Shown: piece after piece, positions 1 to 40,932 of the stretch | How positions within the stretch are numbered: the first letter of the stretch is position 1 | How the letters are laid out: each line of letters begins with the position of its first letter | Source: Erythrobacteraceae bacterium | GTDB lineage: Bacteria > Pseudomonadota > Alphaproteobacteria > Sphingomonadales > Sphingomonadaceae | Assembly: GCA_002706445.1 (NCBI GenBank) | Contig: PALE01000037.1 | Span: 1-40,932, forward strand | Direction of reading: 5' to 3' | DNA: 40,932 nucleotides | Notes under the pieces: model-generated | Told to the model about the DNA's origin: nothing | Database searches by the model: none | The model's input: the letters and a program-made list of their open reading frames with translations, nothing else | Program-made: the position numbers and the translations under genes

Positions 1-319
1 AATCCGCCGCGCCATTGCGCATCGCCTCGACCGCCATCGCGACATCGCCGTGGCCGGTTACGAGTATCACCGGAAGTTCGGGGTCGAGTTCGCGCACCTG
101 CTGGAAGAATTCGATTCCGTCCACGCCGGGCATGCGAACATCGGTGACGATCACTCCGGCGAACTCGGGAGACAGCGCGGCATAGGCGCTGCGGGCGTCG
201 GGAAAGGCCGCCACCTCCAACCCTTCGAGCTCCAGCGACTGCTGCGCCGCCTCGCGCAATTCGCGGTCGTCCTCGACCAGGTAGACGGTCGGCGGCTTGG
301 GAGGCGATTGCGGGTTCAT
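1..319 (-). CDS. dctD: Sigma-54-type response regulator DctD, receiver domain only (cut by window edge)
   Basis: The visible part is the first 106 residues of a response regulator. It starts MNPQSPPKPP and shows the receiver signatures VYLVEDD (acidic pocket), VTDVRMPG (phosphoacceptor Asp) and LVTGHGD (switch Thr region). The GHGDVAMAVEAMRNGA stretch is typical of DctD/NtrC-class regulators. The AAA+ and Fis-type DNA-binding domains would lie outside the window, so the sigma-54 activator role is inferred from family and context. The ATG overlaps the TGA of the upstream kinase gene (ATGA at 316-319), so the two are translationally coupled. The cognate output is likely the dctA operon, whose promoter region carries two palindromic activator sites and a sigma-54 promoter. 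Confidence 0.85.
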   Translation of the reverse strand, partial: MNPQSPPKPPTVYLVEDDRELREAAQQSLELEGLEVAAFPDARSAYAALSPEFAGVIVTDVRMPGVDGIEFFQQVRELDPELPVILVTGHGDVAMAVEAMRNGAAD

Positions 320-1986
320 GCGCGGGGTATGACCATGATGAAGCGCGCGCCGGAGGGAGTGTTCTCCCAGACAATATTGCCGCCCAGATCGCGCATGATG
401 TCGAAGGAGATGGCGAGGCCCAATCCGACGCCGGTTTCCTTGGTGGTGGCAAAGGGTTGGAACAGGGTGTCGGCAATATCGGGATTGATGCCGGAGCCGC
501 TATCGGTAACGGCAAGGCGGCAGAAATCCGCGTCGAGCGCGACATCAATCCTGATGTCGCCCCCCGGTGGAGAGGCGTCTAGCGCGTTCTGAAGGATGTT
601 GATGAGCACCTGTTCGAGCCGCACGTGCTCTCCGCGCACCGGTGTATCGGCAAGGCTTCGATCGGTCCAAACCAAGGTCACGCTTTCGCGTTCGAAACGG
701 TCGCGGAGCAGGAACAGTGCGCTGTCGATCGCTTGCGACAGCGGCATTTCCTTGGGGGGATGCGCGGCACGGCGGCTGAAGCCGAGCAGTTCTTCGGTGA
801 TGGTTCCGATGCGGGCGGTCAGCGCGATGATCTTGGCGAAATTTTCAGAGGCAGCATCCTGATTGCCCGCCGCGATAAGTTTCTCGCCATTTTCGGCGAA
901 AACCCGCACGGCTGCGACCGGCTGGCGGATCTCGTGGCCGACTCCCGCGGTAATCTGCCCTAAGGTGGCGAGCCGGTTGGCCTGTTGCAATTGGTCGCGC
1001 AACTTCGATGTGTGCTCTGCCATCTCGGCCTCGGCCCTCGCTTCGCGCCGCCGGACCCAGAAGATAACGCCGCCGACTATTGCAATCGACACAATCAGGC
1101 CCAGCAAAACAGCCAATCGCCCGTTTGCCACTGCTGCATCGATCTGCGGAAGGGGATCGACGATGAGATGCAAGTCCCAGCCATTTCGTGCGACCGGCTG
1201 CGTCCGTTCCATCAGCGACGTCACCGAGAGATCGGAGCCGGTTGCGAACTGCGGCATGGATTCGAGGTCCGCGCTGCCGTATCGCAAGGCGTCGCTTGCC
1301 TCGCTGCGGGTCGCTGCGGCGATCGGGCGCGTTGTGCGAAAACGCCAATCGGGATCGCTCGCAATCAGAACGATGCCTTCGCGATCGGTTACAAAGGCAC
1401 CCACCATCGCCTCGCGCCAGCTTTCCTCGATAGCATCGAATTCCACCTTAAGCGCGACGACGCCCAGCGGTGTGTCGCCGTCGTTCACGCGCTGCGCAAT
1501 GTAGAGGCCGGGACGACGGCTGACCGTGCCGAGCGCAAATTCGCTGGCGGTGCCTTGCGCGAGCGCTTCGGCGAAGTAGCTGCGAAAGCTGTAGTCGGAG
1601 CCGACAAAGCTGGTCGGTAGCTGCCAATTGCTGGCGGCCTCGGTCATGCCTTGTGCATCGACAAGGTAGATCGCGGCTGCGCCGGTCTGCTGCGCGAGGT
1701 CTTCCAACCGCGTGTTGAGCACCGCGCGCTGGCTGCTGTCTCCGCCCAGCAAGGCTCTCACTTGCGGGTCGTTGGCGAGCACGCGCGGGACGAGGCTGAA
1801 TTTTTCAAGCTCGCTTTCGAGACCGGCAGCGAGGATCGCGGCATCGGCCTCGGCGGCGGCTCTGGTTTCGGTCATTGCCGCGTCGCGCATCGCCCGGTCG
1901 GTTGCGACCAGCGCCAGCAGAGCAACGAGCAATATGCCGAGCGTTGCCAGCACCGGCAGATACCAGCGGTTTATCCCCTTGCTCAT
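316..1986 (-). CDS. dctB: C4-dicarboxylate-type sensor histidine kinase DctB
   Basis: Membrane sensor kinase of 556 residues if it starts at MSKGINRWYL. That start has a GGGGAG Shine-Dalgarno just upstream; an in-frame ATG 24 bases earlier is less well placed. Order of parts: a TM helix near residues 8-30, a long periplasmic PDC/Cache-type sensor region, a second TM ending FWVRRR, a coiled linker, then HisKA with the H-box GHEIRQP (His near 351). The HATPase follows with an N-box (ILQNALDA), G1 (DSGSGI) and G2 (GVGLGLAIS). This is the DctB layout. It would sense a periplasmic dicarboxylate or acidic amino acid and phosphorylate the regulator whose gene it overlaps. It is divergent from dctA. 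Ligand identity is not readable. Confidence 0.85.
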   Translation of the reverse strand: MSKGINRWYLPVLATLGILLVALLALVATDRAMRDAAMTETRAAAEADAAILAAGLESELEKFSLVPRVLANDPQVRALLGGDSSQRAVLNTRLEDLAQQTGAAAIYLVDAQGMTEAASNWQLPTSFVGSDYSFRSYFAEALAQGTASEFALGTVSRRPGLYIAQRVNDGDTPLGVVALKVEFDAIEESWREAMVGAFVTDREGIVLIASDPDWRFRTTRPIAAATRSEASDALRYGSADLESMPQFATGSDLSVTSLMERTQPVARNGWDLHLIVDPLPQIDAAVANGRLAVLLGLIVSIAIVGGVIFWVRRREARAEAEMAEHTSKLRDQLQQANRLATLGQITAGVGHEIRQPVAAVRVFAENGEKLIAAGNQDAASENFAKIIALTARIGTITEELLGFSRRAAHPPKEMPLSQAIDSALFLLRDRFERESVTLVWTDRSLADTPVRGEHVRLEQVLINILQNALDASPPGGDIRIDVALDADFCRLAVTDSGSGINPDIADTLFQPFATTKETGVGLGLAISFDIMRDLGGNIVWENTPSGARFIMVIPRA

Positions 1987-2010
1987 CCCCGGCTCCCCAT
2001 GCGCGTGCAT

Positions 2011-2026
2011 GTGCGGATTTCCGCAC
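2011..2026. promoter_or_regulatory. Upstream activating sequence 1 (NtrC/DctD-type palindrome)
   Basis: GTGCGGATTTCCGCAC is a perfect 7-bp inverted repeat with a 2-base centre. It is the exact reverse complement of the core of the second site, 32 bp away (about three helical turns). It lies between the divergent dctB and dctA, upstream of a sigma-54 promoter, which is where enhancer-binding proteins of the DctD/AauR kind sit. The regulator assignment is inferred. Confidence 0.7.
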
Positions 2027-2040
2027 TAGCGTCAATCGAT

Positions 2041-2060
2041 TTGTGCGGAAATCCGCACAA
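2041..2060. promoter_or_regulatory. Upstream activating sequence 2 (NtrC/DctD-type palindrome)
   Basis: TTGTGCGGAAATCCGCACAA is a perfect 9-bp inverted repeat around AA. Its core repeats the first site in inverted form. Its centre is about 88 bp upstream of the -12 GC of the predicted sigma-54 promoter, a usual enhancer distance. It is the stronger of the two dyads. Confidence 0.75.
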
Positions 2061-2123
2061 ATAGGCGCCTTCGCGGCTGCAAGTCGCTGTTTTGTCACGC
2101 AGCGAGTTTTCCCGCCACTTCGC

Positions 2124-2140
2124 TTGGCGCGGGCCTGGCT
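2124..2140 (+). promoter_or_regulatory. Predicted sigma-54 promoter of the dctA operon
   Basis: TTGGCGCG-GGCC-TGGCT aligns with the -24/-12 consensus YTGGCACG-N4-TTGCW. The invariant GG (-24) and GC (-12) are present with correct spacing; mismatches are A to G and T to G. The start site would fall near 2150, about 40 bases before the dctA ATG. Tandem activator palindromes upstream and a DctBD pair next door support it. Confidence 0.65.
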
Positions 2141-2191
2141 CGGGATAAGATCATAGCAATCAAAGGGGACGCGCTAGGGGGCGCGGGAGAG

Positions 2192-3577
2192 ATGGCAGCA
2201 TCAGCAGCAAGCGCGCAAGCGCCCGCGGACCCGGTCCGCCGCAAACCGTTTTACGCGCAGCTTTACGTGCAAGTGCTCGCGGCGATCGCGCTGGGCGCGC
2301 TGATCGGGCATCTGTTCCCGGATTTCGGCGCATCGCTCAAACCGCTGGGTGACGGCTTCATCAGTCTTGTCAAAATGATCATCGCTCCGGTGATCTTCCT
2401 GACCGTCGCCACCGGCATCGCAGGGATGCGCGACATGAAATCGGTCGGCAGCGTCGCGGGCAAGGCGTTCGTTTATTTCCTGTTCTTCTCGACTCTCGCG
2501 CTGATCATCGGCCTGATCGTTGCCAATGTCGTGAGGCCCGGCGCGGGCCTCAACATCGATCCGGCCTCGCTCGACGCGGCCGCGGTCGCAAATTACGCGG
2601 AGACCGCACACGAACAGACCCTCAGCGGGTTTCTGCTCGGCATTATTCCGAAGACCCTGTTCAGTGCTTTAACGGAAGGAAACATCCTCCAGGTGCTGCT
2701 GGTCGCAATCCTGGCGGGCGTGGCGATTGCATCGACACGTCCGCACAGTGATCTGGTTCTCGACCTGCTCACCTCGCTGAGCGAAGTCGTGTTCAAGCTG
2801 GTGCACATGCTGATGAAGCTGGCGCCGATCGGAGCGTTCGGGGCGATTGCCTTCACCATCGGCGAATTCGGCATCGGCTCGCTCGCCAGCCTCGCGGCGC
2901 TGGTTGCGACCTTCTATCTCACCTCGCTGCTGTTCGTTCTCGTGGTGCTGGGGCTGGTCGGCTATTTCGCCGGCTTCTCGATCTTCGCGCTGATCAAATA
3001 TCTGCGCGAGGAACTGCTGCTGGTGCTCGGCACGTCTTCGTCCGAAGCGGCTTTGCCGAGCCTGATGGAGAAGATGGAAATCGCCGGTTGCAGCAAGCCG
3101 GTGGTCGGCATGGTTGTGCCGACGGGTTATTCGTTCAACCTCGACGGAACCAATATCTACATGACGCTGGCCGCGCTGTTCATTGCGCAGGCGGTGGGGA
3201 TCGAACTGAGCTGGAGCGAGCAGATCGCGCTGGTGCTGGTCGCCATGGTCAGCTCGAAAGGGGCTGCCGGGGTCACAGGCGCAGGCTTCGTGATCCTAGC
3301 CGCGACGCTTTCGGTTGTCCCGAGCGTGCCGGTTGCAGGCATGGCGCTGATCCTCGGTATCGACCGTTTCATGTCGGAGTGCCGTGCGCTCACCAATTTC
3401 GTCGGCAACGCGGTGGCTACCATCGTTGTCGCCAAGTGGGAGCGCTCGCTCGATACCACGCGGCTTGCCGCAGCCATGGCGGGCAATCCGATGGAGCTGC
3501 CCGAAGAGGACATCGAACGCCACGAACGCAGCGGCCCGCATAGCGAGAAGATCGCTCAGAGCATCGGGGAGGGCTGA
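2192..3577 (+). CDS. dctA: Dicarboxylate/amino acid:cation symporter (DctA-like, DAACS family)
   Basis: Inner-membrane symporter of 461 residues that imports C4-dicarboxylates, or in related members Asp/Glu, with cations. Family signatures: [34 protein letters not shown] with LQVLLVAI, the serine-rich reentrant loop [10 protein letters not shown], the NMDGT-type motif as NLDGTNIYM, and the C-terminal [19 protein letters not shown] hydrophilic tail follows, typical of DctA. It is the first gene of a coupled operon behind the sigma-54 promoter and is divergent from dctBD, the classical dct arrangement. Its TGA overlaps the ATG of the next gene by one base. Dicarboxylate versus acidic amino acid cannot be decided here, and the downstream peptidase and receptor make acidic amino acids a real alternative. 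Confidence 0.88.
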
Positions 3578-4539
3578 TGCTGGACCGCCGCTCTCTTATC
3601 GCACGCAGCGCCGCGCTCGCCATGCTGGCGGGCGCTTCCCCGGCCTTGGCTCTGGACGAGGCACCGCTCGAGGAAATCGCGCTGTGGCCGGGTTCGCCGC
3701 CGGGCAGGGGCGGGGTCACGGGCCCCGAGAAGATCGGCGGGCCCGGTTCGGGATATGGCGCGGTGTCCAATATCGCGACCCCGCGCATGCGCGTCTATCG
3801 ACCGGCGCAGCCCAATGGTGCTGCGGTGCTGGTCGCAGGCGGCGGCGGCTATTTCCGGATCCAGCTCTGGAAGGAAAGCACGCCGATTGCGCAATGGCTG
3901 CAAGCGCGCGGCTTCACCGTCTTCGAACTTATTTATCGCCTGCCGAACGACGGCTGGGATTCTGCGGTCCCTTTCATGGATGCGCAGCGCGCGATGAAGA
4001 TCATCCGCACCCGCGCAGCCGAGTTTTCGCTCGACCCGGCGCGGATCGGGATCATGGGCTTTTCTGCAGGCGGGCATCTTGCAGGGTTCACCGCGCTCCA
4101 GCCCGACCGCGAGCTTTACGCAGGCGTCGACCAGTATGAGCAGGTGTCAGCAAGGCCCGATTTCTCGGTGCTGCTGTTTCCGGTGGTGTCGCTGCGCAGG
4201 CCCTATGACACCACCCGCACGCGGCGCGAGATCGTCGGACGCGATCCGAGCGCGAGGGCGGAAAACGAATGGTCGCTCGATACCCATGCGAGCGCCGAGG
4301 CGCCGCCCACCATCATCTTTGCCGCAGCCGATGATCCGATCACCCCGCCGGGGCACGGAATTCTGCTGTTCGAAACGCTGATCGCCGCCGGCGCTTCGGC
4401 GGAATTGCACCTGTTCCGCAACGGCGGGCACGGGTGGGGGCTGGGCCGCCCCGAACAGGTGCTGAGCCAATGGCCCGCGATGTTCGAGAAGTGGTTTCGA
4501 TCAATAGAAATTGACGCACAACAGGGAGTACAACAATGA
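3577..4539 (+). CDS. Exported alpha/beta hydrolase (acetyl-esterase / XynB-like)
   Basis: 320 residues. The N-terminus [11 protein letters not shown] with a hydrophobic stretch and ASPALA cleavage site reads as a Tat signal (twin Arg at 4-5), so the enzyme is probably periplasmic. Alpha/beta-hydrolase triad: Ser163 in GFSAGGH, Asp252/253 in AADDP, His285 in GGHGW. The oxyanion region reads VAGGGGYF instead of the usual HGGG. This fits the acetyl-xylan-esterase-like / peptidase S9-like branch (COG0657 type). The substrate is unknown. The start overlaps the dctA stop (TGATG) and the end overlaps the receptor start (ATGA), so it is translationally locked between transporter and receptor. A role in trimming the imported substrate is inferred. 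Confidence 0.75.
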   Translation: MLDRRSLIARSAALAMLAGASPALALDEAPLEEIALWPGSPPGRGGVTGPEKIGGPGSGYGAVSNIATPRMRVYRPAQPNGAAVLVAGGGGYFRIQLWKESTPIAQWLQARGFTVFELIYRLPNDGWDSAVPFMDAQRAMKIIRTRAAEFSLDPARIGIMGFSAGGHLAGFTALQPDRELYAGVDQYEQVSARPDFSVLLFPVVSLRRPYDTTRTRREIVGRDPSARAENEWSLDTHASAEAPPTIIFAAADDPITPPGHGILLFETLIAAGASAELHLFRNGGHGWGLGRPEQVLSQWPAMFEKWFRSIEIDAQQGVQQ

Positions 4540-7500
4540 AAACTATGAGCTTTTGCAAGCTTGCCCTGCTGGGTGGCGGCAGCCTGATGGCTGCCAGTGT
4601 CGCTCAGGCCCAGGACACGCAGGATGCCCCCGCTGCACAGGAAAGCGGCGAGAAAGAATCCGAGATCGTCGTCGTCGGCACCTCGATTCAGGGCGCGCAG
4701 ATCAACGCCGTGCTGCCCGTGACGGTGCTGACCGAAACCGATATCGAAAACACCGGCGCGTCTTCGGGTGACGAGCTGTTCCGCTCGATCCCGCAGGCAG
4801 GGACGGTGGCTTTCAACGAACAGAACGCCACCACGCAGAACAGCGCGCGCGGCGACGTCGGCTCGATCAACCTGCGCGACCTCGGCACCGGCAACACGTT
4901 GCTGCTGATCAACGGTCGCCGCATGACGCTTCACCCCGGCTTCCAGACCGAATTGCTGGTTCCCGTGGTAAGCTCCGACACCAATGAAATCGCGCCGGGC
5001 AGCGTGCGCCGCGTCGAAGTGCTGCGCGACGGTGCATCGGCCATTTACGGTGCCGACGCGGTTGCGGGCGTGATCAACACCGTGCTGCGCGGGAACCGCA
5101 CTGGCGGGTTTGTCGAAGGGGACTGGCGCGCGTCTGACGGCACCGGCCTTTACAGCTACCAGATCAGCGGCGGCTACGGCTTCGACTTTGCCGACGGGCG
5201 GGCGAACCTCACCGTCTATGGCGGCTATTTCCACGAAAACGGCATGCTCGCTTCCGAGCGCGCCTATGCCGAGGAAGAAGACCGCCGACCGCTGGTTGTC
5301 GGCACGCCGTTCGAAGACGATGCCTCGTTCAACAACCGCAACACCTTCGGTCCGTTCGGCCAGTTCGATATTCAGGCTCCGTCGAGCCGCACGCCGATCG
5401 GCGACGATGACTTCTACCTGCAGCCGAGCACCTTCACCGGCTGTCGTCTCGATTTCGGCAACGGCCTGTGCGCGCGCAACGGGACAACGCCGACCACCGC
5501 AGTCCGCTACAACACCAATAGCGGCAACCATCTGATCAGCGAAAAGACCCGCTACAATGCGATGGCGCTGTTGAGCTACGAGCTGACCAACAGCCTCGAA
5601 GCCTATTTCGAGGGTTCGTATTACCGCTCGGAAAACCGCCGCAACATCGAAGCCTCGGCAATCCTTTCGGCGGTCCCGGTCGGTATTGCGCGCGATGCCT
5701 ATTGGAATCCGTTCGGCCCGACCACTCTGGCTGACGGTTCGCCCAACCCGAACCGCTTGCCGGGAACGACTATTGCGGCGGGCGGTGCGGACGTCATCAT
5801 GGAGCGCTATCGCTTCGTCGATGTCGGCAACCGCGATGTGAGCGTCGACAAGGATGTGTTCCGCATTGTCACCGGCCTCAAGGGTGAGCTGGGTTCGTGG
5901 GACTTCGACACCGGTTTCGTCTATTCCGAAGCCGATTTGACCGACCTTGCGCGCAACCGCGTCTCGCTGACGCTGATGCAGAACCAGATCAACCTCACCA
6001 CGCCCGATGCCTACAACCCGTTCAACGGCGGCTGCGTGGTGGGAGATCCGGGGGTGGGCGACTGCACGCCCAATCCGCTGTCTTCGATCGATCCGTTCCG
6101 TATCGACGTCTTCCGCAAGGGCGGCACCAGCCTTGCACTTGCCGATTTCAAGATCAGCCGCGATGATCTTTTCGAGCTTCCTGGCGGCAATCTTGGCGTG
6201 GCGGCCGGTGTCGAATGGCGGCGCGAGACGTTCTATGACGACCGCGATCCGCGGCTCGACGGGACGATCACTTTCACCGACAGCGTGACCGGAGAATTCA
6301 ACGGTTCGGACGTTGCGGGCACCAGCCCCTCGCCCGACACCAGCGGTTCGCGCAATGTCTATTCGGCACACGCCGAGCTCTTCGTGCCGCTGGTCGGGCC
6401 GGACATGGACATTCCGCTGGTCGAGGAGCTCAACCTCCAGCTGGCTGGCCGGATCGAGCATTTCGATGACGTCAACGAAACCGCTGCGGTTCCGCGTGTC
6501 GCAGCATCGTGGACCACTGTTCCCGGTGTCACCTTCCGCGGGGCATGGTCGCGCGGTTTCCGTGCGCCAAACCTGGTGCAGGTCAATGATGCGGGCACGA
6601 CCCGTTCGAACACCCGCGACGACTTCGTGCGCTGTCAGGCTATGGTCGAGCAGGGCACGCTTTCGGGTCTCGATTCCTGCCCCGGTGCCGGCACGATCAG
6701 CTTCCGTTCGGGAACCGACAATCTGACGCCGGAAGACAGCACTTCGATCAACCTCGGCGTCGTGCTCGAACCGACCTTCATTCCGGGCCTGACGCTTACC
6801 GCCGACTATTGGCGCGTGAAGCAGACCGGGCTGGTCGGCACTTTCGGGGACGATAACGCTATCGCGCTCGACCTGCTGCGCCGCCTCAACGGCAGCACCA
6901 ACCCGAACGTGATCCGTGCTGCACCGACCGCAGACGACATCGCGCTGTTCGCCGGAACGAGCCTCGATCCGGCAGGCGAGATCATCCAGGTGCTCGACCC
7001 CTATCTCAACCTCGACAGCCGCACCTCGAAGGGCTGGGACTTCGGCCTGTTCTACAGCGTCCCCGACTTCGGGCTCGGCGATTTCCGGCTGCGCTTCAAC
7101 GCTGCCAAGCTGAACAGCTTTGTCCAGTCGGCCGGGCCTGACGGGCAGGAGCTGGTCGATGCGATCACCGCCGGCCTGTTGCCGACCGATGTGACCGTCG
7201 GCGGGCTTGGGCAGCTGCTCGAAATCGAAGGGCGACCGAAATGGCGTTTCAGCGGGGCGATCAACTGGGAAAGCGGTCCGGTCGATATCGGTCTGTTCAC
7301 CAGCTATGTCGGCGAGGTCTGGGACACCAGCGTCACGCGCGATGTGCTGATCGAAAGCAACGATCCCAACGCCAACTTCTACCGGGTCGATGACTTCCTG
7401 ACCTTCAACCTGTCGATTTCCTACACGATCGAAAACGACACCGCACTGGATGGCACGCGCCTTCGCTTTGCGGTAAACAACCTGACCGATGAAGATCCGC

Positions 7501-7589
7501 CGCTGGCTGACGAAACCTATGGTTACTTCAGCGAGCTGCATTCGGCGCGCGGACGCGTGTTCCACGTCGAACTGCGGAAGAACTTCTAA
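4536..7589 (+). CDS. TonB-dependent outer-membrane receptor
   Basis: 1017 residues: a signal peptide ending AQAQ near residue 26, a TonB-box-like EIVVVGTSI, and a plug domain carrying INLRDLGTGNTLLLINGRRM and the VEVLRDGASAIYGADAVAGVIN motif. A long 22-strand-type barrel with many aromatic/Gly strands follows, ending ...VFHVELRKNF with the C-terminal Phe of outer-membrane barrels. It imports a scarce or bulky substrate using TonB energy. A TonB-like gene is at 21233. The ATG overlaps the hydrolase stop by four bases and the M14 gene follows after 18 bp, so it sits in the dctA operon. This receptor class often accompanies peptidases, and peptide uptake is a reasonable but unproven guess. Confidence 0.9.
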   Translation: MKTMSFCKLALLGGGSLMAASVAQAQDTQDAPAAQESGEKESEIVVVGTSIQGAQINAVLPVTVLTETDIENTGASSGDELFRSIPQAGTVAFNEQNATTQNSARGDVGSINLRDLGTGNTLLLINGRRMTLHPGFQTELLVPVVSSDTNEIAPGSVRRVEVLRDGASAIYGADAVAGVINTVLRGNRTGGFVEGDWRASDGTGLYSYQISGGYGFDFADGRANLTVYGGYFHENGMLASERAYAEEEDRRPLVVGTPFEDDASFNNRNTFGPFGQFDIQAPSSRTPIGDDDFYLQPSTFTGCRLDFGNGLCARNGTTPTTAVRYNTNSGNHLISEKTRYNAMALLSYELTNSLEAYFEGSYYRSENRRNIEASAILSAVPVGIARDAYWNPFGPTTLADGSPNPNRLPGTTIAAGGADVIMERYRFVDVGNRDVSVDKDVFRIVTGLKGELGSWDFDTGFVYSEADLTDLARNRVSLTLMQNQINLTTPDAYNPFNGGCVVGDPGVGDCTPNPLSSIDPFRIDVFRKGGTSLALADFKISRDDLFELPGGNLGVAAGVEWRRETFYDDRDPRLDGTITFTDSVTGEFNGSDVAGTSPSPDTSGSRNVYSAHAELFVPLVGPDMDIPLVEELNLQLAGRIEHFDDVNETAAVPRVAASWTTVPGVTFRGAWSRGFRAPNLVQVNDAGTTRSNTRDDFVRCQAMVEQGTLSGLDSCPGAGTISFRSGTDNLTPEDSTSINLGVVLEPTFIPGLTLTADYWRVKQTGLVGTFGDDNAIALDLLRRLNGSTNPNVIRAAPTADDIALFAGTSLDPAGEIIQVLDPYLNLDSRTSKGWDFGLFYSVPDFGLGDFRLRFNAAKLNSFVQSAGPDGQELVDAITAGLLPTDVTVGGLGQLLEIEGRPKWRFSGAINWESGPVDIGLFTSYVGEVWDTSVTRDVLIESNDPNANFYRVDDFLTFNLSISYTIENDTALDGTRLRFAVNNLTDEDPPLADETYGYFSELHSARGRVFHVELRKNF

Positions 7590-7607
7590 CGTTAGCAGGG
7601 AGCGCAC

Positions 7608-8801
7608 ATGCGTTTGAACAGTTCCTCAATCGCATGTGCGTTGATGCTGGGGGCGTGCACGGCCAACGTGCCGCCCCCACTTGTTTCGGCGCAATCGGGG
7701 GCAAGCTCTCCGGCGGGGCCGAACGAATGTCATTCGGACAGCGTCTCGATCGCGTTCGATTTCGAAGGAGCACCGCCGACGCGCTGTGCAGTCCTCGGCG
7801 AGCGCAAATTTGCGTTGCTCATCACCCCCGAACACACGCCGCCGATCAATCCCAGCCCCTGGTATGCCTTCCGCTACGAAGCGGCGGCGGGCGGTGATGT
7901 TACGGTCGAACTGCAATATCTGTCCGGCTGGCATCGCTATGCGCCGATCCTGACGCAAAACGGAGTGTCGCGCCCGCTGGCAGCCGAGGTGAGCGATGAC
8001 AACGAGACAGCGCTGCTCGCACTTCCGGCTGGCGAAGGGGTGGTCAGCGCACAGGAGCTGATCGGGGCAGAACACTACCACAAGGCGCTGGAACGATGGG
8101 CGGCCGCTACTGGCACTGCCCCGTTCGAACTGGGCCGTTCGCACGACGGCAGGCCGATCGAGGCACTGCGTTTCGGCAACTCCGCGTCGCCCCATCTGGT
8201 CGTCCTGCTCGGTCGCCAGCACCCGCCCGAAGTGACGGGTGCGATTGCGATGGAGGCCTTCGTCGATCGCATCGCGGCTATGGTTGCAGGCGATCCCGCA
8301 TTGGCAGGGCGCTATCAATTCATGGTCGTTCCGCTGCTCAATCCCGACGGGGTTGCGCGCGGGCATTGGCGGGCAAATCTGGGCGGGCGCGATCTCAACC
8401 GCGACTGGGGCGAATTCAGCCAGCCCGAAACGCAGGCGATGAAGCGCTGGCTTGATGCGCTTCCCGAAGAAGTGCGTCCGGTGCTGATGCTCGATTTCCA
8501 TTCGACGTCGAGCAACCTGTTCTATGTCCAGGGCGACGAGGCCGATGCCAGGGGTATCCGGTTCCGCAGCGACTGGCTCGACGGGAAGGAATTCCGTTTC
8601 CCGAATTATCCTTTCACCATCAACCCGAGCAATGCGAATCCCGGCCGCGGGACGACCAAGAACTGGTTCAACTGGACCTATGGCATCCCCGCCTACACCT
8701 ATGAGGTGGACGACGATGCCGACCGGGCGGGGACGCGCGCAGCGGCAGATGCGCTGGCGCAAGACCTCATCCCCGCGCTCGACAGACTGGTGTCGCCGTA
8801 A
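7608..8801 (+). CDS. M14-family zinc carboxypeptidase, lipoprotein
   Basis: 397 residues. A lipobox (LMLGAC) near residues 12-17 predicts a lipoprotein facing the periplasm. Zinc ligands are visible: His205 and Glu208 in QHPPEVTG and His298 in LDFHSTSS. The catalytic Glu is 366 in YTYEVDDD. The substrate-binding stretch NPDG...RGHWR...GRDLNRDW carries the Arg/Asn of M14 enzymes. An N-terminal region of about 140 residues precedes the catalytic domain, as in M14-type proteins of Sphingomonads and Bacteroidetes. AGGGAG lies just upstream of the ATG. It is the last gene of the dctA operon and would release C-terminal residues from substrate brought in by the adjacent receptor, with the symporter taking up the product. 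That chain is inferred. Confidence 0.85.
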   Translation: MRLNSSSIACALMLGACTANVPPPLVSAQSGASSPAGPNECHSDSVSIAFDFEGAPPTRCAVLGERKFALLITPEHTPPINPSPWYAFRYEAAAGGDVTVELQYLSGWHRYAPILTQNGVSRPLAAEVSDDNETALLALPAGEGVVSAQELIGAEHYHKALERWAAATGTAPFELGRSHDGRPIEALRFGNSASPHLVVLLGRQHPPEVTGAIAMEAFVDRIAAMVAGDPALAGRYQFMVVPLLNPDGVARGHWRANLGGRDLNRDWGEFSQPETQAMKRWLDALPEEVRPVLMLDFHSTSSNLFYVQGDEADARGIRFRSDWLDGKEFRFPNYPFTINPSNANPGRGTTKNWFNWTYGIPAYTYEVDDDADRAGTRAAADALAQDLIPALDRLVSP

Positions 8802-8955
8802 GCCGCTTCAAGCGCTGCACATCGCACAGGCGTTTGTTAGGCGAGCCCTCGCTGCCTTCCCCGTCACATCACCTATGCAGGACAAAACGGCTTGTCCGCT
8901 GCTGACGAGTATCTGGCGCTTCGGTCCAAATTAACCAAGCAAGCGAGGGTACGAG

Positions 8956-10866
8956 ATGACAATCAGTCAGGCTGCCAGCCGCCTGGGCGCAGGAATTGTT
9001 GGGATACTGGTGCTTTCGGCCCTCATCGCGGCGTTCGGCATCAACCAGATCCGCTTCGGCGGCGAGATGGATCGCCGCGATAGCCAGATCAACGAATTCA
9101 AGGCCGACATCCTGCCGCCTCCCGAATATCTGGTCGAAAGCTATCTGGTCGCAAACCTGCTGGTGCGCGAACCCGGCAAGTTCGACCAGCACGTTGCGCG
9201 GCTCGCGCAGCTTGAGGCGGAATGGCAGGAGCGGGCCGACTATTGGGCGGCCTCCGACATTGACGACTATCTCAAATCCGGCATCGCCAAGACGGTTGCC
9301 AGCGACGGCACCGCATTCTGGCGCGAAGTGGATGACGTGCTGATCCCCGCCGTGCGCAGCGGCAATGCGGGGGCGGCACAGGCATCGCTGCGCCGTCTGG
9401 GCGCCGATTATGACCAGCACCGCGCCACGATCGATGATCTGGTGGCGAAGTCCGATGAACTTTCCGCCGCACTGGCAGACAGCTCGCAAGCGACTGTCCT
9501 GTGGGTTTCGGTGATGCTTGTTCTGGTGGCGATGCTGCTGCTGGCGGTCAGTATCGGCAGCCTCGTGTTCCTGCGCCGCAAGGTGCTCGATCCGATGAGC
9601 GAGACTGCGCAGACCATGCAGGCGATGGCAGATGGCAATATCGAGGCGGGCAATTGCGCAGACCACCGCAGCGATGAAATCGGCACGATGACACGCGCTA
9701 TCGAAGTGTTCCGAGCCGCCAGTCGCAAGCAGGTGGAAGACGGAAAGAAACAAGAGGAAGTCGTCGGCGAGGTCTTTCAGGCGCTTCAGCGGCTTGCCTC
9801 GGGAGACCTCGCTTTCCGCATGGTCAAGAAACTGGACCCGCAATACGAGCCGCTGCGCGAAGGCTTCAACAATTCTGCCAGGCAGGTCGAAGGGCTGATC
9901 GAACAGGTCCGCACCACGGTGCAGAGTGTCCAGACCGGCTCGGACGAAATTCGTGTGGCGACCGATGACCTCTCGCAGCGCAACGAAAGCCAGGCGGCGA
10001 GCCTTGAAGAAACCGCTGCGGCGATGAACCAGGTCACCGATCTGGTGCGCAACGCCGCCGCCAACGCGGCCGAAGCGCAGCGCTCTATCAGTGAAACGCA
10101 CGAGGAAGCGCGCAGGGGCGGCGACGTGGTGCAGAAAGCCGTCACCGCCATGGCCTCGATCGAAAGCTCGTCAAAGGAAATCACGCAGATCATCGACGTG
10201 ATCGACGGGATTGCCTTCCAGACCAATCTGCTCGCGCTCAACGCGGGCGTCGAGGCGGCGCGTGCGGGTGACGCGGGTAAGGGCTTTGCGGTGGTCGCCA
10301 ACGAAGTGCGCGCGCTGGCCCAGCGCAGCGCCGAGGCCGCCAATGACATCAAGCATCTGATCTCGACATCGACCAGCCAGGTGGGTGAGGGCGTCACTCT
10401 CGTCGGCGAGACCGGCACGCTGCTCGAAGCGATTGTTTCGCGCGTGGGTGAGGTCAACGACCAGATCCAGCAGATCGCCGACGGGGCATCGACGCAGGCG
10501 AACAATCTCGAACAGGTCAACACCGCGGTTGCCCAGATGGACACCATGACGCAGCAGAATGCGGCGATGGTCGAGCAATCTACCGCGTCGGCGCGCGGTC
10601 TCGCCGATCAGGCGCGCTATCTGGTCGGGCTGGTGAACCAGTTCCGTCTCGATGAACGGGTGCTGCCGCGCAGCGGGACGCAGTCTCCGGACGAGACGAT
10701 CTATCTGCCGATGCGCAAGTCCAACGCCGCTTCGTCACCCGCGCCCGAGCCTGCCAAGCCGGCTCTCCCCGCGCCTGCGCGAAGCACAGCCAAGGTGTCG
10801 GGAAATCTCGCGCTCAAACAGGACTATGCGGCAGAGCCCGACGATCAGGACTGGAGCGAGTTCTAG
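8956..10866 (+). CDS. Methyl-accepting chemotaxis protein
   Basis: 636 residues. TM1 is near 10-30, then a periplasmic helical sensor of about 150 residues, and TM2 near 183-208. One HAMP follows immediately and a second HAMP-like segment (LASGDLAFRM) near 280. The signalling domain has the hairpin tip EITQIIDVIDGIAFQTNLLALNAG and AGDAGKGFAVVANEVRALAQ near 408-455. The last five residues, DWSEF, fit the x-[aromatic]-x-x-[aromatic] CheR/CheB tether after a Pro/Ala-rich linker. GAGGG precedes the ATG. It lies 154 bp downstream of the M14 gene on the same strand with no obvious terminator between, so it could be read with the dctA operon. Its ligand is unknown. It converges with the next gene, and the two stops share CTAG. 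Confidence 0.93.
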   Translation: MTISQAASRLGAGIVGILVLSALIAAFGINQIRFGGEMDRRDSQINEFKADILPPPEYLVESYLVANLLVREPGKFDQHVARLAQLEAEWQERADYWAASDIDDYLKSGIAKTVASDGTAFWREVDDVLIPAVRSGNAGAAQASLRRLGADYDQHRATIDDLVAKSDELSAALADSSQATVLWVSVMLVLVAMLLLAVSIGSLVFLRRKVLDPMSETAQTMQAMADGNIEAGNCADHRSDEIGTMTRAIEVFRAASRKQVEDGKKQEEVVGEVFQALQRLASGDLAFRMVKKLDPQYEPLREGFNNSARQVEGLIEQVRTTVQSVQTGSDEIRVATDDLSQRNESQAASLEETAAAMNQVTDLVRNAAANAAEAQRSISETHEEARRGGDVVQKAVTAMASIESSSKEITQIIDVIDGIAFQTNLLALNAGVEAARAGDAGKGFAVVANEVRALAQRSAEAANDIKHLISTSTSQVGEGVTLVGETGTLLEAIVSRVGEVNDQIQQIADGASTQANNLEQVNTAVAQMDTMTQQNAAMVEQSTASARGLADQARYLVGLVNQFRLDERVLPRSGTQSPDETIYLPMRKSNAASSPAPEPAKPALPAPARSTAKVSGNLALKQDYAAEPDDQDWSEF

Positions 10867-11585
10867 GCCTGCTTTTCAGCGCCGCGCGCATCGAGCCAGC
10901 GCGCTGCCTTGACGCCCAGGGTGATGAGGAGCGGCACGAGGACGATGCTCAGCACCACCTTCGCCAGCACCTGGCCGATCATCAGGTTCATGATCGGAAA
11001 CAGGCCATAAAAGGCGAGGAAGATGAAGATCACCGAATCGATTGCCTGGCTCAAGGCCGAGGCAATCGCACCGCGCACCATCAGGCCCAGCGTGCCGCTT
11101 TCGCCCTGGCCTTTGAGCCGGTCGAAAATCCAAACATTGAGCAGCAGCGACACGATATAGGCCGCAGGGCCAGCGGCCCACACGCGCCAGACGGTGCTGT
11201 GAACCTGCTCGAACGCGGCGAGGTCTTCGGCACGGCCTGTCGCCATTTCCGGCGATGCGGGCAGGTTCAGCACCAGCTGCATCAGCACCGATGCGATCAG
11301 CAGCGGCAGAAATCCCCACCAGACGATGCTCTGCGCACGCTGGCGGCCATAAAGCTGCGAAAGCGTGCTCGAAATCACGACCAGCAGCAGGAAGGCAAAG
11401 ATGCCCGATTCCACCGCAAGCTGCGTCGGCCACAATTGCACCTGCTTGTAGGCCAGCACGCCCGCAAGGACCGTCATCCCGCCGTAAAGCAGGGTGAAGA
11501 CGAACATCCCGAGCGGCATGGATAGCTGGGCGGAAGCCGTGGCGGGTGCTGCGGGGGCGGCGGTTTGCGTGTCTGTCATGGCCAT
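10863..11585 (-). CDS. yhhQ: VUT-family transporter (YhhQ-like, queuosine precursor)
   Basis: 240 residues with about six hydrophobic helices. Family features: an early TM pair with YKQVQLWPTQLAVESGIFAF, then LLVVISSTLSQLYGRQRAQ, a long middle loop, LLNVWIFDRLKG and the SALSQAIDSVIFIFLAFYG helix. This matches COG1738 vitamin-uptake-like transporters, whose studied members import preQ0/preQ1 for the queuosine tRNA modification. In-frame ATGs lie at 11585 and 11579 and neither has a good Shine-Dalgarno. I looked for a preQ1 riboswitch upstream and did not see one. The stop overlaps that of the convergent chemoreceptor gene. Substrate by family only. Confidence 0.78.
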   Translation of the reverse strand: MAMTDTQTAAPAAPATASAQLSMPLGMFVFTLLYGGMTVLAGVLAYKQVQLWPTQLAVESGIFAFLLLVVISSTLSQLYGRQRAQSIVWWGFLPLLIASVLMQLVLNLPASPEMATGRAEDLAAFEQVHSTVWRVWAAGPAAYIVSLLLNVWIFDRLKGQGESGTLGLMVRGAIASALSQAIDSVIFIFLAFYGLFPIMNLMIGQVLAKVVLSIVLVPLLITLGVKAARWLDARGAEKQA

Positions 11586-11798
11586 TCGGTAAGCCAGAGC
11601 TTGCTAAAAGAAAAGCAGCCGCGCTCACGCTGTCAACCGCGAGGGTGGCACGATGCTCTTGCGCAGGCGCGAACAAGCTGCCACGCCTGTGCTCCCGCGC
11701 GGGGGCGAACAGCGCCGCTGCAAGGCGGGTCGTATGACGGGATCAACCATAATAGGGGACAGGCGCGTGCAAGAGTGCGGCCTGCGGGAAAGCCAGAC

Positions 11799-13274
11799 GT
11801 GACCGAAAGCGTGTCTTCCATGCTGTTCAGCATTATCGGGATCGTCGCGATCCTCGCCATCGCCTTCGCCCTTTCATCGGGCAAACGGAACATCAATTTT
11901 CGCGTTGTCGGCGCAGCCTTTGCCTTGCAGGCCTTTATGGCATTGCTGGTGCTGCGCACGGGCTTCGGCGTTGCGATTATCCAGTTTCTGTCGGGCGGAG
12001 TGATCGCTTTGCTCGACTTCTCCAAGGTCGGGATAACCAGCGTGTTCGGCCCGATGGAGAACAATCCTTTCGCCAACACCTTCGTTATCGCTGCGCTGCC
12101 CGTGATCGTGTTCTTCGCGGCGATCGTTTCGATCCTTTACCACCTCGGCATCATGCAGCGGCTGGTGCGCTGGGTCGGCGGTGCGATCGGCTGGATCACC
12201 GGCGTGAGCAAGGTCGAAGCGCTGGGCAGCGCGGCCAATATCTTCGTTGGCCAGTCGGAAAGCCCGCTGGTGGTGCGCCCCTATCTCGCTGCGCTCCCGC
12301 CCGAGCGGCTGTTCACGCTGATGGTCGTCGGCATGGCCGGCGTCGCAGGCACGATCCTTGCCGCTTACGCGAGCTTCATCGGCAGCGAAGCCGTGCCGTT
12401 CCTGCTTGCCGCCGCCTTCATGTCTGCGCCCGGCGGCATCCTGATGGCAAAGATCATCATGCCCGACCGTCCCACGCCCGAAGCCGAGGCGCCGAACGTG
12501 GTGCAGGCCGCAGGGGCCGAACTGCGGAAAGGTACGGGGCTTACCGGTGACCAGACCCGTGTGACGATGGTCGCCAAGAACGGCGAGGAAGTCGAACTGC
12601 CGCAATCGCGCATCAGCGCAAGCGGTCCGGCGGCGCTGACCGAGCAGGGCAATGCCGACGAAGTGAACATGGCTGAAACCTTCGAGGAAGGGCATCGTCC
12701 CGCCAACATCATCGAAGCCGCCGCGCAAGGCACGCAGACCGGGGTCAAGCTTGCGGTTGCGGTCGGTGCGATGGTCATGGTCTTCGTGGCACTGGTCGCG
12801 CTCGCCAACGGTTTGCTCGGCGGGATCGGTTCGGGGATCGTCTCGGCCGCATCGGCAATGGGTATGCCCTTCGGTGCTGAGAGCGCCGAATGGCTCAGCA
12901 CGCTGAGCTTCCAGAAACTGCTCGGCTATCTGTTTGCGCCGGTCATGTTCCTGATCGGCATTTCGGATTGGGAACAGGCGCGCATTGCCGGCGGATTGTT
13001 CGGGACCAAGGTGGTGCTCAACGAATTCGTCGCCTTCATCGATCTGGGCGCAATGACCGCAGGCGAACTGACCGAGCGCAGCCGCGCCATTGTCACTTTC
13101 GCGCTGTGCGGCTTTGCCAATTTCTCGTCGATCGCAATCCAGATGGCCGTAACCGGCGGCCTTGCACCCAACCAACGCCCGGTTATCGCCAAGCTGGGTC
13201 TGAAGGCGCTCGCCGCTGGCAGCCTCGCCAATCTGATGAGCGCAGCACTCGCGAGTATCTTCCTGCCGCTTTGA
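11799..13274 (+). CDS. Concentrative nucleoside transporter (NupC family)
   Basis: 491 residues if translation starts at GTG 11799, which has GGGAAAG upstream. ATG 11820 (MLFSIIG) is the alternative and sits right before the first TM. Family motifs: MENNPFANTFVIAALPVIVFFAA, GITGV-type loop as WITGVSKVEALGSAANIFVGQSESPL, PERLF, SAPGGILMAK, and the C-terminal LFGTKVVLNEFVAF and CGFANFSSIAIQ. It is a cation-coupled importer of nucleosides in the inner membrane. One oddity is a hydrophilic stretch at about residues 224-297, with NGEEVELPQSR, between SAPGGILMAKIIMPD and ANIIEAAAQG. It is longer than the corresponding loop I expect in NupC. Confidence 0.88.
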   Translation: MTESVSSMLFSIIGIVAILAIAFALSSGKRNINFRVVGAAFALQAFMALLVLRTGFGVAIIQFLSGGVIALLDFSKVGITSVFGPMENNPFANTFVIAALPVIVFFAAIVSILYHLGIMQRLVRWVGGAIGWITGVSKVEALGSAANIFVGQSESPLVVRPYLAALPPERLFTLMVVGMAGVAGTILAAYASFIGSEAVPFLLAAAFMSAPGGILMAKIIMPDRPTPEAEAPNVVQAAGAELRKGTGLTGDQTRVTMVAKNGEEVELPQSRISASGPAALTEQGNADEVNMAETFEEGHRPANIIEAAAQGTQTGVKLAVAVGAMVMVFVALVALANGLLGGIGSGIVSAASAMGMPFGAESAEWLSTLSFQKLLGYLFAPVMFLIGISDWEQARIAGGLFGTKVVLNEFVAFIDLGAMTAGELTERSRAIVTFALCGFANFSSIAIQMAVTGGLAPNQRPVIAKLGLKALAAGSLANLMSAALASIFLPL

Positions 13275-13317
13275 GTAGGCACTGGATGCACACGCCCTCT
13301 GATATTATGTGACCCCC

Positions 13318-14250
13318 ATGAACCAAGCCAACATCGCCTCCGTTTCGCTCGCCCAGCCGCTCGAAGATATTGCCGACGAGCTCGGCCGCAGCTTTGCCGA
13401 ATACGGTTTCGCCGTCGTGCGCGACCACGGTATTCCGCAGGAGCTGATCGACCGCGCCGAAGAGAAGTCCAAGGCATTCTTCGCGCTGCCCGAGCCGGTA
13501 AAGCGCGCTTACAAGATCGACGGCGGCGGCGGTGCGCGCGGCTATACCCCGTTCGGAACCGAGCGGGCCAAGGACGCCGAAGTCTTCGACCTCAAGGAAT
13601 TCTGGCACGTCGGGCGCTCGCTCCCACGCGGTCATGCGCTCGCCGAATTCATGGCGCCGAACATCTGGCCTGACGAGGTCGACGGTTTCCGCGAGACTTT
13701 CAGCACGCTCTACGATGCGTTCGAAACCGCCGGTGGCCGCGTACTCGAAGCGATTGCGCTGCACCTCGGGCTCGACCGTCAGTTCTTCGCTCCCACGGTG
13801 GAAGACGGCAATTCGGTCATGCGCTTGCTGCACTATCCGCCGCTTGGCCCCGAAGCGCCCGAAGGCGCGATCCGCGCTGCGGCGCATGGCGACATCAACA
13901 CCATCACGCTGCTGCTCGGTGCCGAAGAAGCAGGGCTCGAACTGCTCACCAAATCGGGCGAGTGGCGCGCGATCGACGTGCCCGAGGGCGCGCTGGTGAT
14001 CAATGTCGGCGATATGCTCGAACGGCTGACTGCCGGAACGCTGCGTTCGACCACGCACCGCGTGGTCAATCCGCGCGGCGAAGGGGCGCAGCGCTCGCGC
14101 TATTCGATGCCGTTTTTCCTGCACTTCCGGCCCGACTATCTGATCGAGCCGCTGGAGAGCTGTGTAAGCGCCAGCGATGCCGATCCGCAGCCGCCGATCA
14201 GCGCGCATGATTTCCTTCAGCAGCGCCTCCGCGAGATTAATCTGGCCTGA
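13318..14250 (+). CDS. Isopenicillin N synthase-like 2-oxoglutarate/Fe(II) oxygenase
   Basis: 310 residues. The iron-binding facial triad is His190 and Asp192 (AAHGDINTITLLLG) and His247 (STTHRVVNP). The cosubstrate R-x-S is Arg261-Tyr-Ser263 (RSRYSMPFF). The N-terminus with EYGFAVVRDHGIP and FFALPEPVKRAY is the DIOX_N half. It belongs to the COG3491 group, many members of which are uncharacterised; beta-lactam synthesis should not be assumed. ATG 13318 is chosen, and GTG 13309 is in frame. No Shine-Dalgarno is visible. TATTAT at 13303-13308 could be a -10 giving a leaderless transcript starting at or very near the ATG. It follows the nucleoside transporter by 43 bp on the same strand; whether they share a substrate is unknown. 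Confidence 0.85.
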   Translation: MNQANIASVSLAQPLEDIADELGRSFAEYGFAVVRDHGIPQELIDRAEEKSKAFFALPEPVKRAYKIDGGGGARGYTPFGTERAKDAEVFDLKEFWHVGRSLPRGHALAEFMAPNIWPDEVDGFRETFSTLYDAFETAGGRVLEAIALHLGLDRQFFAPTVEDGNSVMRLLHYPPLGPEAPEGAIRAAAHGDINTITLLLGAEEAGLELLTKSGEWRAIDVPEGALVINVGDMLERLTAGTLRSTTHRVVNPRGEGAQRSRYSMPFFLHFRPDYLIEPLESCVSASDADPQPPISAHDFLQQRLREINLA

Positions 14251-14257
14251 GCGACTC

Positions 14258-14282
14258 GGAGCGATTTGGGAAAAATCGCTCC
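14258..14282 (+). terminator. Hairpin after the oxygenase gene
   Basis: GGAGCGATTT, a GGGAA loop, and AAATCGCTCC form a perfect 10-bp stem that starts eight bases after the stop codon. No clear T tract follows, so it is a likely terminator or 3' stabilising hairpin rather than a textbook rho-independent site. Confidence 0.55.
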
Positions 14283-14436
14283 GCCAACGCCCGAAGTCCG
14301 CGTGCCGCGCGGCCTGCGATAAAAAAGCCCGCCTCGTTGCTTGCGTGCAACACTGCCCTTCAAGGCCGCAGATTCCGTAGGGTTCTTGCGCGCGAGCGGC
14401 TGTGGATAATTCGCCGCGCGGCGGGGCGCGCCTTGC

Positions 14437-14458
14437 GTTTCACAAAGGTGTCACAAAT
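14437..14458 (+). promoter_or_regulatory. Candidate Pho box upstream of the Oar-like receptor
   Basis: GTTTCAC-AAAG-GTGTCAC-AAAT is a direct repeat with an 11-base period and A-rich spacers. This is the layout of PhoB sites (two CTGTCAY-type heptamers, 11 bp apart). The repeats lie about 85-100 bases upstream of the receptor ATG. TTTGTG at 14467-14472 inverts the CACAAA core. The -10 is not clear. The site is matched by eye only. Confidence 0.45.
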
Positions 14459-14539
14459 CAGTCTTTTTTGTGCAGCGCAACGCGCATAGGGACGCGCTCA
14501 GCCAACCACTCTCCAAACCTGTTTCAGGGGCTTCGATAA

Positions 14540-17500
14540 ATGAAAATCAAATATCTCCTTGCAGCTAGCGTCGTCAGCCTCACCGCTGCCGCCGCCACCG
14601 TCGCAACACCTGTTGCGGCACAGCAGATTACCTCGGGCGTCGAAGGCGACGTGACCGATGCGAACGGCGGCCCGCTCGCCGGCGCTACCGTCACAATCAC
14701 CGACGAGCGTACCGCACAGGTCCGCACCGCCGAAACCGGCCCCAACGGCGGCTTCCGCGTCCAGTCGCTGCCCCCGGGCGGCCCCTACACCGTGACCGTG
14801 ACTGCCGATGGCTTCGAAGGCCAGACGGTTGAAAACGTCTTCACCAACATCTCGGGCAACACCGGTTTCTCGTTCTCGCTGACCGAAAGCGCAGCTGGCA
14901 ACACGATCATCGTCACCGGCGCTCGCGCTCAGGTTACCCAGGTCGCTGTCGGCCCGGGCACCGCGTTCGACACCCAGACGCTCGAAGCCTTCCCGTCGAT
15001 CACCCGCGACGTTCGCGACATCATCCGCATCGACCCGCGCGTCAGCCTCGAAAGCTCGAACGACGTCGATCGTATTTCGTGCCTTGGCGGTAACGACCGT
15101 ACCAACACCTTCACCGTTGACGGCATCGTGCAGTCGGACGTGTTCGGCCTGAACGGCACCCCGTTCGCCGCGCGTAACTCGCTGCCGCTTCCCTTCGACG
15201 TGATTGAGCAGACTTCGGTCGAATTCGCTCCCTACGACGTCGAATATTCGGACTTCACCGGCTGTCTCGTCAACGTCGTGACCAAGGCCGGTCAGAACCG
15301 TTTCCACGGTTCGGCCTTCTTCACCTATTTCGACGACGGCCTCTACGCCAACTCGATCGACGGCCTGAACCTCAACGCAAGCACGGAAAAGCGCTGGGGC
15401 GCGACCCTTTCGGGTCCGATCATCCCCGATCGCCTGTTCTTCTCGTTCGGTTATGAAGAAGCCGACCTTGGCCAGGGCAACAACTTCGGTCCCGCTGGCG
15501 GCGGCTTCACCAATGAATCGAACGCCATCACCCAGGCGCAGTTCGACCAGTTCGCCGAAATCGCCAACCGCGTTTACGGTCAGGACATCGGCGGTTACCC
15601 GACCACTCTGGCTGAAGGTAACGTGCGTTACTTCGGTCGTCTCGATGCGATCATCAGCGACCAGCACCGTCTGGAAGCCACCTACCAGCGTCTCGAAGAA
15701 ACCAACATCGAGAGCGACTTCGGTAGCGACAACATCACCGGCTTCAACAGCTTCGAAGACGAAGGCACGATCTCGGACTACTACTCGGTCCGTCTGTATT
15801 CGGACTGGAGCGACACGATCTCGACCGAACTGCGCGTGAGCCGCGCCGAAGTCGGCGACGTTCAGGGTCCGGTTGGTTTCGGTGAAGCGCAGTCGGCAAA
15901 CCCGACCCCGCGTCTCGTCGTCGGCGTGCTGCCGGTTGCCGGCCAGACCACCCGTCCGGGTGTGCTCTCGACCGGTCCGGGCATCTTCCGTTCGGCCAAC
16001 CAGCTCGACACCAAGATTGATCAGGCCCGCTTCCAGATCAACATCGATCCGGACAACGGCCACTTCGTGAAGATCGGTGCCGAGGTGAACGACCTCGAAG
16101 TGTTCAACCTGTTCGCCATCAACGCGACCGGTTCGCTCTACTTCGCAGGCTTCGACGATTTCGAAGCAGGTCTGCTTTCGGGCGGCGGCGAATTCTTCCC
16201 CGACGCGGGTGAAGTCGCCAACGGCCAGGCCTATGCTGCCGACATCAACGCAGCGATCGACGGCGACATCAACAATGCCGCCGCACGCTTCAGCCGCCAG
16301 ATCTATTCGTTCTACATCCAGGACGAATATCAGGCGTCGGACCAGCTTTCGATCAACGCCGGTATCCGCGCACAGATCTATGACGGCGACGCACCGACCG
16401 CGAACCCGCAGTTCCTGAACCGTTTCGGTTTCACCAATGCCAACTCGTTCGGTCGCATTGACCCGGTCTTCCTGCCGCGTCTCTCGGCCACCTACGAGTT
16501 CTTCAACGAGGGCTTCTTCTCCGACAGCCGCCTGACCGTGGGCGTCGGCAAGTTCTCGGGCGGTGACCCGGTGGTGTATTTCTCCAACGCTTTCTCGAAC
16601 AACGGTTTCTCGAGCGCGCTCGGCACCTCGTTCGATTGTGGCGCTGGTCAAGTTACCCGCGATCCGGTCACCGGCCAGATCGACGTCGTGACCGGCGGCA
16701 CCTTCACCGGCTTCCCGCAGTGCGTGGTTGACGGCGGTGCAGCAGACGCTGCTGCCGGCCGTGCCGACACGCAGTCGACCGCGCCGGACTTCAAGGTTCC
16801 GACCGTGACCCGTGCAAGCGCCGCCTTCCAGACCACCTTTGGTGCGGAAACCGGCTTCTTCAGCAACTGGAACCTGCAGCTCGACTACATCTACTCGCGC
16901 TTCAACAACCCGCTGAACTTCGTCGACCTCGTGCAGGTGCCGAACATCGGTGAAGGTCTCAACGGCTTCACCGTTGACGGTCGTCCGATCTACGCGGCAA
17001 TCGACGTGACCTTCCCGGGTTGTAACGCACAGATGGTTGGCGAAGGCGGCACCCCGCCGACCTACACCGGCGTGACTTCGGAGTGTTTCCGCAACACCTC
17101 GAACAACCGCACTGCAAGCGTGGACGACTTCATCCAGCTGACCAACAGCGACCCGGTTGAATCGCACACCGCTTCGTTCATCCTGAGCAAGACCTTCGAC
17201 GAAGGCCTCTTCACCTCGGGCGGTTCGACCCGCGTGCAGTTCGGCTACGCCTGGACCGATGCCAACGATGCCCGTGCCAACCAGTCGTCGACTGCAACCT
17301 CGTCCTTTGACGTGACCGCAGCCTTCGACCGTCAGAACCCGGACGTTTCGACTGCAACCACGGAAACCCGCCACAACATCACTGCGGCGATCAACTTCCG
17401 TGAGCAGTTCATCGACGGCTACGACACCAGCCTCGGCTTCTTCTTCCGCGCACGTTCGGGCCGTCCGTACAGCCTGACCTTCGACAACGGCGGCGTCTTC

Positions 17501-17983
17501 GCTGACTCGTCGTCGGGCAGCGGCAATGCTCTGATCTATGTGCCGACCGGCGTGAACGATCCGAACCTGTCGCCGTCGTCGGATGCGGCTGCGGTGCAGA
17601 GCCTGATCGACTACGTCGAAGCTTCGGGCTGCGATTACGAGCCGGGTGAATCGATCCGTCGCAACACCTGCAGCAACGACTGGCACTACGATCTGGACGT
17701 TCGTTTCAGCCAGGAACTGCCGTTCATCGGTAGCCTCACCGGCCTCACCGACGATCGTCTGGAAGTGTTCGCTGACTTCAACAACTTCCTCAACTTCATC
17801 GACAGCGGTGCGAACATCCTTCGCTCGCGCGGTGGCTTCAACGGCCTCGTGCCGGTGGTTGACGGGGACGTGGACAGCGACGGTCGTTACATCATCGACT
17901 CGTTCAACCCGGACGATCAGAACTTTATCTCGATCGGTGCGTCGGCATGGCGTATCCAGCTGGGTGCACGTTACGAATTCTAA
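14540..17983 (+). CDS. Oar-like TonB-dependent receptor with carboxypeptidase-regulatory-like N-terminal domain
   Basis: 1147 residues: a signal peptide ending VAAQ near residue 29, then a beta-sandwich regulatory-like domain (SGVEGDVTDANGGPLAGATV...GGFRVQSLPPGGPYTV) at about 30-115. A TonB-box-like NTIIVTGAR, a plug with LEAFPSITRDVRDII and NTFTVDGI, and a large barrel ending RIQLGARYEF with terminal Phe follow. This is the Oar/OmpA-related receptor type common and abundant in Sphingomonads. Codon choice differs from most of the window: CGT, GGT, GTT, AAC and GAA dominate as in the ribosomal genes at the right end, which suggests very high expression. It has its own long leader with a candidate Pho box and a strong terminator, so it is probably monocistronic. 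The substrate is unknown. Confidence 0.92.
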   Translation: MKIKYLLAASVVSLTAAAATVATPVAAQQITSGVEGDVTDANGGPLAGATVTITDERTAQVRTAETGPNGGFRVQSLPPGGPYTVTVTADGFEGQTVENVFTNISGNTGFSFSLTESAAGNTIIVTGARAQVTQVAVGPGTAFDTQTLEAFPSITRDVRDIIRIDPRVSLESSNDVDRISCLGGNDRTNTFTVDGIVQSDVFGLNGTPFAARNSLPLPFDVIEQTSVEFAPYDVEYSDFTGCLVNVVTKAGQNRFHGSAFFTYFDDGLYANSIDGLNLNASTEKRWGATLSGPIIPDRLFFSFGYEEADLGQGNNFGPAGGGFTNESNAITQAQFDQFAEIANRVYGQDIGGYPTTLAEGNVRYFGRLDAIISDQHRLEATYQRLEETNIESDFGSDNITGFNSFEDEGTISDYYSVRLYSDWSDTISTELRVSRAEVGDVQGPVGFGEAQSANPTPRLVVGVLPVAGQTTRPGVLSTGPGIFRSANQLDTKIDQARFQINIDPDNGHFVKIGAEVNDLEVFNLFAINATGSLYFAGFDDFEAGLLSGGGEFFPDAGEVANGQAYAADINAAIDGDINNAAARFSRQIYSFYIQDEYQASDQLSINAGIRAQIYDGDAPTANPQFLNRFGFTNANSFGRIDPVFLPRLSATYEFFNEGFFSDSRLTVGVGKFSGGDPVVYFSNAFSNNGFSSALGTSFDCGAGQVTRDPVTGQIDVVTGGTFTGFPQCVVDGGAADAAAGRADTQSTAPDFKVPTVTRASAAFQTTFGAETGFFSNWNLQLDYIYSRFNNPLNFVDLVQVPNIGEGLNGFTVDGRPIYAAIDVTFPGCNAQMVGEGGTPPTYTGVTSECFRNTSNNRTASVDDFIQLTNSDPVESHTASFILSKTFDEGLFTSGGSTRVQFGYAWTDANDARANQSSTATSSFDVTAAFDRQNPDVSTATTETRHNITAAINFREQFIDGYDTSLGFFFRARSGRPYSLTFDNGGVFADSSSGSGNALIYVPTGVNDPNLSPSSDAAAVQSLIDYVEASGCDYEPGESIRRNTCSNDWHYDLDVRFSQELPFIGSLTGLTDDRLEVFADFNNFLNFIDSGANILRSRGGFNGLVPVVDGDVDSDGRYIIDSFNPDDQNFISIGASAWRIQLGARYEF

Positions 17984-18013
17984 TTCGTAGCCACACGGCT
18001 AGAGAAAAACGAG

Positions 18014-18046
18014 CGGCGGGGCCTTCGGGTCCCGCCGTTTGCGTTT
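18014..18046 (+). terminator. Rho-independent terminator of the Oar-like receptor gene
   Basis: A 10-bp GC stem (CGGCGGGGCC / GGTCCCGCCG, one G-T pair) closed by a TTCG tetraloop is followed by TTTGCGTTT. It begins about 30 bases after the receptor stop codon. The form is textbook. Confidence 0.88.
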
Positions 18047-18086
18047 GGGGCCCGTGTCGGAACGAGCGAAGCGCCGGTCTGTCCGG

Positions 18087-21000
18087 TCAGGTGCCGGTCT
18101 GAAACCCGTCGGCGGGATCGTCGGCGACGCACAGCAGGTCGTAGGCGAGGCTTTCCACCAGTTCGGACGCAAAGGGTTCGCGCAGCGCACGCTCGAATAC
18201 CGATGCTTTGTCGCCCAGTTCCGCTTCGCCGAAAATCGCTGCGGTTCCCGCAAGCTTGTGAACGAGCCGGGCGAGGTTCGCGAAAGTCTCGTCGGATCGC
18301 TGCTCTGCGCCCAGATCGCCCCGCTCGAGCGCATCGCGCACCGCTTCGACCGCTTCGCTGCGGCGTTCGTTCCAACGCCCTAGCAACGCAGGCGAGTGGC
18401 TTTGCGAAGGGATGGACGGCGTGTCTTCGTCGGCGGTGGGCGGCGGTAGCAAGGCCGTGGCACCGACCGGCGAGGTCTGCTGCGCCGGCGTTTCTACGTC
18501 CGCTGCATTGCCATCGGAATGCTCGTCTTCATTGTCCACGATCCGCGTGGGCAGCCAACGCTGGAGCACACGCGCAAGATTGGCGAAGACCAGCGGCTTG
18601 GCGAGATGGGCCTGCATTCCGGCAGCGCGCGCAGCGGCGATATCATCGGGGAAAGCGTTTGCGGTGAGAGCGACGATCGGCATGACATCGGGACCGATCC
18701 CTTCGGCACGGATCGCCCGTGTCGCGGCAAAGCCATCGCAGCCGGGCATCTGGATATCCATCAGGACCAGATCGTAAAGCCGGTCGCGCAAGGCAGCGTC
18801 GATCACCATTGCGATCGCTTCATTCCCGTCATGCGCGATGGCGACCTGCTGCCCGCACCGTTCAAGCATTTCGCTGGCGAGCATACGGTTCACATCGTGA
18901 TCCTCGACCAGCAGGATGCGCGCGCTTTGGGGCAGGTCCGCAGGCTCGACCAGTTCGCTTTCGTGGATGCTGGTCTTGGCCGGGGTGGCATAGACCGCGG
19001 GCAAAGTGAGCCGGAAGGTGGAGCCTTCTCCGAGGGCGCTGCTGACCTCGATTGTGCCGCCGAGCAGTTCGGCCAGCTGGCGGCTGATGGTGAGGCCCAG
19101 TCCGGTCCCTCCAAATCGCCTTGCCGTATCGCCTTCAGCCTGGGTGAAGGGCGCAAAAATCGTCTTCAGCCGGTTGGGGCTGATGCCGATTCCGGTGTCG
19201 CTCACTTCGATCACGATCGAGGAAGCGCCTGCCCAATAGCTGATGTCAACTTTGCCCGCTTCGGTGAACTTCACGGCATTGCCGACCAAGTTGAGGATAA
19301 TCTGCCGCAGCCGCAGCCCGTCGGTTTTCACCCATGGACGCTGGAACGGATCGTCCAGCGGATCGTCCCCTGGCTCGCGAGCTTCTTCGTCCTCATCGCC
19401 GTGGACCGCTGCGAAATTGAACTCCAGACCCTTGCTTTCGGCGGTCGGGCGATGGAGCGCGGCACATTCCGCGATGGTCGCAAACAGATCGACCGGCTCG
19501 CTATCGATCGAAATCTCGCCCGCTTCGATTTTCGACAGGTCGAGAATATCGTTGAGCAACATCATCATCGAGCGCCCGGACTGCACGATCATCTCGGTAT
19601 AGCGGCGATTGTCCTCGTCGAGTTCGCCTTGCAGCATAAGCTCGGCGAAACCGAGCACGCCGTTCATGGGGGTGCGGATTTCGTGGCTCATATTGGCAAG
19701 AAATTCGCTTTTCGCGCGTGCTGCATTTTCGGCGTTGGCGCGCGCACGGGTCAGCAGCAATTCGAGCTCCACCCGGTCGGTCACATCGCGCGCAGACACC
19801 ACGATACCGCGGCGTTCGCCGGTTTCGGGATCGATCACGAGGCTGCAATCCGCCTCGATGAAGACCGGCATGCCTTCCTCACTATCAAGCAGACGACGAT
19901 AGGTGATCCGTTCTTTCAGGCTGATCCCGTTCAGCATGCGATCGAGCACCTGCCCGATCCGGTCATAGGCATCTTCGTGCGATCGCTCGTTCGCGCGCTT
20001 GCCGATCAGGTCTTCAGGAGGGCGCCCGAGCACCGTTTCGACCGACGGCGAGACATAGGTGCAGATGCCGTTGTTATCGAGCTTGAGAACGGCATCGGCG
20101 ATGTTCTCGGTCAGCAGCGCGATCTCGTTGCGGCCCTCGGCAATCTCTCTGGTCATCCGCGCCCGACCGGCAAGGATGGCTGCGACCGGCAGGCCGGTGG
20201 TGAAATTGACCGCGACGAAGGCCTGGATCAGGTGCGCTTGGCTGATCGGTGCGTTCAGGCTGTGAGCAATCGGACCAAGGCCCAAATAGGTCAGCAGGCT
20301 GGACAATGCGGCAATACCGGGAACGAACAAGGCGCATCCCGGCGCGCCCAGCCGGAATGCGATCAGCATGGTCAGCGGAGGGACGAGGAACAACAGCGGA
20401 TAGACGGTCTGTTCGAAGACGAGGAACACACCGACCAGGCCGCCAAGGATCAAGGCCGCGCCGGTTGTGGTGGTGGTGTGTTGCAGTGACGCGCGGACAT
20501 CGCGCTCTGCCGTCAACACCAGTGCAGCCGGCACGATGAGCAGCATCCCCATACTGTGAGCAAGGAACCATGAACTCGCACCGGCGATCGCTGAGCTCGG
20601 GGTTGCCCCCAGCATCGGCACGGCGATGACCATGGAAACGATGGGCCCGATGAAGCCTCCATATTGCAGAAACGATCCCAGGTGGGCGAGCCGCGTCAGA
20701 TCGGGCTGCAGCGCGCAGAAACGCCGGACGAGCCACATCACAAGCGCGATTTCAACCAGATAGGCGAGTGTGAAGTTCAGCGCCGCGACCAGTGTGCTCT
20801 CATTGCCGAGATGGGCGCTCAGAGCAGCCAGACCGATAGCGGCATAGGCGGGGACTTCGCTTTTCGGTCGTGCTAAGAGCAGCAGGGCGACCGCCGCTGC
20901 GCTCGGCATCCATACAGAGGCAAGCGAGGGAGAGACGCGGGCGAGAGCAAGACACAGGGCCGCGAGCACGAAGAAGACCACTCCTCCGGCAAGCGCGACC

Positions 21001-21134
21001 AACAGACTGCGCATGTCGGGCGGGCCTGTCGCAAGCATGGGAACCCCGGCGCGCTGCATCCGATCCTGTTCGGGTCGAAGAGGCTGCACCTCAAAGGGCG
21101 GCTGCGAATTTGCGGCTTTGATCGTTTGCTCCAT
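18087..21134 (-). CDS. MASE1-type hybrid histidine kinase (PAS-HisKA-HATPase-REC-Hpt)
   Basis: 1015 residues from ATG 21134; a TTG six bases earlier is also open and no good SD is seen. Order: a cytoplasmic N-tail, about eight TM helices of MASE1 type (40-310, with ASVWMPSAAAVALLLL), then PAS/PAC (about 330-455: LTENIADAVLKLDNNG...RGIVVSARDVTDR). HisKA has SHEIRTPMNG (His near 483), HATPase has NLVGNAVKFTEAG and FGGTGLGLTISRQ, REC has VLMDIQMPGCDG (Asp near 791), and a C-terminal Hpt has ARLVHKLAGTAAIFG (His near 959). All phosphorelay residues are present, so it should send phosphate via the Hpt to a separate regulator not in this window. It is divergent from the TonB gene. The signal is unknown. 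Confidence 0.92.
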   Translation of the reverse strand: MEQTIKAANSQPPFEVQPLRPEQDRMQRAGVPMLATGPPDMRSLLVALAGGVVFFVLAALCLALARVSPSLASVWMPSAAAVALLLLARPKSEVPAYAAIGLAALSAHLGNESTLVAALNFTLAYLVEIALVMWLVRRFCALQPDLTRLAHLGSFLQYGGFIGPIVSMVIAVPMLGATPSSAIAGASSWFLAHSMGMLLIVPAALVLTAERDVRASLQHTTTTTGAALILGGLVGVFLVFEQTVYPLLFLVPPLTMLIAFRLGAPGCALFVPGIAALSSLLTYLGLGPIAHSLNAPISQAHLIQAFVAVNFTTGLPVAAILAGRARMTREIAEGRNEIALLTENIADAVLKLDNNGICTYVSPSVETVLGRPPEDLIGKRANERSHEDAYDRIGQVLDRMLNGISLKERITYRRLLDSEEGMPVFIEADCSLVIDPETGERRGIVVSARDVTDRVELELLLTRARANAENAARAKSEFLANMSHEIRTPMNGVLGFAELMLQGELDEDNRRYTEMIVQSGRSMMMLLNDILDLSKIEAGEISIDSEPVDLFATIAECAALHRPTAESKGLEFNFAAVHGDEDEEAREPGDDPLDDPFQRPWVKTDGLRLRQIILNLVGNAVKFTEAGKVDISYWAGASSIVIEVSDTGIGISPNRLKTIFAPFTQAEGDTARRFGGTGLGLTISRQLAELLGGTIEVSSALGEGSTFRLTLPAVYATPAKTSIHESELVEPADLPQSARILLVEDHDVNRMLASEMLERCGQQVAIAHDGNEAIAMVIDAALRDRLYDLVLMDIQMPGCDGFAATRAIRAEGIGPDVMPIVALTANAFPDDIAAARAAGMQAHLAKPLVFANLARVLQRWLPTRIVDNEDEHSDGNAADVETPAQQTSPVGATALLPPPTADEDTPSIPSQSHSPALLGRWNERRSEAVEAVRDALERGDLGAEQRSDETFANLARLVHKLAGTAAIFGEAELGDKASVFERALREPFASELVESLAYDLLCVADDPADGFQTGT

Positions 21135-21232
21135 CGCCAATCATTGGAGAACTGGTGTAGGAGATGTTCGGGGCCCAGCCCGACCGTGCCCAAACCGTAC
21201 TCCACCTCCAAGATATTTATGGCACAAGATAG

Positions 21233-21958
21233 ATGACCCAATCCCCGTCCCGCTATCAGGGAAAACCGAAAGGTCCGCGCTGGCCGCTGATCGTCGCGAT
21301 TGTGCTGTTTCATGTGCTCGTGCTGTATGGTCTGGCGCGTTTTCTCGCGCCCGATATCACCCGCTCGGTCGAACAGCAGGTGCTCGACGGGTTAACCGTG
21401 ATCGTCACCACGCCCGATCCCGAGCCGGTCACCGATCCCGAACCCGACGAAGGCGCCGCCGGTGCGCCGGGTGAAGATGCCGTGCCGCAGCCGGTGACCG
21501 CGCCGACATCGCGGATCGAGCGCAATCCCGAGCCGCGCCCGCAAGCCTCGTCGACCGGAACCGCAACGCGTTCGGGCGCGCAGGATTCGGGCGATGGGAC
21601 CGGGGCACAGGGTGACGGGCTGGGCACGGGCAGCGGCAATGGCGGCGGCGGGCAGGGCAATGGCGTTGCAGAGCGGCCCACTGTGCGCTCGGGCACGCTC
21701 GACCCGCGCCGGGACTTCCCGGTGCCCGAAGGCGGGCGCGAAACGCGGTTCGGGACTTCGGTCACAGTGGTCTTCACCGTCACCACCGATGGCCGCGCGC
21801 GCAATTGTTCGGTGGCGCGCAGTTCGGCGGATGCGGAGACGACTTCGCTGGTGTGCGGATTGGTGATCGAAAAGATCCGCTTCAATCCGGCACGCACGCG
21901 GGCAGGGGAGCCGGTCGAAGCACGCTATGGCTACCGCGTTGATTTCAGGGAGAGATAG
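21233..21958 (+). CDS. TonB-family energy transducer
   Basis: 241 residues: one N-terminal TM helix (WPLIVAIVLFHVLVLYGLARFL, about 17-38), a periplasmic linker rich in Pro, Glu, Gly and Ser (PDPEPVTDPEPDEG..., then a Gly/Asn/Gln tract), and a C-terminal TonB-like domain (TSVTVVFTVTTDGRARNC...IEKIRFNPA...). It would carry proton-motive energy from ExbBD to outer-membrane receptors such as the two in this window. No exbB/exbD lies next to it. Two Cys in the C-terminal domain could pair. The gene is divergent from the hybrid kinase with under 100 bp between them. Confidence 0.85.
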   Translation: MTQSPSRYQGKPKGPRWPLIVAIVLFHVLVLYGLARFLAPDITRSVEQQVLDGLTVIVTTPDPEPVTDPEPDEGAAGAPGEDAVPQPVTAPTSRIERNPEPRPQASSTGTATRSGAQDSGDGTGAQGDGLGTGSGNGGGGQGNGVAERPTVRSGTLDPRRDFPVPEGGRETRFGTSVTVVFTVTTDGRARNCSVARSSADAETTSLVCGLVIEKIRFNPARTRAGEPVEARYGYRVDFRER

Positions 21959-22039
21959 CGCCGAAGCGGTGCGAGAATGCGGCAGATTTGCGGCGCTCTT
22001 CACTGGCTTTACACACTCCGGATGCTAAAGCCGCTAACC

Positions 22040-23083
22040 ATGACTGACGAGCGCGCCATTCATCCTGTAATCCTGTGCGGCGGCAGCGGCACACGGCTGT
22101 GGCCGGTGAGCCGCAAGACCTGCCCCAAGCCGTTCCTGCCGCTGGTGGGCGAGACGACCCTGTTCGAACAGGCGGTCGGACGCGTTGCAGGCCATGCGCG
22201 CTTTGCCGCTCCGATCATCGTGGCAGGCGCGGCGCATGGTGAACTCATCACCGCGCAGATGCACGGGGGCAAACATCGCCTGATCGTGGAGCCTTCTGCG
22301 CGCAACACCGCGCCCGCGATCGCGCTTGCCGCTGCGCTGCTCCCGCCCGATGACATCATGCTGGTCTGCCCGAGCGACCACCACATTGCCGACGAAGCCG
22401 CCTTTCGCAGCGCGGCTCTCGCAGCGGCGGCACTGGCGGCGGATGATTACCTCGTCAGCTTCGGTATCGCGCCCGACCGGCCCGAGACAGGCTATGGCTA
22501 TATCCGCCGCGGCGAGCCGCTGGCGGGGGGCTATGCCCTTGCGCAATTCGTCGAAAAGCCGGATCTCGCGCGCGCGAAGGATTATCTGGCGAGCGGCGAA
22601 TACAGCTGGAATGGAGGCATCTTTGCCTTCCGCGCGGGCGCCTTGCTCGCCGAACTCTCCGCGCATCGCCCTGCCATGGCAGAGGCGGTCCGCGAAGCCG
22701 TTGCCAAGGGCCGCAAAGACGGCTCGCGCTTCCACCCCGACGCCGATGTGTTCGCCGCGATCGAGGGCGATTCCATCGACTATGCGGTGATGGAAAACAC
22801 CGCACGCGCCGCCATGGTGCCGGCCGACATGGGCTGGTCCGATATCGGCAATTGGGCAGCCCTGCACGAAGCGCTCGAAAGCGATTCCGATGGCAATACG
22901 GTGCGTGGGGCGCAGGCCGATCTCAGCGATTGCCGTAATGTTCTCGCCATGAGCGACGGGCCGCGCATATCGGCGGTCGGGCTCGAGGACGTCGTGATCG
23001 TGGTGTCCGATGGCGAGGTGCTGGTGACCACGCGCGACGGCGCGCAAAAGGTCGGCAAACTGCCCGGAGCGTCCAACCAGTGA
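22040..23083 (+). CDS. manC: Mannose-1-phosphate guanylyltransferase
   Basis: 347 residues from ATG 22040; an ATG at 22022 is also in frame. It makes GDP-mannose from GTP and mannose-1-phosphate for envelope polysaccharides. Motifs: the nucleotidyl-transferase signature LCGGSGTRLWPVSRKTCPKP, EPSARNTAPAIALAA, PSDHHI, FVEKPD, YSWNGGIFAF and GWSDIGNW. It has the GMP domain and a short beta-helix-like end but no C-terminal phosphomannose-isomerase cupin, so it is the monofunctional form. The stop overlaps the GTG start of the separate isomerase gene (GTGA), which supplies the missing activity as a coupled partner. Confidence 0.9.
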   Translation: MTDERAIHPVILCGGSGTRLWPVSRKTCPKPFLPLVGETTLFEQAVGRVAGHARFAAPIIVAGAAHGELITAQMHGGKHRLIVEPSARNTAPAIALAAALLPPDDIMLVCPSDHHIADEAAFRSAALAAAALAADDYLVSFGIAPDRPETGYGYIRRGEPLAGGYALAQFVEKPDLARAKDYLASGEYSWNGGIFAFRAGALLAELSAHRPAMAEAVREAVAKGRKDGSRFHPDADVFAAIEGDSIDYAVMENTARAAMVPADMGWSDIGNWAALHEALESDSDGNTVRGAQADLSDCRNVLAMSDGPRISAVGLEDVVIVVSDGEVLVTTRDGAQKVGKLPGASNQ

Positions 23084-23883
23084 CCGCGCGCCGCTTGCCC
23101 ACTCTCATGGTCGAGAAGGTCTGGGGCCGCGAAGCGCTGCCCGCGCCTTTTTCGGCGCCGCAGGGTAAGCGGATCGGTGAAATCTGGTTCAAGCCGCCGC
23201 CCGAGCTGCCGCAATTGCTGGTCAAATACCTCTTCACCAGCGAAAAGCTGTCGGTGCAGGTCCACCCCTCCGACGCGCAGGCGCTGGCGGGTGAGGATGG
23301 CAAGGAAGAATGCTGGCTGGTGCTCGATGCCGAGCCGGGGGCGAAGCTGGCAATCGGCTTTAACGAGCCGCTTACGCCGGACCAGATCGAAGCCGCCGCG
23401 CGCGATGGGTCGATTGAGCAGTTGTTGACATGGCACGATGCTGCGGCAGGGGACATATTCTACCTGCCCGCAGGCACTGTGCATGCCATCGGCCCCGGCC
23501 TCTCGCTGGTCGAAGTGCAGCAGAACTCGGACACGACCTTTCGCCTTTACGACTATGGCCGCCCGCGCGAATTGCACCTCGAACGGGCGCTCGCGGTGGC
23601 GCAAGGCACGCCTTATCCGGCCGAGCACAGATCGAGCGTGGCCGAACGCGGGCAGGTGCTGGTCGATGGTGCGCATTTCAGGCTCGACCGGATCGAAGGC
23701 GCTCCCGATGCAGAGATTGCTTCGGCTTATCCCGGCGCATTACTGGCGCTGCCGCTGTCGGGCGCCCTTGCGACACGCGACGGCAAGGAAAGCGCGGCGG
23801 CAGGCGAATGCCTCTATGCAGCGTCGCTCGACACGCTCGATTTCAGCGATGCCGGAATAACGCTGCTGACCCGCGCAGCCTGA
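23080..23883 (+). CDS. manA: Class I mannose-6-phosphate isomerase
   Basis: 267 residues, the short cupin form. Zinc-site motifs: QVHPSD, GKEECWLVLDAEPGA (E of the site) and LPAGTVHAIGPG. The EVQQNSDTTFRLYDYGR stretch is diagnostic for bacterial ManA. It interconverts fructose-6-P and mannose-6-P, the step feeding the adjacent ManC. The start is GTG 23080, four-base overlapped with the manC stop. It converges on the next gene with four bases between stops. A phosphomannomutase is not in this stretch. Confidence 0.9.
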   Translation: MTARRLPTLMVEKVWGREALPAPFSAPQGKRIGEIWFKPPPELPQLLVKYLFTSEKLSVQVHPSDAQALAGEDGKEECWLVLDAEPGAKLAIGFNEPLTPDQIEAAARDGSIEQLLTWHDAAAGDIFYLPAGTVHAIGPGLSLVEVQQNSDTTFRLYDYGRPRELHLERALAVAQGTPYPAEHRSSVAERGQVLVDGAHFRLDRIEGAPDAEIASAYPGALLALPLSGALATRDGKESAAAGECLYAASLDTLDFSDAGITLLTRAA

Positions 23884-23887
23884 CGCT

Positions 23888-24190
23888 TCAGCTCTTTTCG
23901 AGCATTCTGGTGCCGTATTTCCGCACCGCACCTTCAATCGTTCCGCGCATCATGCCCAGCATGCCGGGCAGGTCGAGTTCGATCACGACCTCGTCATCGC
24001 CCACGTCGATCCCGCCTTCGATCTGTTGTCCCATGGCGGTGATGTGGAGGTTCATGCGGTCCTCGTGCGGCCACTCGGTCTCGACCGTCGCCATGCCTGC
24101 GGGGAATTGATCGGAGATCTCGTGACCGTGTTCGTGCATGCGGCGACGCAATTCTTCGCGGCCCAGCGAGTGGGGGAGTGCAACGCGCAT
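23888..24190 (-). CDS. Polyhydroxyalkanoic acid system family protein
   Basis: 100 residues, soluble, beginning MRVALPHSLGREELRRRMHEH and ending VRKYGTRMLEKS. The LGREEARRR-like start and the EIDLPGML-type end (VVIELDLPGMLGMM) match the short 'PHA granule region' family (TIGR02610 type). The function is not established; members often lie near PHA genes, which are absent here. The ATG follows the stop of the xpaC-like gene directly (TAGATG), so it is the last gene of the telA operon. Confidence 0.75.
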   Translation of the reverse strand: MRVALPHSLGREELRRRMHEHGHEISDQFPAGMATVETEWPHEDRMNLHITAMGQQIEGGIDVGDDEVVIELDLPGMLGMMRGTIEGAVRKYGTRMLEKS

Positions 24191-25012
24191 CTAGCGGGGA
24201 GCCTTCTGTTCGTGTGCGGCGAAATCGGGGAGCGGCACGCCCGATCCCTGACCCTCGCCGCTCATATCCGCGATCAGATCGTCGCCGCCATAGCGGTACT
24301 CGAGATAGCGCGACTTCACTGCCAGATCGTCAAGCGCGCCCTCGGCCAGCTTGCGCGTCACGCGGTCGACCTCGCCCGATAGCCGCGTCAGGCTTTCTGT
24401 GAGGCGTTCGTCAGCGGTCTTGCCGGTGTGCTCCTCACCGCGCATGTGAGCGGGAATCTTGCGGTAATTGTCGATGGTCTCGGGGATGTACTCGCCCACC
24501 AGTTCGCGCACCTCGTCCATCGCCGGATGGCTGTCGTCGAGATGCTGCAACTGCAGCCCCAGCGCATCGAGCTGCACGCCGAGTTGATCGACCACGACCT
24601 GTGCCGCAGGCGGCAGCGACGGGCGCTGCGCTTCGAGCCAGAGCTCGGCGCGGCTTACCATTTGCTGCGGATTGCCCTGACGGATTTCAGCGCGTTTGGG
24701 CGGTTTGGGAGTGGGGGCCATGGCAAACACACCCACAGCGACTACGGTTGCCAGCATCAACGCCATGACGCCCCAGAAACCGATTCCACCGATCACAAAG
24801 CCGATCACGCCGGTCGCGATGTAAATCGCAAACAGCGCCGCCGCGAGCCAGGCGCCGCGCTTCAGCAGGTGCTGGAACTTGGCCTGCGCGCTGCCTTTGC
24901 CAATGCTCGCGCGCTTGCCGGAGCCGACACCGGGGCGGTGCGTGCCGCCCTGCTGCTGGGTCACCAGCGAGCGTTTTGCGGCGGCAAGGGTTTGATCGGG
25001 GGTTTCCTGCAC
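24191..25012 (-). CDS. XpaC-like membrane protein
   Basis: 273 residues: a basic N-terminus, two TM helices (GAWLAAALFAIYIATGVIGFV and GFWGVMALMLATVVAVGVFAM, about 52-95), then a cytoplasmic helical domain (LEAQRPSLPPAAQVVVDQLG...LVGEYIPETIDNYRKIP). This matches the family annotated from B. subtilis XpaC (5-bromo-4-chloroindolyl phosphate hydrolysis protein), which regularly travels with telA. Enzyme activity is doubtful; a partner role for TelA is more likely. It lies 14 bases after telA. Confidence 0.75.
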   Translation of the reverse strand: MQETPDQTLAAAKRSLVTQQQGGTHRPGVGSGKRASIGKGSAQAKFQHLLKRGAWLAAALFAIYIATGVIGFVIGGIGFWGVMALMLATVVAVGVFAMAPTPKPPKRAEIRQGNPQQMVSRAELWLEAQRPSLPPAAQVVVDQLGVQLDALGLQLQHLDDSHPAMDEVRELVGEYIPETIDNYRKIPAHMRGEEHTGKTADERLTESLTRLSGEVDRVTRKLAEGALDDLAVKSRYLEYRYGGDDLIADMSGEGQGSGVPLPDFAAHEQKAPR

Positions 25013-25026
25013 GCGTCTCTTTCCGT

Positions 25027-26259
25027 TCAGCTATCGAGCGCCAGCAGCGACGGGTTGCTCGCGACTTTGGCCTGAGCCTGCGCCTGACCTTCGGCGCGGG
25101 CGATATAGCCCTTGGACTTCTCGACCTCGTCCGACAACACGCCCACGGTCTGCTTCATGCTTTCGAGCGCGCGGACCTTGAAGTTGTCGACCTCGTCCAT
25201 CGTGTCGTAAATGTTCTGGAACGCGCGCTGGAGCGTTTCGAGCGGGATCGTGCTCGATGCCGCCTGCTCGTGGATCTGCGCGGTCTGTTCGCGCAGCAGC
25301 GTGCTGGTGGAATCGATGATGTTGGTGGTCGTCTCGTTCAGCGAGGTGATCTGTTGCAGCACCAGCTTCTGATTGGTCATCGCCTGCGCGACGGTAACAG
25401 CGGTGCGCAGCGCGCCGACCGTGGTGGTCGAAGCGCGATCGACGCCCTTCACCAGTTCGACATTGTTCTTTTTCACAAGGTCGAGTGCGAGATAGCCCTG
25501 CACGCTCACAGCCATTTGCGTCAGCAGGTCCTGCGTGCGTTGGCGGACGTAAAACAGCGCGGATTCGCGCAGCGCCTTGGCCTTTTCGGGGTCCGAGCTG
25601 TCGAGTTCGAGCGCTTTCGCCTCAAGCTTTTCGTCGAGCTTCTTGGCGATGTGGATCATCTGCTCCAGCTCGCCCATGGCTTCCCACAGCTTGGCGCGTT
25701 CGTTGTCGATCTCGGAATTGTCGAGGATCAGTTCCTTCTTGCCGCCCTCGAGGCTCTTGAGGATCGACTGGATGTGCGATTGCGACGAGGTGTAGCTGTC
25801 GAAATAGTTCTTCAGCTTGTTGCCGAAGGGGATGATGCCGAACAGCTTGCGCGGGGCGAGCAGATTGTTCTTGCGGCCCGGATCGAGCTCTTCGACCGTG
25901 CGGCGCAGCTCGGCAAGGTCCTTGCCCACCGAACTATCGGCATCCATCGCGCGCACCGGACGATCGAGGAAGCGGTTCGAATGGCCCGCAGCAGCGCGGA
26001 TCTGTTCCTGACCCATGCGCGTGATCTGGTCGACCTTTTCACCGAAAGCGGGCGAATTGGCATCGACCGAGACGAGATCGGCCACGAAGGAATCGACCTT
26101 GCTTTCAAGCTTCGACTTCTGCTCGGTCGAAACCGGGACGAGGCCTGCTGCCTTTTCGGGCGCGACGTCAGGCACCGGATCGGGCGGCGTCAGCGTGAAC
26201 TCTGTTGCTTCCTTGGTCGCGGTGGCGATTTTGGTCTCTGGTGTCGTCTCGGTGCTCAT
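25027..26259 (-). CDS. telA: TelA-family toxic anion resistance protein
   Basis: 410 residues, almost wholly helical and soluble. Signatures: an N-terminal region ending RRTVEELDPGRKN, then FGIIPFGNKLKNYFDSY, LDNSEIDNERAKLWEAMGEL, a long coiled coil and LREQTAQIHEQAASSTIPLETLQ. This is the TelA family, linked to tellurite and other toxic-anion or envelope-stress resistance; the mechanism is unresolved. It is the first gene of a three-gene operon (telA, xpaC-like, PHA-system protein). Its promoter would lie in the gap to the divergent DUF389 gene, where there is an operator-like palindrome. Confidence 0.9.
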   Translation of the reverse strand: MSTETTPETKIATATKEATEFTLTPPDPVPDVAPEKAAGLVPVSTEQKSKLESKVDSFVADLVSVDANSPAFGEKVDQITRMGQEQIRAAAGHSNRFLDRPVRAMDADSSVGKDLAELRRTVEELDPGRKNNLLAPRKLFGIIPFGNKLKNYFDSYTSSQSHIQSILKSLEGGKKELILDNSEIDNERAKLWEAMGELEQMIHIAKKLDEKLEAKALELDSSDPEKAKALRESALFYVRQRTQDLLTQMAVSVQGYLALDLVKKNNVELVKGVDRASTTTVGALRTAVTVAQAMTNQKLVLQQITSLNETTTNIIDSTSTLLREQTAQIHEQAASSTIPLETLQRAFQNIYDTMDEVDNFKVRALESMKQTVGVLSDEVEKSKGYIARAEGQAQAQAKVASNPSLLALDS

Positions 26260-26326
26260 GCGCTCTCGTTTTGCTCCCTTGGGGCAAGGGGAGGAAGTAA
26301 ACCTCGCCCGAACCCTGCTTGACTAC

Positions 26327-26346
26327 TGTATTAGTGATCTAAGACA
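26327..26346. promoter_or_regulatory. Operator-like palindrome between telA and the DUF389 gene
   Basis: TGTATTAG-TGAT-CTAAGACA has 7 of 8 arm positions in inverted match. The AT-rich TGTnTTAG arms resemble GntR-family operators. On the minus strand TTGAAC lies 17 bases before TAATAC, which partly overlaps the palindrome, so a telA promoter here could be blocked by a repressor. On the plus strand TTGACT (26319-26324) abuts it. No regulator gene is next to it. Confidence 0.4.
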
Positions 26347-26469
26347 CGTTGTTCAAGTGAAGAGCGTAGCGCGTTTGCCTGCGCCAAGCCAACGCGCAAT
26401 TCGGCGGAGGATTGTGCGCGCTCGCCTAACTGCTTCCACTGGCGCGGCTTTATCCCTAAAGAAGCGCAA

Positions 26470-28068
26470 ATGTCAGGCACCGAAAATACCGCAAAAGGCG
26501 GCGACACCACTTCACCCGATGCGCCTCAGGCTCCGTCGAGCCTCGGGCACACGCCGCTTCCCAATCGCACGGCTTCGCCTTTTTCGGGCGAAGGCATGTC
26601 GTTCACGCGCGTGCTGTTTTCGGTCAAGCGCTGGTGGCTCGAAGACGTTGTCGGGACGGTCGATCAGGCCGAGGTGATCGAGCGGCGGCGCGAAGACTGC
26701 CTGATGAGCGAGCGCTACCTGTTCATGACTGCCATGAGCGCAGGCATCGCGGTGCTCGGTCTGCTGCTGTCGTCGCCTGCGGTTGTGATCGGCGCCATGC
26801 TTCTCTCGCCGCTGATGGGGCCGATCATGGGCCTAGGCTTTGCGCTCGCAATTGGTGACTACCACTGGCTGCGGCAATCGGCGCGCAGTCTTGCGTGGGG
26901 CACGGTCATGGCGGTCGGACTGACGGGGCTGCTGGTCTATATGTCCCCGATCCAGACCATCACGCCCGAGATCGCGGCGCGCACCCAGCCCAATCTGTTC
27001 GACCTGTTCGTGGCGCTGTTTTCCGCACTAGCGGGCGCATATGCGATGATCCGCGGGCGCGAGGGCACGATCGTCGGCGTGGCGATTGCGACCGCCTTGA
27101 TGCCTCCGCTCGCGACCGTCGGCTTTGGTCTGGCGACGCTCAACTGGACGGTGTTTTCGGGCGCGCTGCTGCTTTACGTCACCAACCTCATCACCATCGC
27201 GTTGACCGCATGGGGCATGGCGCGGCTCTATGGTTTCAAGACCACGCTTTCGCAGCGCCAGTCGCAGTTCCAGAATTTCGTGATCGTTGCCGTCTTCATC
27301 GGCCTTGCCGTGCCGTTGGCGCTCTCGCTGATCCAGATCGCCGAGGAAACCAATGCGCAGCGCATTACCCGCAATGAAATCCTCGAGAACTTCCCCAATC
27401 GCGCCTTGCTCGACGGGCTGAGCATCGATTTTGGCGATGAAGTGATAACGGTCGATGCAACCGTGCTTACCCCGCGTCTCAATCCCGATGCAGAGGGCGA
27501 GACAGAACGAGCCCTGACCCAGCAATTGCGCCGTCCGGTGGAGCTTAATCTGGTGCAGTATCAGGTCGGCACGAGCGCGAGCGCGGCCGAGCAGGCGCAG
27601 CTTTCCGCTGCCCGCGCAAACGAGGAAGCCGCCGCGATCGAGCGCGCCGATGACCTTGCCAAACGGCTTGCGCTGGTGGCGGGCGTTTCCGAGGGCGATG
27701 TGACCGTGGACCGCACCCGCCGCCGCGCGACAGTGCGTGCCGAAGTGCTCGAAGGCGCAACCTTGTCAGCCTATCGCGCACTCGAACAGCGCATCGCCGC
27801 GACCGAACCCGACTGGGTGATCGAATTGCTGCCGCCGATTGTCCAATTGCCGCAGAACATCGGCTTCGACGAGGATGGCCCCACTCCCGAGGGCGCACAG
27901 GCGCTGGCAACGGTGGAATGGGCATCCAAGCGCATCGATCTGCCCATCGTGCTCGAAGGACCGCAGGCGCAAGCATCGCAGGCCGCAGAACTGCTTGCAG
28001 GGCGCGGTGTGAGCGTGACGGTGCAACCCGCTGGCGGCCCGCTCAGAGCGGATTGGGGCGGTAATTAA
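26470..28068 (+). CDS. DUF389 / TIGR00341-type membrane protein
   Basis: 532 residues: an N-terminal soluble stretch, then about six TM helices starting YLFMTAMSAGIAVLGLLLSSPAVVIGAMLLSPLMGP, with FALAIGDYHW and AIATALMPPLATVGFGLA as the DUF389 core. A periplasmic or cytosolic C-terminal half of over 250 residues contains BON-like alternating segments (RTRRRATVRAEVLEG). The function of the family is unknown. It is divergent from telA across a 210-bp gap. Sharing that gap and its palindrome hints at a common stress response, which is inference. Confidence 0.82.
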   Translation: MSGTENTAKGGDTTSPDAPQAPSSLGHTPLPNRTASPFSGEGMSFTRVLFSVKRWWLEDVVGTVDQAEVIERRREDCLMSERYLFMTAMSAGIAVLGLLLSSPAVVIGAMLLSPLMGPIMGLGFALAIGDYHWLRQSARSLAWGTVMAVGLTGLLVYMSPIQTITPEIAARTQPNLFDLFVALFSALAGAYAMIRGREGTIVGVAIATALMPPLATVGFGLATLNWTVFSGALLLYVTNLITIALTAWGMARLYGFKTTLSQRQSQFQNFVIVAVFIGLAVPLALSLIQIAEETNAQRITRNEILENFPNRALLDGLSIDFGDEVITVDATVLTPRLNPDAEGETERALTQQLRRPVELNLVQYQVGTSASAAEQAQLSAARANEEAAAIERADDLAKRLALVAGVSEGDVTVDRTRRRATVRAEVLEGATLSAYRALEQRIAATEPDWVIELLPPIVQLPQNIGFDEDGPTPEGAQALATVEWASKRIDLPIVLEGPQAQASQAAELLAGRGVSVTVQPAGGPLRADWGGN

Positions 28069-28134
28069 GAGCGCAGCGCGCGCTTTGTCAGTTCGACAAG
28101 CTCAAAACGTGTCCGGCGACATAGCGAACGTATC

Positions 28135-28232
28135 GGACCCGCAAGGGTCCGCAAGCGCAAGCGCGCGCCCGCAGGTGCCCCGTAGCGTAGCGGAGGGAAT
28201 AGCACCGAGGACGCTCGCCCGGACGGGCGAGC
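28135..28232 (-). repeat. Dispersed palindromic repeat, copy 1
   Basis: Read on the minus strand: a hairpin of 9-bp arms (28213-28232), then CCTCGGTGC, a Y-rich block with GCTACGCTACG, GCACCTGCGGGCGCGCG, CGCTTGCG repeats, and a GGACCC/GGGTCC hairpin (28135-28150, GCAA loop in plus sense). The same order of blocks appears in opposite orientation at 31348. It fills the space between the DUF389 and acyl-AMP ligase stops, and its hairpins could also end transcription. Confidence 0.6.
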
Positions 28233-28242
28233 GAAACGCAAA

Positions 28243-30006
28243 TTACGCCGCCAGATCGATCGGGACGATCTCGCCCGACAGATAGAGCTTCTTCGCCTTG
28301 GCGCGGCTGAGTTTGCCCGAGGACGTGCGCGGCAGTGTGCGCGGCGGGACCAGCTCGACCACGCAGCTCATGCCGGTGACCGAACGGACCTTGTCCGCGA
28401 TCTGCTCGCGCAGCTTGACCCGTTCAACCGGGTCGGCAACGCGGCAATGGACCAAAACTGCGGGGGCTTCCTCGCCATTGTCGGTCTCGACCGCGAAAGC
28501 GGCGATGTCGCCATGGTTGAAGCCGGGCAGCTGTTCGACCGCCCACTCGATATCCTGCGGCCAGTGGTTCTTGCCGTTGATGATGATCATGTCCTTGGCG
28601 CGGCCGACGATGAACAGATAGCCGTCGGCAAGATAGCCCATGTCGCCGGTGTCGAGCCAGTTGCCCGAACCGTCTTCGCTCGGCACGAGGCATTCCTCGG
28701 TCGCTTCGGGATTGCGGAAATAGGAGTGCATGACCGAGGGGCCACGGCACCAGACCTTGCCGATCTGGTGGTCGCCGCGCGGTTTGCCGTTCTCGCCGAG
28801 AATGACGACTTCCATATCGGGCAGGGGTTTGCCGCAATTGACGATGGCGCGGTAGCGCGCGGGGCGCGAGATATCGCGCGGCGTGCCCGAAAGGCGCTCT
28901 TCCTCGACCAGTTCGACGCGAATCCCTTCGCCCGGCGGCATGACGGTGACGGCGAGAACCGCCTCGGCAAGGCCATAGGACGGGGTAAAGGCCTTCGCCT
29001 TGAATCCTGCGGGCGCAAAGGCGTTGACGAATTGCTGCATGACATCGGGACGGATCATGTCCGCGCCATTGCCCGCGAGCCGCCAGCGCGACAGGTCGAA
29101 GCGTTCGGCGACGTTCGACTGGCTCGAAATGCGGCGCGCGCAAATGTCATAGCCGAAGGTCGGCGAATAGGAGACGGTGTTGCCCTTGTTACGGCTGATC
29201 ATGTCGAGCCACGCCAGCGGACGGCGCGCAAAGGCATCGGGCTTGAGGAAATCGACCGAAAACTGGTTCGCGATCAGCGACAGGAAGCAGCCGACCAGAC
29301 CCATGTCGTGATACCACGGCAGCCAGCTGACGCAGCGGTCGTTCTCGCCAAGGTCCATCGATTCTGCATGGCCGTAAAGATTGTGCAGCAGCGCCTTGTG
29401 CGTGACGGCAACCCCGGTGGGGAAACGGGTCGAGCCGGAGGAATATTGCAGATAGCAAATATCGTCGGGCGAAACCTCGGGCAGCGAGACTTCCCCGGCG
29501 GCGCGCGTGCTGAAATCTTCGTAGCTTTCGCCCGCACAACCCTGACGCTGCGCAGCGGCCGCGGCCATCTCGCCGATTTCGGCGGGGTAGAGCAGCAGCT
29601 TGGGATCGCTGCTCATCAGCTGGACCGCAAGCTGGTCGATATAGCTTTCCTTGCCGCCGAAGGTCGTCGGCAGCGGCAGCGGAACCGGCCATGCACCGGC
29701 GTAGACGCAGGCGCAGAACAGCGCGGCGAAATCGGCGCCGGTTTCCGCGATCAGTGCGACGCGGTCCTGCGGCTTGATGCCCCATGCGATCAGGCGATAA
29801 GCCATCTCGATCGCGTCTTCGCGCATTTCCGAATAGGGATAGACCCGCTCCAGCTGTCCACGCATGTCGTGGAAGTTCAGCCCCTTCTTCGAGCGGGCGG
29901 CGTAGTCGATAGCCTCATTGAAGGTCGCAAACTGCGCGCGGATGCGCGGCAGGTCGCAATCGTTCGGTGTCGGCACGAGTGCGGTGTCGGTCGCAGCGTC
30001 GTTCAT
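28243..30006 (-). CDS. Fatty acyl-AMP ligase
   Basis: 587 residues from ATG 30006 (MNDAATDTAL); the frame stays open further upstream but that part looks non-coding. ANL-superfamily adenylate-forming enzyme. Motifs: the P-loop-like YLQYSSGSTRFPTGVAVTH, WLPWYHDMGLVGCFL, PSYGLAEAVLAVT, WLDTGDMGYLADGYLFIVGRAKDMIIINGKNHWPQDIE, and the C-terminal PRTSSGKLSRAKAKK with the catalytic Lys. The SSGSTRFP form and YHDMGL block place it with FAALs, which load fatty acids onto acyl carriers rather than CoA. Related alphaproteobacterial genes can serve sphingolipid or polyketide-like lipid synthesis; no partner ACP or serine palmitoyltransferase is in the window. Divergent from recX. Confidence 0.88.
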   Translation of the reverse strand: MNDAATDTALVPTPNDCDLPRIRAQFATFNEAIDYAARSKKGLNFHDMRGQLERVYPYSEMREDAIEMAYRLIAWGIKPQDRVALIAETGADFAALFCACVYAGAWPVPLPLPTTFGGKESYIDQLAVQLMSSDPKLLLYPAEIGEMAAAAAQRQGCAGESYEDFSTRAAGEVSLPEVSPDDICYLQYSSGSTRFPTGVAVTHKALLHNLYGHAESMDLGENDRCVSWLPWYHDMGLVGCFLSLIANQFSVDFLKPDAFARRPLAWLDMISRNKGNTVSYSPTFGYDICARRISSQSNVAERFDLSRWRLAGNGADMIRPDVMQQFVNAFAPAGFKAKAFTPSYGLAEAVLAVTVMPPGEGIRVELVEEERLSGTPRDISRPARYRAIVNCGKPLPDMEVVILGENGKPRGDHQIGKVWCRGPSVMHSYFRNPEATEECLVPSEDGSGNWLDTGDMGYLADGYLFIVGRAKDMIIINGKNHWPQDIEWAVEQLPGFNHGDIAAFAVETDNGEEAPAVLVHCRVADPVERVKLREQIADKVRSVTGMSCVVELVPPRTLPRTSSGKLSRAKAKKLYLSGEIVPIDLAA

Positions 30007-30136
30007 ATTGTCAGCGATACCCGTCCAATTGCTGCGCGGCGTTGCGCGCGTTATTCCATCCTCGGCCGAGTGGCAGCAGTGCCATTTGGCCCCAATCTTT
30101 CCCATTTGATAAGGACTGTGGCACGAATAAGGCGAA

Positions 30137-30814
30137 ATGGTTTCAAGGGAAAGTAAAACGTCATCGCCCGGTAGCGGCACAGGACGTCCTGAGGGCGACC
30201 ATGATGCACGTCCCGAGCGGCGGAAATCCGCCAAAAAACCGCGAAGATCGCGCCCGCTGGACGAGACTTCGCTGAAGGATCTGGCACTTGCATATGTTGC
30301 AAGGTTTTCCACTACCGGGGCGAAAGTCGAAGCCTATCTGGCACGAAAGATCCGCGAACGCGGCGTTGCCGAAGACGAGGACGGGCGGGTGCGCGAGCTT
30401 GATGTGGCGGGGATTGTGACCCGTCTGATCGAACTCGGCTATGTCGATGACGATGCCTACGCGCACGCCAAATCGCGCGATCTGACCGCACGCGGATACG
30501 GCGCGAGGCGGGTCGAGCAGGCGCTGTGGGCAGCAGGGGTCGAAGAGCAGGTCCGCAGCGACCATGTGCCCGGCGAGGCGGCAAGCCGGCGCGCGGCGGT
30601 GCTGCTGGCGAAGAAGCGGCGCTTCGGCCCGTTCGGCCTTCCTCCCGAGGAAGACGAGCCGCACGAAGCGCGCCACAAGCGCCGCGAGAAACAGGTTGCG
30701 GCCATGCTGCGTGCAGGCCACTTATATGACCACGCAGGCTTCATCATCGATGCGGCCAGCGAAGAGATTGTCGAACAATGGCTTGAGGAGGCCGAAGACC
30801 TTGGCGATATTTGA
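30137..30814 (+). CDS. recX: Regulatory protein RecX
   Basis: 225 residues: a basic, low-complexity N-terminus of about 40 residues, then the helical RecX repeats (LALAYVARFSTTGAKVEAYLARK; IVTRLIELGYVDDDAYAHAKSRDLTARGYGARRVEQAL; a third repeat with ASRRAAVLLAKKRRF and AAMLRAGHLYDHAGFII). RecX modulates RecA filaments. It is not next to recA here. A charged insert (PEEDEPHEARHKRREKQ) sits within the last repeat. The DUF192 gene follows with no real gap. Confidence 0.83.
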   Translation: MVSRESKTSSPGSGTGRPEGDHDARPERRKSAKKPRRSRPLDETSLKDLALAYVARFSTTGAKVEAYLARKIRERGVAEDEDGRVRELDVAGIVTRLIELGYVDDDAYAHAKSRDLTARGYGARRVEQALWAAGVEEQVRSDHVPGEAASRRAAVLLAKKRRFGPFGLPPEEDEPHEARHKRREKQVAAMLRAGHLYDHAGFIIDAASEEIVEQWLEEAEDLGDI

Positions 30815-30827
30815 TTACACGCCGCCG

Positions 30828-31343
30828 ATGCCATGCCCGCACCTGCTCTTGCCGGTGGTCGTGATGCTGGCGGCCTGCTCGCCTTCGGGTGCGGCGGGTG
30901 AGCCTGCGGTGGTTCCGGCAGCCCAGACCGAGGCAGCGACCCATCCCGAAAGCGGCCTGACGCTGATCGAAGTCACCGTAGTGAGCGGGGAAGAACGCCA
31001 CAGCTTCACCACCGAAGTCGCCGCCACGCAGCAGGAACAGGCGCGCGGACTGATGTTCCGCACCGTGCTGGGCGATAACGAGGGCATGATCTTTCCTTCT
31101 TACGTCCCGCAGGCGCGCAGTTTCTGGATGAAGAACACGCCGCTGCCGCTCGACCTGATTTTCATCGGGCCGGACAACCGCATCACCAATATCGGCTACG
31201 GCGAACCCTATTCGGTCGCCAGCATCCCGTCGGACGGCCCCGCGCTCGCGGTGTTCGAGATTCGCGGCGGACGCTCGGAGGAACTGGGTATCAAGCCCGG
31301 CGATCTGGTCGAATGGGAATTGCCCGAGGACGCGTCTTTGTAA
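30828..31343 (+). CDS. DUF192 lipoprotein
   Basis: 171 residues. The N-terminus MPCPHLLLPVVVMLAACSPSG has a lipobox (LAAC), so it is probably a periplasm-facing lipoprotein. The DUF192 core is clear: TQQEQARGLMFRTVLGDNEGMIF, ARSFWMKNTPLPLDLIFIG, IVNIG-type ITNIGYG and the C-terminal GIKPGDLVEW. The biochemical role of DUF192 is not established. ATG 30828 is used; a TTG at 30801 has GAGGAGG upstream and stays in frame, so a few extra residues are possible. It follows recX by 13 bases and is probably cotranscribed. Confidence 0.85.
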   Translation: MPCPHLLLPVVVMLAACSPSGAAGEPAVVPAAQTEAATHPESGLTLIEVTVVSGEERHSFTTEVAATQQEQARGLMFRTVLGDNEGMIFPSYVPQARSFWMKNTPLPLDLIFIGPDNRITNIGYGEPYSVASIPSDGPALAVFEIRGGRSEELGIKPGDLVEWELPEDASL

Positions 31344-31347
31344 AGGT

Positions 31348-31456
31348 TCGCCCGGACCGGCGATCTCCTCGGTGCCACTCCTTTGCTTCGCTTCGAGCAC
31401 CTGCGGGCGCGCAGTCGCGCTCGCGGCCCTGCGGGCCGTTGCAGCGTATCTGCAAC
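31348..31456 (+). repeat. Dispersed palindromic repeat, copy 2 (inverted relative to copy 1)
   Basis: Block order matches copy 1 read on the other strand: TCGCCCGGACCGGCGA hairpin, CCTCGGTGC, a Y-rich block with GCTTCGCTTCG, GCACCTGCGGGCGCGC, CGCTCGCGG, and GGCCC-TGC-GGGCC (31425-31437). It ends with a further perfect hairpin, GTTGCAG-CGTAT-CTGCAAC (31438-31456). It lies between the DUF192 stop and the NDUFA12 gene. Confidence 0.6.
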
Positions 31457-31532
31457 ATCTGGTGCGAAAATTCCGGCACTTTGGTTTTCTCCCGTGCTTG
31501 AAGCGCGCTGCGAAACGCAGTAACCGCGCCGC

Positions 31533-31952
31533 ATGGGAATCTTCGGAAAAATCTTCACCTGGTGGGACGGCGGTACGCTGGGCACGCATTGGTGGGCTAC
31601 GCGCGTCGGTGGCGAACATGTCGGGACCGATGCCGAGGGTAACAAATATTACCGCTCCAAAGGCAAGGACGGGCCGAATCTCGGCTCCTACACCAAGAAC
31701 GAACGCCGCTGGGTAATCTACAACGGCGCCAATGATGCGAGCCGCGTGCCGAGCGAATGGCACGGCTGGCTGCACGGCGCGTTTGACGATGTTCCCGAAA
31801 GCTTTCTGCCGCCTGCCAAGGTGTGGGAGGCCGATTACACCCCCAACGCCACCGGCACGCCCGAGGCTTATCGCCCGCAGGGCGCGCTCGAACGCGGCGG
31901 CAAACGTGCGGCGGCAGTCGGCGATTACGAGGCGTGGAGCCCCGAGGGCTGA
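31533..31952 (+). CDS. NADH:ubiquinone oxidoreductase subunit, NDUFA12 family
   Basis: 139 residues, the bacterial homologue of the mitochondrial complex I accessory subunit NDUFA12 (B17.2). It begins MGIFGKIFTWWDGGTLGTHWWATRVGGE and carries GNKYYRSK and the ERRWVIYNGANDASRVPSEWHGWLHG signature. Alphaproteobacteria keep this as a supernumerary complex I subunit, usually away from the nuo operon as here. No clear Shine-Dalgarno is visible before the ATG. The DUF2155 gene follows 11 bases after its stop, a linkage I expect in Sphingomonadales. Confidence 0.92.
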   Translation: MGIFGKIFTWWDGGTLGTHWWATRVGGEHVGTDAEGNKYYRSKGKDGPNLGSYTKNERRWVIYNGANDASRVPSEWHGWLHGAFDDVPESFLPPAKVWEADYTPNATGTPEAYRPQGALERGGKRAAAVGDYEAWSPEG

Positions 31953-31963
31953 ACGCTGCCGTG

Positions 31964-32449
31964 ATGCGCGCGTCCATCCTTTGCCTTGCGGCACTGTCGC
32001 TGGCCGCTTGCGGCGAGAGCGAGGGCGACGGGCCGGTTGATGCGGTGCAGGTGCCGATCGACGAGGCCGCTTCGCCCGCAGAGGCCCCAACCGAAGCTCC
32101 GACCGAAGCCGCCGACGCAACGCCCATGGCCGAGCGCGTGGCGACCATCGGCCTTCTCAACAAGCGCAACAATGTCAGCCAGGATTTCGAACTGAAACCT
32201 GGCGAAAGCGTCGAGGAAGGGCCGGTCATCATCCGGCTGGAAGCGTGCGAGCGCACCGCTCCTTATGAATTCCCGCAGGACACCGGCGCGTTTGTGCAGG
32301 TCGATGTGCGCGAGCGAGGGCAGGATACGCACAGGCGCATTTTTTCAGGCTGGCTGTTCAAGGAGAACCCCAGCCTCAACATCGTCGAACATCCGATCTA
32401 CGACGTTTGGGTCAAGGATTGCGCAATGAGCTTCCCGGGCGACGAGTGA
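31964..32449 (+). CDS. DUF2155 domain lipoprotein
   Basis: 161 residues: a lipoprotein signal (ASILCLAALSLAACGE), an acidic Ala/Pro/Glu-rich linker (about 25-55), then the DUF2155 domain with TIGLLNKRNNVSQDFELKPGES, IRLEACERTAPYE, FSGWLFKENPSLNIVEHPIYDVWVKDC. The function is unknown. It sits in the NDUFA12-DUF2155-aat group. The last 52 bases are antisense to the end of aat, so both C-termini are coded by the same DNA. Confidence 0.85.
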   Translation: MRASILCLAALSLAACGESEGDGPVDAVQVPIDEAASPAEAPTEAPTEAADATPMAERVATIGLLNKRNNVSQDFELKPGESVEEGPVIIRLEACERTAPYEFPQDTGAFVQVDVRERGQDTHRRIFSGWLFKENPSLNIVEHPIYDVWVKDCAMSFPGDE

Positions 32450-33102
32450 TCGTCTGACGCAAAGCGTTGGTAGGCTGCCGCCAGCGGCAAATCGGGTTTG
32501 CCTCGTGCCGCCTGCACCAGCTTCAGATAATCCTTCTGCGGCAATTCGCACGCGCCCATCGAGGCGAGGTGATCGGTCATGAACTGGCAGTCGAGCAGCG
32601 CATAGCCTGCCTCGCGCAGCAAGGCGACGAGCCAGCACAGCGCAACCTTGCTGGCATTGTCGGCGCGGGAAAACATGCTCTCGCCGCAGAACACCTTGTC
32701 GAAAGTAACGCCGTAGAGTCCGCCGACAAGCGCGCGTGTGCCGTCTGCCGCGATGTTCCAGCATTCGATCGAATGGGCGTGACCTGCTTCGTGCAATTGT
32801 TCGTAGCTGTCGACGATTCGCCCGCTGATCCAGCTTTCGGGATGGCCCGGTCGCGGTGCGGAGCAGGCGCGGATGACATCGCCGAACGCTGCGTCGAGCG
32901 TCACGGCGAATCGGTCCGTCCGCAGCACTTTCTTCAGGCTTTTCGAAACGTGTAGCCCCTCCAGCGGGATCACTGCCCGATCGCGCGGCTCGACCCAGAA
33001 AATATCCTGATCCTCGCGCGTGTCGGCCATCGGGAAAATCCCGCTGCGATAGGCCAGCAGCAGGGTCTCGACCGGGATAGGGGCGCGCAGGGGCGAGTGC
33101 AT
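32398..33102 (-). CDS. aat: Leucyl/phenylalanyl-tRNA--protein transferase
   Basis: 234 residues from ATG 33102 (MHSPLRAP). It adds Leu or Phe from tRNA to proteins with N-terminal Arg/Lys, marking them for ClpS/ClpAP. Motifs: LLLAYRSGIFPMAD, FWVEPRDRAVIPL, WISGRIVDSYEQLHEAGHAHSIE, GGLYGVTFDKVFCGESMFSR and LLDCQFMTDHLASMGA. The C-terminus ending LIAQSLTQTS looks like the normal alphaproteobacterial end, so the 52-bp convergent overlap with the DUF2155 gene is probably real and not a mis-called stop. A hairpin (GCGCCC-TGC-GGGCGC, 33123-33137) lies just upstream of the start. Confidence 0.9.
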   Translation of the reverse strand: MHSPLRAPIPVETLLLAYRSGIFPMADTREDQDIFWVEPRDRAVIPLEGLHVSKSLKKVLRTDRFAVTLDAAFGDVIRACSAPRPGHPESWISGRIVDSYEQLHEAGHAHSIECWNIAADGTRALVGGLYGVTFDKVFCGESMFSRADNASKVALCWLVALLREAGYALLDCQFMTDHLASMGACELPQKDYLKLVQAARGKPDLPLAAAYQRFASDDHSSPGKLIAQSLTQTS

Positions 33103-33214
33103 AACAGCGCGCCTTGTACCAGCGCCCTGCGGGCGCGCTAGGTCAGAAGCGACAGAAGGAGGCAATGACGTGTTGCCTAATGCGAAAGGCTCGGATAAAG
33201 CGCGCGGCTCCTGC

Positions 33215-33290
33215 AGGGGTGTAGCTCAGCTGGTAGAGCATCGGTCTCCAAAACCGAGGGCCACGGGTTCGAATCCTGTCACCCCTGCCA
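33215..33290 (+). tRNA. tRNA-Trp (CCA anticodon)
   Basis: A 76-base cloverleaf: the acceptor arm AGGGGTG pairs with CACCCCT, followed by a G discriminator and an encoded CCA (33288-33290). D arm with AGCTCAGCTGGTAGAGC, anticodon loop CTCCAAA (33246-33252, anticodon CCA at 33248-33250), and T arm with GGGTTCGAATCC. TTTCCTTTTT follows. tRNA-Trp upstream of secE-nusG is common in bacteria, but here secE is about 3.6 kb away. Confidence 0.97.
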
Positions 33291-33300
33291 TTTCCTTTTT

Positions 33301-33425
33301 ATTGTCCTCAAGCGCCGGCGCCGCCATCCGGCGGCTTGGCTATCCTCCAGGGGCCCGTCCCCTTCGGGGACACCCTTCCGGGCGGCCGGTCGCGCTTGCG
33401 ACGCCTTTGGCGTTGTGGGCTTCGG
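33301..33425. repeat. Hairpin-dense intergenic block
   Basis: Five short palindromes follow one another: CCGCC-ATCC-GGCGG, GTCCCC-TTC-GGGGAC, CCGGGCGGCCGG, GTCGC-GCTT-GCGAC and ACGCC-TTT-GGCGT. The block is GC-rich and non-coding in appearance. It resembles REP/BIME-like clusters and may be related in style to the two dispersed repeats near 28.2 and 31.4 kb, though I do not see the same block order. Confidence 0.45.
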
Positions 33426-33536
33426 CATTTCAAGCGATTCGGCGAATCTACGGGTAATCGCGTGGGGCTCGGGTCGGATTTTCTCGAAGCTCTCGCCGCA
33501 GATTGGCAGCTCCTAGCCACCCGATGGAGCAAGCCT

Positions 33537-33683
33537 GTGTTTAGAACATCCGCCCCTTTCGCCTGCCCCGACAACAGCGCGCTTTGCCGCGCCAGCGATA
33601 CAGGCGTGATGCGCCGTCACAAGCACGGCAAGATCCGTCCCATGCACGAACCCAGCCTGCTCGAACGGCTATTGCTGCGCTAA
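33537..33683 (+). CDS. Small protein with C-terminal MHEP-x3-ERLL motif (48 residues)
   Basis: GTG start with GGAG at 33526-33529, seven bases upstream, and TAA at 33681. The protein begins MFRTSAPFACPDNS and ends HGKIRPMHEPSLLERLLLR. I do not recognise the family. The C-terminus matches that of the 49-residue protein at 34866 (YGPVRSMHEPNWFERLLGWH): G, R, MHEP and ERLL line up, and both begin with an FR[ST]S stretch. Two Cys (9th and 16th) are present. An internal ATG at 33609 would give only 24 residues. It converges on the Crp-like gene with seven bases between. The gene call rests on the SD, size and motif shared with its neighbour. Confidence 0.55.
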   Translation: MFRTSAPFACPDNSALCRASDTGVMRRHKHGKIRPMHEPSLLERLLLR

Positions 33684-33690
33684 CGCCGCT

Positions 33691-34392
33691 TCATTCCTCT
33701 GCGCCGAATTCCGCCAGCAGCTCGAGATATTCGCGGTCGACGATCTCCAGCGCTCGGTCGGAGCGGCGCACGATGCCGCGCTCTTCCCAGTCGGACATCA
33801 ACCGGCTGACGTTCTCGCGGGCGATTCCGGCAAAAGCGCCGAGGTCGCTCTGGCTGGGATAGAGCCGTAATCGGCGACCGTCCGGGTCTGCCGGATCGAG
33901 CAGCCGCACCAGCGCACGCGCAAGGCGGGGAGCCATCGAGAAAGTGCGGTCGCTTTCGACCACGAGATTAAGCTGCCGCACGCGGCTCGCAAGCGCGCGC
34001 ATGACGCCCGCCATCGATGCAGGGTTCGCCAAGGCTGCGGCCTGAAACGCGCTTGCAGGAATGACGAGCACGCTGGTCGGCTCAGTCGCGCTGACGGTCG
34101 CGGTGCGCGGTTGCTGGTCGAGCATGGCGATCTCGCCCACCACATCGCCTGCGCTGCTGTAGCTGAGGATGATCTCACGGCCCGTCGCGCTGACCATCGA
34201 CACCTTGACCGTGCCCGACAGGATGAAGACCGCGAAATCGCCGTTCTCGTCGCCCTGTTCGATGATGGTCTGACCGCGCTTGAGATCGACTCTCGTCGAG
34301 CGCGCCAGCAGATCTTCCAGCTGTTGCGGCGCGAGCGCGCGCAACAGCGTGCCCGGCTCCAGTCGCGCAATCAATTGCTCGTAATCGTCCAT
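33691..34392 (-). CDS. Crp-type transcriptional regulator
   Basis: 233 residues from ATG 34392 (MDDYEQLIARLEP), with AAGGGGG just upstream. N-terminal cyclic-nucleotide-binding barrel with the phosphate-binding-cassette pattern GEIAMLDQQPRTATV (Glu, Arg and Thr of the cAMP pocket), a dimer helix (SMAGVMRALASRVRQLNLVV), then a winged HTH with SQSDLGAFAGIARENVSRLM. The recognition helix keeps R-E-x-V-x-R as in E. coli CRP, which reads GTGA. There is no Cys in the protein, so it is not an Fe-S FNR. The gene is divergent from an RNA/small-protein unit, with a CRP-like site in between. cAMP binding and the target are inferred. Confidence 0.88.
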   Translation of the reverse strand: MDDYEQLIARLEPGTLLRALAPQQLEDLLARSTRVDLKRGQTIIEQGDENGDFAVFILSGTVKVSMVSATGREIILSYSSAGDVVGEIAMLDQQPRTATVSATEPTSVLVIPASAFQAAALANPASMAGVMRALASRVRQLNLVVESDRTFSMAPRLARALVRLLDPADPDGRRLRLYPSQSDLGAFAGIARENVSRLMSDWEERGIVRRSDRALEIVDREYLELLAEFGAEE

Positions 34393-34470
34393 ATTCCCCC
34401 TTCGCGCCCGACTGCCTGCGACCGGCCAGAATCCTCTACAGCCCACCGCGCGAAAGAAAAATCTTTGCGC

Positions 34471-34486
34471 TGTGATGGGCATCACT
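34471..34486. promoter_or_regulatory. CRP-like operator with class II-spaced promoter
   Basis: TGTGATGGGCATCACT matches TGTGA-N6-TCACA at nine of ten positions; GTGAT-GGGC-ATCAC is a perfect inverted repeat. The centre is 34478.5. CATAAC at 34508-34513 (4 of 6 to TATAAT) lies where the -10 falls if the site is at -41.5, giving a rightward start near 34520. It lies 79 bases upstream of the Crp-like start codon, so autoregulation is also possible. Confidence 0.65.
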
Positions 34487-34519
34487 GCGGGCGAATCGCA
34501 AAGCCGTCATAACCGCCTC

Positions 34520-34736
34520 AACGAAGGGCGACACGCTCGATGAGGAATTGAACGATTGAACAGTTGGCCCGGATTGCCTGGGGCCGGTCCGTACGGGGGC
34601 GGACCGGGGGGGTGCTGCTTCCAGTGTAGCAAGGCAATCCGGGTTTGCCCCCGACCAGTTTTCCGAGGCGACCCGAACGGCGGGTAGGGACCCGTCGTCA
34701 ACTTATCCCCCCGCCAGCAATGGCGGGGGGTCTTTT
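34520..34736 (+). ncRNA. Predicted structured RNA (unrecognised), about 217 nt
   Basis: The 473-bp gap 34393-34865 has no credible gene but strong RNA structure on the plus strand. P1: 34568-34579 pairs with 34632-34643, 12 bp perfect (CCCGGATTGCCT/AGGCAATCCGGG). Inside it, P2 is 34584-34591 with 34600-34607, 8 bp perfect, and P3 is 34613-34618 with 34626-34631 (6 bp, one G-U). Together these form a three-way junction. The P2 loop CGGGGG (34594-34599) is complementary to CCCCCG (34648-34653), a possible pseudoknot. P4: 34677-34685 with 34690-34698. A perfect terminator closes the unit at 34707-34736. The 5' end is set from the CRP-site spacing. It may be a free sRNA or the attenuated leader of the small gene at 34866. 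I could not fit it to 6S, SRP, RNase P, tmRNA or a riboswitch I know. Confidence 0.6.
34707..34736 (+). terminator. Rho-independent terminator of the structured RNA
   Basis: CCCCCCGCC, loop AGCAAT, GGCGGGGGG, then TCTTTT: nine perfect GC-rich pairs and a T tract. No open frame of note precedes it, so it must end an RNA or attenuate the downstream small gene. The G run at 34606-34612 could pair with its C arm as an alternative fold. Confidence 0.85.
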
Positions 34737-34865
34737 CCGGGAAGCCATCATGCGGGGGGAGATGAACGCAAGCCGACCGGATCGCTCAGGAACCGGCTAG
34801 GCGAAGCGTGCGATTACAGCGACGAGCCGAAAGGCGGGTTGCACCACCAAACAGGAGTGACGATT

Positions 34866-35015
34866 ATGAGCCATCACAGCTTCCGCTCTTCCAAGCCCGA
34901 TCAATGGGTCAGCCCGCGCCCCTACAGCGACCCGTCGCTGCGGGCGCTGACCTATGGCCCGGTGCGCTCGATGCACGAGCCCAACTGGTTCGAGCGTCTG
35001 CTCGGCTGGCACTAG
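34866..35015 (+). CDS. Small protein with C-terminal MHEP-x3-ERLL motif (49 residues)
   Basis: ATG with AGGAG about eight bases upstream, TAG at 35013, and a strong terminator 48 bases later. The protein starts MSHHSFRSSKPDQWVSPRPY, continues SDPSLRALT and ends YGPVRSMHEPNWFERLLGWH. It is basic, rich in Ser/Pro/aromatics, and has no TM or signal peptide. The C-terminal half resembles the 48-residue protein at 33537. I do not recognise a named family or function. It lies downstream of the terminated structured RNA, so its expression may depend on read-through or on a promoter between 34737 and 34850 that I cannot identify. Confidence 0.75.
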   Translation: MSHHSFRSSKPDQWVSPRPYSDPSLRALTYGPVRSMHEPNWFERLLGWH

Positions 35016-35063
35016 AGTTATACAGGATTGCTTTCGACCGGTCGTGGCCGGTCGATGGGGGGA

Positions 35064-35100
35064 GGGGGCGCTTCAGCGAGTGAGGCGCCCCCGTTTCGTT
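35064..35100 (+). terminator. Rho-independent terminator of the 49-residue protein gene
   Basis: GGGGGCGCTTC, loop AGCGAGT, GAGGCGCCCCC (11 bp, one G-T pair), then GTTTCGTTT. It is oriented rightward. On the other strand no T run follows, so it serves the plus-strand unit rather than the convergent symporter gene. Confidence 0.85.
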
Positions 35101-35114
35101 TCCCCTGAAGGCCC

Positions 35115-36653
35115 TTAGTACTCGTTGGGCTCTTCGGGTGTGTCCGCGTGGAAGTTCTTGCCAGCGGCCTTGTCCCCGCTCGCCAGCTTGAACACCACGC
35201 CCGACAGCAGCAGCAGTGCCAGCAGGTTGGGCAGTGCCATTGCAGCGTTGGAGATGTCGCCCAGTCGCCACACCAGTTCCGAAGGCTGCGCTGCGGCAAG
35301 GAAGATCACGAGGCACCACACCACGCGCCAGCCGATATGCAGCACCTTCTCGCCGCCACGGTTCGAGCCCGGGATACGGTCGTAGAGGAAGGTGATCGCC
35401 CGCTCGCCGTAATAGCTCCACGTCAACAGCGTGGTGAACACGAACAGGATCAGCGCCGTGCTGGCGATCAGCGTGCCGATGGCGATCCCTGCAATCTGCG
35501 TCGGGAAAGCAGCGGCGAACGCACCGCTGGTCATCTCGAAGCCGACGCGGTCCGATTGCCATGCGTGGAGCACCGCTTCGCCGCCTGCGGTGAAATCGCC
35601 GCGCACGGTGAGGATGACCAACGCGGTCATGGTGCAGATCACGATGGTATCGATGAAGGTGCCGAGCATCGCCATGCGGCCCTGCGTTTCGGGATCGTCG
35701 GTCTGCGCAACGGCGTGGGCGATCGCGGTCGAACCCTGACCCGCCTCGTTCGAGAACAGGCCGCGGGCGACACCGGCGCGGATCGCCATGACCATCGTTG
35801 CGCCAAGGAAACCTCCCGCAGCAGCCGACGGATTGAAGGCGCTGTGGAAGATCAGATAGAATGTTTCAGGAATGTCCGCGATGTTGATGATCAGCGCGAT
35901 GATCGCCATGATGACATAGGCGATCATCATGAAGGGGATCACCTTTTCCGCGACGCTGCCGATCGACTTGATGCCGCCGATGATGACGACAAAGACCAGC
36001 GCGGCAACAATCGCGCCGCCGATCCATTCTTCGATCCCGAACAGTTCGTTGAGACCGTCTGCAACCGCATTGGCCTGAATCGAATTGCCGGTGACGAGCG
36101 CGGAAAACAGCGTGCCGATGCAGAATACGACCGCAAGCCACGTCCATTTCGGGCCAAGGCCCATCATGATGTAGGTCATCGGTCCGCCGCGTTTTGCGCC
36201 GTCACTGGCGGTTTCGCGGTAACGGATCGCAAGCGAGCCTTCGGCAAAGGCCAGCGCCATTCCGACCAGCGCGGTGATCCACATCCAGAAGATTGCGCCG
36301 GGTCCGCCCAGTGCGATGGCGGTAGCAACGCCTGCCAGATTACCCGTGCCGACCTGTCCCGAAAGCGCAGTGGAAAGCGCGGCAAACGGGGAAATCTCGC
36401 CTTCGCCTTCACCCTTGCGTCCGGCCAGAAGGCCTTTGAACGCGGCCCCCATCTTGCGGATCGGGTAAAACTTGAGGCCGGCCATGATGTAAATGCCGAT
36501 GCCGAGCAGGATGATGGTCATCGGCGGGATGGGCTGGCCCGCGATCGAGAACCACCACAAGGGCTCTCCGTTCCACGTGCCCCCCCAGATAAAGTCCGAG
36601 ACATTGGTAATCGGTGCGATCCAGGCTTCTGCGCCAGATACGTCTGCAGCCAT
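35115..36653 (-). CDS. Alanine/glycine:cation symporter (AGCS family)
   Basis: 512 residues from ATG 36653 (MAADVSGAEAW), with AAGGGGAAG upstream; the open frame extends a little further but lacks an ATG. Eleven or so TM helices. Family signature: FAALSTALSGQVGTGNLAGVATAIALGGPGAIFWMW near 90-125, then GGPMTYIMMGLG, GLFSNEAGQGSTAIAHA and the late LTWSYYGERA. It imports small neutral amino acids (Ala, Gly) with Na+ or H+. It converges with the small-protein unit. It occupies the space between tRNA-Trp and secE, which in many relatives are adjacent. Confidence 0.92.
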   Translation of the reverse strand: MAADVSGAEAWIAPITNVSDFIWGGTWNGEPLWWFSIAGQPIPPMTIILLGIGIYIMAGLKFYPIRKMGAAFKGLLAGRKGEGEGEISPFAALSTALSGQVGTGNLAGVATAIALGGPGAIFWMWITALVGMALAFAEGSLAIRYRETASDGAKRGGPMTYIMMGLGPKWTWLAVVFCIGTLFSALVTGNSIQANAVADGLNELFGIEEWIGGAIVAALVFVVIIGGIKSIGSVAEKVIPFMMIAYVIMAIIALIINIADIPETFYLIFHSAFNPSAAAGGFLGATMVMAIRAGVARGLFSNEAGQGSTAIAHAVAQTDDPETQGRMAMLGTFIDTIVICTMTALVILTVRGDFTAGGEAVLHAWQSDRVGFEMTSGAFAAAFPTQIAGIAIGTLIASTALILFVFTTLLTWSYYGERAITFLYDRIPGSNRGGEKVLHIGWRVVWCLVIFLAAAQPSELVWRLGDISNAAMALPNLLALLLLSGVVFKLASGDKAAGKNFHADTPEEPNEY

Positions 36654-36786
36654 TGGTGGCTTCCCCTTGATTGTTCCCCGAAGGATAGGCCGGTCCCCCC
36701 GACCTTCTCGTAAGCGGCGCAAGCTATAGGCGAGGGGGAGCCATTACCAGCCCCAATTGTTGCACCACGATGAAAGCCGAGAGTTC

Positions 36787-36815
36787 TTGCCAAGCCATGC
36801 GATTCCCCCTATCTG
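36787..36815 (+). promoter_or_regulatory. Candidate sigma-70 promoter for secE-nusG
   Basis: TTGCCA (36787-36792), a 17-base spacer, TATCTG (36810-36815), about 120 bases upstream of secE. The -35 matches five of six; the -10 is weak. Otherwise the 282-bp gap 36654-36935 shows no gene and no clear terminator for either side. Confidence 0.4.
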
Positions 36816-36935
36816 CACGGCCAATCCGACATCGGTAGTTCTCGAAAGCCCCTCCGTGACCTTGTCCCGGACGGCGACGGGCCCTACCTGAAAGCCGGAA
36901 AGCAAACTCAACTGACGCGAAGGCGAAAGGCTACC

Positions 36936-37160
36936 ATGGCCGAAGCACAAAAACCCGCAGAAAAGAAGCGCAAGACCTCGATTGCCGAATTCGTCAATCA
37001 GGTCCGGGCCGAGACCAGCAAGGTCGTGTGGCCGACCCGTGAAGAGACGATCCGCACCGCGATCTTCGTCTTTATCTTCATGGTGATCCTGTCGCTGTTC
37101 TTCTTCGGTGTGGACTCGCTGTTCAACTTCGTCGTCACCTTCCTTCTCGAGCTCGCCTGA
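36936..37160 (+). CDS. secE: Preprotein translocase subunit SecE
   Basis: 74 residues, the short single-TM SecE. An amphipathic helix with FVNQVRAETSKVVWPTREETIRTA (the conserved VxWPxxxE core) is followed by one TM helix (IFVFIFMVILSLFFFGVDSLF). It clamps SecY in the inner-membrane translocon. GCGAAAGGC precedes the ATG. nusG follows after 25 bases, the universal secE-nusG pair. Confidence 0.96.
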   Translation: MAEAQKPAEKKRKTSIAEFVNQVRAETSKVVWPTREETIRTAIFVFIFMVILSLFFFGVDSLFNFVVTFLLELA

Positions 37161-37185
37161 GCGCTCTAGCTTTCAAGGACAAATT

Positions 37186-37722
37186 ATGTCGCGCTGGTAC
37201 ATCATCCACGCCTATTCGGGCTTCGAAAACAAGGTCAAGGAAGCGATTCTGGCAGAGGCCGATCGTCTTGGTCTGAGCGAGGGCGTCGAGGAAATCGAAG
37301 TCCCGACCGAAACCGTGACCGAAGTGAAGCGCGGCAAGAAGGTTCAGGTCGAGCGCAAGTTCATGCCCGGCTACGTTCTCGCCAAGCTGCGGATGAACGA
37401 TGACATCTACCACCTCGTGAAGAACACTCCGAAGGTGACCGGCTTCCTCGGCAACAACAACAAGCCGCAGCCGATCTCTGAAAAAGAGGCTGCCCGCTAT
37501 TTCGGCGGTGTCGAAGAGGCCAAGAGCGCGCCCAAGCAGCAGGTCAATGTCGATTACGAAATCGGCGACAGCGTCAAGGTGCTCGACGGCCCGTTCGCGA
37601 GCTTCAACGGCGTGGTCGAGGAGCTCGATTTCGACAAGGCGAAGGTCAAGGTTTCGGTCTCGATCTTTGGCCGTGCGACCCCGGTGGAACTCGACTTCGA
37701 GCAGGTCGAACTGGTCAAGTAA
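37186..37722 (+). CDS. nusG: Transcription termination/antitermination factor NusG
   Basis: 178 residues from ATG 37186, with AAGGAC five bases upstream. NGN domain (MSRWYIIHAYSGFENKVKEAI...RKFMPGYVLAKLRMNDDIYHLVKNTPKVTGFLG) and C-terminal KOW domain (YEIGDSVKVLDGPFASFNGVVEELD...ATPVELDFEQVELVK). It binds RNA polymerase, Rho and S10. An in-frame extension upstream runs into secE and is not used. The codon bias is that of a highly expressed gene. The next gene is not rplK but a glycosyltransferase starting 28 bases later. Confidence 0.96.
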   Translation: MSRWYIIHAYSGFENKVKEAILAEADRLGLSEGVEEIEVPTETVTEVKRGKKVQVERKFMPGYVLAKLRMNDDIYHLVKNTPKVTGFLGNNNKPQPISEKEAARYFGGVEEAKSAPKQQVNVDYEIGDSVKVLDGPFASFNGVVEELDFDKAKVKVSVSIFGRATPVELDFEQVELVK

Positions 37723-37750
37723 GCCAAAGTCTGGGTTGAGCGGCACGGGC

Positions 37751-39754
37751 ATGGTAAAGTCGACCGGCCCGTCATCCCCCGAAGCAGCGGTGCTCAAGGC
37801 GCTTGCCGAACTGCACCGCACGCGGCAATTTGATGCCCTGTACCAGCAGGCGACCGTACTCGTCGCGCGCTTCCCCCAAAGTTTTGCGCTGCATTCTTTT
37901 GCCGGGGCTGCCGCCCGGGCGCTCGGCTTTTCGGAGAAGGCCGAGCGGGCGTTCGAAACTGCCTTGCGCCTTGCACCCGAAGATCCCGGCTCGCATTTCA
38001 ACCTCGCCCTGCTGGCCAGCGATCAAGGCGACCTGACGACAGCATGTGCGCGCTATCGGGCGGTGTTGGCGATCGATGCAGACCATGTGCAGGCGCTCAA
38101 CAATCTGGGCAGTCTTCTGACGTTGCTTGACGACATCCCCGCAGCGATTGCGGCTCTGAACCGTGCGCGTGCAGTCTCACCCCGATCGCCCGAGGTGCAC
38201 ATCAGCCTCGGCAATGCATTCAAGCGGGCAGGGCGAATAGTAGATGCGCGCGCCGCCTATGGTCGCGCGCTGGAAGCCGATCCCGCTTGTGCAAGTGCGT
38301 ATGGCAATCTTGGCGCACTCGAACTCGAACATGGCGATCTGGCGCGGGCGGGTGCCGCCTATCGCGCGGCGCTGGCCTGCGAGCCCGAGCATGCAGCGTT
38401 GAGAGTGGAACTTCTACACCTGCTTGCCAAAGAGTGTGATTGGGATGCCATAGCCGCCGAACGCCCGTTGATTGCGCAAATGGGTGTTACGACACCGGCG
38501 GTGGCGCCGTTCGGAGTGCTGGCTCTTGAAGATCATCCCGAACGCCAGCTGGAGCGTTCGCGGAAATGGGCTGCGCGTCAGTGCCGCTCGGCTGCTGCGC
38601 CGATGCCAGCGCGCCCGAGGACCCGCCCCGAACGGCTGCGTATCGGGATCTTCGGCAGCGATTTCCACGATCATCCGGCGATGCATCTGATGGCCGGATT
38701 GCTTGGCGCCATCGACCGCGAGCGGTTCGAACTGCACGCCTTTAATTATGGGCACCAGCCCGAGGACGCATATCGTCGCCAGGCGCGCAATCTGGTCGAT
38801 GAATTTCACGATGTTGCGGGCTGGAGCGATGCACGGATCGTCGCCCGTGCGCATGCGGCCGGTATCGACATCGCGCTGGATCGCAAGGGCCATACCACTG
38901 GCTCGCGGGTGGAACTGTTCGCAGGACGTCCGGCCCCGGTCCAGATTCACTACCTCGCCTATCCGGGTACCGTGTGTGTGCCGGCCATCGATTATATGAT
39001 TGCCGATCCAGTGGTGGTTCCGTCCGCCCAGCGCTGTTTCGTCGCAGAGCGCGTGATCTTTCTGCCGCATTGCTACCAGCCCAACAATGACCAGCGACCG
39101 ATCGCACCGCTTGCAACCGAACGTGGCGATCATGGATTGCCGGAGCAGGGGTTCGTGTTCTGCTGCTTTAATGCGACATACAAGATCACCCCGCGCGAAT
39201 TCGCAATCTGGATGCGGTTGCTGCATGCGATCAACGGCAGCGTGCTGTGGTTGTATCGCGACAACGATCGGGCCGTCGCGAATTTGCAAAAGCATGCGGC
39301 ACAACACGGGATCGATCCCGCACGACTGGTGTTCGCCCCACGTATGCCTTCGCCAGAACATCTTGCCCGCCATGTTCATGCAGATCTCTTCCTCGACTGC
39401 TTTGCCATGGGCGCGCACACAACCGCCAGCGATGCCTTGTGGGCCGGGCTGCCGGTTGTGGCGCGTGCCGGAGAGCAGTTTGCGGCACGAGTGTCGGCGA
39501 GTCTGTTGCGCGCTGTGGGACTGCCCGAACTCGTGACCGAAACCGACGCGCAATACGAAACACTGATTGTTGCGCTTGCTGAAGACCGGCCACGGCTGGC
39601 AGCGTTGCGAGCGCGGCTTGCCGCAAACAGGCAGACCCATCCCCTGTTCGACACCGCTCTGTATGCGCGGCATTTCGAGTCCGGCCTGACGGCGGCGTGG
39701 GAGCGCTGGTACGCCGGGCTTGAACCTGCCGACATCGTGGTGAACGCAGTGTAA
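37751..39754 (+). CDS. TPR-GT41 protein (O-GlcNAc transferase / SPINDLY-like)
   Basis: 667 residues from ATG 37751. The N-terminal part to about residue 230 is a run of TPR repeats (FNLALLASDQGDLTTACARYRAVLAIDADHVQALNNLGSLL and following). The C-terminal GT41 domain spans about 295-655: RLRIGIFGSDFHDHPAMHLMAGLL, VQIHYLAYPGTVCVPAIDYMIAD, FCCFNATYKITP, and the nucleotide-sugar-binding DLFLDCFAMGAHTTASDALWAGLPVVARAGEQFAARVSASLL. Such enzymes glycosylate proteins, with sugar and target unknown here. Codon use is less biased than in nusG and rplK on either side. It lies between nusG and rplK, which are normally adjacent, so it looks like an insertion. It would be read from the secE-nusG promoter unless it has its own. 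Confidence 0.88.
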   Translation: MVKSTGPSSPEAAVLKALAELHRTRQFDALYQQATVLVARFPQSFALHSFAGAAARALGFSEKAERAFETALRLAPEDPGSHFNLALLASDQGDLTTACARYRAVLAIDADHVQALNNLGSLLTLLDDIPAAIAALNRARAVSPRSPEVHISLGNAFKRAGRIVDARAAYGRALEADPACASAYGNLGALELEHGDLARAGAAYRAALACEPEHAALRVELLHLLAKECDWDAIAAERPLIAQMGVTTPAVAPFGVLALEDHPERQLERSRKWAARQCRSAAAPMPARPRTRPERLRIGIFGSDFHDHPAMHLMAGLLGAIDRERFELHAFNYGHQPEDAYRRQARNLVDEFHDVAGWSDARIVARAHAAGIDIALDRKGHTTGSRVELFAGRPAPVQIHYLAYPGTVCVPAIDYMIADPVVVPSAQRCFVAERVIFLPHCYQPNNDQRPIAPLATERGDHGLPEQGFVFCCFNATYKITPREFAIWMRLLHAINGSVLWLYRDNDRAVANLQKHAAQHGIDPARLVFAPRMPSPEHLARHVHADLFLDCFAMGAHTTASDALWAGLPVVARAGEQFAARVSASLLRAVGLPELVTETDAQYETLIVALAEDRPRLAALRARLAANRQTHPLFDTALYARHFESGLTAAWERWYAGLEPADIVVNAV

Positions 39755-39856
39755 TGCAGCGCGCATTTCCTACTGCGTACCCACTTGCTAGTCTCGTCTT
39801 CTTCGCCTTGTGTTCCATCCTGTAGGGTTTGCCCTGGCGGAGCCCCCCCGAATCGC

Positions 39857-39884
39857 TTGCAAAACGGCGCAAAACCGTTATGTG
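39857..39884 (+). promoter_or_regulatory. Candidate promoter for rplK-rplA
   Basis: TTGCAA (39857-39862), a 16-base spacer, TATGTG (39879-39884). The leader of about 115 bases has a hairpin GGTTGGGT...CGCTCAACC (about 39922-39941) that could belong to ribosomal-protein autoregulation; I cannot confirm an L1 site. A separate promoter here makes sense given the gene inserted after nusG. Confidence 0.4.
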
Positions 39885-40005
39885 CGCCGCTTCCGTCAAA
39901 TCGATGGGAATCCGTGCGGGAGGTTGGGTGCACGCTCAACCGCTGGACCGCTTAACATGAGCCGGGTTGGATACAGCGCGGCGAAAGTGCGAAAGGAAGC
40001 CAGTA

Positions 40006-40437
40006 ATGGCCAAGAAAATCGAAGGCTATATCAAGCTGCAGGTGCCCGCAGGCACCGCAAACCCGTCACCCCCGATCGGCCCGGCACTGGGTCAGCGCGG
40101 CGTGAACATCATGGAATTCTGCAAGGCGTTCAACGCGGCGACCGACGGCATGGAAAAAGGCATGCCGATCCCGACCACGATCACCGTCTATGCCGATCGT
40201 TCCTTCACCTTCACCACGAAGTCGCCGCCGGCGAGCTTCCTGATCAAGAAGGCTGCGAAGCTGAAGTCGGGCTCGAAGGAGCCGGGCAAGGTTTCGGCCG
40301 GGACCATCAAGCGTTCTGCACTGGCTGAAATCGCCGAGCAGAAGATGAAGGACCTGAACGCGAACGACATCGAAATGGCAACCCGCATCATCGAAGGCTC
40401 CGCGCGTTCGATGGGCCTCGACGTGGTGGAGGGCTAA
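40006..40437 (+). CDS. rplK: 50S ribosomal protein L11
   Basis: 143 residues from ATG 40006, with AAAGGAAG upstream. It starts [43 protein letters not shown], the canonical L11 N-terminal domain, followed by the rRNA-binding C-terminal domain ([48 protein letters not shown]). It binds the GTPase centre of 23S rRNA. rplA follows after four bases. Confidence 0.98.
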
Positions 40438-40441
40438 GAAC

Positions 40442-40932
40442 ATGGCTACCCTGACCAAGAAGCAGAAGACCCTCAGCGCACTCGACAGCGAGAAGCTCTA
40501 CAGCGTTGACGAAGCCCTCGCGGTTCTGCGCGAGCACAAGGGCAAGTTCGACGAGACCGTCGAAGTCGCCATGAACCTCGGCGTCGATCCGCGCCACGCC
40601 GACCAGATGGTCCGCGGCATGGTTTCGCTGCCCTCGGGCACCGGCAAGGACGTGAAGGTTGCCGTGTTCGCACGCGGCGACAACGCCGAAAAGGCAACCG
40701 CTGCAGGCGCTGACAAGGTTGGCGCTGAAGATCTCATGGAAGACATGCAGAACGGCAACCTCGACTATGACCGCGTGATCGCCACGCCGGACATGATGGG
40801 CGTTGTCGGCCGTCTCGGTAAGGTTCTGGGCCCCAAGGGCCTGATGCCGAACCCCAAGCTCGGCACCGTCACCCCGAACGTGGAACAGGCCGTGAAGGAC
40901 GCCAAGGGCGGCCAGGTCGAATTCCGTGTCGA
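40442..40932 (+). CDS. rplA: 50S ribosomal protein L1 (cut by window edge)
   Basis: The first 163 residues of L1: [20 protein letters not shown]..., [65 protein letters not shown]. The end lies outside the window. L1 binds 23S rRNA at the L1 stalk and in many bacteria represses its own rplK-rplA mRNA. The strong CGT/GGT/GTT codon preference matches rplK and the Oar-like receptor gene. Confidence 0.97.

Follow-up and report, generated by a model that had tools for sequence, protein, structure and literature searches.

A conserved, CRP-linked candidate small RNA beside a divergent regulator gene in an Erythrobacteraceae bacterium

The enterobacterial sRNAs Spot 42 and CyaR are under the control of cAMP-CRP. 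In the stretch of DNA analysed here (40,932 nucleotides from an Erythrobacteraceae bacterium; hereafter, the window), a CRP box likewise lies beside a predicted sRNA promoter, which makes carbon-linked control a natural guess; no sequence relation to Spot 42 or CyaR is claimed, and, unlike in those systems, the regulator gene is itself the divergent neighbour. Among sphingomonads and the marine bacteria related to them, few characterised sRNAs are known. The RNAs of the alphaR8/suhB/MmgR family (Rfam RF00519, which includes SuhB of Sphingopyxis granuli and SisA-D of Caulobacter) are short, often multicopy alphaproteobacterial RNAs, and their hairpin, ACUU linker and GC-rich (GGCC-type) terminator are also found in the family of the window's RNA. 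The latter differs from RF00519 in carrying a conserved GCGACCCG; the CCUCCCU-type anti-Shine-Dalgarno stretch of the linker is absent from the window (CAACUU) and from 13 aligned cores, the window is missing among the RF00519 matches at E<=10, and no gathering-level match (41 bits) was obtained. By the tests made, the window's family is architecturally related to RF00519 and is no member of it. Among sphingomonads the nearest studied case is SuhB of Sphingopyxis granuli, described as a 61-nt sRNA that takes part in catabolite repression by acting, together with Hfq, on a 5' UTR (PMC6563040), and it is cited here as a parallel, with no claim of membership. CrfA of Caulobacter crescentus is likewise presented as an alphaproteobacterial sRNA tied to carbon status and differs in that it sponges alphaR8 RNAs; in the main text of that paper (PMC12559287), neither CRP nor Sphingomonad was found as a term.

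The divergent unit of the window comprises the following features:

33694..34392, minus strand: P0001, gene for a CRP/FNR-type regulator of 233 aa, divergent from the small RNA; Pfam cNMP_binding and HTH_Crp_2 above cut-off
34471..34486, no strand assigned: CRP-type box TGTGATGGGCATCACT, centre at 34478.5, 9/10 consensus letters
34508..34513, plus strand: -10 hexamer CATAAC, by direct reading; its spacing suits a -41.5 (class II) site with +1 at 34520
34520..34736, plus strand: predicted small RNA of about 217 nt, from promoter geometry (which sets the predicted 5' end) and terminator
34668..34675, plus strand: conserved 8-mer GCGACCCG, the proposed seed, exact in 25/27 orthologous loci and GCGACCCA in the other 2
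34677..34698, plus strand: core hairpin 1, pair probability >0.99 in the window, with covariation
34701..34704, plus strand: ACTT linker, seen by eye to recur among distant homologs and in many members of the core
34705..34736, plus strand: terminator (hairpin 34705-34731, T run 34733-34736), pair probability 1.0 at 34712-34725, covarying helix 2

The regulator has CRP-type proteins among its PDB neighbours, and its recognition helix reads R-E-N-V-S-R, so that the CRP recognition residues pointed out in the initial annotation are kept. It scored 78 bits with the NCBIfam CRP equivalog, far under the 266 required, and a search with it among named genomes gave a single match, a distant actinobacterial protein. 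The near-perfect CRP site that had been placed at -41.5 from CATAAC was also borne out: the box, of the TGTGA-N6-TCACA type with nine of its ten letters, is centred at -41.5, and the spacing of the -10 hexamer is right for a start at 34520, which is the arrangement of a class II CRP unit. This box would be recognised by a regulator of the CRP type, which the divergent gene probably encodes. Every element named in the initial annotation (the box, the -10, the helix arms of 12, 8, 5 and 6 bp and the terminator) is present in the window. Downstream of the promoter-like site, no ORF of at least 60 aa was found on the RNA's strand within 34520-34736, and the strong terminator lies at 34705-34736, in agreement with the earlier proposal of a terminated transcript coding no protein; such a combination fits a trans-acting antisense sRNA. 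The segment 34515-34740 folds more stably than its shuffled versions (0/200 as stable, z -3.45). The U-rich tail and the ACUU linker are compatible with binding by Hfq or another chaperone.

An Rfam scan of the window gave, at the gathering threshold, a tRNA at 33215-33287 and nothing over the small RNA, which upheld the initial view that it matches no known RNA class. The best sub-threshold match over the RNA stretch reached 22.7 bits, versus 49.5 needed. Matches to anti-hemB, Hrs1 and NsiR1 were discarded, being under the cut-off and placed over the terminator.

Since a DNA search of 60 genomes with the region 34440-34740 as query found no relatives, regulator synteny was used to find orthologous loci. 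A search of 114 genus genomes with the regulator (E<=1e-50) yielded 27, the window's own included. The whole unit (CRP-like gene, CRP box, GCGACCCG, hairpin and terminator) was found divergently upstream in 27/27 regulator orthologs, each gap containing a box and, beyond it, GCGACCC[GA] as the core, then the hairpin region and lastly a hairpin resembling a terminator. The box matched eight of the ten letters in two loci, nine in 19 and all ten in six; in 2700 trials with letter-shuffled gaps, a score of 8 was obtained in 94 and of 9 in 10 (at least 8 in 104). In six loci the first G of GCGACCCG lies exactly at the box-predicted +1 (41.5 from the centre), so that the RNA would there be 72-77 nt long. 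These six have no leader ahead of the seed, another 20 loci have one of 18-71 nt, and that of the window measures 148 nt. The part common to the relatives is 34668-34736, which the initial annotation had not singled out. Folding around hairpin 1 is different in two loci (L066 and L071), and the T run is weak in three (L012, L067 and L070).

Covariation was evaluated over the hairpin and the terminator in a plain MAFFT alignment of 13 cores. Paired cells amounted to 90.2%, and both sides had changed in 10 of the 19 pairs; none of 500 shuffles was as high on any measure. Slid structures gave 46-55% paired cells versus 90.2% in register, a control slightly biased towards the structure used, since that structure (including the register of hairpin 1) was drawn by eye from one sequence. 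The covariance check on the same gap in relatives, suggested at the outset, thus came out in favour of the core helices, and together with the unit's retention in all the ortholog loci this supports the regulated, CRP-activated small RNA that had been proposed. A model built from the 13 cores (R1) recovered 13/13 of the other Crp-linked loci shown, at E<=4.6e-6; its structure has hairpin 1 out of register, and the test omitted a 14th locus, L062, which prints like L061.

Relatives of the RNA were also found away from the regulator. A second model (R2), in whose alignment several hairpin arms were misplaced, was run on 296 genomes of the order and matched 31 at E<=0.001, each of these 31 being the window's own, of the same genus or of the same family; searches over 40 genomes ran with stricter filters. 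A GCGACCC-bearing match was present in 24 of these 31 genomes (in eight it was the Crp-linked locus) and lacking in six, one being unread. A permissive run (E<=0.05) matched 26/39 genus genomes, some of them spuriously. Fifty-four model-found loci lie away from the regulator, with exact GCGACCCG in 34, GCGACCC in two and neither in 18. Two of the 34 may not be sRNAs: by eye L116 resembles coding sequence, and L121 is opposite the 5' UTR of the PWHLW gene described below. A CRP-type box was located 41.5 nt from the seed in L050 and L057 (one genome, of another genus) and 42.5 nt from it in L084 (also another genus), no relative of the window's regulator being found within these three loci; judged by eye, the other family loci appear to have different promoters. 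None of the 22 homologous loci scanned reached an Rfam gathering cut-off, and five homologs scored 24.5-31.7 bits with RF00519 (cut-off 41). In a literature search that left subscription papers aside, none of the titles and abstract openings found names this RNA. The small RNA apparently belongs to an unnamed family with several loci and promoters within the bacterial family.

Some further observations were made on these loci. In the window's own genome, the model matches on contig C22 were rejected as family members, being tRNA-adjacent terminators, and contig C29 holds one further weak match (E 0.03). A GCAG...CUGC-type hairpin is visible by eye directly before the seed in L047, L049, L081, L082, L085-L089, L105, L107, L108 and L122. 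At L085:861-934 (+) there is an alphaR8/suhB match of 40.9 of the 41 bits needed; an RNA of the GCGACCCG family is some 0.6 kb away, so that one locus may contain the two kinds together.

Drawing on the conserved unit, its covarying helices, the box spacing and the complementary conserved motifs presented below, we consider that the window probably encodes an antisense sRNA that CRP activates and that acts in trans, its seed pairing with the 5' UTRs of its targets; the family to which it belongs is not in Rfam. A CRP-type regulator would bind the -41.5 box and activate a class II promoter at 34520, giving a transcript that would act as a non-coding RNA with a conserved part made up of the GCGACCCG seed, the hairpin, the ACUU linker and the terminator. 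The seed would pair with CGGGUCGC, or with variants tolerated through G:U pairs, in 5' UTRs beside the ribosome-binding site, and this pairing would most likely block ribosome loading and lower translation of the target. Transcription, the ligand, pairing in the cell and the sign of the regulation are what we infer from these features. A trans-acting sRNA is in itself of an ordinary kind, but this family is conserved and apparently unnamed, its promoter logic is clear, and its proposed targets are specific enough to be tested. With a conserved sRNA linked to CRP, a seed that hardly varies and two candidate targets identified by name, regulation by carbon status would become directly testable in this group.

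Targets were sought in the 27 genomes with a pattern of CGGGTCGC followed by GGA and ATG. It gave 482 matches versus 225 for the reversed pattern, exceeding this control in 26/27 genomes; the two patterns have unequal base rates. From the part of the matches that was listed, recurring ones and a few others were picked by eye; this gave 20 stretches, and two genes were taken further. The first codes for a protein of 141-145 aa, here called PWHLW, which is membrane-like (hydrophobic by eye), is present in 109/114 genus genomes (loci including L161-L164, L167 and L168) and matched no family of Pfam or NCBIfam. Its UTR was analysed in 108 genomes, taking the best match in each and excluding G418 (contig end) and five genomes without a match at 1e-15. 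CGGGTCGC occurs within 190 nt before the PWHLW WH codons in 57/108 genomes, including the window's, where the copy bearing it is on contig C7. The motif was found in 21/26 genomes with the Crp-linked RNA versus 36/82 without it (Fisher p 0.0014, uncorrected for kinship); some of the latter may lack the RNA through incomplete assembly alone. Among all 108 UTR windows CGGGTCGC ranks third of the 8-mers, the two above it probably coming from the upstream coding region. The exact motif is missing from the PWHLW UTR in five of the 26 RNA-bearing genomes, one of which keeps a G:U variant, and several of the UTRs without it hold variants that could still pair through G:U. In many UTRs the motif occupies a hairpin loop near the ribosome-binding site, with GUCGC unpaired in 50/68 best folds; for this gene, activation through opening of the hairpin would be possible instead of repression.

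The second gene is ihfA, identified by an NCBIfam equivalog above cut-off. It was analysed in 106 genomes, 8/114 without a match at 1e-30 being excluded; at that threshold it was not found in the window's own, incomplete genome. Exact CGGGTCGC is present upstream of ihfA in 36/106 genomes, 12/25 with and 24/81 without the Crp-linked RNA, a contrast that is not significant (p 0.098), and GGGTCG[CT] is present in 80/106. A small stem can be drawn here, pair 3 of which alternates between C-G and U-A. Since ihfA stems of at least 4 bp were no commoner than in shuffles (0.14 vs 0.13) and GUCGC was unpaired in 43/88 best folds, a loop at ihfA is not established. Duplexes between the seed and the UTR were equalled by at most five of 100 shuffles in 20/26 genomes for PWHLW and in 18/25 for ihfA, a statistic with some circularity, since the complement of the seed had served to select these genes. 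On these sequence grounds, the PWHLW gene and ihfA are the best target candidates.

The complementarity could also arise differently. The RNA might be a real CRP-controlled sRNA with other partners, and CGGGUCGC in both UTRs an independent element, either a protein-binding hairpin or a translation signal, whose match to the seed would be accidental or due to another RNA. The motif does persist without a Crp-linked RNA (36/82 for PWHLW, 24/81 for ihfA), and, as such genomes played no part in the choice of genes, the 36 exact motifs inform on conservation of the UTR element and not on the RNA. The PWHLW stems around the motif, moreover, average 5.5 bp versus 2.0 with shuffled flanks in the 66/108 genomes with the element. 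Against this explanation, the 8-mer most frequent in the PWHLW UTR of RNA-bearing genomes (21/26) is exactly complementary to the one most frequent in the sRNA loci (25/27), and sibling RNAs with the same seed exist, the permissive search for these having covered 39 genus genomes. We regard an independent element as unlikely, if still worth weighing, and retain a seed that acts in trans.

The window differs from the other loci in its long leader, which contains the following elements:

34520..34667, plus strand: 148-nt leader with the junction of the initial annotation, in this genome only (DNA search of 60 relatives negative)
34568..34579, plus strand: CCCGGATTGCCT, which can pair over 12 bp with 34632-34643 or, by 34570-34579, with the seed region 34666-34675
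34584-34591 / 34600-34607, plus strand: first inner helix, 8 bp, complementary arms
34594-34599 / 34648-34653, plus strand: complementary pseudoknot arms CGGGGG / CCCCCG, 6 bp, predicted pairing
34614-34618 / 34626-34630, plus strand: second inner helix, 5 bp including one G-U, complementary arms
34632..34643, plus strand: AGGCAATCCGGG, partner arm of the 12-bp stem, by complementarity

A perfect 12-bp stem appeared in 0/1000 dinucleotide shuffles of the leader, the mean longest stem being 6.7 bp. In the full transcript the mid-pair probability was 0.001 for the closing stem and the first inner helix and 0.60 for the second inner helix. Forcing the closing stem and both inner helices gave -104.4 versus -107.9 kcal/mol for the free fold, a gap of 3.5. 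As the stem goes beyond chance and this fold is near the best one, the junction may form; it is the best fold of the isolated 5' part and so could form first during RNA synthesis. When the pseudoknot arms were left free in the forced junction the energy was -98.9 kcal/mol; since the 6-bp duplex by itself contributes -11.5, a fold with the pseudoknot may be competitive. In the free fold, 34570-34579 pairs with the seed region and the seed is unpaired at 0.15, the lowest value of the 27 loci, versus 0.47 when the fold is forced into the junction. According to this modelling, a two-state leader is possible, alternating between a junction with a freer seed and a seed-masking fold. The three-way junction with pseudoknot put forward in the initial annotation thus stands as regards its arms, the stem beyond chance and a fold near the best. 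As the defining feature of the RNA it was set aside, not for reasons of energy, but because it lies wholly in the extra leader of one genome, with no counterpart in the 60 relatives of the DNA search or in the other 26 loci.

The same leader could be read as a lineage-specific switch of 148 nt that responds to some ligand or state and thereby gates either the sRNA or, with less likelihood, a downstream gene. The 12-bp stem unmatched in 1000 shuffles, the small energy gap of the junction fold (3.5 kcal/mol) and the change in seed exposure (0.47 versus 0.15) would all suit such a switch. However, masking of the seed was equalled by 20/150 shuffled leaders and is no better than chance, the leader is absent from the relatives examined, six loci being leaderless, and there is no common downstream gene. 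No known aptamer class was found at the Rfam threshold, nor a conserved leader tied to a common downstream gene, as would mark a riboswitch. A 49-aa small protein is encoded at 34866-35012 (+) of the window (MSHHSF...NWFERLLGWH); it has homologs in 58/149 family genomes, its own included, matched no family of Pfam or NCBIfam, and has nothing credibly similar to it among the other 26 loci (best E 0.33). Past the end of the RNA, the longest frames, which are not proven genes, fall into 15 groups, the largest covering 11 loci, and 19/26 are on the opposite strand. The proposal of a ligand-sensing leader of a downstream gene was not supported by these results, the RNA ending in a terminator and its loci sharing no downstream gene, and a sensing leader of any kind appears very unlikely. 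A minor observation on the leader concerns its start, 34526-34535, which reads GGGCGACACG; within it, GCGACACG at 34528-34535 differs from the seed by one letter and, lying near the predicted +1, is perhaps a relic of a shorter form whose RNA begins with the seed.

That the RNA is a sponge titrating another sRNA instead of mRNAs, as described for the carbon-starvation sponge CrfA of Caulobacter with alphaR8 RNAs (PMC12559287), is highly improbable: the alphaR8-like match near a family member at L085 (40.9 of 41 bits) would fit, but by eye no complementarity is apparent between the seed and the core of alphaR8.

The preferred reading of a CRP-activated antisense sRNA can be extended. Sibling sRNAs with promoters of their own, CRP-dependent in one branch, might use one seed to read GG-GUCGCR-CC at the ribosome-binding sites of ihfA and of the membrane-like protein gene, the window's 148-nt two-fold leader making its RNA a gated sRNA. 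We put this forward tentatively and as a doubtful proposition. If true, a single loop code would connect carbon status with the envelope and with nucleoid architecture, and sibling RNAs sharing one seed would form a hub comparable to alphaR8 or Qrr.

Finally, three weak model matches (E 0.03-0.05), at G007:C171:3511-3599, G011:C16:43968-44064 and G014:C114:276-359, are on the strand opposite the 5' UTR of either PWHLW or ihfA. Read as its reverse complement, the proposed target resembles the core of the sRNA, and from this likeness the RNA could perhaps have arisen out of antisense transcripts.
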